DNA from: Lentisphaerota bacterium
GTDB lineage: Bacteria > Verrucomicrobiota > Kiritimatiellia > PWTM01
Assembly: GCA_016873715.1 (NCBI GenBank)
Contig: VGWF01000022.1
Location: 1-43,489, forward strand
Reading direction: 5' to 3'
Length of the DNA: 43,489 nucleotides
This document shows, piece by piece, positions 1-43,489 of the stretch (positions within the stretch are counted from its first letter, which is position 1; each line of letters opens with the position of its first letter). The notes under the pieces were generated by a model. That model made no database searches. It saw only the letters and a list, made by a program, of their open reading frames with translations, and had not been told where the DNA came from. Made by a program: the position numbers and the translations under genes.

Positions 1-757
1 GGTCCGACTGCGCAAGCAGCATCGTGGCGGTCTGGTGCCGCCGCTCCTCGTACCGCGCCCGCGGCGTCGCCCCCGCGTGGCGCGAGAAGAGGCGGTGGAG
101 GTGCGGCACGCTGACGCCCGCCGTGGCGGCCAGGTCGCGCTCCCGGAACGGGCGGTGCAGCGGGTGCTGTTCGATCGCCAGCAGCGCGCGGCCGAGGCGC
201 TCGTCGGGCGCGTGCGGCCGCCACGCGGGGACTCCGAGCCGGGCCATGGCGTCGGCATGGGCGCGAAGCCAGTCCAGGAAGAGCCGGCCGATCTCCCAGT
301 GCGCGTCCAGCGTGCCGCTCTCCAGGAAGAGACGGTTGGACGAGTCGGGAAACCGGCGTTCGACCGCCCGGCACAGCGCAACGGCCGTCCGCTCGAGCCG
401 CGGATAGTCGGCGGCGCGCGCCACGCGGCCCGCGGTCGTGTCGTACAATGACCGCCCGCCGGGCCAGTCGACGCGGAAGCTGAGGGAGAGAATCTGCGCC
501 CCGGGCGAGAAGTGCTGCGTCCGCCCGTGCGACGGCGGGAACATCCACTCGCCGCGTCCGGCGCGCCACCGCCCGGTGCGGGCGCGGACCTCCACCGAGC
601 CCTCCAGCAGAAGCCAGGCGATGAGCCGCGGGTCGCCCGTGGTCACCCGCCGCCCGAGCGGATGCACGTCGCCCCGGTAGACCCAGTAGAGCTGCGGATG
701 GAGTGACGACCACTCCTCCAACCTGGAAAGCGGGGCGCCGGGCACGGCCTGCGTCAT
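1..757 (-). CDS. AraC-family transcriptional regulator (3' end beyond window)
   Basis: About 252 codons are visible. The C-terminal end of the protein lies beyond base 1. Residues from about 185 onward form an AraC/XylS double helix-turn-helix, with the pattern ERDLAATAGVSVPHLHRLF followed by SRHAGATPRARY. The first ~140 residues look like a cupin-type effector-sensing half (GEWMFPPSHGRTQHFSPGA). The ATG at 757 is chosen because a TTGCCG-N18-CATATT promoter-like pair lies immediately upstream, which would give a leaderless transcript. The gene is divergent from the MFS transporter and glucarate-dehydratase-like pair, so it most likely controls sugar-acid uptake and use. That role is inferred from position only, and the effector is unknown. 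Confidence 0.82.
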   Translation of the reverse strand, partial: MTQAVPGAPLSRLEEWSSLHPQLYWVYRGDVHPLGRRVTTGDPRLIAWLLLEGSVEVRARTGRWRAGRGEWMFPPSHGRTQHFSPGAQILSLSFRVDWPGGRSLYDTTAGRVARAADYPRLERTAVALCRAVERRFPDSSNRLFLESGTLDAHWEIGRLFLDWLRAHADAMARLGVPAWRPHAPDERLGRALLAIEQHPLHRPFRERDLAATAGVSVPHLHRLFSRHAGATPRARYEERRHQTATMLLAQSD

Positions 758-763
758 GAGAAG

Positions 764-793
764 AATATGCAAGCACCCGATGCGTTCCGGCAA
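764..793 (-). promoter_or_regulatory. Putative promoter of the AraC-family gene
   Basis: On the minus strand TTGCCG (788-793) is followed after 18 nt by CATATT (764-769), six nt before the ATG at 757. The match to a sigma-70 promoter is moderate. Transcription would start at or next to the start codon. Confidence 0.35.
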
Positions 794-803
794 GCGATAT
801 CGG

Positions 804-832
804 TTGTCCGGCGGCACGGGTTCGTTCAGCAT
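804..832 (+). promoter_or_regulatory. Putative promoter of the MFS transporter operon
   Basis: TTGTCC (804-809) and CAGCAT (827-832) are separated by 17 nt in the gap between the AraC gene and the transporter. The -10 is weak, which would suit a regulator-dependent promoter. Confidence 0.3.
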
Positions 833-898
833 CCGGGCGGCGCGGGGCCGCGGGTTCCGCGGATCGGACCGAGGGGACGGACGACGGAGGCACGGCAG

Positions 899-2149
899 AT
901 GCACGGTTCCGGGAACTCGCCGGTGGCGGAGGCCGGCGGCTACAAGTGGCGGCTCGTCGGGCTGCTGTGGGTCGCCTTCTTCCTGCATCAGGGCGACCGG
1001 CAGATCTTCAACGCGGTGATGCCCCTGATCCGCACCGATCTCGGCCTGACGGACGTCCAGCTCGGCCTGGTGGGCACGATCTTCACGGCCGTTTACGGCA
1101 TCTGCGTCCCCCTTGCGGGCTTCGCGGGCGATTTCCTGCCGCGCAAGTGGATCATCGTGGCGAGCCTTCTCGTCTTCAGCGCCGGCACGCTGTGCACGGG
1201 TCTTGGCGGCGGGCTGGCCGGCCTCATCGTCTTCCGCAGCATCACCACCGGCGGCGGCGAGGCGTTCTACTATCCGGCGGCGACCTCCCTGCTCGGGCAG
1301 TTTCACGGCCGCAGCCGCGCGACCGCACTCGCCATCCACCAGACCGCCGTCTATCTCGGCATCACGCTCAGCGGCCTTGCCGCCGGCTGGATCGGCCAGA
1401 CCTACGGCTGGCGAGCGGCGTTCTACACGTTCGGCTTCGCGGGCATCGCGTGGGTCTTCGTCGCCGCCTCGGGTCTTCGCAACACGCCGCCGGCCGGGGC
1501 GGTGTCCGCCGAGCGCATCCCGCTCGGGCATGTGCTCAGGTGCATCGCGGGGAAACCGTCGGCCCTGGCGCTGTGGGCGGCCTTCGGCGCGATGGTCTAC
1601 GTCAACGTCGGCCACATGACGTGGATGCCGACCTACCTGCGCGAGAAGTTCGGGCTCTCGCTCGCCAACGCGGGGTTCTCGTCGATGGCCTACCACTACG
1701 CCGCGGCCTTTGTCGGCGTGATGGTCGGCGGCCGGCTGACCGACCGCCTCGCCGCGCGGCGCCGCACGATCCGGTTCGAGGCGAACGCGCTCGGCCTGCT
1801 CGCCGGCGCGCCGTTCATCCTGTGGACGGCACGGGCGGACCAGCCGTGGACGTGCTACCTCGCCCTGGCCGGCTACGGCCTCTTCCGCGGCATCTACGAT
1901 TCGAATCTCTTCGCCTCGCTCTTCGACGTCGTCGAGCCGCGCTTCCGCGCTTCGGCGACGGGGCTCATGCTCTCGTTCGCGTTCGTCGTTGGCGCCCTGT
2001 CGCCCCTCGTGCTCGGCTGGATGAAGACGCGCGTCGGACTGGAGACGGGCCTGGCGTCGCTCTCGGCGTTCTATGTGGCCGGCGGGCTGTGCATCGTGAC
2101 GGCCCTCGGCCTCTGGTTCCGGAAGGACTACGTGGAGACCCAGGCATGA
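899..2149 (+). CDS. MFS transporter (sugar-acid/anion:cation symporter type)
   Basis: A 416-residue protein with about twelve hydrophobic segments and the typical MFS loop after TM2 (GFAGDFLPRKW), like transporters of the anion:cation symporter family that move hexuronates, glucarate and related acids. The start at 899 is preferred over the in-frame ATG at 767 because a GGAGG Shine-Dalgarno sequence ends 8 nt upstream, and the 44 residues before it look non-coding. The stop overlaps the next start in an ATGA arrangement, so transporter and dehydratase are translationally coupled. The substrate is inferred from this partner: probably an aldarate or similar sugar acid. Confidence 0.88.
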   Translation: MHGSGNSPVAEAGGYKWRLVGLLWVAFFLHQGDRQIFNAVMPLIRTDLGLTDVQLGLVGTIFTAVYGICVPLAGFAGDFLPRKWIIVASLLVFSAGTLCTGLGGGLAGLIVFRSITTGGGEAFYYPAATSLLGQFHGRSRATALAIHQTAVYLGITLSGLAAGWIGQTYGWRAAFYTFGFAGIAWVFVAASGLRNTPPAGAVSAERIPLGHVLRCIAGKPSALALWAAFGAMVYVNVGHMTWMPTYLREKFGLSLANAGFSSMAYHYAAAFVGVMVGGRLTDRLAARRRTIRFEANALGLLAGAPFILWTARADQPWTCYLALAGYGLFRGIYDSNLFASLFDVVEPRFRASATGLMLSFAFVVGALSPLVLGWMKTRVGLETGLASLSAFYVAGGLCIVTALGLWFRKDYVETQA

Positions 2150-3336
2150 AGATCGTCGACCTCAAGACCCGCACCGTCGCCATCCCGCTCAACTCGCAAC
2201 TCCGCCACAACACGGGCGTGCATCCCGGCTACTTCCTGCGCACCGTGCTGGAGATCGTCACCGACGAGGGCGTCACCGGCCTCGGCGAGGTGGGCGGCGG
2301 CGACCAGCGCGGCGCCCTGCAGAAACTCAAGCCCCGGATCCTGGGCCTCGACCCCTTCCACCTCGAGACGATCAAGATGAAGGTGCTCCGCAGCATCTAC
2401 TACCTCTCCAACGCGCGCCTCTACGCCGCGATCGAGATGGCCTGCCTCGACATCCAGGGCAAGGTGCTGAACCGCCCGCTGTCCGACCTGCTCGGCGGCT
2501 CGATCCGCGACCGCGTGCCGTTCATCGCCTACCTCTTCTGGCGCTACGACCGGCCGGGCGGCGGCCACGACAGGCACCCCGAGGACATGGCCGACCTCTG
2601 CGAGGAACTGCACGCGACGCTGGGCGTGAAGGCGATGAAGCTCAAGGCCGGCGTGATGAAGCCGGAGGAGGAGGCCCGCGCCGTCGAGCTGTGCCGCGAA
2701 CGGCTCGGCCCGGACTTCGGCCTCCGCATCGACCCGAACGGGGTGTGGTCCGTCGCGACCGCGATCCGCATCGGCCAGCGGCTGGAAGCCGTCAACATGG
2801 AGTACTTCGAGGACCCCGCCTGGGGCCTCGAGGGCAACGCCGCCGTCCGCGCGAAGATCCGCACGCCGGTCGCAACGAACATGTACCCGAACAAGTTCGA
2901 CGACCTTGGACCGGCGGTCCGCATGGGCGCGGTGGACATCGTCCTGACGGACCTCCACTACTGGGAGGGGCCGCGCGGCGTGAAGGACCTCGCCGCCGTG
3001 TGCCGCACCTTCAACCTCGGCGTCGCCATGCACAGCGGCGCGGAGTTCGGCATCGAGCTGGCCGCCATGATCCACACCGCCTCCACGATCCCGGAGATGC
3101 ACTACGCCGGCGACGCGCACTACCACTTCCTGACCGACGACATCATCCAGGGCGGCCCCCTGCGATACGAGGATGGCTGCATCCGCGTCCCGACCGGCCC
3201 CGGCCTCGGCGTCGCGCTGGACGAGGAGAAGATGGAGAAGTACGCCCGGTACTTCGAGGAGAAGGGCGACTACTACGCCCGCTTTCACCAGGATCCGTAC
3301 CGCCCCGACTGGTACCCGATCGTCGGCGGGATGTGA
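2146..3336 (+). CDS. Enolase-superfamily sugar-acid dehydratase, glucarate dehydratase-like
   Basis: A 396-residue enolase-superfamily protein of the mandelate racemase/glucarate dehydratase branch. Candidate catalytic and metal residues are K165/K167 (KLK), D196 (RIDPNG), E222 (FEDP), N245 (ATNM) and H296 (MHSGAE). The stretch LTDLHYWEGPRG resembles the glucarate dehydratase signature. In that family the residues after the catalytic His usually read HSNSH; here they read HSGAE, so substrate choice may differ. It is expected to abstract a proton alpha to a carboxylate and eliminate water from an acid sugar in the cytosol. Coupling to the MFS gene and the divergent AraC gene supports a small sugar-acid catabolic unit. 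The exact acid sugar is not determined. Confidence 0.85.
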   Translation: MKIVDLKTRTVAIPLNSQLRHNTGVHPGYFLRTVLEIVTDEGVTGLGEVGGGDQRGALQKLKPRILGLDPFHLETIKMKVLRSIYYLSNARLYAAIEMACLDIQGKVLNRPLSDLLGGSIRDRVPFIAYLFWRYDRPGGGHDRHPEDMADLCEELHATLGVKAMKLKAGVMKPEEEARAVELCRERLGPDFGLRIDPNGVWSVATAIRIGQRLEAVNMEYFEDPAWGLEGNAAVRAKIRTPVATNMYPNKFDDLGPAVRMGAVDIVLTDLHYWEGPRGVKDLAAVCRTFNLGVAMHSGAEFGIELAAMIHTASTIPEMHYAGDAHYHFLTDDIIQGGPLRYEDGCIRVPTGPGLGVALDEEKMEKYARYFEEKGDYYARFHQDPYRPDWYPIVGGM

Positions 3337-3421
3337 GCGGCGGCGGCGAACCGCCGTATCCATGCGCACTCCAGATGGCCGTGCCCGCGATCGCGTGCAT
3401 CGCCGGTGATTCGGTTCGCCC

Positions 3422-3450
3422 TTCCCGGCGGAGGGGCCACGGACTAGGAT
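3422..3450 (+). promoter_or_regulatory. Putative promoter of the Gfo/Idh/MocA gene
   Basis: TTCCCG (3422-3427) and TAGGAT (3445-3450) are 17 nt apart, about 30 nt before the ATG at 3481. The rest of the 144-nt gap shows nothing else recognisable. Confidence 0.35.
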
Positions 3451-3480
3451 GGGGCACGGATCGAACAGGGGAGACCCGAG

Positions 3481-4824
3481 ATGAGCGTTCGCATCGGTCG
3501 CCGGCAGTTCCTGAGGTCCACCGCCGCGGCAGCGGGGGCGATCGCCGCCCCGACGATCATTCCCGCATCGGCCTTCGGCGCGAATGACAAGGTCACGATG
3601 GGGTGCATCGGACTCGGCATCCAGGGGCGCGGCAACCTGGGGGCGTTCCGCGGAAACCCCGATGTCCGCGTGGTGGCCGTCTGCGATGTCCACGAGGCCC
3701 AGCGGAACGCGGGCAAGAACTCGGTCGATGAGGCCTACGGCAACGAGGATTGCGCCGCCTACGGGGACTTCCGCGAGCTGATGCGGCGCAAGGATATCGA
3801 CGCCGTGCAGATCACGGCGCCGGACCACTGGCACGCGCTGATGGCCCTGGAGGCCGTCCGGCAGGGCAAGCACATGTACTGCGAGAAGCCCGTCGGCTGG
3901 AGCGTCCGCGCCGCCCAGGCCCTCCGGAAGGCTGTGAAGCAGAGCCGGGTGGTGTTCCAGTTCGGAACCCAGCAGCGGTCGCTGGGCAAGTTCCGCCAGG
4001 CCTGCGAACTGGTCCGCAACGGGAGGATCGGGCAGCTCAAGACGATCCTCGTCGGCGTGCCGGGAAGCTGGACGTGTCCGAAGCAGCCCGTCGAGCCGGT
4101 GCCGAAGGAACTCGACTACCCGATGTGGCTCGGGCCCGCGCCGATGGCCCCCTACTGCCATCAACGATGCCGGCCGTGGACCCAGGGGCAGGGATGGGGC
4201 GGCTACAGCATCTGGTACTGCATCTCGGACTACTGCATGGGGATGATCGGCAACTGGGGCGTCCACCATCTCGACATCGCGCAGTGGGGCAACGGCACCG
4301 ACCTCGGCGGACCGACCGAGATCGAGGGCGCCGGCGAGTTTCCCGTGGACATGCTCACCGACTGCGCCACGCGCTGGCAGGTCGAGAACCGCTACGCGAA
4401 CGGCGTCACGCTGGTTCACATGGACGACGCGACCTCGGGGAAGCACCCGCTGCAGAAGGGCGGGCACGGGCACGGCGTCCTGTTCCTCGGCACGGAGGGT
4501 TGGGTGCACGTGGACCGCTCCCGGTTGGACGCCGAACCGAAGTCGCTGCTGAAGGCGACGATCGGGCCGGACGAGATCCATCTCTTCAAGAGCGACAACC
4601 ACCAGGCGAACTTCATCGACGCCGTCAAGGGCGCGACGCAGCCGGCCGCGCCGATCGATGCGGCCGTCTGCTCGGACATCCTCTGCCATCTCCAGCAGAT
4701 CGCGATCAAGCTGAAGCGGAAGCTCCTCTGGGATCCGGCGCGGGAGCTGTTCCCCGGCGACGACGAGGCGAACCGGATGCTGGACCGTCCGATGCACAAC
4801 GGGTGGACGCTCGATCCGGCCTGA
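3481..4824 (+). CDS. Tat-exported Gfo/Idh/MocA-family oxidoreductase
   Basis: A 447-residue protein with a twin-arginine signal (RRQFLR, residues 7-12, then an Ala-rich stretch to about residue 33), so it is exported folded with its cofactor. The Rossmann glycine motif GCIGLGIQGRG begins at residue 41 and the family's EKP motif (YCEKPVGW) is at 135-137. Gfo/Idh/MocA enzymes use NAD(P) to oxidise or reduce sugars and cyclitols. Tat-exported members are abundant in planctomycetes and relatives and are often tied to polysaccharide breakdown. The following sulfatase points to the same theme. The substrate cannot be told from sequence. Confidence 0.92.
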   Translation: MSVRIGRRQFLRSTAAAAGAIAAPTIIPASAFGANDKVTMGCIGLGIQGRGNLGAFRGNPDVRVVAVCDVHEAQRNAGKNSVDEAYGNEDCAAYGDFRELMRRKDIDAVQITAPDHWHALMALEAVRQGKHMYCEKPVGWSVRAAQALRKAVKQSRVVFQFGTQQRSLGKFRQACELVRNGRIGQLKTILVGVPGSWTCPKQPVEPVPKELDYPMWLGPAPMAPYCHQRCRPWTQGQGWGGYSIWYCISDYCMGMIGNWGVHHLDIAQWGNGTDLGGPTEIEGAGEFPVDMLTDCATRWQVENRYANGVTLVHMDDATSGKHPLQKGGHGHGVLFLGTEGWVHVDRSRLDAEPKSLLKATIGPDEIHLFKSDNHQANFIDAVKGATQPAAPIDAAVCSDILCHLQQIAIKLKRKLLWDPARELFPGDDEANRMLDRPMHNGWTLDPA

Positions 4825-4837
4825 CCGGGGCCGTCGT

Positions 4838-4884
4838 TTCCAGAGGTTGGAAGGCAGTCCATGCGAGGTTTCCAAGCCTTGGAA
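4838..4884. promoter_or_regulatory. Two palindromes TTCCA-N5-TGGAA spaced 32 bp
   Basis: Two copies, 4838-4852 (spacer GAGGT) and 4870-4884 (spacer AGCCT), have centres 32 bp apart, about three helical turns. They straddle the assigned sulfatase start. The second copy is read as Phe-Gln-Ala-Leu-Glu in the annotated N-terminus, which is unlike a signal peptide. They could be an operator for a dimeric regulator or a dispersed palindromic repeat. Confidence 0.4.
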
Positions 4885-6381
4885 GATTCGCCGCCGCCGC
4901 GCCGAGTCCGCCGCGGCGTGCGTGCCGTGGTCCGCGGGATGCTGCCGCTTTTCTGCGGGGCCGTCACGGCCGTCGCCGCGCCGGAGAGGCCGAATTTCGT
5001 CGTGTTCTTCATCGACAACCTCGGGAACGGAGACCTCGGCTGCACGGGATCGGCGCTGCACCGCACGCCGGCGATCGACCGGCTCGCGGCGGAGGGGACG
5101 CGGTTCACGAGCTTTTACGTCGCGAGCGGCGTCTGCACGCCCAGCCGCGCGGCGCTGTTGACCGGATGCTACCCGCGCCGCGTGGGCCTCCACGCCGGCG
5201 GCTCGAACTCGGCCGTGTTGCGGCCGGTGGACCGGCGGGGCCTGCACCCCGACGAGGTGACGATCGCCGAGGTGCTGAAGTCCGCCGGGTACGCGACAGG
5301 GATCTTCGGCAAGTGGCATCTCGGCGACCAGCCGGAGTTCCTGCCGACGCGCCAGGGCTTCGACGAGTTCGTCGGCATCCCGTACAGCGACGACATGGTC
5401 CGCACCGCGACCGCGCCGGACCTCCCGCTGATGCGCGGCGAGACCGTGATCGAGGCGCCCGCGGACCGCGACCTGCTCTCGAAGCGCTGCACGGAGGAGG
5501 CCGTCGCGTTCATCGGCCGTCACAAGGACCGTCCGTTCCTCCTCTACCTGCCGCACCCGATGCCGGGGTCGACCGCGCGCCCGTTCGCGAGCCCCGCGTT
5601 CCGGGGGAAGAGCCGCAACGGCCCCTACGGCGACAGCGTGGAGGAGCTCGACTGGGCGACCGGCGAGATCCTGTCCGCGCTCGAGCGCCACGGCATCGCG
5701 TCGAACACCCTCGTCGTGTGGACGCCGGACAACGGCGCCGTGCAGCGCAACCCGCCGCAGGGGAGCTGTGCGCCCTACAAGGGCTTCGGCTACGACACCT
5801 CCGAGGGGGCGATGCGCATGCCGTGCTTCATGCGCTGGCCCGGCCGGATCCCGGCGGGCCGGACGCACGATGCGCTCTGCACGGCGATGGACCTGCTGCC
5901 CACGTTCGCCGCGCTGGCCGGGGCCGCGCTACCGGCGCGACCGATCGACGGACACGACATCCGGCCGCTGCTCCTCGGCACGCCCGGCGCGCGGTCGCCG
6001 TGGGACGACACGGGGTTCGGCTACTACCGGATGGAGCAACTGCAGGCCGTCCGCGCCGGGCCGTGGAAACTGTACCTTCCGTTGGAGGCCAAGTACGTTT
6101 CGCTCGGGCGGAAGACGGCGCCGGCGCGGCTGGAGCTGTACGATGTCGTCCGCGACGCCGGCGAGACCCGCGAGGTGTCGGCGGAGAACCCGGACGTGGT
6201 GACGCGGCTGACGCGGATGGCGGAGCGGATCCGCGCGGAGATCGGGGACGTGAACCGCCCGGGCACGGGACAGCGGGATGCCGGATGGGTGGAGAGACCG
6301 AAACCGATCGTGAAGGATCCGGCGGCCGGAACGAAGGATGGGCAGCCAGGTGTGTCCGCCCAACGGGGAGTGGAGCCATGA
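4861..6381 (+). CDS. Secreted type I (formylglycine-dependent) sulfatase
   Basis: Up to 506 residues. The sulfatase signature C92-T-P-S-R starts the catalytic helix (CTPSRAALLTG). C92 would be oxidised to formylglycine. Also visible are GKWHLGD and TPDNG. The usual metal-binding Asp-Asp near the N-terminus reads FIDNLG, so one Asp is Asn. The ATG at 4861 has a usable GGAAGG upstream, but that sequence belongs to a palindrome, and a better signal peptide (RAVVRGMLPLFCGAVTAVAA) starts near GTG 4918 or ATG 4939. The start is therefore uncertain. The stop overlaps the next gene (ATGA). It probably removes sulfate from an extracellular polysaccharide or lipid. Confidence 0.9.
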   Translation: MRGFQALEDSPPPRRVRRGVRAVVRGMLPLFCGAVTAVAAPERPNFVVFFIDNLGNGDLGCTGSALHRTPAIDRLAAEGTRFTSFYVASGVCTPSRAALLTGCYPRRVGLHAGGSNSAVLRPVDRRGLHPDEVTIAEVLKSAGYATGIFGKWHLGDQPEFLPTRQGFDEFVGIPYSDDMVRTATAPDLPLMRGETVIEAPADRDLLSKRCTEEAVAFIGRHKDRPFLLYLPHPMPGSTARPFASPAFRGKSRNGPYGDSVEELDWATGEILSALERHGIASNTLVVWTPDNGAVQRNPPQGSCAPYKGFGYDTSEGAMRMPCFMRWPGRIPAGRTHDALCTAMDLLPTFAALAGAALPARPIDGHDIRPLLLGTPGARSPWDDTGFGYYRMEQLQAVRAGPWKLYLPLEAKYVSLGRKTAPARLELYDVVRDAGETREVSAENPDVVTRLTRMAERIRAEIGDVNRPGTGQRDAGWVERPKPIVKDPAAGTKDGQPGVSAQRGVEP

Positions 6382-7805
6382 GAACGTCGATTGCGATGGT
6401 CGTGCTGGCTGCGGCGGCGGCTGCGCCGGCGGCGGAGCTGTGGGTCGGCGCGGCGACGGTGGACATCACGCCGCACCGTCCGGTGGCGCTCGACGGGCAG
6501 TTCAACACGCGCGTATCGAGGGGCATCGACAACCGCCTGACGGCCTCCGCGGTTGCGATCGAGGCGCGCGAGGGCGGCGCTGCGAAGGACCACGCCGTGC
6601 TGGTGTCGATCGACATCGTTTCGGTCCGCGCGCCGGCGGTGCAGGCGATCCGCGACCGCATGCGCGCCCGGCTTCCGGACGTCGATCCGGCCAGGGTCGT
6701 GCTGACCGCGACGCACACGCACACCGCGCCGGTGACGGAGGAGGGGAAGTACGCGATCCCGACCAACGGCGTCATGCAGCCGGCCGAGTTCGTCGCATTC
6801 CTCGGCGACCGCATCGCGGACCTGGCGGTGAACGCATGGACGCAGCGCGCGCCCGCCGGCGTGAGCTGGGCGATGGGACAGGCGGTCGTCGGCCACAACC
6901 GGCGCGCGGTCTATGCCAATGGAACCGCGACGATGTACGGGAAGGCGGCCACGCCCGACTTCCGCGGCATCGAGGGCGGGGCCGACGCCACGCTGCAGGG
7001 GCTCTTCTTCTGGACACGCGAGGGCCGTCCGCTCGCGGCCTGCCTCCACGTGCCGTGCCCGGCGCAGGAGGTCGAGAGTCTCTCCCGCATCACCGCCGAT
7101 TTCTGGCACGAGGCCCGCGCGCGATTCCGCGCGGCGATCTCGAACGACATCCCCGTGCTCGGCTGGCCGGGTGCGGCCGGCGACATCTCGCCACGCCGGA
7201 TGTGGAGCAAGGCCGCCGCGGAGCGGATGCTGAAGCTGCGCGGGCTGACGGCCGTGCAGGACATCGGGCGCCGCATCGCGGGGGAGGCGGCGGACCTGTT
7301 CGCGCTGTCGCGCGGCGACATCCGGACCGACGTTGCGTTCGCGCACCGGTGCGGCGACGTCGCGCTGCCGGTGCGGCGCGTCACCGACCCGGAGGCGGAG
7401 AACGCCCGCAAACAGGTCGAGGCGTTGTCGAAGCAGGCGGACGGGATCCGCCGCGCAAAGTGGTTCCAGGCGACCGTCGACCGGCACGGAACGCAGGACC
7501 AGGCGGCGACGCTGCCGGCGGAGGTTCACGTGCTGCGCATCGGCGACGTCGCGCTTGCGACCAACCCGTTCGAACTCTTCCAGGACTACGGCGTGCAGAT
7601 CCAGGGGCGCAGCCCGGCGCTCCAGACGCTGGTGATCCAGTTGACGCCCGGCGGCGGCGGCTATCTCCCGACCCGTCGCGCCGTCGAGGGCGGCGGCTAC
7701 AGCGCCGTCGTCGAGAGCAGCCAAGTCGGCCCCGACGGCGGCCAGGTGCTGGTCGACACGACCGTGGAATGGCTCACCACGCTGTGGGCGGCGCCTGGGG
7801 AATAG
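6378..7805 (+). CDS. Secreted neutral/alkaline ceramidase-like protein
   Basis: A 475-residue protein with an N-terminal signal peptide (MRTSIAMVVLAAAAAAPAAE). The early VDITP stretch, the histidine-rich TATHTHTAP around residue 115 and the later GAAGDISP motif match neutral/alkaline non-lysosomal ceramidase N-terminal domains, where these histidines bind zinc and the GD region lies at the active site. It is shorter than full ceramidases (about 650-700 residues) and seems to lack the C-terminal Ig-like domain. In this phylum such proteins are common and their substrates are mostly unproven, so a general secreted amidase or hydrolase is the safer call. It is coupled to the sulfatase by a 4-nt overlap. 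Confidence 0.8.
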   Translation: MRTSIAMVVLAAAAAAPAAELWVGAATVDITPHRPVALDGQFNTRVSRGIDNRLTASAVAIEAREGGAAKDHAVLVSIDIVSVRAPAVQAIRDRMRARLPDVDPARVVLTATHTHTAPVTEEGKYAIPTNGVMQPAEFVAFLGDRIADLAVNAWTQRAPAGVSWAMGQAVVGHNRRAVYANGTATMYGKAATPDFRGIEGGADATLQGLFFWTREGRPLAACLHVPCPAQEVESLSRITADFWHEARARFRAAISNDIPVLGWPGAAGDISPRRMWSKAAAERMLKLRGLTAVQDIGRRIAGEAADLFALSRGDIRTDVAFAHRCGDVALPVRRVTDPEAENARKQVEALSKQADGIRRAKWFQATVDRHGTQDQAATLPAEVHVLRIGDVALATNPFELFQDYGVQIQGRSPALQTLVIQLTPGGGGYLPTRRAVEGGGYSAVVESSQVGPDGGQVLVDTTVEWLTTLWAAPGE

Positions 7806-7814
7806 GGGTGTTCC

Positions 7815-10800
7815 TTGGAACAACGGTCTTTCAGCGCCCCTGTCGTTCTCCTCGTCGCCGTTCTGCTGCTGCGACCGGTCGGTCCCTCCTGCGCGGCCGT
7901 GACGGGATTCGTCGCGGACCGCTGGGGCGATGAGGCGGAGACGGCGCGGGAGGTGGCGCGTGCGATCGGCGCGGAGCCGGCCGATCCCGCGGCGCCCGCC
8001 CGGTTCGCGGCCGTCTGGATCCACGGCGGCGACGCGCTGCCGGAGAGCCTGACCCCGGCCGCGGTCGCGTCGCTGAGCAACCACGTCGCGTCGGGACACG
8101 GACTCCTTCTCACCGGTTCCGCCGTCACCCTGGTCGACGCGCTCGGGCTCGACGGGCTCGCGACGAAGCCGGTGACGTTCGGCGACGACCGCGCGCAGGC
8201 GGGGCTCGTGCCCGCGGATCCCGCCGCGCCCGCATTTCGCGGCATCGAACCCGATCGGGGCGTGATCTGGATGAGCAATGCGGCGTATCCGGCGTTCGCC
8301 CATCTCGCCGGCCCGCGCGGGCGCGTGCTCGCGCGCACGCCGGGCGGACCCGAGAACCCGATGCTGGAGTACCGGCTCGGACGGGGAAGGGTGATCGTCC
8401 TCGGCTGGCGCCTCTCGCGCCTCTTCTTCCACGCACCCGCCGGCAGCCGCGGTCGGTTCGAACAGCTTCTGCGCAACACGCTCGCCGACCTGGCCGCGAT
8501 GCCGCCATCCGAAGCGTCGTCCGGGGATCCGCCTCGGCCGACACGGAGGTCGGCCCTCCAGGGGTCCCGGAGTGAAGGCGATGGAGGGCCGGGCTCCGTC
8601 CCGGCCGTGCCGGCGGCCGAGTGGGAGGCGCTGGCGCTCGCCATCGACGACCTGCGCGCCACGCAGGGCCGGCGCTACCCGCGGGGCGACGAGTTCCGCC
8701 GGCGGCTGGACGGCCTGCGAGAGACCGCCTGCGACGCCGCGGCCTTCCGCGCGCTGCGCGACGAGGCCCTGCTGGCCAACCCGCTGCTCGACTTCGACCG
8801 GCTCCTGCTCGTGAAGCGCGGCGCGAACAAGCTGGGGCTGCCGATGAACTACCAGGGCAACTGCAGCCTCGATCCCGCCGGCTACGACAACGAGATCGCC
8901 GTGCTCTCGCCGGTGCGGCCGGACGGCGCGATGACGACCCTGTACCGCCCGCAGGGCGGACGGTTCGTCGGCGATGTCGACCTCCACTTCGACGCGGACC
9001 GGCTGCTCTTTTCGACGACGGTGGACGGCGGGCGCTGGCGCATCTTCGAGGCCGGCACGAACGGCGCGGCGCCGCGGCAGGTCCCGCTGATCGACGAGCC
9101 GGACGTCGACAACTACGACGCCTGCCACCTGCCCGACGGGCGCATCATGTTCACGTCCACCGCGCCGTTCACCGGCGTCCCCTGCGTGCGCGGCTCGGCG
9201 CACGTTGCGAACCTCTACCTGCGCGAGACCGACGGCCGCATCCGCCGCCTCACCGTCGATCAGGACCACGACTGGTGCCCGACCGTGATGGCCGACGGGC
9301 GCGTCCTGTACCTGCGCTGGGAGTACACCGACCTGCCGCACGCCTTCTCGCGGATCCTCTTCCACATGAACCCGGACGGCACGGGGCAGATGGAGCATTA
9401 CGGCAGCAACTCCTACTGGCCCGGCTCGATGTTCTACGCGCGGCCGCTGCCCGGCGCGCCGTCGCGGTTCGTCGCGATCGTCGGGGGCCATCACGAGCTT
9501 CCGCGAATGGGCGACCTCGTGGTCTTCGACGTCGCGCGCGGCCGTTTCGAGGCCGAGGGCGCCGTGCAGCGGATCCCCGGGCGCGGCCGCCCGGTGGAGC
9601 CGATCGCGCTCGACCTGCCCGTCGCACAGACCTGGCCGAAGTTCCTCCATCCGTTCCCGCTCGGCGACCCCTCGACCTCGCTCGGGGCGGGGAAGTACTT
9701 CCTCGTGTCCTGCCAGCCGTCGCCCGGCGCGCCGTGGGGCATCTGGCTCGCCGACGTGTTCGACAACCTCGTTCCCATCCGCGAGCTGCCGGGCTTCGCG
9801 CTGTTCGAGCCGTTGCCGCTTCGGGCGGTGCCGCGTCCGCCCGTCATCGCCGACCGGGTCGACACGAACCGCACCGATGCGGAGGTGATGCTGGCCGACG
9901 TCTACGCGGGTCCCGGGCTGCGGGGCATCGCGCGCGGAACGATCAAGGCCCTGCGGTTCTTCAGCTACCACTTCGCCTACCAAGGCATGGGCGGCGAGCC
10001 CGACGCGCCCGGGCTCGACGGGCCGTGGGACGTGAAGCGCGTCCTCGGCACCGTTCCGGTCGAGGCCGACGGATCGGCTCGCTTCCTTGTGCCCGCGTAC
10101 ACGCCGGTCTCCGTCCAGCCGCTCGACGCCGACGGCCAGGCGCTGCAGCTGATGCGGAGCTGGTTCACCGCGATGCCCGGCGAGACGCTCTCGTGCGTCG
10201 GCTGCCACGAGCCGCAGAACACCGCCTCGCCCGCGCGCGCGACCGTCGCCGGCGCGAAGCCGCCCGTGCCGATCCGGCCGTGGTACGGTCCGACGCGCGG
10301 CTTCGACTTCCGCCGCGAGGTTCAGCCGGTCCTCGACCGCCTATGCGTCGGGTGCCACGACGGCAAGGCCCGGCCGGACGGGCCGTCGGGCCCCGATCTG
10401 ACCGACCGGCCACCGGTTCCCGCGCAGGACAACAAGAACGCGTACAACCTCGCCTCGCGCTTCACGCCGTCCTACCACGTCCTGCGACGGCTCGTCCGCA
10501 CGCCGACGCGGGAGAGCGACATGCATCTGCCGCCGCCGGGCGAGTTCCACGCCGACACCACGCGGCTCGTGCAGATGCTTCGCAAGGGCCACCACGGCGT
10601 CGCGCTGGACGCGGAGGCGTGGGACCGGCTGGTCACGTGGATCGACCTCGGCGCCCCGGCGCATGGCACATGGACCGACATCTGCGGCGCGGCGCGGGTC
10701 CAGGCGCAGGCTGCGCGGCGTCGCGACATGCGGAAGCGTTACGAGGGCGTCGTCGAGGATCCGGAGGCGGTGATCGAAGGATCGCGTTTCAAGTCAGAGT

Positions 10801-11705
10801 CGAAGGTGGGTCCGGGCGGCCCGCCCGGCCGGACGTTGGACTTGCGGGCACTGCCGGCCTCCGGCACCCCGTCGGCTGGACCTCGCACCATCGACCTCGG
10901 CGGCGGGATCGCGCTCGAACTGGTCCATATTCCCGCCGGCGGGTTCGTGATGGGGCAGGGGGACGGCGTCGCCGACGAGCGACCGTGTGCCGGGGTGAGG
11001 ATCGAACGCGACGTGTGGATGGGCCGGTGCGAGGTGTCGAACGAGCAGTTCGCGCGCTTCGACCCGTCGCACGAGAGCGGTCTGGAGTTCGGCGACTACA
11101 TCCACTTCAGCCCCGGCGAGCGCGGCTGGTCGCTGTCGCGCCCGCGCCAGCCCGTGGTCCGCGTGTCGTGGCACCGGGCGCGCGCCTTCTGCGACTGGCT
11201 CTCCGCGAAGACCGGACGCCGCTTCCGGCTGCCGACGGAGGCGGAATGGGAGTACGCATGCCGCGCGGGCACGGCGACGCCCTGCTGGTACGGCGCGACC
11301 GACGCCGACTTCTCCCGGGTCGCGAATCTCTCCGACCGCACGCACCAGGCGATCGATCCGTTCGGCTGGTCCGGCCGGCCGGAGGTGATTCCGCCGTGGC
11401 GTCCGGCGGAGACGCGCTACGACGACCATGCCAGGGTTGCGGTGTCGGTCGGATCCTACGGCGCGAACCCGTGGGGCCTGCACGACATGCACGGCAACGT
11501 CGCCGAATGGACCGGCACCGCGTACCGGCCGTATCCCTACGCCGCCGCCGACGGCCGCGAGAAGCCCGGCCCCGGCGAACGCGTCGTGGCGCGCGGAGGG
11601 TCGTGGTACGACGTCCCCGCCCGCACCCGTAGCGCCTTCCGCCAGCCCTATCCGCCCGACCGCGCCGTCTACGACGTCGGTTTCCGGGTCGTGTGCGAGG
11701 AGTGA
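7815..11705 (+). CDS. Giant fusion: amidotransferase-like + HzsA-like dihaem + SUMF1 domain protein
   Basis: A 1,296-residue secreted protein starting at TTG 7815, nine nt after the previous stop; a short AGGGG precedes it and a signal peptide follows. Residues ~28-232 look like a glutamine-amidotransferase/ThuA-type fold (AAVWIHGGD, GRVIVLGW). Residues ~233-272 are a Pro/Ser-rich linker encoded by two hairpin repeats. Residues ~273-960 resemble HzsA-related proteins: a TolB-like propeller (HLPDGRIMFTST) and two haem c sites, CVGCH 794-798 and CVGCH 844-848. Residues ~1025-1296 are a SUMF1/formylglycine-generating-enzyme-like domain, but the region after RGGSW reads YDVPARTRSAF and lacks the catalytic cysteines of true FGE. 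It ends 4 nt from the convergent sulfatase. Function unknown; a periplasmic redox or binding role is inferred. Confidence 0.85.
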   Translation: MEQRSFSAPVVLLVAVLLLRPVGPSCAAVTGFVADRWGDEAETAREVARAIGAEPADPAAPARFAAVWIHGGDALPESLTPAAVASLSNHVASGHGLLLTGSAVTLVDALGLDGLATKPVTFGDDRAQAGLVPADPAAPAFRGIEPDRGVIWMSNAAYPAFAHLAGPRGRVLARTPGGPENPMLEYRLGRGRVIVLGWRLSRLFFHAPAGSRGRFEQLLRNTLADLAAMPPSEASSGDPPRPTRRSALQGSRSEGDGGPGSVPAVPAAEWEALALAIDDLRATQGRRYPRGDEFRRRLDGLRETACDAAAFRALRDEALLANPLLDFDRLLLVKRGANKLGLPMNYQGNCSLDPAGYDNEIAVLSPVRPDGAMTTLYRPQGGRFVGDVDLHFDADRLLFSTTVDGGRWRIFEAGTNGAAPRQVPLIDEPDVDNYDACHLPDGRIMFTSTAPFTGVPCVRGSAHVANLYLRETDGRIRRLTVDQDHDWCPTVMADGRVLYLRWEYTDLPHAFSRILFHMNPDGTGQMEHYGSNSYWPGSMFYARPLPGAPSRFVAIVGGHHELPRMGDLVVFDVARGRFEAEGAVQRIPGRGRPVEPIALDLPVAQTWPKFLHPFPLGDPSTSLGAGKYFLVSCQPSPGAPWGIWLADVFDNLVPIRELPGFALFEPLPLRAVPRPPVIADRVDTNRTDAEVMLADVYAGPGLRGIARGTIKALRFFSYHFAYQGMGGEPDAPGLDGPWDVKRVLGTVPVEADGSARFLVPAYTPVSVQPLDADGQALQLMRSWFTAMPGETLSCVGCHEPQNTASPARATVAGAKPPVPIRPWYGPTRGFDFRREVQPVLDRLCVGCHDGKARPDGPSGPDLTDRPPVPAQDNKNAYNLASRFTPSYHVLRRLVRTPTRESDMHLPPPGEFHADTTRLVQMLRKGHHGVALDAEAWDRLVTWIDLGAPAHGTWTDICGAARVQAQAARRRDMRKRYEGVVEDPEAVIEGSRFKSESKVGPGGPPGRTLDLRALPASGTPSAGPRTIDLGGGIALELVHIPAGGFVMGQGDGVADERPCAGVRIERDVWMGRCEVSNEQFARFDPSHESGLEFGDYIHFSPGERGWSLSRPRQPVVRVSWHRARAFCDWLSAKTGRRFRLPTEAEWEYACRAGTATPCWYGATDADFSRVANLSDRTHQAIDPFGWSGRPEVIPPWRPAETRYDDHARVAVSVGSYGANPWGLHDMHGNVAEWTGTAYRPYPYAAADGREKPGPGERVVARGGSWYDVPARTRSAFRQPYPPDRAVYDVGFRVVCEE
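8536..8609. repeat. Inverted pair of CTCCGT-loop hairpin elements inside a coding sequence
   Basis: The first copy is on the minus strand (8536-8560): GGCCGAC, loop ACGGAG (CTCCGT read from the other strand), GTCGGCC. The second is on the plus strand (8581-8609): ATGGAG, then GGCCGGG, loop CTCCGT, CCCGGCC. CGGCCCTCCA at 8551-8560 also pairs perfectly with TGGAGGGCCG at 8582-8591. Both copies lie in frame in the linker between the amidotransferase-like and HzsA-like parts. The same element forms arrays at 31.9-32.1 kb and 33.6-34.0 kb with different but still paired stem bases. Confidence 0.85.
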
Positions 11706-11709
11706 CCGG

Positions 11710-13221
11710 TCAGCGCTTGCGGTTCTTCTTCTGCTGCGGGTTGACCGGCGGGGCGGAGTTCATGCCCTTGCGCCATTCCTGCATGCGCGCCCACTCGGCG
11801 TCGCCGGCGCGCGCGGGATCGAAGCGGCTGGCGTCGACGTCGACATAGAGCGACCGGTAGAGCGCCTCGTCGACCGCCGCGTTCGGGGTGTTGGTCTGGG
11901 CGCCGACGGCGACACGCCACGCGGCCAGCGCGGCGCGCAGCGCGGCGACGCGGTCGGGATGGTCCTTGGCCACGTTGCGCGCCTCGCCGATGTCGGCCGA
12001 CAGGTCGTAGAGCTCGCACACGTCCGCGTCGTAGTACTCCACCAGCGTCCACGTGCCGTCGCGCACCGCGCCGTGCGGGCGGCTGCCCTGGTTCGTGTAG
12101 TGCGGGAAATGCCAGAAGAGGCGCCGCTGCGGCGCGGGGCCGCGGCCGGTCAGGACGCCGGCGAAGCTGACGCCGTCGAGGCCCGTCGGGGCGGGCAGGC
12201 CGGCGAGGTCGAGCAGGGTGGGGATCCAGTCGGTGTTGACGACGGGCGCGTCGATCGTCGTCCCCGCCGGCACGCCGCCGGGCCATCGGACGATCAGCGG
12301 AATGCGCAGCCCGCCCTCGTAGGCGTAGCCCTTGCCGGCGCGGAACGGCGTGTTGTGCGTGATGCGCGGGTGCGGGCCCTCGGGGACGTGCAGTCCGCCG
12401 TTGTCGGAGGTGAAGACGACGATCGTGTTGTCGGCGAGCTTCAGCGCGTCCAGCCGGGCCAGCAGGCGGCCGACCGTGTCGTCGAGCGTCTCGATCACGG
12501 ACGCGTAGACCGGCTCGAAGGCCTTCGCGTTCTTCGCGATCTGCTCCGGCAGCGCGGCGTAGGGGATGTGCGGCGTGTTGTGGGCGAGGTAGACGAGGAA
12601 CGGGCGGTCCTTGTTCTCCTCGATGAAGCGGATCGCCGCGGCGGTGAGTTCGTACTCGCCCTTGCTGCCCTCCGTCGCCGAGGGCACGGTCCTGGCCTGT
12701 CCGCCCTCGGCGAAGTCGAAGCCGTGCTCGACCGGCCCGAACTCCTTGCCGCCGACGTGCCACTTGCCGAGCGCGGCGGTCGCGTAGCCGGCCGGCTTGA
12801 AGTAGCGCGGCAGCATCTTCTCCTCGAGCCCGACCTGCATCCGGATCTCCGGGTGGAGGAGCCGTTGCGAGAGCCGGTCGGGCCGCCCCGGCAGGAACGT
12901 GGTCAGGTGCAGGCGCGCGGGCGTCTTGCCGGTCAGGATGGCGGCGCGCGAGGGCGAGCAGATCGGCTGGGCGCAATAGGCCGACGTGAAGCGCGCGCCC
13001 TGCGCCGCGAGCCGGTCCAGGTTCGGCGTGCGGTGGTCGCTCCGGCCGTAGCAGGCGAGGTCGTTGATGCCGAGGTCGTCGCACAGGATGAACACGATGT
13101 TCGGCGGCCGCGCCTCCGCCGCGCGAACGCCGTCCGGCGCGCCGCACAGCGCAAGCGCCGCCGCGGCGGCGGCGAGGGTCGAACGGATCGCAGTGGCCGG
13201 GATGCGGGGCGTCGTGTTCAT
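11710..13221 (-). CDS. Secreted type I sulfatase
   Basis: A 503-residue sulfatase with a cleavable signal peptide ending near residue 35 (ALALCGAPDGVRAAE). The metal-binding CDDLG is intact. The formylglycine site is C88-S-P-S-R (CSPSRAAILTG), followed by GKWHVGG and TSDNGG. The start at 13221 gives a proper signal peptide; the open frame continues upstream only through tandem repeat DNA. The C-terminus is a basic tail rich in Lys, Arg and Gln. It faces the fusion gene with 4 nt between stops and no hairpin between them, so transcripts must overlap. It probably desulfates an external glycan together with the sulfatase at 4861. Confidence 0.93.
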   Translation of the reverse strand: MNTTPRIPATAIRSTLAAAAAALALCGAPDGVRAAEARPPNIVFILCDDLGINDLACYGRSDHRTPNLDRLAAQGARFTSAYCAQPICSPSRAAILTGKTPARLHLTTFLPGRPDRLSQRLLHPEIRMQVGLEEKMLPRYFKPAGYATAALGKWHVGGKEFGPVEHGFDFAEGGQARTVPSATEGSKGEYELTAAAIRFIEENKDRPFLVYLAHNTPHIPYAALPEQIAKNAKAFEPVYASVIETLDDTVGRLLARLDALKLADNTIVVFTSDNGGLHVPEGPHPRITHNTPFRAGKGYAYEGGLRIPLIVRWPGGVPAGTTIDAPVVNTDWIPTLLDLAGLPAPTGLDGVSFAGVLTGRGPAPQRRLFWHFPHYTNQGSRPHGAVRDGTWTLVEYYDADVCELYDLSADIGEARNVAKDHPDRVAALRAALAAWRVAVGAQTNTPNAAVDEALYRSLYVDVDASRFDPARAGDAEWARMQEWRKGMNSAPPVNPQQKKNRKR

Positions 13222-13257
13222 GCGCCGACGATTGCAGGATTCGCGCGGGACGACAAG

Positions 13258-14400
13258 CCGGGCGAGGACGAACACCGAACGAGGACGAGGGACGAGGGGC
13301 GGGGCGGAGAACAACATCCAATATCCAACAGCCAACAACCAACATCCAACGGCGGAAGACGAGGAAGGCCGCGAGGAAGAGGCCGACACTCGACACCTGC
13401 CACTCAACACCGTCGTCCCTCGACCCCCGACCCTCGCCCCTTTCCGGGGGCGGGCTGCCGCGAGCCCGAACCGTGCGCTTCTGAAGCATCACCCCCGCGG
13501 CCTCGCAGTAGCTCGGCCCTCCATCACAGGAAGAGGGACGAGGGGCGGGACGGAGAACAACATCCAATATCCAACACCCAACAACCAACAGCCAACATCC
13601 AACGGCGGAAGACGAGGAAGGCCGCGGGGAAGAGGCCGACACTCGGCACCTGCCACTCGACACCGTCCTCCCTCGTCCCCCGACCCTCGCACCTTTCCGG
13701 GGGCGAGCTACCGCGAGCCCGAACCGTGCGCTTCTGAAGCATCACCCCCGCGGCCTCGCATAGCTCGGCCCTCCATCACAGGAAGAGGGGCGAGGGACGA
13801 GGGGCGGAGAACAACATCCAATATCCAACACCCAACAACCAACAGCCAACAGCCGACGGCGGAAGACGAGGAAGGCCGCGAGGAAGAGGCCGACACTCGA
13901 CACCTGCCACTCGACACCGTTCTCCCTCGTCCCCCGACCCTCGCACCTTTCTGGGGGCGGGCTACTACGAGCCCGAACCTTGCGCTACCGAAGCATCGCC
14001 CCGCGGCCTCGCATAGCTCGGCCCTCCATCACAGGAAGAGGGACGAGGGGCGAGGGCGGGGATCAACATCCGATATCCAACAGCCAACAGCCAACAACCA
14101 ACAGCCAACGGCGGAAAGCGAGGAAGGCCGCGAGAAGGAGGCCTACACTCGACACCTGCCACTCGACACCGTTCTCCCTCGTCCCCCGACCCTCGCACCT
14201 TTCTGGGGGCGTGCCCCACGCGGCCTCGCATAGCTCGGCCCTCCATCACAGGACGAGGGACGAGGGGCGAGGGCGGAGAACAACATCCAATATCCAACAG
14301 CCAACAACCAACAGCCAACGGCGGAAAGCGAGGAAGGCTGCGAGGAAGAGGTCGACACTCGACACATGTCCCTCGCCGCCGTCCTCCCTCGCCCGCGCGC
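13258..14400. repeat. Composite tandem repeat, about 217-253 bp period, four to five copies
   Basis: The whole space between the divergent sulfatase and HzsA-like genes is tandem repeat. Each unit has (a) GAGGGAC/GAGGGGC words, (b) a run of 7-nt words of the form CCAACNN (CCAATAT, CCAACAG, CCAACAA, CCAACAT), (c) GGCGGAAGACGAGGAAGGC, (d) a C-rich CCCTCGTCCCCCGACCCTCG stretch, and (e) a minus-strand relative of the ATGGAGGGCC element. TCGGCCCTCC recurs at 13513, 13765, 14018 and 14235, giving periods of 252, 253 and 217. No gene is credible here; open frames across it only reflect the repeat. Confidence 0.92.
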
Positions 14401-14404
14401 TCGT

Positions 14405-14446
14405 CGTTCGATGTTGGGTGTTGGATGTTCGGTGTTCGATGTTCGC
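14405..14446. repeat. Heptanucleotide repeat, reverse orientation
   Basis: Five to six consecutive 7-nt words of the type NGNTGTT (CGATGTT, GGGTGTT, GGATGTT, CGGTGTT, CGATGTT) abut the end of the larger array. They are the reverse complement of the AACANCN words found at 31.4 and 40.5 kb. Confidence 0.8.
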
Positions 14447-14541
14447 CCGACCCCACGCCCTCGTTCCATGCCCTATTCGTTTGTCCCCATTCGGTTGTTT
14501 CTTCTCCTCCTCCGCCTGCCCCTCCGGTCGCCGCAGCTGTC

Positions 14542-14570
14542 TTGGAATGCGAGCGTCGGACGGATACGAT
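14542..14570 (+). promoter_or_regulatory. Promoter of the second HzsA-like gene
   Basis: TTGGAA (14542-14547) and TACGAT (14565-14570) are exactly 17 nt apart. The predicted transcription start, about 7 nt after the -10, coincides with the GTG at 14577. This argues against the in-frame ATG at 14547, which lies in the -35/spacer. Confidence 0.5.
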
Positions 14571-14576
14571 GGCGCC

Positions 14577-16907
14577 GTGAGCGCGCCCGTGAGTCGCTGC
14601 GGTTCCGTCCTGCTCGCACTCGCCGTTGCCGCCGGCGTTTCGCGGGCGGCGTCCGATGCGGTCGAGCGCGACTGGCGGATGCAGGACGGGATCGGGACGG
14701 AGCGCAATCCCGCGACGTGGGCGGACGCGATCGCGACGCTGTTGCAGCGCGGGGACCGCCTGCTCCGAGACCTGCGGGACGGCGGTCTCGATGTCGACGC
14801 GGAGTCGGCCGAGTGGGAGCGGCTCCGCGGCGCCGCGCGGGACGAATCCACCTGGCGGCGGCTACACGAGATCCGCCGCGGCGTCGCGCTGCGCAACCCG
14901 CTCGCGCGGACCGGCCCGCTGGTCTTCATCAAGCAGGTGCCGGGCACCTTCAGCCACCAGCTCACCCAGTACTACGGCAACTGCGCGCGGCCGGGCGGCG
15001 GACTGTTCGTCCTCGAGGAACCGGGCGTGTCGATGCGGTGCCGGCCACTCGCCGCCTCGCTCCCCCAGGGCAGCTTCCAGCACGCGGACGTCTCGCCCGA
15101 CGGCCGGCGCATCCTGTTCGCCCATTGCCGGGTCGACGCGCCGCCGGCGGCGCGCGAGGCGCAGACGGGCCGCTTCTATCATCTCTACGAGGTCGGCGTG
15201 TCGGGCCGCGGGCTGCGGCAGTTGACGGACGGTCCGTTCGACGACTTCGCGCCGCGCTACCTTCCGGACGGTCGCATCGTTTTCATCTCGACACGGCGCG
15301 GCGGCTTCCACCGGTGCGGGCGCGGGCCGTGTCCGACCTACACGCTGGCCGTCGCCAATGCCGACGGCTCCGACGCGCACCCGATCTCGTACCACGAGAC
15401 GCACGAGTGGGATCCCGCCGTGCTGAACGACGGCCGCATCCTCTACACGCGCTGGGACTACGTGGACCGCAACGCCGTGCACTACCAGCAGCTCTGGACC
15501 GTGCGTCCCGACGGCGGCGGCGTGCGCGCCTTCTACGGCAACCACACGCTCAACCCCGTCGGCGTCTGGGAGGCCCGGCCCGTGCCCGGCTCGCACCGCG
15601 TCATGGCAACCGCCGCCGCGCACCACGCGATGACCGCCGGCTCGATCGTCCTGCTGGACGTCACGCGCGGCCATGATGGCGACGCCCCGCTCGAGCGCCT
15701 GACGCCCGACGCGCTCTTCCCCGAGAGCGAGGCGCCTGTTCTCCAGTCGCCCGGCGGAACGGGCCGCTGGCATGCGCCGGCCGGGGTGGCCGCGCCGCCC
15801 CCGGTTCCGCCGGAGGCCGGGCGCTGGCCGGGGCACTGTTACCGGAGCGCGTGGCCGCTGTCGGAGACGTACTTCCTCGCCGCCTACAGCTTCGACCCGC
15901 TCATCGGCGAGCCGTCCGCCAATCCGCCGAACCAGTTCGGCCTCTACCTCGTCGACCGCTTCGGCACCAAGGAGCTGCTCTATCGCGACCCGGAGATCAG
16001 CAGCCTCTGGGCGATGCCGCTGCGTCCGCGGCCCGCGCCGCCGGGCCTTCCGGCGGAGACCGCGGCGGAGGCGTCCGGAACGTTCTTCCTGCAGGACGTC
16101 CGCTCGGCCTGGCCGTCGCTGCCGGACGTCCCGATCCGCGGCCTCCGGATCGTACAGGTGCTGCCGAAGACGACGCCCCACGCGAACACGCCGACCGTCG
16201 GGCTGGCCAATGCCTCGCCCGGCAAGCAGGTGCTCGGCACGGTTCCGGTCGAGGCGGACGGCTCGGCCTTCTTCCGCGCGCCCGCGGGCATCCCGCTCGC
16301 GTTCCAGGCGCTCGACGACCGCGGACAGGCGGTGCAGACGATGCGCAGCGTGACCTACCTCCAGCCCGGGGAAGACGCGTCCTGCGTCGGCTGCCACGAG
16401 CCGCGCACCGCCGCGCCGGCCCCGCGGCCGACGGCGCAGGCGCTCCGGCGTCCGCCCTCCGCGATCGCGCCGGGGCCGGACGGATCGCGGCCGCTGAGTT
16501 ACCCGATCCTCGTGCAGCCGGTGCTGGACCGCCACTGCGCGCGGTGCCACGGGGGCGACAAGCCGCGCGGCGGCGTGTCGTTGTCCTCCGCGCCGCAGGG
16601 CCGCTACACGGTCTCCTACAACGCGCTGGCGCCGCGCGTGTCGTTCCCGGCGTGGGGTGGGAAGCCGGGGGACTTCCGCGTCACGAACAGCGAGCCTCTC
16701 ACGCAGCCGGACTTCTTCGGCGCGCGCGCGAGTGCGCTGATGACGATGCTTCTCCGCGGCCACCACGATGTCGCGCTCGCCCCCGCCGACATCGACCGCC
16801 TCGTGACCTGGATGGATGCGAACGCGCTCTTCTACGGCACCTTCGACGTCGCCGACCAGGCCCGCCAGCAGCTGGGCGGGCGGATCGCCGGTCCGGCGCT
16901 GGAGTAG
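14577..16907 (+). CDS. HzsA-related dihaem beta-propeller protein
   Basis: A 776-residue secreted protein. The GTG start at 14577 gives a signal peptide (MSAPVSRCGSVLLALAVAAG) and may be leaderless. The layout follows the middle part of the 7,815 fusion: an N-terminal helical segment, a TolB/PD40-like propeller (YLPDGRIVFISTRRGGFHRCG), the shared VLGTVPVEADGSA block, then two haem c motifs, CVGCH at 603-607 and CARCH at 654-658. It lacks both the amidotransferase-like N-terminus and the SUMF1 C-terminus. HzsA-related proteins are named for hydrazine synthase alpha of anammox bacteria, but family members are widespread outside anammox and their reaction is unknown. Probably a periplasmic electron-transfer or oxidative step in polymer breakdown. 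Confidence 0.83.
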   Translation: MSAPVSRCGSVLLALAVAAGVSRAASDAVERDWRMQDGIGTERNPATWADAIATLLQRGDRLLRDLRDGGLDVDAESAEWERLRGAARDESTWRRLHEIRRGVALRNPLARTGPLVFIKQVPGTFSHQLTQYYGNCARPGGGLFVLEEPGVSMRCRPLAASLPQGSFQHADVSPDGRRILFAHCRVDAPPAAREAQTGRFYHLYEVGVSGRGLRQLTDGPFDDFAPRYLPDGRIVFISTRRGGFHRCGRGPCPTYTLAVANADGSDAHPISYHETHEWDPAVLNDGRILYTRWDYVDRNAVHYQQLWTVRPDGGGVRAFYGNHTLNPVGVWEARPVPGSHRVMATAAAHHAMTAGSIVLLDVTRGHDGDAPLERLTPDALFPESEAPVLQSPGGTGRWHAPAGVAAPPPVPPEAGRWPGHCYRSAWPLSETYFLAAYSFDPLIGEPSANPPNQFGLYLVDRFGTKELLYRDPEISSLWAMPLRPRPAPPGLPAETAAEASGTFFLQDVRSAWPSLPDVPIRGLRIVQVLPKTTPHANTPTVGLANASPGKQVLGTVPVEADGSAFFRAPAGIPLAFQALDDRGQAVQTMRSVTYLQPGEDASCVGCHEPRTAAPAPRPTAQALRRPPSAIAPGPDGSRPLSYPILVQPVLDRHCARCHGGDKPRGGVSLSSAPQGRYTVSYNALAPRVSFPAWGGKPGDFRVTNSEPLTQPDFFGARASALMTMLLRGHHDVALAPADIDRLVTWMDANALFYGTFDVADQARQQLGGRIAGPALE

Positions 16908-16985
16908 CGCGTCGCGCGGGTGCTCGCGCCCCGGGGAACGAGGCCCCGCGGCGCCCTCGCGCGTACCGGCGCGACGGACGCCGGC

Positions 16986-17014
16986 TTCTCTGTGCCCCCG
17001 CTTCTTGCTACAGT
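16986..17014 (+). promoter_or_regulatory. Promoter of the epimerase-metG pair
   Basis: TTCTCT (16986-16991) and TACAGT (17009-17014) are 17 nt apart, with a ~35-nt leader to the ATG at 17054. The -10 is identical to that of rplM. Confidence 0.45.
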
Positions 17015-17053
17015 GGACGCGGTGCCGCCAATGAACGACCGGGGCGGCGGGAG

Positions 17054-18001
17054 ATGCCTGTGGCGGATCGGGACACATACCTGGTGACCGGCGGATGCGG
17101 CTTCATCGGCTCGCACCTGGTCGAGGCGCTGGCGGGGGAGGGGCACATCGTGCGGGTGCTCGACAACCTGTCGTCGGGCTACACGCGGAACCTCGCCGGC
17201 ATCCAGGGCCGCGTGGAGATCGTTGTCGGCGACGTGCGCGACGCCGCGCAGGTCGCCGCGGCGATGGAGGGCATGACGTACGTCTTCCACGAGGCGGCGC
17301 TGGTCTCCGTCTTCGACTCGGTCAACCGCCCGCACGACAACCATGACATCAACCTCACCGGGACGTTGAACGTCCTCGAGGCCGCCCGCGCGCGCGGCGC
17401 GAGGCGCGTCGTCATGGCCAGCTCCGCCGCCGTCTACGGAAACAACCCGGACCTGCCGAAGCGCGAGGCCATGCGGCCCGAGCCGGAGTCGCCCTACGCG
17501 ATCGGCAAGATCGGCGGCGCGTACATGGCCCGTGTCTTTCACCGCCTCTACGGACTGGAGACCGCGGCGCTTCGCTACTTCAACGTCTACGGGCCGCGTC
17601 AGGATCCGTCGTCGATGTACTCGGGCGTCATCTCGAAGTTCTCGTCGGTCCTCGCGGCGGGCGGGACGCCGAAGATCTTCGGCGACGGCGGCCAGACGCG
17701 CGACTTCGTCTTCGTGAGGGACGTCGTCCAGGCAAACCTGCTGGCGATGCGCGTGCCCGCGGCCGCCGGCGGCGTGTTCAACATCGGCACGGGGCGGCAG
17801 ACATCCCTGCTGGACCTTCTCGCGACGCTCCAGGCGATCGCCGGCCGGTCCGGCGCCCCGGAGTTCGCGGAGGCCCGCGCGGGGGACATCCGCGATTCCG
17901 TCGCCGACATCTCCCTCGCCCGCGAAGTCCTCGGCTACGCGCCGCGCGCCACGCTGCGCGAGGGCCTTGCGGAACTGTGGTCAAGCCTGGAGAAGGAATG
18001 A
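17054..18001 (+). CDS. NAD-dependent sugar-nucleotide epimerase (extended SDR, UDP-hexose 4-epimerase type)
   Basis: A 315-residue extended short-chain dehydrogenase/reductase. The NAD-binding TGGCGFIGSH motif starts at about residue 12. The catalytic Ser lies in MASSAAVYG and the Tyr/Lys pair in SPYAIGK. The RYFNVYGPRQDP block is typical of UDP-glucose and UDP-GlcNAc 4-epimerases. The start has GGCGGGAG just upstream. The product should interconvert UDP-sugars for surface polysaccharide; the specific sugar is not resolved. Its stop overlaps the metG start (ATGA), an unusual pairing with no obvious functional logic. Confidence 0.9.
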   Translation: MPVADRDTYLVTGGCGFIGSHLVEALAGEGHIVRVLDNLSSGYTRNLAGIQGRVEIVVGDVRDAAQVAAAMEGMTYVFHEAALVSVFDSVNRPHDNHDINLTGTLNVLEAARARGARRVVMASSAAVYGNNPDLPKREAMRPEPESPYAIGKIGGAYMARVFHRLYGLETAALRYFNVYGPRQDPSSMYSGVISKFSSVLAAGGTPKIFGDGGQTRDFVFVRDVVQANLLAMRVPAAAGGVFNIGTGRQTSLLDLLATLQAIAGRSGAPEFAEARAGDIRDSVADISLAREVLGYAPRATLREGLAELWSSLEKE

Positions 18002-19947
18002 ACAAGTTCTACGTCACCACCCCGATCTACTACGTCAACGACCGCCCGCATATCGGGCACGCGTACACGACGATCCTGGCGGACGTCCTGGCGCGCGCGC
18101 ACCGGCTGCTCGGGACGCCGACCTGGTTCCTGACGGGCACCGACGAGCACGGCCAGAAGGTGCAGCAGGCCGCGCAGAAGGCCGGCATGACGCCGCAGGA
18201 GCAGGCCGACCGGACCGTGGTGCGGTTCCGGGAGCTTTGGAAGCGTCTGGAGATCACGAACGACGACTTCATCCGGACGACCGAGGCGAGGCACAAGGAG
18301 GTCGTGCAGGGCATCCTCCAGGACCTCTACGACCGCGGCGAGATCTACCGCGCCGAGTACGACGGCTGGTACGACGTCGGCAGCGAGACCTTCGTCACCG
18401 AGAAGGACCTCGACCTGCCCGAGGGGAAGACGCCGGCGGACCTGCCGGGGATCGTCCGGATCCGCGAGGCGAACTACTTCTTCAAGATGGGCGCCTACCA
18501 GGAGTGGCTCGTCGAGTACATCGAGTCGCACCCGGAGTTCATCCAGCCCGAAACGCGTCGGAACGAGACGCTCGGCTTCCTGCGGACCAAGAAGCTCGCG
18601 GACCTGTGCATCTCGCGGCCGAAGAGCCGGCTCGCGTGGGGGATCGACCTGCCGTTCGACCGCGACTACGTCTGCTACGTCTGGTTCGACGCGCTCGTGA
18701 ACTACATCAGCGCCGTCGGCTACCGCCGCGACGAGGCGGCCTTCGCGCAGTGGTGGCCCGCGTCGGTGCAGCTGATCGGCAAGGACATCCTCACGACGCA
18801 CACCGTCTACTGGCCGACGATGCTCAAGGCCATGGGCCTGCCGATGCCGCGCACGGTCTTCGCGCACGGCTGGTGGCTGATGGGCGACACGAAGATGAGC
18901 AAGTCGCTCGGCAACGTCATCAACCCGATGGACCTGATCGAGAAGTACGGGATCGACGCCTTCCGCTACTTCCTGATCGCCGAGATGACGCTCGGGCAGG
19001 ACGCGGGCTTCTCCGAGGAGGCGTTCATCCGCCGCTACAACAGCGACCTGGCGAACGACCTCGGGAACCTCCTCAGCCGCGTCGTGAAGATGATCGGCCA
19101 GTACTGCGGCGGGACGGTGCCGGAGCCCTGCGGGACGCCGGCGCACGGCGACGAGCGCGACCTGTGGGCGGCGCTGCAGAAGGCGGCGGGCAAGATGGAG
19201 TCCTCCCTGGCGGCCTACCAGCTCGACCGCGGCGTGGGCGAGGTGATCGCGGCGGTGCGCGCGACGAACCGCTACCTCGAGACCCGCGCGCCGTGGACGC
19301 AGGCGAAGCAGGAGGACAAGGCGCCGCTCCGCACGACGCTCTACACCGCGGTCGAGGCGCTTCGCGTCGCGGCCGCGCTGCTGCACCCGGTGATGCCCGG
19401 CCGCATGGCGGAGGTGCGCAGGGCGATCGGCCTGGCCTCGGCGGAGCCGGCGAAGGCCGAGATCCGCGCGTGGGGCGTGACGCCGCCGGGCGCGACGGTC
19501 GGCGTGGCGGGCTCGCTCTTCCCGCGCATCCAGCCGGCCGCCGCGGCGGCGCCCGCGGCCGTCGCGCAGCCCCAGGCCGCCCCGGCCCCGGTGCCGGCCC
19601 CGGCCCCCGCCGTGCCGGGCGTCGCGACGATCACCTACGACGATTTCATGAAGGTCGAGCTCCGCACGGCGAGGATCGTCGAGGCGGAGAAGGTGCAGGG
19701 GGCCGACAAGCTGCTGCGCCTGCAGGTGGAGGTCGGCGGCGAGATGCGCCCGATCGTCGCGGGCATCGCGAAGCACTACGCGCCGGAGGCCCTGGTCGGC
19801 AGGACGGTCGTCGTCGTCGCGAACCTGGCGCCCGCGAAGATCCGCGGGGTCGAGTCGCGCGGCATGCTGCTGGCGGCGACGGCGGGCGAGACGATGCGCC
19901 TGCTGACGGTCGACGGCGATCTGCCGAGCGGCGCGCGGGCGAAGTAG
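17998..19947 (+). CDS. metG: Methionyl-tRNA synthetase with C-terminal tRNA-binding domain
   Basis: A 649-residue enzyme that charges tRNA-Met. The HIGH motif appears as PHIGHAY near residue 20 and KMSKS as TKMSKSLGN near 302. The connective-peptide region reads GWYDVGSETFVTEKDL, so the zinc-knuckle cysteines of many MetRSs are absent; this is a zinc-free type. After the anticodon-binding domain comes an Ala/Pro-rich linker (about residues 510-540), then an EMAP-II/Trbp111-like OB fold (DDFMKVELRTARIVEAEKV) that binds tRNA and usually supports dimerisation. The start follows GGAGAAGGA and overlaps the epimerase stop by 4 nt. Confidence 0.97.
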   Translation: MNKFYVTTPIYYVNDRPHIGHAYTTILADVLARAHRLLGTPTWFLTGTDEHGQKVQQAAQKAGMTPQEQADRTVVRFRELWKRLEITNDDFIRTTEARHKEVVQGILQDLYDRGEIYRAEYDGWYDVGSETFVTEKDLDLPEGKTPADLPGIVRIREANYFFKMGAYQEWLVEYIESHPEFIQPETRRNETLGFLRTKKLADLCISRPKSRLAWGIDLPFDRDYVCYVWFDALVNYISAVGYRRDEAAFAQWWPASVQLIGKDILTTHTVYWPTMLKAMGLPMPRTVFAHGWWLMGDTKMSKSLGNVINPMDLIEKYGIDAFRYFLIAEMTLGQDAGFSEEAFIRRYNSDLANDLGNLLSRVVKMIGQYCGGTVPEPCGTPAHGDERDLWAALQKAAGKMESSLAAYQLDRGVGEVIAAVRATNRYLETRAPWTQAKQEDKAPLRTTLYTAVEALRVAAALLHPVMPGRMAEVRRAIGLASAEPAKAEIRAWGVTPPGATVGVAGSLFPRIQPAAAAAPAAVAQPQAAPAPVPAPAPAVPGVATITYDDFMKVELRTARIVEAEKVQGADKLLRLQVEVGGEMRPIVAGIAKHYAPEALVGRTVVVVANLAPAKIRGVESRGMLLAATAGETMRLLTVDGDLPSGARAK

Positions 19948-19969
19948 GGGGCCGGCCGGGGCGGGCGAC

Positions 19970-20017
19970 GGTCATCCGCGGCGCCTCCGGGGAGGCGGCG
20001 CCCGGGGAGGGAGTGCC
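19970..20017 (+). other. GC-rich hairpin ahead of the GH172-like gene
   Basis: In the 70-nt gap after metG, CGCCTC-CGGG-GAGGCG can fold into a 6-bp stem and is flanked by paired GGCGCC sequences. No T-tract follows, so it is not a clear terminator. It sits just before the GGAGGGAG ribosome binding site. Confidence 0.3.
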
Positions 20018-21127
20018 ATGAAGGCTGCCGTTTGGCTGGCGGGCGTTGCGGCGGGACTGGGCATCGCGGTCCGCGCCGGCGCGGGCGATGCGTTCGTCTC
20101 GGATCTGTCGACCCTCCACATGCTGCAGCGGGCGGCGAACGCCGCGCGCGATCTGGGCCGGGGGTGGAAGGTGTCGCCCTCGGTCAGCATCCCGGCCGGA
20201 ACGACCTTCACGCTGGCCGAGATCGACGGGCCCGGCGCGATCCAGCAGATCTGGATGACGCCCGCCCCGATCGACCGAACGCGCCACAGCATCCTGCGCT
20301 TCTACTGGGACGGCGAGGCCGAGCCGTCCGTCGAGGTCCCGCTCGGCGACTTCTTCGCCTGCGGCTGGGGGAAGTTCTGCCAGGTCAGCTCGCTCGCGGT
20401 GTGCGTCAACCCCGGCAGCGCGTTCAACTGCTACTGGACGATGCCGTTCCGGAAGAAGGCGCGGGTCACGGTCGAGAACCGCGATGCGAAGGACATGCGG
20501 ATCTACTACCAGATCAACTACGCGCTCGCGCCGGTGCCGAGCGACGCCGCCTACTTCCACGCGCAGTTCCGGCGCGTGAACCCGCTGAAGGAGAAGGACG
20601 TCGTCACGATCGTCGACGGCATCCGCGGCCGCGGCCAGTACGTCGGCACCTACATGGCCTGGGAGGCGCGCAGCAAGGGCTGGTGGGGCGAGGGGGAGAT
20701 CAAGTTCTTCCTCGACGGCGACGGCGAGTGGCCGACGATCTGCGGCACCGGCACCGAGGACTACTTCTGCGGGTCCTACAACTTCGAGAACCGCGAGACG
20801 AAGCTCTACCAGCCGTTCACCACGCCCTACGCGGGCCTGGCCCAGGTGATCCCGGCCCACACCGCCTACGTGCCCCCGCAGCGATTCGGGCTCTACCGCT
20901 GGCACATCACCGACCCCGTGCGGTTCGAGAGGGACCTGCGCGTGACGATCCAGGCGCTGGGCTGGCAGGACGGGCACCGCTACCTGCCGCTGCAGGACGA
21001 CATCGCCTCCGTCGCTTACTGGTACCAGGCCGAGCCGCACGCGAAGTTCCCGCCCCTGCCCGGCGCGAAGGCGCTCGAGGTGACGCCGCTGCCGCCGCCC
21101 GCGCCGGCGCCCGCCCCGGCCAAGTAG
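20018..21127 (+). CDS. Secreted DUF2961 / GH172-family protein
   Basis: A 369-residue protein with an N-terminal signal peptide (MKAAVWLAGVAAGLGIAVRAGAG) after a GGAGGGAG ribosome binding site. The core matches DUF2961: GPGAIQQIWMT, a Trp/Phe-rich jelly-roll region, and CGTGTEDYFCGSYNFE, which carries a conserved Glu expected to be catalytic. DUF2961 is glycoside hydrolase family 172, whose studied members act on difructose dianhydride and D-arabinofuranosides. The real substrate here is unknown. The C-terminus ends in an Ala/Pro-rich tail. The following ThuA gene fits secreted carbohydrate processing. Confidence 0.88.
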   Translation: MKAAVWLAGVAAGLGIAVRAGAGDAFVSDLSTLHMLQRAANAARDLGRGWKVSPSVSIPAGTTFTLAEIDGPGAIQQIWMTPAPIDRTRHSILRFYWDGEAEPSVEVPLGDFFACGWGKFCQVSSLAVCVNPGSAFNCYWTMPFRKKARVTVENRDAKDMRIYYQINYALAPVPSDAAYFHAQFRRVNPLKEKDVVTIVDGIRGRGQYVGTYMAWEARSKGWWGEGEIKFFLDGDGEWPTICGTGTEDYFCGSYNFENRETKLYQPFTTPYAGLAQVIPAHTAYVPPQRFGLYRWHITDPVRFERDLRVTIQALGWQDGHRYLPLQDDIASVAYWYQAEPHAKFPPLPGAKALEVTPLPPPAPAPAPAK

Positions 21128-21136
21128 CCCGGGCGC

Positions 21137-21165
21137 TTTCCTTTCCGCGTCCGATTCGGCAGAAT
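21137..21165 (+). promoter_or_regulatory. Putative promoter of the ThuA-domain gene
   Basis: TTTCCT (21137-21142) and CAGAAT (21160-21165) are 17 nt apart in the 65-nt gap, followed by GGAGGAGAG as ribosome binding site. Confidence 0.35.
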
Positions 21166-21192
21166 GATCCGCATGAACGGAGGAGAGACACC

Positions 21193-22122
21193 ATGAGTCG
21201 TCGGAGTTCGGTCTGGATGGCGGCGGGGATCGCCGCCGCGTTCGCGGGTTCGGTGGTCATGGCGGCCGCGCAGCAGGCGGCGCCGAAGCCGGCGGCCAAG
21301 CCGCCGCAGGACAAGACGAAGCTGCCGGAGCTCTCCGCGCAGGAGCAGCAGGCGATCGACGCGGCGGTGCCGTCCACCGCGACGGCCAAGCCGGCGAAGC
21401 CGCGCCGGGTCCTCGTCTTCTGGCGGTGCGAGGGCTTCTTCCACGGCTCCGGCATCGCCGGCGGAAACCGGTCGATCGCCACGATGGCCGAGAAGACCGG
21501 CGCGTTCACGGCGGACTTCAGCATCGACTACGCCGACTTCGACGCGGCGAGCCTGGCGAAGTACGACGCGGTGGTTCTCAACAACACGACGCAGCTCGCG
21601 ATCCCGGACGACGGGAAGAAGCAGGCGCTGCTGGACTTCGTCCGCCGGGGCAAGGGGCTCGTCGGCATCCACGCCGCGACGGACAACTTCTACAAGTGGC
21701 CCGAGGCCGCCGCGATGATGGGCGGCCTGTTCGCCGGCCACCCGTGGGGCGGCGGCGGGACGTGGGCGGTGAAGATCGACGATCCGGGCCACGTCCTGAA
21801 CCGGGCCTTCGGAGGCAAGGGCTACAAGCTCAAGGACGAGATCTACCAGTTCAAGGATCCCTACACGCGCGCCGACCGCCGGGTGCTGCTGACGCTCGAC
21901 CTGTCGGACGCCGACACCGCCAAGCCGGCGGAGAAGGGCGGGCGGGCCGACAAGGACTACGCGATCTCGTGGATCCGGGCGGAGGGCAAGGGGCGCGTGT
22001 TCTACTGCTCCCACGGACACGCCGCGAACGTCTTCGCCGACGCGCCGGTGGTCGGGCATTTCCTCGACGGCATCCAGTACGCGCTGGGCGACCTCCCGGC
22101 CGACGCGACGCCGAAGCGGTAG
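21193..22122 (+). CDS. Secreted ThuA-domain protein
   Basis: A 309-residue protein with a signal peptide (MSRRSSVWMAAGIAAAFAGS...MAAAQ), a Lys/Pro-rich linker to about residue 65, and then a ThuA domain. Visible features are the opening strand RRVLVFWRCEGFFHGSG, the nucleophile-elbow-like GKGLVGIHAATDNFY, GGLFAGHPW and the late GRVFYCSHGH. ThuA domains have a glutamine-amidotransferase-like fold and are linked to trehalose/disaccharide use; PVC-group genomes carry many secreted copies without known substrate. It converges on the CYTH-CHAD gene with 6 nt between stops. Confidence 0.9.
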   Translation: MSRRSSVWMAAGIAAAFAGSVVMAAAQQAAPKPAAKPPQDKTKLPELSAQEQQAIDAAVPSTATAKPAKPRRVLVFWRCEGFFHGSGIAGGNRSIATMAEKTGAFTADFSIDYADFDAASLAKYDAVVLNNTTQLAIPDDGKKQALLDFVRRGKGLVGIHAATDNFYKWPEAAAMMGGLFAGHPWGGGGTWAVKIDDPGHVLNRAFGGKGYKLKDEIYQFKDPYTRADRRVLLTLDLSDADTAKPAEKGGRADKDYAISWIRAEGKGRVFYCSHGHAANVFADAPVVGHFLDGIQYALGDLPADATPKR

Positions 22123-22128
22123 GCCCCG

Positions 22129-23691
22129 TCAGCCGCCGCCGGAGGCGAGGCGCTCGATGCGGGCGCAGAGGTCGCCGGACATCGCCTCCGGCAGCGCGGC
22201 GCGCCATTCCTGCTGCCGCCGCCGGTAGAGGGCGGTCAGCGCGGCGACCGCCGCGTGGGCGTCCCGGTCGTCCGGCCGGGCCGCCGCCGCGAGCGCGAGC
22301 AGGTCGCACATCACCGCCGCATCCTGGTGGGCGCCCAGCAGGTCCTGCACGCCGGCCAGCCGCGAAACGACCTTGCGGGCGGCCTTCCCGAGGACCGGGC
22401 CGAAGAACTCGATCGCGTAGCGGAGCTTCTTGATCAGGATCCGCAGGTCGTGGAGATCGTCGTCCGGCGTGGCGGGGCCGACGCGGCGCAGCGAGCGGAA
22501 GACCTTCCGCGAGCGGGCGCGCAGGACGCCGCCCGCGATGCGGGCGACGGGCTCGGCGGCGCACGGCCCCCCCGGGCCGTGGGGCCCGGCGGCCAGCAGC
22601 CGGTCGAAGTCGGCGGTCATCGTGCGGTGCCGCCGGCTGCCGAGCGCGCGGAGCAGCGCCTTCCGGGCGACCTCGCGATGCCTCTCCATGCGCGAGGCGA
22701 GGCCCTCCACCGCGGGCCAGTGGCGCGGGTGGACGGCGCGTCCCGCCTCGCGAAGGCTGGCGATCTGGACGTCGAGGTCGCGCACGCGGCCCATCGAGCG
22801 GGCGATCCAGCGCAGCCCCTCGAAGCCGGCCTCGGCGGCAGCGGGCAGGCAGGGGCGGAAGACCGGCCAGGCCGCGCGCAGGCGGCGGGTCGCGACGCGC
22901 ATGTCGTGCAGGGCCTCGGGATCGAGGCCCGCGCGGGTGCCGGGCTCGTTCCAGACGTAGCGGTTCCAGTGGCGGCGGATCACGCGGAGCGCCGCCTCCG
23001 AACACGCGTCGGCGGGGCGGACGTCGAGCCCCGTCTCCTCGAGGGCCGGCGGAGGGACGTCGGCGAGAGCCAGCGCGCGCTCGAGCTTGGACTCGACCAC
23101 GATCGGCCAGCCGGACATCTCGGAGAGGCGGCGGGCGAACCGCTCGAGGTCGCCGCCCTGGCCCTGACTCTCGATCTCGACTTCCCAGAAGCGGACGCGG
23201 TGCCCGGCGGCCTCGGCCAGGACGGCGTCGGCGCAGAGCGTCGCGCGATGGCCGCCGGGGAGGACGAGGTCCGACTCGCACCGGCGGACGGTCAGCCGCG
23301 CCACGGGCAGGAGGTCGAGCGGCCCGGCGACGTGGCGAATCCACGCGGCGATGCGGGTGCCGGGCGGCGGGCAGGGGAATTGCGCGGGCGCTTTGCGGAC
23401 CGGCTCCTCGAGTTCCGGCCGCTCCAGCACCGCCGCCCCCTCGGGGCCGCGCGCGGCCTTGAGCGTCAGCGTGGGGGCGCGATCGCGGGCGCGCAGCCGC
23501 AGGCCGAGGCCGGCGCGCCAGAGCCAGTGGTCGGCGGAGTCGAGGTAGAGATCCGAAAGCACCCGGACGCGGCCCGGCCCGACGGTGGCGCCGAGGCGGG
23601 CGACCAGGGCCCGGGCCCGGAGCAGGGCGCCTGCGGAGGGCGGTACGAGCTTGACCTCGCGTTCCATCGGAAACGCACGATGCACGGCCAT
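22129..23691 (-). CDS. CYTH-CHAD domain protein (polyphosphate/triphosphate-related)
   Basis: A 520-residue two-domain protein. An EREVKL motif at about residues 10-15 opens a CYTH triphosphate-tunnel domain (to ~200), and FWEVEIES closes its conserved strand set. A CHAD domain fills ~225-520, with HDMRVATRRLRAAW and LHDLRILIKKLRYAIEFF carrying the conserved His/Arg/Lys helices that bind polyphosphate. CYTH domains hydrolyse triphosphates, and CHAD proteins associate with polyphosphate granules. Start at 23691, with MEREVK at residue 9 an alternative. It lies 1 nt downstream of the SixA stop, forming an operon. No polyphosphate kinase is in view. Confidence 0.92.
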   Translation of the reverse strand: MAVHRAFPMEREVKLVPPSAGALLRARALVARLGATVGPGRVRVLSDLYLDSADHWLWRAGLGLRLRARDRAPTLTLKAARGPEGAAVLERPELEEPVRKAPAQFPCPPPGTRIAAWIRHVAGPLDLLPVARLTVRRCESDLVLPGGHRATLCADAVLAEAAGHRVRFWEVEIESQGQGGDLERFARRLSEMSGWPIVVESKLERALALADVPPPALEETGLDVRPADACSEAALRVIRRHWNRYVWNEPGTRAGLDPEALHDMRVATRRLRAAWPVFRPCLPAAAEAGFEGLRWIARSMGRVRDLDVQIASLREAGRAVHPRHWPAVEGLASRMERHREVARKALLRALGSRRHRTMTADFDRLLAAGPHGPGGPCAAEPVARIAGGVLRARSRKVFRSLRRVGPATPDDDLHDLRILIKKLRYAIEFFGPVLGKAARKVVSRLAGVQDLLGAHQDAAVMCDLLALAAAARPDDRDAHAAVAALTALYRRRQQEWRAALPEAMSGDLCARIERLASGGG

Positions 23692-23692
23692 G

Positions 23693-24184
23693 TCAGCGCG
23701 CCAGCTGCCGCAGGTGTCCCGGTTGCATCAGCCACTCGAGACGACCGCGGCCGGCGGCGGGCTCCTCCTCGAATTCCACGCAGCAAACCGCCGCTTTCTT
23801 GAAGGTCATGGAGAACAGGATCCGGCCCGTCAGGCAGCGCTGGGCGAACTCGGCGATGTCCAGCATGTGGCCGACGACGAGCACCGAGGCGGCCTCCTGC
23901 TGCTCGAGCCAGCTCATGAACTCCGCGAAGTTCCCGCCCGGCGCGAGACAGGGCAGGGTGGCCACGGGGGCCTCGACCCGCAATTCCTCCGCCAGGATCT
24001 CCGCGGTCTGTCCGGCGCGGACCAGCGGGCTGCTGGCGACGAGCGAGGGCTTGCAGTCCGCCTGGCGCAGGCCCCGGCCGATCTGGGCCGTCTTCTGGCG
24101 GCCCTCGGCGCTGAGCGGGCGGAGGTCGTCGTCCGTCGACGACCCGTCGTCGGCGATCCCGTGGCGTACGAAATGGACAACCAT
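23693..24184 (-). CDS. sixA: Phosphohistidine phosphatase SixA-like protein
   Basis: A 163-residue histidine-phosphatase-superfamily protein, the usual SixA length. The catalytic RHG motif is at residues 7-9 (FVRHGIAD), a second conserved Arg is in SPLVRAGQTAEIL, and the second catalytic His is in VVGHM. SixA removes phosphate from phosphohistidine. SixA-like and CHAD genes are frequent neighbours, which hints at a role in phosphate or polyphosphate signalling. A good promoter (TTGATC-N16-TATCCT) precedes the gene, with a leader of about 30 nt containing GGAAGCGGGG. Confidence 0.9.
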   Translation of the reverse strand: MVVHFVRHGIADDGSSTDDDLRPLSAEGRQKTAQIGRGLRQADCKPSLVASSPLVRAGQTAEILAEELRVEAPVATLPCLAPGGNFAEFMSWLEQQEAASVLVVGHMLDIAEFAQRCLTGRILFSMTFKKAAVCCVEFEEEPAAGRGRLEWLMQPGHLRQLAR

Positions 24185-24218
24185 GAAGGCCCCGCTTCCG
24201 TTCGGAGGATGCCGTGTC

Positions 24219-24246
24219 AGGATAGCCGAAGAGCCCCTCCGATCAA
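24219..24246 (-). promoter_or_regulatory. Promoter of the sixA / CYTH-CHAD operon
   Basis: On the minus strand TTGATC (24241-24246) is followed after 16 nt by TATCCT (24219-24224). Both hexamers are close to sigma-70 consensus. Confidence 0.55.
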
Positions 24247-24280
24247 GCCCTTTGGCCGGGTTCGACGGCCGCGGACGGGC

Positions 24281-24669
24281 TCAGGCCGGCGCCGGGAGCC
24301 GCGGGGCGAGGGCGGTGGCGAAGAGCCCGAAGCCGAAGACGAGGATCGTGCCGATGACCGAGAGGGCGATCATGACATAGCCGAGGATGAGCCCCGTCAG
24401 CGCCATGCCGTCGCCGCCGAGCCGTCCGCCGGACCTCCGGATCTCGCCGCGGGCCATGTGGCCCGTGATGACTCCCGGGATGGCGGTCAGGGCGCCCATG
24501 CAGAAGAGGAACGAGACGATGCCCAGGACGAGGCTGGCGATGGCGAGCCCCGAGGTGGGGGCGCCGGACGGACCGGCGGGCGGCACCGCGCCGCCTCCGG
24601 CGGGTGAAAGGCCGAGGGGAGGAACGGGTCCGCCGGAGGGGCGGGAATGGGGGGCATGGCGTCGCTCAT
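24281..24669 (-). pseudogene. DUF4190 membrane protein with apparent +1/-1 frameshift
   Basis: The start ATG 24669 has AGGGAGAAACC upstream and a consensus promoter, and encodes [15 protein letters not shown], a typical proline-rich DUF4190 N-terminus. That frame then becomes non-sensical. The two-helix DUF4190 body ([18 protein letters not shown]..., [18 protein letters not shown]) is in another frame and ends at 24281. Adding one base in the C6 run at 24649-24654 would join them into a ~130-residue protein. Either the gene is broken, the base count is a sequencing error, or translation of the body starts at GTG 24586, which has GGAGG 7 nt upstream. Function of the family is unknown. Confidence 0.65.
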
Positions 24670-24728
24670 GGTTTCTCCCTGCGTTCAGGTCTCCCGGGTG
24701 AACCGTCCTGCGCGGCGGTTCGGACTTC

Positions 24729-24757
24729 AGGATACCCCGGGCGGCCGGCCGCGCCAA
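24729..24757 (-). promoter_or_regulatory. Promoter of the DUF4190 gene
   Basis: On the minus strand TTGGCG (24752-24757) is followed after 17 nt by TATCCT (24729-24734). It starts about 25 nt after the flippase-like gene ends, so the DUF4190 gene has its own transcript. Confidence 0.55.
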
Positions 24758-24782
24758 GCCCCCAGAACTGACCGATCCCGGG

Positions 24783-25835
24783 TCAGGCGGGCGGCGTTGG
24801 AGAGGCCGCCGCCGTGGCGGCCGCCGTCGTCCGCGCCGGTCCGGCGAGGCGGAATCCCGCCGCGCCGCCGAGGAGCGCGGCGGCGATGAGGACCGTGTGC
24901 GCGACGAGAACGGCGCTGAGCGCCTCCTCCTTCGGCAGGCCGAAGAGCAGGGTGAGCGCGGTGGAGACGGTGACCTCGTAGACGCCGATGGCCCCGGAGG
25001 TCGAGGCGGGGATCGCGAAGGCGAGGTGGTTCGCGGCGAGGAAGCCGGCCGACGACAGCGGGCCGATCGCGACCCCGACGGCGCGCGACGCCGCGGCGAA
25101 GGCGGACGCGAGGAGCGCCCACTCGACCGCGGTGATTGCCAGCAGCGCGACGAGCGCTCCCGGCCGCGCGGCCGTCTGCGAGACCCCGTCGACCGTCCGT
25201 CCGAGCAGGTCGCCGACCCTGCGCAGGAGCGCCGGTCCGCGGCGCGCCAGGAAGGCGGCGGGCGCGCGGCCGAGGCCGGGCCACCGGACCAGCAGCGCCA
25301 GCGCGACGATGCCTCCGCAGGCCGCGACGGCAAGGAGACGGATCGGCGGTCCGGCCCAGTCCGGCAGCCGCACGAGCGAGGCGAGCGCGACCATGCCCGC
25401 CGCGAGCAGCAGGATCTCGACGACCTTCTCCACGACCTCGGCGCCGAGGACGAAGGCGGGGCGCACGCCCGATCGCCGGCCGATGACCCACGCGCGGACG
25501 AGGTAGTTGGCCCGGACCGGGATCAGGGTGTCGACCAGGACGCTGATCAGCTCGGCGCCGAGCAGGACGCGGTAGGGGATCCGCTCGACGGGCCGCAGCA
25601 GCAGGCCGAGCTTCACGCACCGCACGGCCATCGAGACGACCGCCAGGGCGAGCGAGGCGGCGATCCAGGCGGGCGACGCGCGTCCGAGCAGGCCGAGCAT
25701 CCGTTCCCCGTCGACGCCGCGGAACGCCAACACGAGACACGCGACGGCCACGACCGTCGTGACGACGATCCGCCGCATCCCCGGGCGGCCGGCGGCGCCC
25801 GCCACTCCGAAGGGGCTCTCGGGTGGGGCGTCCAT
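24783..25835 (-). CDS. Lysylphosphatidylglycerol synthase TM-region / UPF0104-type flippase-like membrane protein
   Basis: A 350-residue inner-membrane protein with about eight hydrophobic segments. The family blocks are present: [20 protein letters not shown], the [12 protein letters not shown] amphipathic stretch and the late [15 protein letters not shown]. Members are related to the membrane half of MprF and to AglD, and are commonly linked to lipid or lipid-linked-sugar movement across the membrane. It is the last gene of a four-gene operon, 4 nt after the radical SAM gene. In this context it may handle a lipid-anchored product made by the two radical SAM proteins; this is inference. Confidence 0.85.
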
Positions 25836-25839
25836 GATC

Positions 25840-27456
25840 TCAGAACGTGACGAGGTTGCGCGGGTGGAGCCAGCGGCGCAGGACGGCCCACGTCAGCTCG
25901 CCGCGGACGAGCAGGCCGAAGCCCATCGCGCCGACCTTGATCACGTTGGCCGCGTAGGCGAGGGCCGTCAGCGGCGCGGGATGGCGCGCGAGGCGGGCCG
26001 AGCGGGCGAACGCGCGGAGCAGCGCCTTCGGAATGAAGCTCTTCGAGACCATGACGTGCAGCGCGGTCCAGAAGCGGTCCTCGGGGGGGCGGGGATACGA
26101 GAGGTCGACGCGGAACTGGCGGAACACCTTGGTCTGCCGGCCCTTGATGTCGGCGTCGGTGATGAGCGCCCTCCTCTTCAACTCCTTCTCGATCGCGGAG
26201 CCGGGGTAGACCGTCAGCGAGAAGAGCACCAGTTCGTAGGGCCGGTCGATCCGCAGGAGCAGGTCGAAGAGCGCGCGCTTGTCGGCGGAGGTGGAGACGG
26301 GGTCGTCGAGGATGACCTGGTAGCCGGCGCGGACGCCGCTCTCGTGGATCGCGCGGGCGGCGCGCAGGACCTGGTCGTCCGGGACATGGCGGTGATACAG
26401 GTCGCGGTTGATCCGCTCGGTGCCCTGGATGCCCATGAAGACCATCGAGAGGCCGACGTCGCGCAGGCGGGCGAGGCGCTCGGGCGTGACCACGCGCGGA
26501 TCCATGTGGATCTCGAACGGGAGACCCACCTCCGCGGGCCAGCGCGCGCAGAACTCGTCCAGCCAGGCGGAGGCGACGGGGAACTCCTCGTCGTCGAACC
26601 GGATCCGGCGCAGGCGCGGGAAGACGCGGCGCGCCGCGGCGATCTCGTCGATCACGTGGCCGACGCTCCGCGTGCGGTGGTAGTGGCGGCCGGGGTACAT
26701 GCGGTCGACGACGCTGTTGGAGCAGAACGTGCAGCTCGGAAACGGGCACCCGCGCGAGGCCATGACGAGGTAGAGGGACTCGTCGACGCACGGATCGCGG
26801 CCCCGGCGGACGCGGTTCCACTCGATCACGACCTTGTCCGGGCTGCCGTAGTCGGGGTGGGGCAGGCTGTCGAGGTCCTCGACCAGGTCGGCGGCCGGAT
26901 GGCGCACGAGGCCGTCCGCGGTGTGGACCCAGAGGCCCGGGATCGTCGCGAGGTCGCCGCCGCTCCGCAACCGGTCGGCCAGCATCGCGAAGCTGCGCTC
27001 GGACTCGCCGATGCAGACGAGGTCCGCGACGGCGGCGGCCTCCTCGGGGCAGGAGGAGGCGTGCATGCCGCCCCAGAGGACGGGACCGTCCCACGCGGCG
27101 CGGATGCGGGTGGTGAGGTCGCGCGCCATCGCGTGGAACGCCGACGCGCGCACGCTCAGGCCGACGAGGCCGGGGCCGATGCGGACGATCTCGGAGACCA
27201 GGAGCTCGATCTCCCGCTCGGTCGGCGGTTCGACGCGGTTGGAGACCCAGTCCTTGAAGTAGATTTCGTGGACCGTCACGCCCGCCCGCCGCAGGATCGA
27301 CGCGAGCAGGCGGATCCCGCTGTTTTCGATCACGTAGAGGGAGACGAGGACGACGGTCAGCGACGGCCGGCCGCGGAGGCGCTGCCACCGCGGCCCCGGC
27401 GCGCCGGGGTTCGCCGCGGCCGCGTCCGGGCCGGCCCCGTCGCGCCCGTCAGGCAT
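25840..27456 (-). CDS. B12-binding-type radical SAM protein with atypical Cys spacing
   Basis: A 538-residue protein. The first ~190 residues have the Rossmann-like cobalamin-binding fold seen in B12 radical SAM proteins (GLVGLSVRASAFHAMARDL, VLWGGMHAS), but I see no DxHxxG motif. The iron-sulfur site reads RGCPFPSCTFCSN, which is C-x4-C-x2-C rather than C-x3-C-x2-C. RIRFDDEEFP and MGIQGTERIN follow, typical of this class. The C-terminal ~80 residues are a hydrophobic/basic helical tail that may touch the membrane. It overlaps the SPASM radical SAM gene by 8 nt and is followed after 4 nt by the flippase-like gene. Probably methylates or rearranges a lipid or small molecule; substrate unknown. 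Confidence 0.85.
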   Translation of the reverse strand: MPDGRDGAGPDAAAANPGAPGPRWQRLRGRPSLTVVLVSLYVIENSGIRLLASILRRAGVTVHEIYFKDWVSNRVEPPTEREIELLVSEIVRIGPGLVGLSVRASAFHAMARDLTTRIRAAWDGPVLWGGMHASSCPEEAAAVADLVCIGESERSFAMLADRLRSGGDLATIPGLWVHTADGLVRHPAADLVEDLDSLPHPDYGSPDKVVIEWNRVRRGRDPCVDESLYLVMASRGCPFPSCTFCSNSVVDRMYPGRHYHRTRSVGHVIDEIAAARRVFPRLRRIRFDDEEFPVASAWLDEFCARWPAEVGLPFEIHMDPRVVTPERLARLRDVGLSMVFMGIQGTERINRDLYHRHVPDDQVLRAARAIHESGVRAGYQVILDDPVSTSADKRALFDLLLRIDRPYELVLFSLTVYPGSAIEKELKRRALITDADIKGRQTKVFRQFRVDLSYPRPPEDRFWTALHVMVSKSFIPKALLRAFARSARLARHPAPLTALAYAANVIKVGAMGFGLLVRGELTWAVLRRWLHPRNLVTF

Positions 27457-28486
27457 AGAGCTTGCTCATGATTTCCACGGCGCCCTGCATGCAGCCGGGG
27501 CAGTCCACCACCTGGCGACGGGCCGCCCGCGCGGGCTCGGAGAACCAGACGTCGTCGAAGTCGCGCTCGACGAGACTGCCGAGGGGCTTCTGGTTCAGGC
27601 CGCAGGTCATCAGTTCGCCGGACGGGTTGAGGTACATCAGGTCGCGCAGTTCGCCGCAGCGGAACTTCACGGCGTTGCCGCCCGCGGCGTGCTTGCGGAA
27701 GACGACCTGGTTCAAGGCGCGGAGGAAGAAGCGCTCGACGGGGTTGAAGCCCGAGGCGGCGCCGTGACGCATCTCCGCGAGGCGGTCGAGGGCGCGCTGG
27801 CGGTCGACGAGGTTGATCGTCTGGGCGCGCTCCTTCCGGATGTCGCAGTCGCGGAGGAACGGCTTCACCTTGAACCCGGGGACGACGTCGACGCCGAGGG
27901 ATCGGCACAACTCGGAAAGGCCGGGCATCTCCCCGACGCTGTCGTCGGTCATCGTGAAGTTGACCCCGACCTGGAACCGGCGGGTCTTCCGCAGGCGCGA
28001 GAGGCCGCGGAGGGTCTCCACGGCGCGGTCGAACGCGCCGGCGTGGCCGCGCGACCGGTCGTGGGTCTCGCGGAGCCCGTCCAGCGAGACGCGCAGGTGC
28101 AGGCCCGGCCACGCGTGGCGGTCGACGAACGCGAGGATGCGGTCGGTGAGGCTCGCGTTGGTGACGAGCTGGACGACGAACGGGTCGATCTCGCGGCGGA
28201 GCGCGACGACGATCTCCGGGAGGTCCTCGCGGGCGAACGGCTCGCCGCCGATGATCTTGACGATGTCGAGGAACGGGAGCCGGGAGAAGACCCGCGCCCA
28301 GCCGCCCGCGTCGAGCTCGCTGCCCGGGGGCCGCTGCCAGGCGTCGCAGCCGCCGCAGCGCAGGTTGCACCGCCACGTGATGAGGATGTGCGCGGCGTGG
28401 GGTCGCCGGGGGGCGGAGGCCGGGGCCAGCCGCGCGTGAAGGACATGGCCGTAGGCCCGGAGTCGCGGGGGAAGGCGCGCGCTCAT
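27449..28486 (-). CDS. SPASM-type radical SAM protein
   Basis: A 345-residue radical SAM protein. The cluster-binding site is C40-x3-C44-x2-C47 (WRCNLRCGGC). KIIGGEPF is the GGE SAM-binding motif, and LRVSLDG is conserved in SPASM/PqqE-like proteins. A C-terminal cysteine-rich region (FRCGELRDLMYLNPSGELMTCG and CPGC at 329-332) looks like a SPASM or twitch auxiliary-cluster domain. SPASM enzymes modify peptides, sugars or cofactors. There is no visible precursor-peptide gene beside it. It overlaps the PP-loop gene by 4 nt and the next radical SAM gene by 8 nt. Confidence 0.88.
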   Translation of the reverse strand: MSARLPPRLRAYGHVLHARLAPASAPRRPHAAHILITWRCNLRCGGCDAWQRPPGSELDAGGWARVFSRLPFLDIVKIIGGEPFAREDLPEIVVALRREIDPFVVQLVTNASLTDRILAFVDRHAWPGLHLRVSLDGLRETHDRSRGHAGAFDRAVETLRGLSRLRKTRRFQVGVNFTMTDDSVGEMPGLSELCRSLGVDVVPGFKVKPFLRDCDIRKERAQTINLVDRQRALDRLAEMRHGAASGFNPVERFFLRALNQVVFRKHAAGGNAVKFRCGELRDLMYLNPSGELMTCGLNQKPLGSLVERDFDDVWFSEPARAARRQVVDCPGCMQGAVEIMSKLYA

Positions 28487-29289
28487 CCCGCCACACCCAG
28501 GTGCGGCCCGGTGATCCGGCGGAGCGCCTCGACCGCCGCGCCGAGATCCCGGCCGGTCGAGCGGAAGTGCTCCTCGACGTACCGCTCGCAGATCGGGAGC
28601 TTGTCGCGGAAGAAGCGGCCGACCGCCTCCGGCTCGAGCACCGGGTGGACGTTGAACAGCACGTCGGGCAGGTGCTGGAGGCTCAGCAGGCAGTAGCCCT
28701 GGTTGCCGAAGGAGTGCTTGTCGAGGAACCGGTGGCCGCGAAACACGCCCGCGGCGTCGAGCATCTGGCGCTCGGTCTCCTTGACGATGTTCGCCTCGAG
28801 CAGCGGGGGCGAGTAGAGCACGCCGTACTTCCCGCAGTAGGCCTTCTGGTGCTCGATCGTGACGGGCATCGACATCACCGCGTACTGTCCGCCGACGGAG
28901 GAGCCGAAGAAGGCGTGGGGGATGCAGCGCTCGAGGTTGTAGATCAGCATCTTGGTGACGATCGCCATCGTGCAGCCGAGGCAGCAGCCGAACCAGGCCC
29001 CGTAGGTCCGGCGGTCGGCGGCGAGCGACTTCCACGCGAGCTGGTCGAAGAGGTCGCGCGTGTTGACGAAGCGGTGGACGATCGCATCCTCGCCGAGCGC
29101 GCGCTTCATGCCGCGGACGGACTTCAGGGCCCAGCGGTTGAACAGGTAGCCGTGACCGTGCGTGAAGGTGTGGAGATGGACCCGCCCCTTCTTCTGCAGC
29201 GCGGCCATGTAGGCGACCGACGTCGAGTCGAGCCCCCCCGAGAAGCCGATGCTGCAGTCGCCCAACAGTTCCTGGCCCAGCAGTGCCAT
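28483..29289 (-). CDS. PP-loop (N-type ATP pyrophosphatase) protein with Cys-rich motif
   Basis: A 268-residue protein if started at ATG 29289; the in-frame ATG 29334 is less likely because it overlaps the -10 of a promoter. The PP-loop is at 17-22 (SGGLDS), which binds ATP and releases pyrophosphate to adenylate a substrate. A striking WFGCCLGCTM (C102, C103, C106) and further cysteines at about 121 and 152 suggest metal or iron-sulfur binding, as in tRNA- or cofactor-thiolating PP-loop enzymes. Related folds include QueC, TilS/TtcA and asparagine-synthase-like amidotransferases, but I cannot place it in any. First gene of the radical SAM operon. Confidence 0.75.
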   Translation of the reverse strand: MALLGQELLGDCSIGFSGGLDSTSVAYMAALQKKGRVHLHTFTHGHGYLFNRWALKSVRGMKRALGEDAIVHRFVNTRDLFDQLAWKSLAADRRTYGAWFGCCLGCTMAIVTKMLIYNLERCIPHAFFGSSVGGQYAVMSMPVTIEHQKAYCGKYGVLYSPPLLEANIVKETERQMLDAAGVFRGHRFLDKHSFGNQGYCLLSLQHLPDVLFNVHPVLEPEAVGRFFRDKLPICERYVEEHFRSTGRDLGAAVEALRRITGPHLGVAG

Positions 29290-29332
29290 GATAGTCCGTC
29301 CCCGCGTCGAGTCCGTTGTTCCTGCCTGCCCC

Positions 29333-29362
29333 ATCGTTGCGCCCGGGGGCGGTCAAAGTCAA
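29333..29362 (-). promoter_or_regulatory. Promoter of the PP-loop/radical SAM operon
   Basis: On the minus strand TTGACT (29357-29362) is followed after 18 nt by AACGAT (29333-29338). Transcription would begin near 29326, leaving a leader of ~35 nt before ATG 29289. Confidence 0.45.
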
Positions 29363-29450
29363 TTCCGTTGCGTCGCGGAGGCGGGGGCCGGAATCACTGG
29401 CCAACCGGCCGCGTTGGTGGTTAGATGGGGCCATCCAACCGGAGGGTCGC

Positions 29451-30128
29451 ATGAACGGGATGAAGGGTCTGGCGGCGGTGGGCGTGGCGGCGATGGTGGC
29501 GGCGGGATGCGCGACGGCGCCGAAGGGCGAGGCGGCGCGCGAATGCCTGTTCAACGGGAAGGACCTGGACGGGTGGGGCGCGTTCCTCGTCGACCCGGCC
29601 CTGAAGATGACCGACGTCTGGAGCGTGAAGGACGGCCTGCTGGTCTGCCGGGGCGAACCGCTGGGCTACATCCATACGAAGCGCACGTTCACGAACTTCC
29701 GGCTGCGGGTCGAGTGGCGCTGGGCCCCCGGCGGCAAGGCGGGCAATAGCGGCGTGCTGCTGCGCATCAACGGCGAGCCGAAGGGCCTCCCGCGCTGCAT
29801 CGAGTGCCAGCTCAGGAGTGGCGACGCGGGCGCGATCTACGGGTTCCACGGGATGAAGGTCGCCGGCGCGGCGGACCGGTTCATGGAGAAGACCACGCCC
29901 AACACCGGCGAGATGCGCGGCGTGAAGAAGATCGAGGGCGCCGAGAACGCGCCGGGCGAGTGGAACGTCTACGAGATCGAGCTCGTCGGCGGCGCGCTGA
30001 CCGCGAAGGTCAACGGGAAGAAGGTCAACGAGGCGACCGGGTGCGAGGTCGTCGCAGGGCAGATCGGCCTGCAGTCCGAGGGCGGCGAAATCCACTTCCG
30101 CAAGGTCTGCATCGAACCGCTGCCGTAG
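29451..30128 (+). CDS. DUF1080 lipoprotein (3-keto-disaccharide hydrolase domain)
   Basis: A 225-residue protein after a strong GGAGGG ribosome binding site. The N-terminus is a lipoprotein signal: hydrophobic stretch then VAAG-C20 as lipobox. The rest is a concanavalin-like DUF1080 domain, opening with LFNGKDLDGWGAF and containing FTNFRLRVEWRWAPGGKAGN, NSGVLLR and GEWNVYEIEL. DUF1080 is now often called 3-keto-disaccharide hydrolase; many PVC-group copies are secreted and uncharacterised. TTAGAT at 29421 may be its -10. It is divergent from the radical SAM operon and convergent with agmatine deiminase. Confidence 0.92.
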   Translation: MNGMKGLAAVGVAAMVAAGCATAPKGEAARECLFNGKDLDGWGAFLVDPALKMTDVWSVKDGLLVCRGEPLGYIHTKRTFTNFRLRVEWRWAPGGKAGNSGVLLRINGEPKGLPRCIECQLRSGDAGAIYGFHGMKVAGAADRFMEKTTPNTGEMRGVKKIEGAENAPGEWNVYEIELVGGALTAKVNGKKVNEATGCEVVAGQIGLQSEGGEIHFRKVCIEPLP

Positions 30129-30216
30129 CGGGGAGTCGCACGGTCCCGGGTCGAGGCTTCCAGCCGGGAGCGCCGGGTTCCCGGCCGGCGGGCCGCCGCT
30201 GACGTCCGCCCTCCGC

Positions 30217-31281
30217 TCAGCCCGCGGGCTGCTCGTGCGTGAGGCAGTGGACGGAGCCCAGGCCCAGGAGCAGATCCACGGCGTGGATGCCGACCACGGT
30301 GCGGCCGGGGAAGAGGTCCGCCAGGATGCCGAGCGCCTCGCGGTCGTGCGGATCGTTGAACGTCGGCACGAGCACGGCGGTGTTGGCGATGTAGAAGTTG
30401 GCATAGCTGGCCGGCAGGCGCCGTCCCCGGTAGGTCAGCGGCTCGGGCATCGGCAGCGGCACGATCGTGACGCGCGAGCCGTCCTCGAGCCGGGCGCCCT
30501 CGAGGCGCTCGCGGTTCGCGGCGAGGATCCGGTGGTTCTCGTCGGAGCCGTCCGGTTCGGTCGCCAGCACGACCGTCGTCGGGTTCACGAACCGGCAGAC
30601 ATCATCGACGTGGCCATGGGTGTCCTCGTCGCCGGCGACGCCCTTCCCGAGCCAGAGGACGTTCGGCGCGCCGAGCCACCGCGCGAAGACGGCGGCGTAG
30701 TCGTCGCGCGTGAAGCCCGGGTTGCGCACCTGCACGTGCGGGTCGAGGAGGCACTCCTCGGTCGTCAGGATCGTGCCGCGTCCGTTGACGTCGATCGAGC
30801 CGCCCTCGAGCACGACCGGCCGCCCCGCGTGTTCGGGCACGATGCGATCAAGGCCGAGGGCGGCCGCGGCGCGCTCGGGGATCGCGGCGTCCTTCTGCCA
30901 GTCGTCGTACTTCGCCCACGCCGTGAACGCGAAATGCGCCACGACCGGCCGGCCGCCGCCGGCGGGGACGACGAAGATCGGTCCGGCATCGCGGCTCCAA
31001 CTCCGGTCGCTCGGGATGCGGTGGAACTCGACCGCCCGGGCGTCGGCGCCGCAGCCCTCGAGCACCGGGCGGACACCGCGCTCGTGCTGCGCGGAGTTCA
31101 CGAGGATGCGGACGCGCTCGCCCGGCGCGATGCGCCGCACGATCTCGCCGAAGTCCCACTGCACCGCCGCCAGCTTGCCGGGCCAGTCCTTGCGGCTGTG
31201 CGGCCAGCAGAGCCACGTGGCCTCGTGCCGCTCCCACTCCGCCGGATGGCGGACCGCGGGCGTCTGGACCGGGTCGGGCAT
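30217..31281 (-). CDS. aguA: Agmatine deiminase
   Basis: A 354-residue member of the peptidyl-arginine-deiminase-like family. Early WLCWPHSRKDWPG, then SWSRDAGPIFVV, EGGSIDVNGRGT, the catalytic His region GHVDDVCRFV and the terminal GLGSVHC346LT carry the expected substrate and catalytic residues; C346 is the nucleophile. It converts agmatine to N-carbamoylputrescine, a step to putrescine. No N-carbamoylputrescine amidase or arginine decarboxylase gene is in the window. A GAGGAA ribosome binding site lies 5 nt from the ATG, and TAGACT upstream may be the -10. Confidence 0.93.
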   Translation of the reverse strand: MPDPVQTPAVRHPAEWERHEATWLCWPHSRKDWPGKLAAVQWDFGEIVRRIAPGERVRILVNSAQHERGVRPVLEGCGADARAVEFHRIPSDRSWSRDAGPIFVVPAGGGRPVVAHFAFTAWAKYDDWQKDAAIPERAAAALGLDRIVPEHAGRPVVLEGGSIDVNGRGTILTTEECLLDPHVQVRNPGFTRDDYAAVFARWLGAPNVLWLGKGVAGDEDTHGHVDDVCRFVNPTTVVLATEPDGSDENHRILAANRERLEGARLEDGSRVTIVPLPMPEPLTYRGRRLPASYANFYIANTAVLVPTFNDPHDREALGILADLFPGRTVVGIHAVDLLLGLGSVHCLTHEQPAG

Positions 31282-31375
31282 GCGCGTTCCTCGTGGCGCA
31301 GTCTACCATGACTTTGCGGTCCCGCCCATGGCGGCGGTGAAGAGGGAGAGGGCGGGGACGGCCCCGGAGCGAAGT

Positions 31376-31496
31376 CCAACATCCAACATCCAACATCCAA
31401 CAGCCAACAGCCAACACCGAACACCCAACACCGAACACCGAGCATCGAACACCGAACACCGAGCATCGAACACCGAACATCGAACATCCGACATCG
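31376..31496. repeat. Heptanucleotide repeat array (CCAACNN / CGAACNN words)
   Basis: About 16-17 consecutive degenerate 7-nt words. The first six are of the CCAACAT/CCAACAG kind; the rest are CGAACAC/CGAGCAT kinds. The array ends in CGAACATCGAACTGCGGA, the same string that occurs inside the array at 40.5 kb. It fills most of the 248-nt gap between agmatine deiminase and the small membrane protein gene. Confidence 0.92.
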
Positions 31497-31529
31497 AACT
31501 GCGGATCGTGGGTTTGGAATCCCGCAACG

Positions 31530-31757
31530 TCACGGGGGCGGGAGCGGGGATGACTCGGGCGGGGCGGCGGCGGCCGGCGGCTCGTACGGCTGCGGCGTCC
31601 GGTGCCGCTGGTGCCACCAGCGGACGGTCAGGCCGACCAGCACGATCGCAAGGAGGACGGCGAGCCAGACGCGTTCGTCGGGCGCGAGCGCCAGCCAGAG
31701 CCGGGACTTGGCCAGCCCGCCGGCCTTCTCCTCGAACGGTGTCCGCTTCGCCGCCAT
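31530..31757 (-). CDS. Small single-pass membrane protein, unknown function
   Basis: A 75-residue protein: a basic/amphipathic N-terminus (MAAKRTPFEEKAGGLAKSR), one hydrophobic helix (VWLAVLLAIVLVGLTVRWW) and a Pro/Ala-rich C-terminus ending PLPPP. No family is recognised. The case for a real gene is a correctly spaced promoter (TTGCCC-N17-TAGTCT) placed so that the transcript would begin at the ATG. The open frame continues upstream only through hairpin-repeat DNA. Confidence 0.55.
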   Translation of the reverse strand: MAAKRTPFEEKAGGLAKSRLWLALAPDERVWLAVLLAIVLVGLTVRWWHQRHRTPQPYEPPAAAAPPESSPLPPP

Positions 31758-31765
31758 GCGCGGCC

Positions 31766-31794
31766 AGACTACGTTCCGAGCGCCCGCGGGGCAA
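31766..31794 (-). promoter_or_regulatory. Promoter of the small membrane protein gene (leaderless)
   Basis: On the minus strand TTGCCC (31789-31794) is followed after 17 nt by TAGTCT (31766-31771), then GGCCGCGC and the ATG. Confidence 0.45.
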
Positions 31795-31834
31795 TCCGGA
31801 TCCTGCGTTCCTGGGGCCGCGACCGGTGGCCGCG

Positions 31835-32115
31835 GGGGATACCGGCGCGCCGGCCGGATTTCCCGGTCCACCGGGACAAGCCCGGTGGGACCGGCATCTT
31901 CCCTGGCCATGGAGGGCCGCGCTCCGTCGCGGCCGTGCGGAGGTCCATCGAGTCCTTCCGGCCCGATGGGACCGGCATCTTCCCTGGCCATGGAGGGCCG
32001 CGCTCCGTCGCGGCCGTGGGGAGGACCATCGAAGCCATCCGGCCCGGTGGGACCGGAATCATGCCTGGTCATGGAGGGCCGCGCTCCGTCGCGGCCGTGC
32101 GGCGGCCCATCGAAG
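31835..32115. repeat. Array 1 of CTCCGT-loop hairpin element (81-bp period, three copies)
   Basis: ATGGAG followed by the perfect hairpin GGCCGCG-CTCCGT-CGCGGCC starts at 31909, 31990 and 32071, exactly 81 bp apart. The units are separated by linkers containing GGTGGGACCGG-like words. The array opens with a border (about 31835-31893) containing a near-perfect inverted repeat, CCGGTCCACCGGG / CCCGGTGGGACCGG. Because 81 is a multiple of three, open frames of 27-residue repeats run through it, but I do not call them genes. Confidence 0.9.
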
Positions 32116-32238
32116 TAACGCGGTGCAGGTTGTCCTCGGCGAGCCCGGCTCCGGAGCATTGACGCGGCGGGCGGGCTTTGTCAATGTTCCGCTGTTCCGT
32201 GGGTCGCGTCCGCGGCCCCGCGGGGTTCGGGAGGGCGC

Positions 32239-33366
32239 ATGAAGACTCGGTTCGTTCTCGCTTGGGGACTCTGGGCGGCAACCGTTGCGGTGGCGCAGGA
32301 ACCGGTGATCTCCTCCTTCCGCGGCAACGGAAGCCTCGTGTGGACCAACCTTCCCGACACCAACGCCCTCTACCGCGTGGAGTGGGCCGCCAGCGCGGGC
32401 GGCCCGTGGTACCGCACGTTCCAGGCGATCCAGGGGATGGACGGCGGGACGGGCACCTCCTTCTCCGTGCAGGTCCCGATGTTCTTCCGCGTCGTCATGG
32501 CGACCAATCCGCCGCCGGCGGGGATGGTCCTGATCGACGGCGGCGATGTCGTTCTGGGCGGCGAGGGCATCGAGGTGCGCACGAACTTCATCAGCGCCTT
32601 CCACATGGAGGAAATGGAGGTTTCCCGCGGCCTGTGGGACCGCGTGGTGTCGTGGGCGCAGACCAACGGCTACAACTTCTCGTATCCGACCGGCGTGTGG
32701 GGGGCCAGCCAGACGCCACGACAGCCGATCCTCGGCGTCAACTGGTACGATTGCGCCCGCTGGTGCAACGCGCGCAGCGAGCTCGAGGGGCTGACCCCGT
32801 GCTACTACACGAGTCCGGCGAAGGACGTTGTCTACCGGACCGGCAGTGAGAACATCCTGAACAGCTGGGTTCGCTGGGACGCGAGCGGCTACCGGCTCCC
32901 GACCATCTCCGAATGGGAGAAGGCCGCGCGCGGCGGAAGGCTGGGACGGCGATTCCCGTCGGGCAAGGACACGATCTCGCATGCGGATGCCAATTTCTTC
33001 TCCTTATTCGGGAGCATGGGCGCGGCGGCGTACGACAAGGGACCCACGTACGGACACCATCCGGCCTACACGAACCAGCCCTTGCCCTACTGCAGCCCGG
33101 TGGGCAGCTTCCCGGCGAATCCGTTCGGCCTCCACGACATGGACGGCAACGCCGTCGAGTGGTGCTGGGACTGGTACGGAGCCCTCAGTCCGGGCAACGT
33201 GCCGGATCCCCGCGGCCCCGACGCCGGCGGTTCACAGCGTCTCTATCACGGGACGGGATGGCAGAACTCGCACAACGCCGTCTATGCCCAATGCCCTGTC
33301 TTCTGGTACGTCGATCCCGGGTACACGTGGGGCGATTTCGGCTTCCGCACGGTGCGCAAACCCTGA
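32239..33366 (+). CDS. Secreted SUMF1/FGE-like domain protein, probably not a formylglycine generator
   Basis: A 375-residue protein with a signal peptide (MKTRFVLAWGLWAATVAVAQE) after GGGAGGG. Residues ~21-92 are a small beta-rich domain (VISSFRGNGSLVWTNL) common in PVC-group secreted proteins. From ~93 a SUMF1 domain begins (PAGMVLIDGGDVVLG), with VSRGLWDRV, YRLPTISEWEKAARGG, PFGLHDMDGNAVEWCWDW and the GFRTVRKP end. True FGEs have paired catalytic cysteines after RGGSW; here the region reads HGTGWQNSHNAVYAQCPVF, with one misplaced Cys. It is probably a binding or other non-FGE member. Hairpin-repeat arrays bracket it on both sides. Confidence 0.85.
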   Translation: MKTRFVLAWGLWAATVAVAQEPVISSFRGNGSLVWTNLPDTNALYRVEWAASAGGPWYRTFQAIQGMDGGTGTSFSVQVPMFFRVVMATNPPPAGMVLIDGGDVVLGGEGIEVRTNFISAFHMEEMEVSRGLWDRVVSWAQTNGYNFSYPTGVWGASQTPRQPILGVNWYDCARWCNARSELEGLTPCYYTSPAKDVVYRTGSENILNSWVRWDASGYRLPTISEWEKAARGGRLGRRFPSGKDTISHADANFFSLFGSMGAAAYDKGPTYGHHPAYTNQPLPYCSPVGSFPANPFGLHDMDGNAVEWCWDWYGALSPGNVPDPRGPDAGGSQRLYHGTGWQNSHNAVYAQCPVFWYVDPGYTWGDFGFRTVRKP

Positions 33367-33439
33367 GCGTTGGCGTGCGGCGGTCGGGAGGGCCGGGCTT
33401 GGGTTCAGTCGAGCCGCGGCCCCGCCGGCAGCGGAGGGG

Positions 33440-34040
33440 TACCGGTTCGCCGGCCGAGTGATTTTCCGGTCCACCGGGGCAAGCCCGGTGGGACCGTCAA
33501 TTCAAGCGAGCGGACAAGCCCGGTGGGACCGGCCTTTCGCGTGAGCAATCCGGCCCGGTGGGACCGGCCTTTCGCGTGAGCGGGCGGGCCCGGTGGGACC
33601 GGCGTCTTGCCTGGCCATGGAGGGCCGCGCTCCGTCGCGGCCGTGAGCAGGTCCATCGAAGCAATCCGGCCCGGTGGGACCGGCCTTTCGCGTGAGCGGG
33701 CGGGCCCGGTGGGACCGGCGTCTTGCCTGGCCATGGAGGGCCGCGCTCCGTCGCGGCCGTGCGGCGGGCCATCGTGGCAACCCGGCCCGGTGGGACCGGC
33801 CTTTCGCGTGAGCGGGCGGGCCCGGTGGGACCGGCGTCTTGCCTGGCCATGGAGGGCCGCGCTCCGTCGCGGCCGTGAGGCGGTCCATCGAAGCAATCCG
33901 GCCCGGTGGGACCGTCAATTCAAGCGAGCGGGCAAGCCCGGCGGGACCGGGCCCAGGGGGACCTGCATCCTGCACGCCATGGAGGGCCGCGCTCCGTCGC
34001 GGCCGTGGGGAGGACCATCGAAGCCATCCGGCCCGGCGGC
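33440..34040. repeat. Array 2 of CTCCGT-loop hairpin element (116-130 bp spacing, four copies)
   Basis: ATGGAG + GGCCGCG-CTCCGT-CGCGGCC starts at 33617, 33733, 33849 and 33979. The linkers are longer than in array 1 and add CCTTTCGCGTGAGCGGGC modules between GGTGGGACCGG words. The border at about 33457-33496 repeats the array 1 border (GCCGGCCG..., then GGTCCACCGGGGCAAGCCCG). The 692-nt stretch between the SUMF1 gene and leuS holds only this array. Confidence 0.92.
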
Positions 34041-34058
34041 ACCGGCGTTCGCGCGCGC

Positions 34059-36566
34059 TCAGCCCGCGGCGATGTTGACGAGGCGGCCGGGGACGACGAT
34101 GACTTTCTTCACGGTCTTCCCCTCGAGCCACTTCGCGACCTGCGGGTCGGCGAGGGCCTCGCCCTCGATCGTCTTCGCGTCCGCGCCGGCGCTCACCATG
34201 ATCCGCCCGCGGACCTTGCCGTTGACCTGGAGGGCCATCTCGACCTGGTCGCGCCGCATCGCGGCCTCGCTGGCCACGGGCCACGCCGCGCGCATCACGC
34301 TGTCGGTGTGGCCCAGCTCGCGCCACAGCTCCTCGGCGATGTGCGGGGCGAAGGGCGAGAGCAGGACGATCATCGACTCGACGGCCTCGCGGTAGACCGC
34401 GCGGCGGGCGGGCGACGAGGCGGCGTCGAGCGGCAGCGCCTCGATCGCGTTCATCAGCTCCATGATCGCCGCGATCGCGGTGTTGAAGTGGAAGTCGCCC
34501 TCGAGGTCGCGCGTGATCTTGGCGATCGACTCGTGGAGCTTGCGGTAGAGGTCGCGCTCCGGCGCCTCCATCGCGGCGAGATCCGCCGCGAGGCCGGTCG
34601 AGGCGGCGAGGACGTCGCGCGTCTCGTAAACCCGCCGCCAGACGCGGTTCAGGAAGCGGAACGAGCCCTCGACCGCGGTGTCGTTCCACTCGGCGTCCTT
34701 CTCCGGCGGGCCGATGAACAGCGTGTAGAGCCGCAGCGTGTCCGCGCCGTACTCGCGGATCAGCTCGTCCGGGCTGACGACGTTCCCCTTGGACTTCGAC
34801 ATCTTGTAGAGCTGGCCGTCCTTCTCGCTGCGCTTGCAGATCATGCCCTGCGTGAACAGGGCGTTGAACGGCTCGCGGAACGAGACGCAGCCGGCGTCGT
34901 GGAGCACCTTGAGGATGAAGCGCGAGTAGAGCAGGTGCAGCACGGCGTGCTCGACGCCGCCGATGTACTGGTCCACCGGCAGCCAGTGGTCGGCGTCGGT
35001 CTTCTGGAACGGCCGGTCGTCCAGGCGGGGATTGACGTAGCGCAGGTAGTACCAGCAGGAGCAGAGCCACTGGGCGAGCGTGTCGGTCTCCCGCCGCGCG
35101 GGCCTGCCGCACGTCGGGCAGGTCGTGGCGACGAAGCCCGCGTGCGCGGCGAGCGGGTTGCCCTTGTCGATCGTGAAGTCGACGTCGTCCGGCAGCCGGA
35201 CGGGAAGCTGGCTCTCGGGCACCGGCAACGCGCCGCAGGCGTCGCAGTGGACGACCGGGATCGGCGCGCCCCAGTAGCGCTGGCGGCTGATCAGCCAGTC
35301 GCGGATGCGGTAGGTGATGGTGAAGTCGCCGAAGCCGCCGGCCTTGGCGTGGGCGATCAGGTCGTGCATCGCCTCGCGGTTGCCGCGGCCGTCGAAGATC
35401 CCGGAGTTGACCATCGTGCCGTCGTCGACGTAGGCGGCGGTCATCGCGGCGGGATCGAGCGGCTTCGCCGGGTCCTGGATGACGATCTTGACCGGCAGCC
35501 CGTAGCGGCGGGCGAACTCGAAGTCGCGCTGGTCGTGCGCGGGCACGGCCATCACCGCGCCGGTGCCGTACTCCATCAGCACGTAGTTGGTCACCCACAG
35601 CGGCGCGGTCTCGCCGTTGTAGGGGTTGCGGACGTGGAAGCCGGTGAAGACGCCCTCCTTGCGCGTGGCGTCGTCGGTCCGCTCGGCGGCGGAGACCATC
35701 GACTGGCGGCGGACGAACTCCATCACCGCCGCCTCGTGCGGCGTGCCCCGGACGAGCTTCGCCAGCAGCGGGTGCTCGGGCGCGATCGCCATGAAGGTGA
35801 CGCCGTGGATCGTGTCCGGCCGGGTCGTGAAGACGGGGCAGGGGTCGCCGGTCTCCGCGATGGTGAACCCGACGCGCGCGCCCTCGGAACGGCCGATCCA
35901 GTTGGCCTGCATGCTGCGGACGCGCTCGGGCCACTGGTCCAGCAGCGCGAGGTCGTCGAGCAGCGGCTGCGCGTACTCGGTGATCTTGAAGAACCACTGC
36001 GTCAGGTCGCGCTTGGCGACCGGCCGCCCGCAGCGGTCGCAGGTGCCGTCGGCGCGGACCTCCTCGTTGGCGAGGGTCGTGCAGAACTCGCACCAGTTCA
36101 CCGGCGCGTTCTTGCGGTAGGCCAGCCCCCGTTCGAAGAGCTTGAGGAAGACCCATTGCGTCCACTTGTAGTAGTCCGGATGGCAGGTGGCGATCTCGCG
36201 GTCCCAGTCGTAGCCGACGCCCCACATGCGGATCTGCCGCTTCATCTGGGCGATGTTGTTGAGCGTCCATTCCTTCGGATGCACCCCGCGGCTCTTCGCG
36301 GCGTTCTCCGCCGGCAGGCCGAAGGCGTCCCAGCCCATCGGCGTCAGCACGCGGAAGCCGCGGGTCATCTTGTAGCGCGCGACGGCGTCGCCGATGATGT
36401 AGTTGCGCCCGTGGCCGACGTGGAGCGTCCCGGACGGGTAGGGGAACATCACGAGGCAGTAGTACTTGTTCGCCGCGTCGGAGGTGTCGACCGCGAAGAA
36501 ACGGTTCTCCTCCCAGTACCTCTGCCAGCGCGGTTCGATCTCGGCAAACGGGTAACGTTCGTTCAT
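34059..36566 (-). CDS. leuS: Leucyl-tRNA synthetase
   Basis: An 835-residue enzyme, normal bacterial LeuRS length, that charges tRNA-Leu. It shows the HIGH motif as [11 protein letters not shown], a four-Cys zinc module (CEFC ... CDRCG), the CP1 editing-site motif TTRPDTIHG, and KMSKS as KMSKSKGN. It starts at ATG 36566 ([18 protein letters not shown]); the open frame upstream is only repeat. A perfect 9-bp hairpin (36579-36598) lies in the short leader, about 12 nt before the ATG, and could affect translation or attenuate transcription. Confidence 0.97.
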
Positions 36567-36578
36567 CGATGCTTCCCC

Positions 36579-36598
36579 CGCCGGCCCTCGGGCCGGCG
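36579..36598 (-). other. Hairpin in the leuS leader
   Basis: CGCCGGCCC and GGGCCGGCG flank a 2-nt TC/GA centre, an almost perfect palindrome. It ends ~12 nt before the leuS ATG, directly before GGGGGAAG, so it may mask or present the ribosome binding site. Confidence 0.4.
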
Positions 36599-36609
36599 CA
36601 AAACGGCCT

Positions 36610-36638
36610 TGTATACCGGAAACCCGGGCTCCGGGCAC
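36610..36638 (-). promoter_or_regulatory. Putative leuS promoter
   Basis: TATACA (minus strand, 36610-36615) is a good -10. The -35 position (36633-36638, GTGCCC) is poor. Confidence 0.35.
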
Positions 36639-36654
36639 GCAGAAACCACGCGCG

Positions 36655-37112
36655 GGAGGCTCCAAGGGCCAGGGGAGCGCAGAGCGAAGAGCCAAGAGCC
36701 TAGAGCACAGAGCGGAGAGCGGAGAGCGGAGGGCACAGAGCGCAGAGCGAAGAGCACAGAGCGAAGAGCGGAGAGCACAGAGCGAAGAGCGGAGAGCGAA
36801 GAGCCCAGAGCGGAGAGCCCAGAGCGAAGAGCAAAGAGCGGAGGGCACGGAGCGGCGAGCAGGAAGAGGCGGAGCGTCTCTGCCCTCGCCCCTCGTCCCT
36901 CGCCCCTCGCCCCTCGTCTCCCTGCCCTCCGCCCTCCGTCTCTCCGCTCTCTGCTCTTTGCTCTTCGCTCTTTGCCCTCCGCCCTCCGACCTCTGTCCTC
37001 CGACTCCCGTCTCCCCGCTCTCCGGCTTTCCGGCTCTGCGCCCTCCGCCCTCCGGCTCTCCGGCTCCCTGCTCTCCGCTCTCCGGCTCTCCGCCCTCCGC
37101 CCCCCCCGCCGG
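36655..37112. repeat. Inverted pair of heptanucleotide arrays between leuS and rplM
   Basis: The left arm (about 36670-36865) is ~25-28 tandem 7-nt words AGAGCNN (AGAGCGA, AGAGCAC, AGAGCGG). After a short centre, the right arm (about 36885-37112) is pyrimidine-rich with 7-nt words such as CCCTCGT, CCCTCCG, NNGCTCT and CCGGCTCT, i.e. the opposite polarity. The two arms could pair imperfectly over about 200 bp. It fills the divergent gap between the leuS and rplM promoters. Confidence 0.9.
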
Positions 37113-37137
37113 CTTTCCAAAGCCCTGTCGAACGTGA

Positions 37138-37166
37138 TTGACAGGCATGGGGGGGGCCGCTACAGT
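37138..37166 (+). promoter_or_regulatory. rplM-rpsI promoter
   Basis: TTGACA (37138-37143), exact -35 consensus, 17-nt spacer, TACAGT (37161-37166). The leader to ATG 37198 is ~25 nt. Confidence 0.75.
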
Positions 37167-37197
37167 GCGCTCTTTCGCGTTCCGGAAGAGAGACCCT

Positions 37198-37632
37198 ATG
37201 AAGACAACGATTCCGAAGGCGTCCGCGGTGACGCATGCGTGGAAGCTCGTCGACGCCGCCGGTCTGCCGGCGGGGCGGCTGGCCGTCGTGCTGGCCAACA
37301 TGTTGCGGGGCAAGGACCGCCCCGACTACACGCCGCACACGTGCACCGGCGACATGATCGTCGTGATCAACGCGGCGAAGGTCCGGCTGACGGGCAACAA
37401 GGAAGAGCAGAAGATCTACAAGGACTTCACCGGCTATCCCAGCGGCCTCAAGCAGCGGGCCGCGAGCGTGATCCGGGCCAAGGATCCGGCGCGGATCATC
37501 CGGCAGGCCGTCCACGGCATGCTGCCGGACAACCACACGCGGGCCGTCCTGCTGCGGCGCCTCAAGGTGTTCGCCGGCCCCGACCACGACCACGCGGCGC
37601 AGAAGCCCGAGCCGTGCGCGGTGAAGATCTAA
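37198..37632 (+). CDS. rplM: 50S ribosomal protein L13
   Basis: A 144-residue protein of normal L13 length. It shows [43 protein letters not shown] and [11 protein letters not shown] in the family order, then AVHGMLP. It binds 23S rRNA early in 50S assembly. A GGAAGAGAG ribosome binding site precedes the ATG and a consensus sigma-70 promoter lies ~35 nt upstream. It is followed after 21 nt by rpsI, the standard bacterial pairing. Confidence 0.98.
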
Positions 37633-37653
37633 CCGAAGCGGAGGAACGAGACC

Positions 37654-38052
37654 GTGTCCACGACCAACGCAACGATCGCCGCCACCGGCCGCCGGAAGAC
37701 CGCCGTCGCCCGCGTGAATGTCACCCAGGGCGAGGGCAAGTTCCTCGTCAACAAGAAGCCGTTCGAGGAGTACTTCAAGGTCCCCTCGATCCGGCAGTTC
37801 GTCGAACAGCCGTTCACCCTGACCGGCACGCAGGGCAAGTACGACGTCGTCGCGTCCGTCAAGGGCGGCGGCGATGTCGGCCAGGCCGGCGCCGTCCGCC
37901 ACGCGCTGACCCGCGCGCTGGTCCAGGCCGACGCCTCGCTGAAGCCGGCCCTCAAGTCCGCCGGCTGCCTGACCCGCGACCCCCGCATGAAGGAACGCAA
38001 GAAGCCCGGCCGCCCCGGCGCGCGCCGCCGCTTCCAGTTCTCCAAGCGCTGA
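37654..38052 (+). CDS. rpsI: 30S ribosomal protein S9
   Basis: A 132-residue protein starting at GTG with GGAGGAA upstream. The family motifs are present: [32 protein letters not shown], and the basic C-terminal tail ending RRRFQFSKR, whose last residues reach the P site. It forms the rplM-rpsI operon. A long stem-loop follows 22 nt after the stop. Confidence 0.98.
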
Positions 38053-38074
38053 TCGCATCCACCGCAACGTGGCC

Positions 38075-38110
38075 CGACCCCGGACGTCCGATGGATGTTC
38101 GGGGTCGTTC
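38075..38110 (+). terminator. Stem-loop after rpsI / before argJ
   Basis: A 15-bp stem with two G-U pairs, left arm 38075-38089 (CGACCCCGGACGTCC), GAT loop, right arm 38093-38107 (GGATGTTCGGGGTCG), followed by only TTCCATTCC. It may be a terminator separating ribosomal and arginine genes, or a leader structure of argJ. Confidence 0.6.
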
Positions 38111-38134
38111 CATTCCAACCCGGAGACCCGTACG

Positions 38135-39334
38135 ATGAAAACACCCACGCTGAAGGGCACGCCGGACGTCCGGCTGCCGAAGGGATTCCGCGCCGCCGGC
38201 GTCACCGCCGGCATCAAGAAGTCCGGCGCGAAGGACATGGCCATGATCGTGGCCGACGTTCCGGCCGTCGTGGCCGGCACGTTCACGACCAACCAGGTCA
38301 AGGCCGCCCCCGTGAAGCTCGACATGGAGCGGCTCAAGGGCCGCACCGCCCGCGCCATCGTCGTCAACAGCGGCAACGCCAACGCCTGCAACGGCCCGCG
38401 GGGCATGCGGGACGCCCGGCGCATGGGCGCCGTCGCCGCCGCCGCCCTCGGCGTGCCGGAGGGCCACGTCTTCGTCAGCTCCACCGGCACCATCGGCCTC
38501 CCCATGCCGATGGAGGTCATCGAGAAGGGCATCGGCCTCCTCGCCGCCGCGCTCTCGCCGGACGGCGGCACCGACGCCTCCGATGCCATCCTGACGACCG
38601 ACACCCGGCCGAAGCGGTGGACCGTCCCGCTGCGGATCGGCGGGAAGGACGTCACCGTCACCGGCATGTGCAAGGGCGCCGGCATGATCGAGCCGAACAT
38701 GGCCACCATGCTCGGCTACCTGCTCACCGACGCCGCCGTCGCCCCGGCCGCCCTCCAGAAACTGCTCAAGGCCGCCGTGGACGACAGCTTCAACCGCGTC
38801 TCGGTCGACGGCGACCGCAGCACCAACGACACCGTCCTCTTCCTCGCCTCCGGCGCCTCGGGCGCCCGGCTCGCCCCCGGCCGCCCCGGCTGGACCGCCT
38901 TCGAGGCCGCCGTCCGCGAGGTCACCCTCGAACTCGCCAAGATGATCGCCCGCGACGGCGAGGGCGCCTCGCGCTACGTCACCATCCGCGTCTCGGGCGC
39001 GAAGAGCGACCGCGACGCCGACCTCGCCGCGCGCTCCGTCGCCAACTCGTTCCTCGTCAAGACCGCCTGGGCCGGCCCGAACGCCAACTGGGGCCGGGTC
39101 ATGGACGCCCTCGGCTACTCCGACGCGAAGGTCGTCGAGGCGAAGGTCGGCATCCGGTTCGACGAGCTCGTCGCCGTCGTCCGCGGCCAGCCCGGCCCCG
39201 CCTCGCGCGAGGACCTCAAGGCCGTCATCGCCCGGCCCGAGTTCACCGTCGACATCCACCTCGGCCTCGGCCGCGGCCAGGCCGTCGTGTACACGTGCAA
39301 CTGCACCGAGGAGTACGTCCGGATCAACATGTAG
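38135..39334 (+). CDS. argJ: Bifunctional ornithine acetyltransferase / N-acetylglutamate synthase
   Basis: A 399-residue ArgJ. The precursor self-cleaves before a Thr in the motif EPNMATML, and that Thr becomes the catalytic nucleophile; the motif is intact. GFRAAGVTAGIKKSG, NSGNANACNG, SSTGTIG and the C-terminal CTCNCTEEYVRINM fit the family. It moves acetyl groups from N-acetylornithine to glutamate, the cyclic arginine route. GGAGACC precedes the ATG. argB and argD follow on the same strand but are spaced by repeat-filled gaps. Confidence 0.97.
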   Translation: MKTPTLKGTPDVRLPKGFRAAGVTAGIKKSGAKDMAMIVADVPAVVAGTFTTNQVKAAPVKLDMERLKGRTARAIVVNSGNANACNGPRGMRDARRMGAVAAAALGVPEGHVFVSSTGTIGLPMPMEVIEKGIGLLAAALSPDGGTDASDAILTTDTRPKRWTVPLRIGGKDVTVTGMCKGAGMIEPNMATMLGYLLTDAAVAPAALQKLLKAAVDDSFNRVSVDGDRSTNDTVLFLASGASGARLAPGRPGWTAFEAAVREVTLELAKMIARDGEGASRYVTIRVSGAKSDRDADLAARSVANSFLVKTAWAGPNANWGRVMDALGYSDAKVVEAKVGIRFDELVAVVRGQPGPASREDLKAVIARPEFTVDIHLGLGRGQAVVYTCNCTEEYVRINM

Positions 39335-39581
39335 AAGAGGAGAGGTTCACGTTCCACGTTACACGTTTCAAGCTGCGGAGCGTGGCAGGCTGCGGGAGTC
39401 GTCTCCCCGGCCGGGCCGGCGGCCCGGCCCTGCCTTCCGTTCCGCGAGGACCGCGGGTAGGGCGGGGCGGCCCGCCCCGCCGCACGCGGCGCCTGTGAGA
39501 GGCCTCTTCGTTGCCGGAACTTGAAACTTGAAACTTGGAATCTGAAACCCAAGAGTTCACCAACCAGCGGGGTTCCATGCC
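39335..39581. repeat. argJ-argB gap: small heptad runs flanking a REP-like pair
   Basis: At 39347-39375 there are 7-nt words CACGTTC, CACGTTA, CACGTTT. At 39518-39550 there are GAACTT, GAAACTT, GAAACTT, GGAATCT, GAAACCC. Between them lies an inverted pair of GC-rich hairpins, listed separately. I see no promoter here. Confidence 0.7.
39405..39490. repeat. REP-like inverted pair of 9-bp hairpins (copy A)
   Basis: Unit 1: GGCCGGGCC-GGC-GGCCCGGCC (39409-39429), followed by CTGCC. Unit 2, inverted: GGTA then GGCGGGGCG-GCC-CGCCCCGCC (39461-39481). Each has a perfect 9-bp stem and 3-nt loop. The stem bases differ between units but stay paired. Related units lie after argD. Confidence 0.75.
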
Positions 39582-40457
39582 ATGCACAAAGTCATCGAGA
39601 AAGCCTCGGTCCTGATCGAAGCGCTGCCCTACATCCAGAAGTTCCGCGGCGAGACGATCGTCGTGAAGTTCGGCGGGAGCATCATGGACGACGAGGAGGG
39701 CGTGCAGGCGATCCTCAACGACATCGCCTTCATGGCCGTCGTCGGCCTGCGGCCCGTCATCGTCCACGGCGGCGGCAAGGCGATCTCGCAGAAGATGAAG
39801 GACCGCGGCCTCAAGCCGGTCTTCCTCCACGGCCTGCGCGTCACCGACGAGGCCACCATGGAGATCGTCGAGCAGACGCTCAACACCGAGATCAACCCGC
39901 ACATGGTCTCCATCCTCGGCCGATACGGACACAAGGGCCGCGGCATCCACGGCGACGACATCCTGCGCGTCGTGCCGAAGGCCGGCAAGGATCCCCAGAC
40001 CGGCGCCGATGTCTCGTGGGGCTACGTCGGGCAGGTGACCGAGGTCGACGTCGAGCCGATCCTCGCCTTCCTCGCGGCGGGCATCGTCCCGTTCGTCACC
40101 CCCCTCGGGCGCGGCGCCGACCGGCACGTCTACAACATCAACGCCGACGAGGCCGCCTCGTGGATCGCCCGGGCCCTCCAGGCGCGGAAGCTCGTCTTCC
40201 TCTCCGACGTGCCCGGGCTGCTGTCGGATCCGAAGGACCCGTCGACCATCATCTCCAGCGTCAAGGCCTCGGAGATCGAGAGCCTCGTCGCCCGCGGCGT
40301 CATCTCCGGCGGCATGCTGCCGAAGATCGGCGGCGCGCTCGACGCCGTGAAGGCCGGCGTCGCCAAGTCGCACATCATCGACTCGGGCCTGCGCCACTCG
40401 CTCCTGCTCGAACTCTTCACCGAGCAGGGCGTCGGTACGGAAATCACCCAGGGGTAG
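39582..40457 (+). CDS. argB: N-acetylglutamate kinase
   Basis: A 291-residue amino-acid kinase that phosphorylates N-acetylglutamate, step two of arginine synthesis. KFGGSIM and VHGGGKAIS bind ATP and substrate, with NINADEAAS and GGMLPKI further on. The ~25-residue N-terminal helix before KFGGS (MHKVIEKASVLIEALPYIQ) is the feature of hexameric, arginine-inhibited NAGKs, which fits the ArgJ cyclic pathway where this is the controlled step. The inhibition itself is inferred. Confidence 0.97.
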   Translation: MHKVIEKASVLIEALPYIQKFRGETIVVKFGGSIMDDEEGVQAILNDIAFMAVVGLRPVIVHGGGKAISQKMKDRGLKPVFLHGLRVTDEATMEIVEQTLNTEINPHMVSILGRYGHKGRGIHGDDILRVVPKAGKDPQTGADVSWGYVGQVTEVDVEPILAFLAAGIVPFVTPLGRGADRHVYNINADEAASWIARALQARKLVFLSDVPGLLSDPKDPSTIISSVKASEIESLVARGVISGGMLPKIGGALDAVKAGVAKSHIIDSGLRHSLLLELFTEQGVGTEITQG

Positions 40458-40477
40458 CGCGGCCGGAGGCCGCGAGC

Positions 40478-40690
40478 TTCGAACATCGAACACCGAACAA
40501 CGAACATCCCCCACCGAACACCGAACATCGAACTGCGGACTCAACATCCAACATCCAACAGCCAACGTCCAACAACCAACATCCAACAGCCAGCAGCCAA
40601 CCTGGAACGCCGAACCTCTGAACCTGCGAACCTCCGAACCTGTGAACCCGGGAACCTCCGAACCTCCCTCTGACACCTGACACCTCCGGT
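40478..40690. repeat. Heptanucleotide repeat array between argB and argD, with an 8-nt segment
   Basis: The array starts with 7-nt words GAACATC, GAACACC, GAACAAC, passes through GAACTGCGGA, and continues as AACATCC/AACAGCC words to ~40608. It then switches to 8-nt words (GAACCTGC, GAACCTCC, GAACCTGT, GAACCCGG) and ends with TGACACC repeated. The array fills nearly the whole 239-nt gap inside the arginine gene run. Confidence 0.92.
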
Positions 40691-40696
40691 ACCCCC

Positions 40697-41893
40697 ATGA
40701 ACGACACCCCCTCCGCCACCGAATCCATCGCCGCGCTCTACAAGCGGTACGTGATGTCCACCTACGCGCAGAGCCTCGCGCTCGTCCGGGGCAAGGGCAC
40801 GCGCGTCTGGGACGCCGAGGGCCGGGAGTATCTCGACTTCCTCGCCGGCATCGCCGTCACGGCGGTCGGCCACTGCCACCCGCGGCTCCAGAAGGCCATC
40901 CGGAAGCAGGCCGGCACGCTCATCCACGCCTCGAACCTCTACTACAACGAGGTCCAGCCCCGGCTCGCGCAGGCGCTGGCGGAGCGGTCGCTCGGCGGCG
41001 CCTGCTTCTTCGGCAACTCCGGCGCCGAGGCGAACGAGGGGCTCATCAAGCTCGCGCGGCTCTGGGGCTCTCAGAACGGCGGCCGGTGGCGGGTCGTCAC
41101 CATGCTGAACTCGTTCCACGGACGGACCCTCGCCACGCTGACCGCGACCGGCCAGACCAAGGTGCAGAAGGGCTTCGAGCCCCTGCCCGACGGCTTCGAC
41201 TACGCCACCTTCAACGACGTGGAGTCCGTCCGGGCGAAGATCACCGACCGGACCGCCGCCGTCCTCGTCGAGGCCGTCCAGGGCGAGGGGGGCGTGGTCC
41301 CCGCGACGCCCGAGTTCCTCCGGGGCGTGCGGACGCTCTGCAACGAGAAGGGCATCCTGATGCTGATGGACGAGATCCAGACGGGCCTCGGCCGGACCGG
41401 CCGGTGGTTCGCGTGGCAGAACTACGGCGTCGAGCCCGACGCCTTCTCCCTCGCGAAGGGCCTCGGCGGCGGCTACCCGATCGGCGCCGTCGTCGCCGCG
41501 CCCGGGCTGGCCTCGACCTTCCAGCCCGGCAACCACGGCTCGACCTTCGGCGGTACGCCGCTCGCCTGCGCCGCCGCGCTGGCGGTCATCGAGACCATCG
41601 ACGCCGAGAACCTCCTCGAGAACGCCGCCGCCCGGGGCGCGCAGTTCAAGGAAGGCCTGGAGAAGATCGCGAAACGGCATCCCTTCATGACCGCGGTGCG
41701 CGGCATCGGCCTCATGGTCGGCCTCGTGCTCGACCGGCCGTCGAAGCCCTTCGAGGCGGCCCTCCGGGAGCGGGGACTCCTCGCCATCGCCACCGGCGAG
41801 AACGTCGTCCGGTTCCTCCCGCCGCTCACTGTCACCGCCGGCCAGGTCCGGAAGGCCCTGCGGATCATCCGCGCCACCGCCGCAGCGGGGTAG
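40697..41893 (+). CDS. argD: Acetylornithine aminotransferase
   Basis: A 398-residue class III PLP aminotransferase that makes N-acetylornithine from the semialdehyde. FFGNSGAEANEGLIKLAR, SFHGRTLATL, EAVQGEGGV, LMDEIQTGLGRTG and the PLP-lysine motif SLAKGLGGGYPIGA are all present. Start ATG 40697 has only a weak CCTCCGGT region upstream and no clear Shine-Dalgarno, because the preceding DNA is repeat. ornithine carbamoyltransferase, argG and argH are not in the window. Confidence 0.97.
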   Translation: MNDTPSATESIAALYKRYVMSTYAQSLALVRGKGTRVWDAEGREYLDFLAGIAVTAVGHCHPRLQKAIRKQAGTLIHASNLYYNEVQPRLAQALAERSLGGACFFGNSGAEANEGLIKLARLWGSQNGGRWRVVTMLNSFHGRTLATLTATGQTKVQKGFEPLPDGFDYATFNDVESVRAKITDRTAAVLVEAVQGEGGVVPATPEFLRGVRTLCNEKGILMLMDEIQTGLGRTGRWFAWQNYGVEPDAFSLAKGLGGGYPIGAVVAAPGLASTFQPGNHGSTFGGTPLACAAALAVIETIDAENLLENAAARGAQFKEGLEKIAKRHPFMTAVRGIGLMVGLVLDRPSKPFEAALRERGLLAIATGENVVRFLPPLTVTAGQVRKALRIIRATAAAG

Positions 41894-42355
41894 GCCCCGC
41901 CCGCGGAGAGCGGACCACCACGGATCTCACGGCCGGCACGGATTCGATGGGGATCCGGCGCCCGGCCCTCGGTCGCCGCTCTCCGCTCTGACCGTCCCCG
42001 CCGGATCCGTGACCATCGTGCGATTCGTGGTTCCGCGTTCGGCCGGGCGAGCCGCCCGGCCCTACCCATCGGCCTCATCGAATCGGTGGTAGGGCCCGAC
42101 CGCGGCTCGGCTGAGCTCGCCGAAGTCCGGGCGGGCCGGATGCCGGATCGGCGTGGCAACACCAAGGCACGCGAATCCTCTCGCGGCCGGGCTTCGCCTT
42201 TGCCTTGATTCGATGATCGTCTCTTCGGTGGACCGGCCCGAACGAGGGAGGTTCTTCGCCCGACGCTCGGACGTCGGACCTCGGATCTCCACCCTTGGAC
42301 CTGTGAACCTCCCTCTTTCAGGTTTCAGGTTTCATCCCTCATCCTCTCCGGAAAC
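41894..42355. repeat. Repeat-filled gap after argD
   Basis: No gene is supported. At 41905-42035 there is an imperfect inverted repeat: GAGAGCGGACCACCACGGAT on the left, and ATTCGTGGTT with CCGCTCTCCGCTC on the right. The REP-like pair is at 42036-42137. At 42317-42350 short 7-nt words appear (CAGGTTT, CAGGTTT, CATCCCT, CATCCTC). Confidence 0.6.
42036..42137. repeat. REP-like inverted pair (copy B)
   Basis: Unit 1: GGCCGGGCG-AGC-CGCCCGGCC (42041-42061), then CTACC. Unit 2, inverted, starts GGTAGGGC at 42088 and carries a longer, less perfect stem closed by GGGCCCG and CGGGCGGGCC, ending about 42137. Orientation and the CCCTACC/GGTAGGG edges match copy A. Confidence 0.7.
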
Positions 42356-42381
42356 GAAAAACCCCGGGAAACCCGGGGTTC
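42356..42381 (-). terminator. Rho-independent terminator of the PEP-CTERM gene
   Basis: On the minus strand AACCCCGGG-TTT-CCCGGGGTT is followed by TTTCG, a 9-bp stem with a short T-tract, ~25 nt after the stop codon at 42405. It is the clearest intrinsic terminator in the window. Confidence 0.85.
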
Positions 42382-42404
42382 TTCGCGCTCTGCAGGTACC
42401 GCGG

Positions 42405-43064
42405 TTACTCGCGTTCCTTCCTGCGGAGACGCCGGAAACCGAAGCCGACACCCGCGGCCAGCAGCAGTCCGGCCGAGGCGGGTTCGGGAACAACCGAACC
42501 CCGAATCGTGATCATGGTGTCTGTCGTGTAGTCCGCCAGGCGCCACGTGCCGGTACCAGCCTCGGAGTTGTAGCCGTACACGCGGAAGGTCACGGCGCCG
42601 GCAAGGTCCGAGAACGTCGCCGTGGGCAGGGTCACCGACTGCTGGCGTGTGTTCGTGTCGTCCGGAACGCCCACCGTCGTGATCGCCGCGGCGTAGCTGT
42701 CTACGCTGCTGCGGAGTTCCCACGTGCGAATGCCCGTTGCGGATCGGCGTTCGCTGAAATTGACCGAAGTCAGGTCCACCGCGTAGCCGCCGGCGACCGT
42801 GAATCCGAACTGGTAGTAGTCGTTGGCGTCGATACCGGTACCCATCGTCCATCCGGAGGAGCTGATGCTGTCAGCCGCCGCGCTGGCGGTCAGCCCGGAT
42901 CCGCGCGTCAAAGATCCGGCGGTGATGTTGACGGCGTTGGAATCCGGACTCGACGAAGCCTGACTTCCTGTCTCCCCGGTCATGTCCCAGCCGGCGATGA
43001 TCTCCGCGCGTGCAATCGCGGATGACAGAAGACCGATGGCCAGGATTCCAAAGATTCTCTTCAT
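42405..43064 (-). CDS. PEP-CTERM surface/exopolysaccharide-associated protein
   Basis: A 219-residue secreted protein with an N-terminal signal peptide (MKRIFGILAIGLLSSAIARA) and a C-terminal PEP-CTERM tail: VPEPAS, a hydrophobic helix and RRLRRKERE. These tails are recognised by an exosortase, which anchors or releases the protein at the cell surface. The middle (WDMTGETGSQASSS, NFSERRSATGIRTWELRSS) is a beta-rich domain common in verrucomicrobial PEP-CTERM proteins, with no known activity. GGAG precedes the ATG, and a strong promoter and terminator bracket it, so it is a monocistronic gene. No exosortase gene is in view. Confidence 0.9.
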   Translation of the reverse strand: MKRIFGILAIGLLSSAIARAEIIAGWDMTGETGSQASSSPDSNAVNITAGSLTRGSGLTASAAADSISSSGWTMGTGIDANDYYQFGFTVAGGYAVDLTSVNFSERRSATGIRTWELRSSVDSYAAAITTVGVPDDTNTRQQSVTLPTATFSDLAGAVTFRVYGYNSEAGTGTWRLADYTTDTMITIRGSVVPEPASAGLLLAAGVGFGFRRLRRKERE

Positions 43065-43126
43065 GCTCCGTTCTCCTTAACCCTCACGGCCGTGATTCCG
43101 AAACAACCCTTCCCAAAAGTGCTCGC

Positions 43127-43155
43127 CTTATACCCGCTCGCGCGTTGCGCTGCAA
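43127..43155 (-). promoter_or_regulatory. Promoter of the PEP-CTERM gene
   Basis: On the minus strand TTGCAG (43150-43155) is followed after 17 nt by TATAAG (43127-43132). The leader is about 55 nt. Confidence 0.7.
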
Positions 43156-43182
43156 GTTAAGAAAGGATGACGACGGGGCCGG

Positions 43183-43489
43183 TCAGGCGCCCGCCTCGTC
43201 CTCCCGCCGCCGCCGCATGCACGCCACCAGGATCCCCAGCCCCGGACCGGCCAGCAGTCCGACCGTCGCCGGCTCGGGGACAACCGTAAGTTGGAAGTTG
43301 TCAACTGAGAGACCGTGATCATTGCCGGTGTCGTTCAGTTCGCGGAAGCGAATCCACAGAGATGATCCGTTGTTCCACGTCACCGTGGGGGCAAACGAAA
43401 CGCCAGCGATGCGGTTGGCGGCAGCGTTTCCGTCCAAGGCCGTTCCGGAACCTGTGTTCGCGGCCACGGGGCCGAGGGTGCTTGTGCCT
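43183..43489 (-). CDS. PEP-CTERM protein, C-terminal part (5' end beyond window)
   Basis: The visible ~100 residues run off the window edge in frame, so the start is not seen. They contain a beta-sandwich end typical of verrucomicrobial secreted proteins (NRIAGVSF, WIRFRELNDTGNDHGLSVDN) and a PEP-CTERM tail: VPEPAT, a hydrophobic helix and MRRRREDEAGA. It lies upstream of, and in the same direction as, the other PEP-CTERM gene, which has its own promoter. Confidence 0.85.
   Translation of the reverse strand, partial: GTSTLGPVAANTGSGTALDGNAAANRIAGVSFAPTVTWNNGSSLWIRFRELNDTGNDHGLSVDNFQLTVVPEPATVGLLAGPGLGILVACMRRRREDEAGA

Follow-up and report, generated by a model that had tools for sequence, protein, structure and literature searches.

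A conserved four-gene operon

The window, the 43,489-nucleotide stretch of Lentisphaerota DNA analysed here, holds four genes at positions 24783-29362, all on the minus strand and with the PP-loop gene most upstream (Table 1). They are closely packed, as the earlier note had described: the PP-loop and SPASM-like genes overlap by 4 nt, the SPASM-like and B12 genes overlap by 8 nt, and a gap of 4 nt separates the B12 gene from the pfam03706 gene. All four start with ATG and stop with TGA, and their GC3 values lie between 0.94 and 0.97. A possible alternative ATG for the PP-loop gene is found upstream at 29334; homologues of the protein begin at the position equivalent to 29289. Neither a precursor peptide gene nor a glycosyltransferase gene adjoins the operon within the window, in agreement with the earlier note. 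The single good promoter that it had described found no support, as a scan of positions 24300-29700 for sigma-70-like promoters came up empty (0.1 expected by chance). None of the four proteins reached the cut-off of a curated NCBIfam family, and the PP-loop protein passed no curated cut-off in either Pfam or NCBIfam.

Table 1. Genes of the operon, listed from upstream to downstream.
Feature	Coordinates	Strand	Motif or remark
PP-loop (N-type ATP pyrophosphatase) protein, YcfA fold, 268 aa	28483..29289	-	SGGxDS motif, residues 17-22
Radical SAM protein, SPASM/Twitch-like C-terminal domain, 345 aa	27449..28486	-	CX3CX2C at C40/C44/C47
B12-binding-domain radical SAM protein, 538 aa	25840..27456	-	Non-canonical CX4CX2C (C237/C242/C245)
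pfam03706 (LPG_synthase_TM/UPF0104) flippase-like membrane protein, 350 aa, ~7 predicted membrane segments	24783..25835	-	

The order PP-loop, SPASM-like radical SAM, B12 radical SAM and flippase-like gene is complete in L015/L018 and is spread across contig ends in L016+L033 and L014+L034. Beyond the window it recurs in a second Kiritimatiellia genome and, with contig breaks, in one Verrucomicrobia and one Myxococcota metagenome-assembled genome, and the triad of the first three genes is present in further Myxococcota. The triad lies on a single contig in the window and in seven other genomes (G304, G542, G556, G627, G415, G595 and G665); in G390, G473, G585 and G518 the three genes are not all neighbours. 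The SPASM-like radical SAM clade occurred in 14/14 genomes with a triad-type PP-loop gene and in 0/20 control genomes lacking one. For the B12 clade the corresponding counts were 13/14 and 0/20, the sole exception being G518, in which the radical SAM gene starts at a contig end. The PP-loop and SPASM-like genes co-occur completely even at the split loci of G473 and G585, and the gene trees concur in their main split. The overall distribution is patchy, covering Kiritimatiellia/Verrucomicrobia and Myxococcota, and the genes are missing from the nearest relatives.

Because it recurs in other phyla, the arrangement goes far beyond chance, and this conservation supports the view that the operon encodes one biosynthetic pathway. 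The joint conservation on which the earlier reading of the four families turned was thus borne out, with the genes kept together across phyla. Its statement that no pathway is known with this order also stands for the open-access papers: none was found that links a gene set of this kind to a product, and those on PP-loop proteins with radical SAM enzymes plus a flippase or cobalamin described no matching system.

A YcfA-like PP-loop protein with three conserved cysteines

The PP-loop motif of the first protein reads SGGLDS. In structure comparisons its closest fold match is YcfA (VIA Z 21.7-23.1 across 208-215 residues), the best comparison giving Z 23.1 and an r.m.s.d. of 2.2 over 208 residues at ~20% identity; the next family in the list was the 4-thiouridine synthetase ThiI, at Z 13.9. 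Consistent with this, the PP-loop profile matched YcfA with an E value of 5.8e-22. YcfA and a PLP-dependent partner make 6-thioguanosine (PMC6225789). The likeness to this 6-thioguanine pathway, represented by the ycf cluster of Erwinia amylovora and the staphylococcal tgs cluster, lies in the PP-loop N-type ATP pyrophosphatase fold; in contrast to those clusters, the window operon has no PLP desulfurase, NUDIX or efflux gene and has two radical SAM partners instead. The cysteines differ as well. In sequence alignments Cys113 of YcfA, which we take to be its catalytic residue, corresponds to N118 of the window protein, which carries C103, C106 and C200 in its place. All three are present in five of five close members. 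Among 21 homologues C106 and C200 are invariant and C103 is nearly so, being missing in part of the wider family.

With its PP-loop, its C-x2-C and a third cysteine ~94 residues on, the window protein resembles the [4Fe-4S] PP-loop sulfur insertases (TtcA, TtuA, NcsA and LarE of Thermotoga). In NcsA the cluster ligands are C142, C145 and C233 (PMC10067955), and in Thermotoga LarE the cluster is held by C92, C96 and C172 (PMC9283937). Unlike these insertases, the window protein has no Zn-finger cysteine pairs and no detectable tRNA-binding domain. By analogy, we propose that C103-x2-C106 together with C200 may serve as the site of a [4Fe-4S] cluster or of a persulfide; the region around C200 has a pLDDT of <50 in the structure model. 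A direct HMM link to TtcA was rejected as insignificant, hhalign placing C103/C106 on the TtcA CxxC (122/125) in a weak match with a probability of 2.9%.

Distant homologues of the PP-loop protein adjoin genes for a SufS-like desulfurase, a TusD-like protein, CysK and CysE. A PLP-dependent desulfurase-like gene stands beside such distant homologues only (L077 and L081): neither the window operon nor the triad loci have such a partner, and the operon contains no cysteine desulfurase or sulfur carrier gene. On the strength of the YcfA fold, the C-x2-C...C pattern and the sulfur-gene neighbours of distant relatives, we infer that ATP-dependent thiolation is the likeliest first step. The earlier note had offered thiolation via a CCxxC motif as an alternative to ATP-driven activation. 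The thiolation gains support from the fold, the invariant cysteines and the sulfur-relay neighbours, while the motif has to be redrawn, since C102 is not conserved and the conserved residues are C103, C106 and the distant C200.

Two radical SAM enzymes

The second protein has Radical_SAM and SPASM domains, the latter scoring 23.7 bits against a cut-off of 21.5. Within its clade C277, C295, C329 and C332 are the only invariant cysteines in the C-terminal part, and the full seven-cysteine SPASM motif for two auxiliary clusters is absent from the protein. Judged from sequence, this pattern fits a single-cluster Twitch domain better than a SPASM domain, which makes the label SPASM generous; the family assignments of the earlier note (PP-loop, radical SAM, B12 radical SAM and flippase-like) otherwise all hold. 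The structure model had a mean pLDDT of 61.7, too low to be of use in fold comparison. The best PDB match of the profile was SkfB, with GDGT synthase as a weak match, and weak NCBIfam matches include SPASM-like maturases and ApyD. PADLOC gave just a weak viperin-like match to the radical SAM domain, which we took as superfamily similarity rather than as a sign of a defence system.

In the third protein both the B12-binding domain (46.5 bits) and the Radical_SAM domain (44.8 bits) scored above cut-off. The canonical CX3CX2C was not found in this enzyme; all the triad B12 enzymes that were checked have CX4CX2C, and all the paralogues that were checked have CX3CX2C. The sugar C-methylase GenD1 likewise has CX4CX2C (PMC4340712). 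GenD1 resembles the window enzyme by its B12 and radical SAM domains and this motif, and differs in pathway, partners and size (77 kDa). Solved structures matched by the profiles of the two radical SAM proteins include OxsB, AprD4, cytosylglucuronate decarboxylase and 7wzv. The hopanoid biosynthesis enzymes HpnH and HpnJ are among the top-scoring curated families for the SPASM-like and the B12 enzyme, respectively, at scores far below cut-off (61.8 bits for HpnJ, against an equivalog cut-off of 577.6) and in a setting that has no hopene cyclase above cut-off (11 genomes) and no HpnI/HpnK context. The nearest solved or curated radical SAM relatives fall far below family cut-offs, which leaves the proposed substrate class weakly supported.

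The flippase-like protein

The LPG_synthase_TM domain of the fourth protein scored 98.8 bits (cut-off 33.4). Proteins of pfam03706 are predicted flippases in glycosylation pathways (PMC5898192). The domain is shared with the pfam03706/COG0392 flippases, in which it forms the N-terminal part of MprF and the C-terminal domain of AglD, whereas the window protein is stand-alone and lies in an operon with PP-loop and radical SAM enzymes. Its presence is a hint that the product is lipid-linked and resembles a sugar or a nucleotide. The lipid-like product and export envisaged by the earlier note stay conjectural: only 4 of the 14 genomes have the gene next to the triad, and the operon holds no lipid-specific enzyme, neither an acyltransferase nor a prenyl enzyme.

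A proposed pathway and its alternatives

The reading that we tentatively prefer, giving it slightly less than an even chance, is a single pathway in which PP-loop thiolation and two radical modifications would yield a small product that is transported or anchored by the flippase-like protein. The PP-loop protein would use ATP to activate, by adenylation, the carbonyl oxygen of a small substrate and put sulfur in its place, with the help of a [4Fe-4S] cluster or a persulfide borne by C103/C106/C200. Before or after this thiolation, the SPASM/Twitch-like and cobalamin radical SAM enzymes would act on unactivated C-H positions elsewhere on that scaffold; C-methylation, C-C bond formation and ring rearrangement are examples of what they might do. 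For the Kiritimatiellia/Verrucomicrobia branch and a single Myxococcota genome, we suggest that the pfam03706 protein moves the product across the membrane or anchors it. A tentative best guess for the substrate is a unit resembling a sugar or a nucleotide, which could be attached to a lipid.

The nucleophile could instead be ammonia or an amine, with the PP-loop protein amidating or ligating in the manner of asparagine synthetase, QueC, the nitrile synthetase ArtA or NAD synthetase and the remaining steps as proposed. The top Pfam/NCBIfam matches of the protein are Asn_synthase and QueC, the fold list includes ArtA and argininosuccinate synthetase, and the operon has no desulfurase. However, YcfA is clearly the closest match in fold, followed by ThiI, amidation has no need for an invariant C106 and C200, and the distant homologues sit beside sulfur-relay genes, so that we regard this version as unlikely. 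We are very slightly more sceptical of an operon that builds or modifies a hopanoid-, ladderane- or tetraether-like membrane lipid tail, its two radical SAM enzymes forming C-C bonds and its pfam03706 protein flipping the lipid. HpnH and HpnJ among the nearest models, the weak GDGT synthase match, the pfam03706 flippase-like gene itself and a Tes-like/HMPTM radical SAM gene, which lies close to the flippase gene of L034 and to a B12 paralogue in L104, speak for such a role. Against it stand the low HpnJ score and the lack of acyltransferase and prenyl genes, and the hopanoid pathway was rejected because squalene-hopene cyclase (TIGR01507) was above cut-off in 0/11 genomes; moreover, we know of no place for a thiolase-like PP-loop enzyme in known lipid-tail pathways.

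Two further readings are far less probable. The SkfB, maturase and ApyD matches would suit radical SAM enzymes that modify a ribosomal peptide, with the precursor gene lying elsewhere or having escaped notice, but no candidate precursor lies in the window or in the gaps before the PP-loop gene in L015 (60 nt) and L016 (~180 nt), and the operon has neither peptidase nor ABC exporter. A small CCGGKNAGKP protein of a distant clade was rejected as precursor, being missing from most triad genomes; a RiPP pathway is therefore highly improbable. Genes that are transferred together and serve unrelated reactions could account for the patchy distribution, yet complete co-occurrence of the PP-loop and SPASM-like genes at split loci, the overlapping genes and the concurring trees leave this the least credible explanation.

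If the thiolation-based pathway holds, the Fe-S PP-loop chemistry of tRNA, the nickel-pincer nucleotide and 6-thioguanine extends to a new small molecule. A bolder and distinctly doubtful extension is a new class of thiocarbonyl, radically tailored sugar- or nucleotide-lipid, common to Kiritimatiellota/Verrucomicrobiota and Myxococcota, which would combine an Fe-S YcfA-fold PP-loop thiolase, a Twitch radical SAM enzyme, a CX4CX2C B12 radical SAM enzyme and surface flipping by pfam03706. The gene set is conserved and unnamed; in it, uncultured bacteria from two distantly related phyla combine a sulfur-insertase-like PP-loop enzyme with two radical enzymes. Further members can be sought with two simple markers, the CX4CX2C signature and the paired profiles.

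Conservation of the operon

The window lies on contig C22 of its source genome (G000; 5.1 Mb, 97.6% complete). Its operon of four genes is a conserved, hitherto unnamed biosynthetic gene set, and there is good support for its three-enzyme core, the triad of PP-loop, SPASM-like radical SAM and B12 radical SAM proteins. In gene order, the first and second genes overlap by 4 nt and the second and third by 8 nt, and 4 nt separate the third from the fourth; each gene starts with ATG, stops with TGA and has a GC3 within 0.94–0.97. Pfam agrees with the families that the earlier note had assigned to the two radical SAM proteins and the membrane protein; the good promoter it had proposed is not supported, as a scan of the operon region gave no sigma-70-like promoter. 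The window also holds arrays of 7-bp units (CAACATC and similar; 13282–14445, 31378–31499, 36675–37118 and 40479–40667) and 81- to 253-bp arrays (13282–14211, 31880–32115 and 33544–34053).

Genes of the operon, with domain assignments
Gene	Position	Strand	Assignment
PP-loop protein	28483–29289	−	passes no curated cut-off
SPASM-like radical SAM protein	27449–28486	−	Pfam Radical_SAM+SPASM
B12 radical SAM protein	25840–27456	−	Pfam B12-binding+Radical_SAM
pfam03706 membrane protein	24783–25835	−	Pfam LPG_synthase_TM

The PP-loop gene is rare: three of the 388 genomes in the phylum sample have it, among them the source genome of the window and one with no more than a weak match; the GTDB collection holds four relatives with 60–66% identity. 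Within the same class, a Kiritimatiellia MAG is the closest named relative of the operon, and JAOZSS010000031 (Kiritimatiellia; L015/L018) carries all four genes with the order and strand of the window. In G389, a MAG labelled proteobacterium that shares its phylum sample with the Myxococcota MAG G390, contigs L016 and L033 both break off within the radical SAM gene and combine to PP-loop, SPASM-like, B12 and flippase-like genes. Combining L014 and L034 of the Verrucomicrobia MAG G388 gives the same order, with both radical SAM genes cut; we infer that each pair represents one operon. In G390 the PP-loop gene adjoins the SPASM-like gene, and the B12 orthologue (51%) is located elsewhere. No published counterpart of such a gene set was found in the open-access literature; a system described outside it may exist.

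Upstream of the operon in the Kiritimatiellia genome G304, a single 1010-aa ORF (L018:6062-9091) has a PPIC-type rotamase and an FGE-sulfatase domain in addition to a polytopic membrane part.

Co-occurrence of the triad

A PP-loop profile search of the Myxococcota sample matched 39 of 284 genomes, ten of which, besides G389 and G390, scored 169–223 bits. All three genes lie on one contig within ~11 kb in G542, G556, G627, G415, G595 and G665; in G473 and G585 the SPASM-like gene adjoins the B12 gene and the PP-loop gene is on a separate contig. Co-occurrence was assessed in 35 genomes, including 14 with a triad-type PP-loop gene and 20 Myxococcota without one. The SPASM-like clade was present in 14/14 of the former versus 0/20 of the latter (one weak match, 177 bits, in G400), and the B12 clade in 13/14 versus 0/20, G388 being counted on the C-terminal 169 residues only. 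The sole exception was G518, whose SPASM-like gene begins at contig base 2. Fisher's exact test for the SPASM-like and PP-loop genes gave 7e-10, a descriptive figure given the non-independence of the genomes. Neither clade occurred in G652, whose PP-loop protein is more distant.

The PP-loop and SPASM-like trees share their main split, and the B12 tree, in which a long branch carries the second G390 copy, agrees. The PP-loop and SPASM-like genes are absent from the nearest relatives of G000; their distribution is therefore patchy, and they have probably been transferred between phyla.

The PP-loop protein

The AlphaFold2 model (pLDDT 77.8, pTM 0.83; residues 187–215 poor) matched best YcfA of Erwinia amylovora, the PP-loop enzyme of the 6-thioguanine pathway (Foldseek, VIA-align 2; Z 21.7–23.1, rmsd 2.2–2.8, 208–215 residues), followed by the 4-thiouridine synthetase ThiI (Z 13.9). 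A wide PP-loop profile also matched the YcfA sequence (E 5.8e-22). Formation of 6-thioguanosine requires YcfA plus the PLP protein YcfC (PMC6225789). Among 21 homologues SGGxDS, C106 and C200 are invariant and C103 nearly so, being Phe in part of a carbamoyltransferase-linked clade. Cys113 of YcfA aligns with N118, so the cysteines differ from those of YcfA. Their spacing is of the same kind as that of the [4Fe-4S] ligands of NcsA (C142, C145 and C233; PMC10067955) and Thermotoga LarE (C92, C96 and C172; PMC9283937). In a profile alignment C103/C106 fall on the CxxC residues 122/125 of Escherichia coli TtcA, a putative correspondence that serves as a lead only because its probability is 2.9%.

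In the regions L081:1003-5874 and L077:1-6339, PP-loop genes of the same family stand beside genes for CysK, CysE and a SufS-like cysteine desulfurase (460, 157 and 404 bits in L081); a TusD-like gene is present as well in L081, and a CysE gene in L066. These neighbourhoods are likely a separate sulfur-transfer module. The YcfA-type fold, the invariant cysteines and these sulfur-gene neighbours of distant homologues thus favour sulfur rather than nitrogen transfer.

Distant YcfA-like genes in Myxococcota (L075, L078, L079 and L082) are paired with a small membrane-like protein with the N-terminus M-x-x-CCGGKNAGKPI. These loci and L076 often include a NodU-type carbamoyltransferase, and L076 and L079 SPASM-like radical SAM and MBL-fold genes.

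Membrane proteins and proposed pathway

The fourth gene clearly matches pfam03706 and adjoins the B12 gene in four genomes; none was found near the triad in the remaining Myxococcota loci. Such proteins are predicted flippases of lipids or lipid-linked saccharides (PMC5898192). Polytopic membrane proteins with weak or no PTPS_related similarity, at a guess GT-C-type transferases, are encoded close to the triad in G389, G304, G627, G415 and G665; the window has none beside the operon.

Chemistry, reaction order and product are our inference: most likely, the PP-loop protein would perform ATP-dependent thiolation, the two radical SAM proteins would make two radical modifications and, in one branch, the flippase-like protein would export the product. 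A hopanoid pathway was rejected, with no hopene cyclase over cut-off in 11 genomes. No precursor peptide was linked to the operon; the small CCGGKNAGKP protein of the carbamoyltransferase-linked clade was dismissed as a candidate, being absent from most triad genomes. No defence-system family was assigned to the operon.

The two radical SAM proteins

In the SPASM-like protein CX3CX2C is accompanied by four invariant C-terminal cysteines (277, 295, 329 and 332), a pattern that fits a Twitch domain with a single auxiliary cluster. Among PDB entries its profile matched SkfB, cytosylglucuronate decarboxylase, PqqE, 7wzv and GDGT synthase. The motif of the B12 protein is CX4CX2C in all triad members checked, the G390 orthologue included, versus CX3CX2C in all paralogues checked in these genomes. 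The triad B12 protein shares CX4CX2C with GenD1, the C-methylase of a gentamicin sugar (PMC4340712), and its profile matches OxsB and AprD4; non-methylating relatives catalyse ring formation or rearrangement (PMC13142503). Methylation and ring or C–C chemistry are therefore both candidate reactions, and the substrate may perhaps be sugar- or nucleotide-like.

Tes/MJ0619-type radical SAM genes occur near the flippase-like gene of G388 (L034:1309-5956; protein with an HMPTM zinc ribbon), adjoining genes for an amine-oxidase-like FAD protein and U32 peptidases, and near a B12 radical SAM paralogue (L104:12107-13531). A second cluster of G000 (L011, G000:C25:16000-35999) encodes a SPASM radical SAM protein and at least three of the B12 radical SAM type, including one paralogue with 42% identity to that of the window; in G000 it also has genes for a KAPA/SPT-like synthase and a MacB/TolC-like exporter. 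Clusters of this kind (also L037, L038 and L040) recur in G304, G388 and G389, all carriers of the operon.
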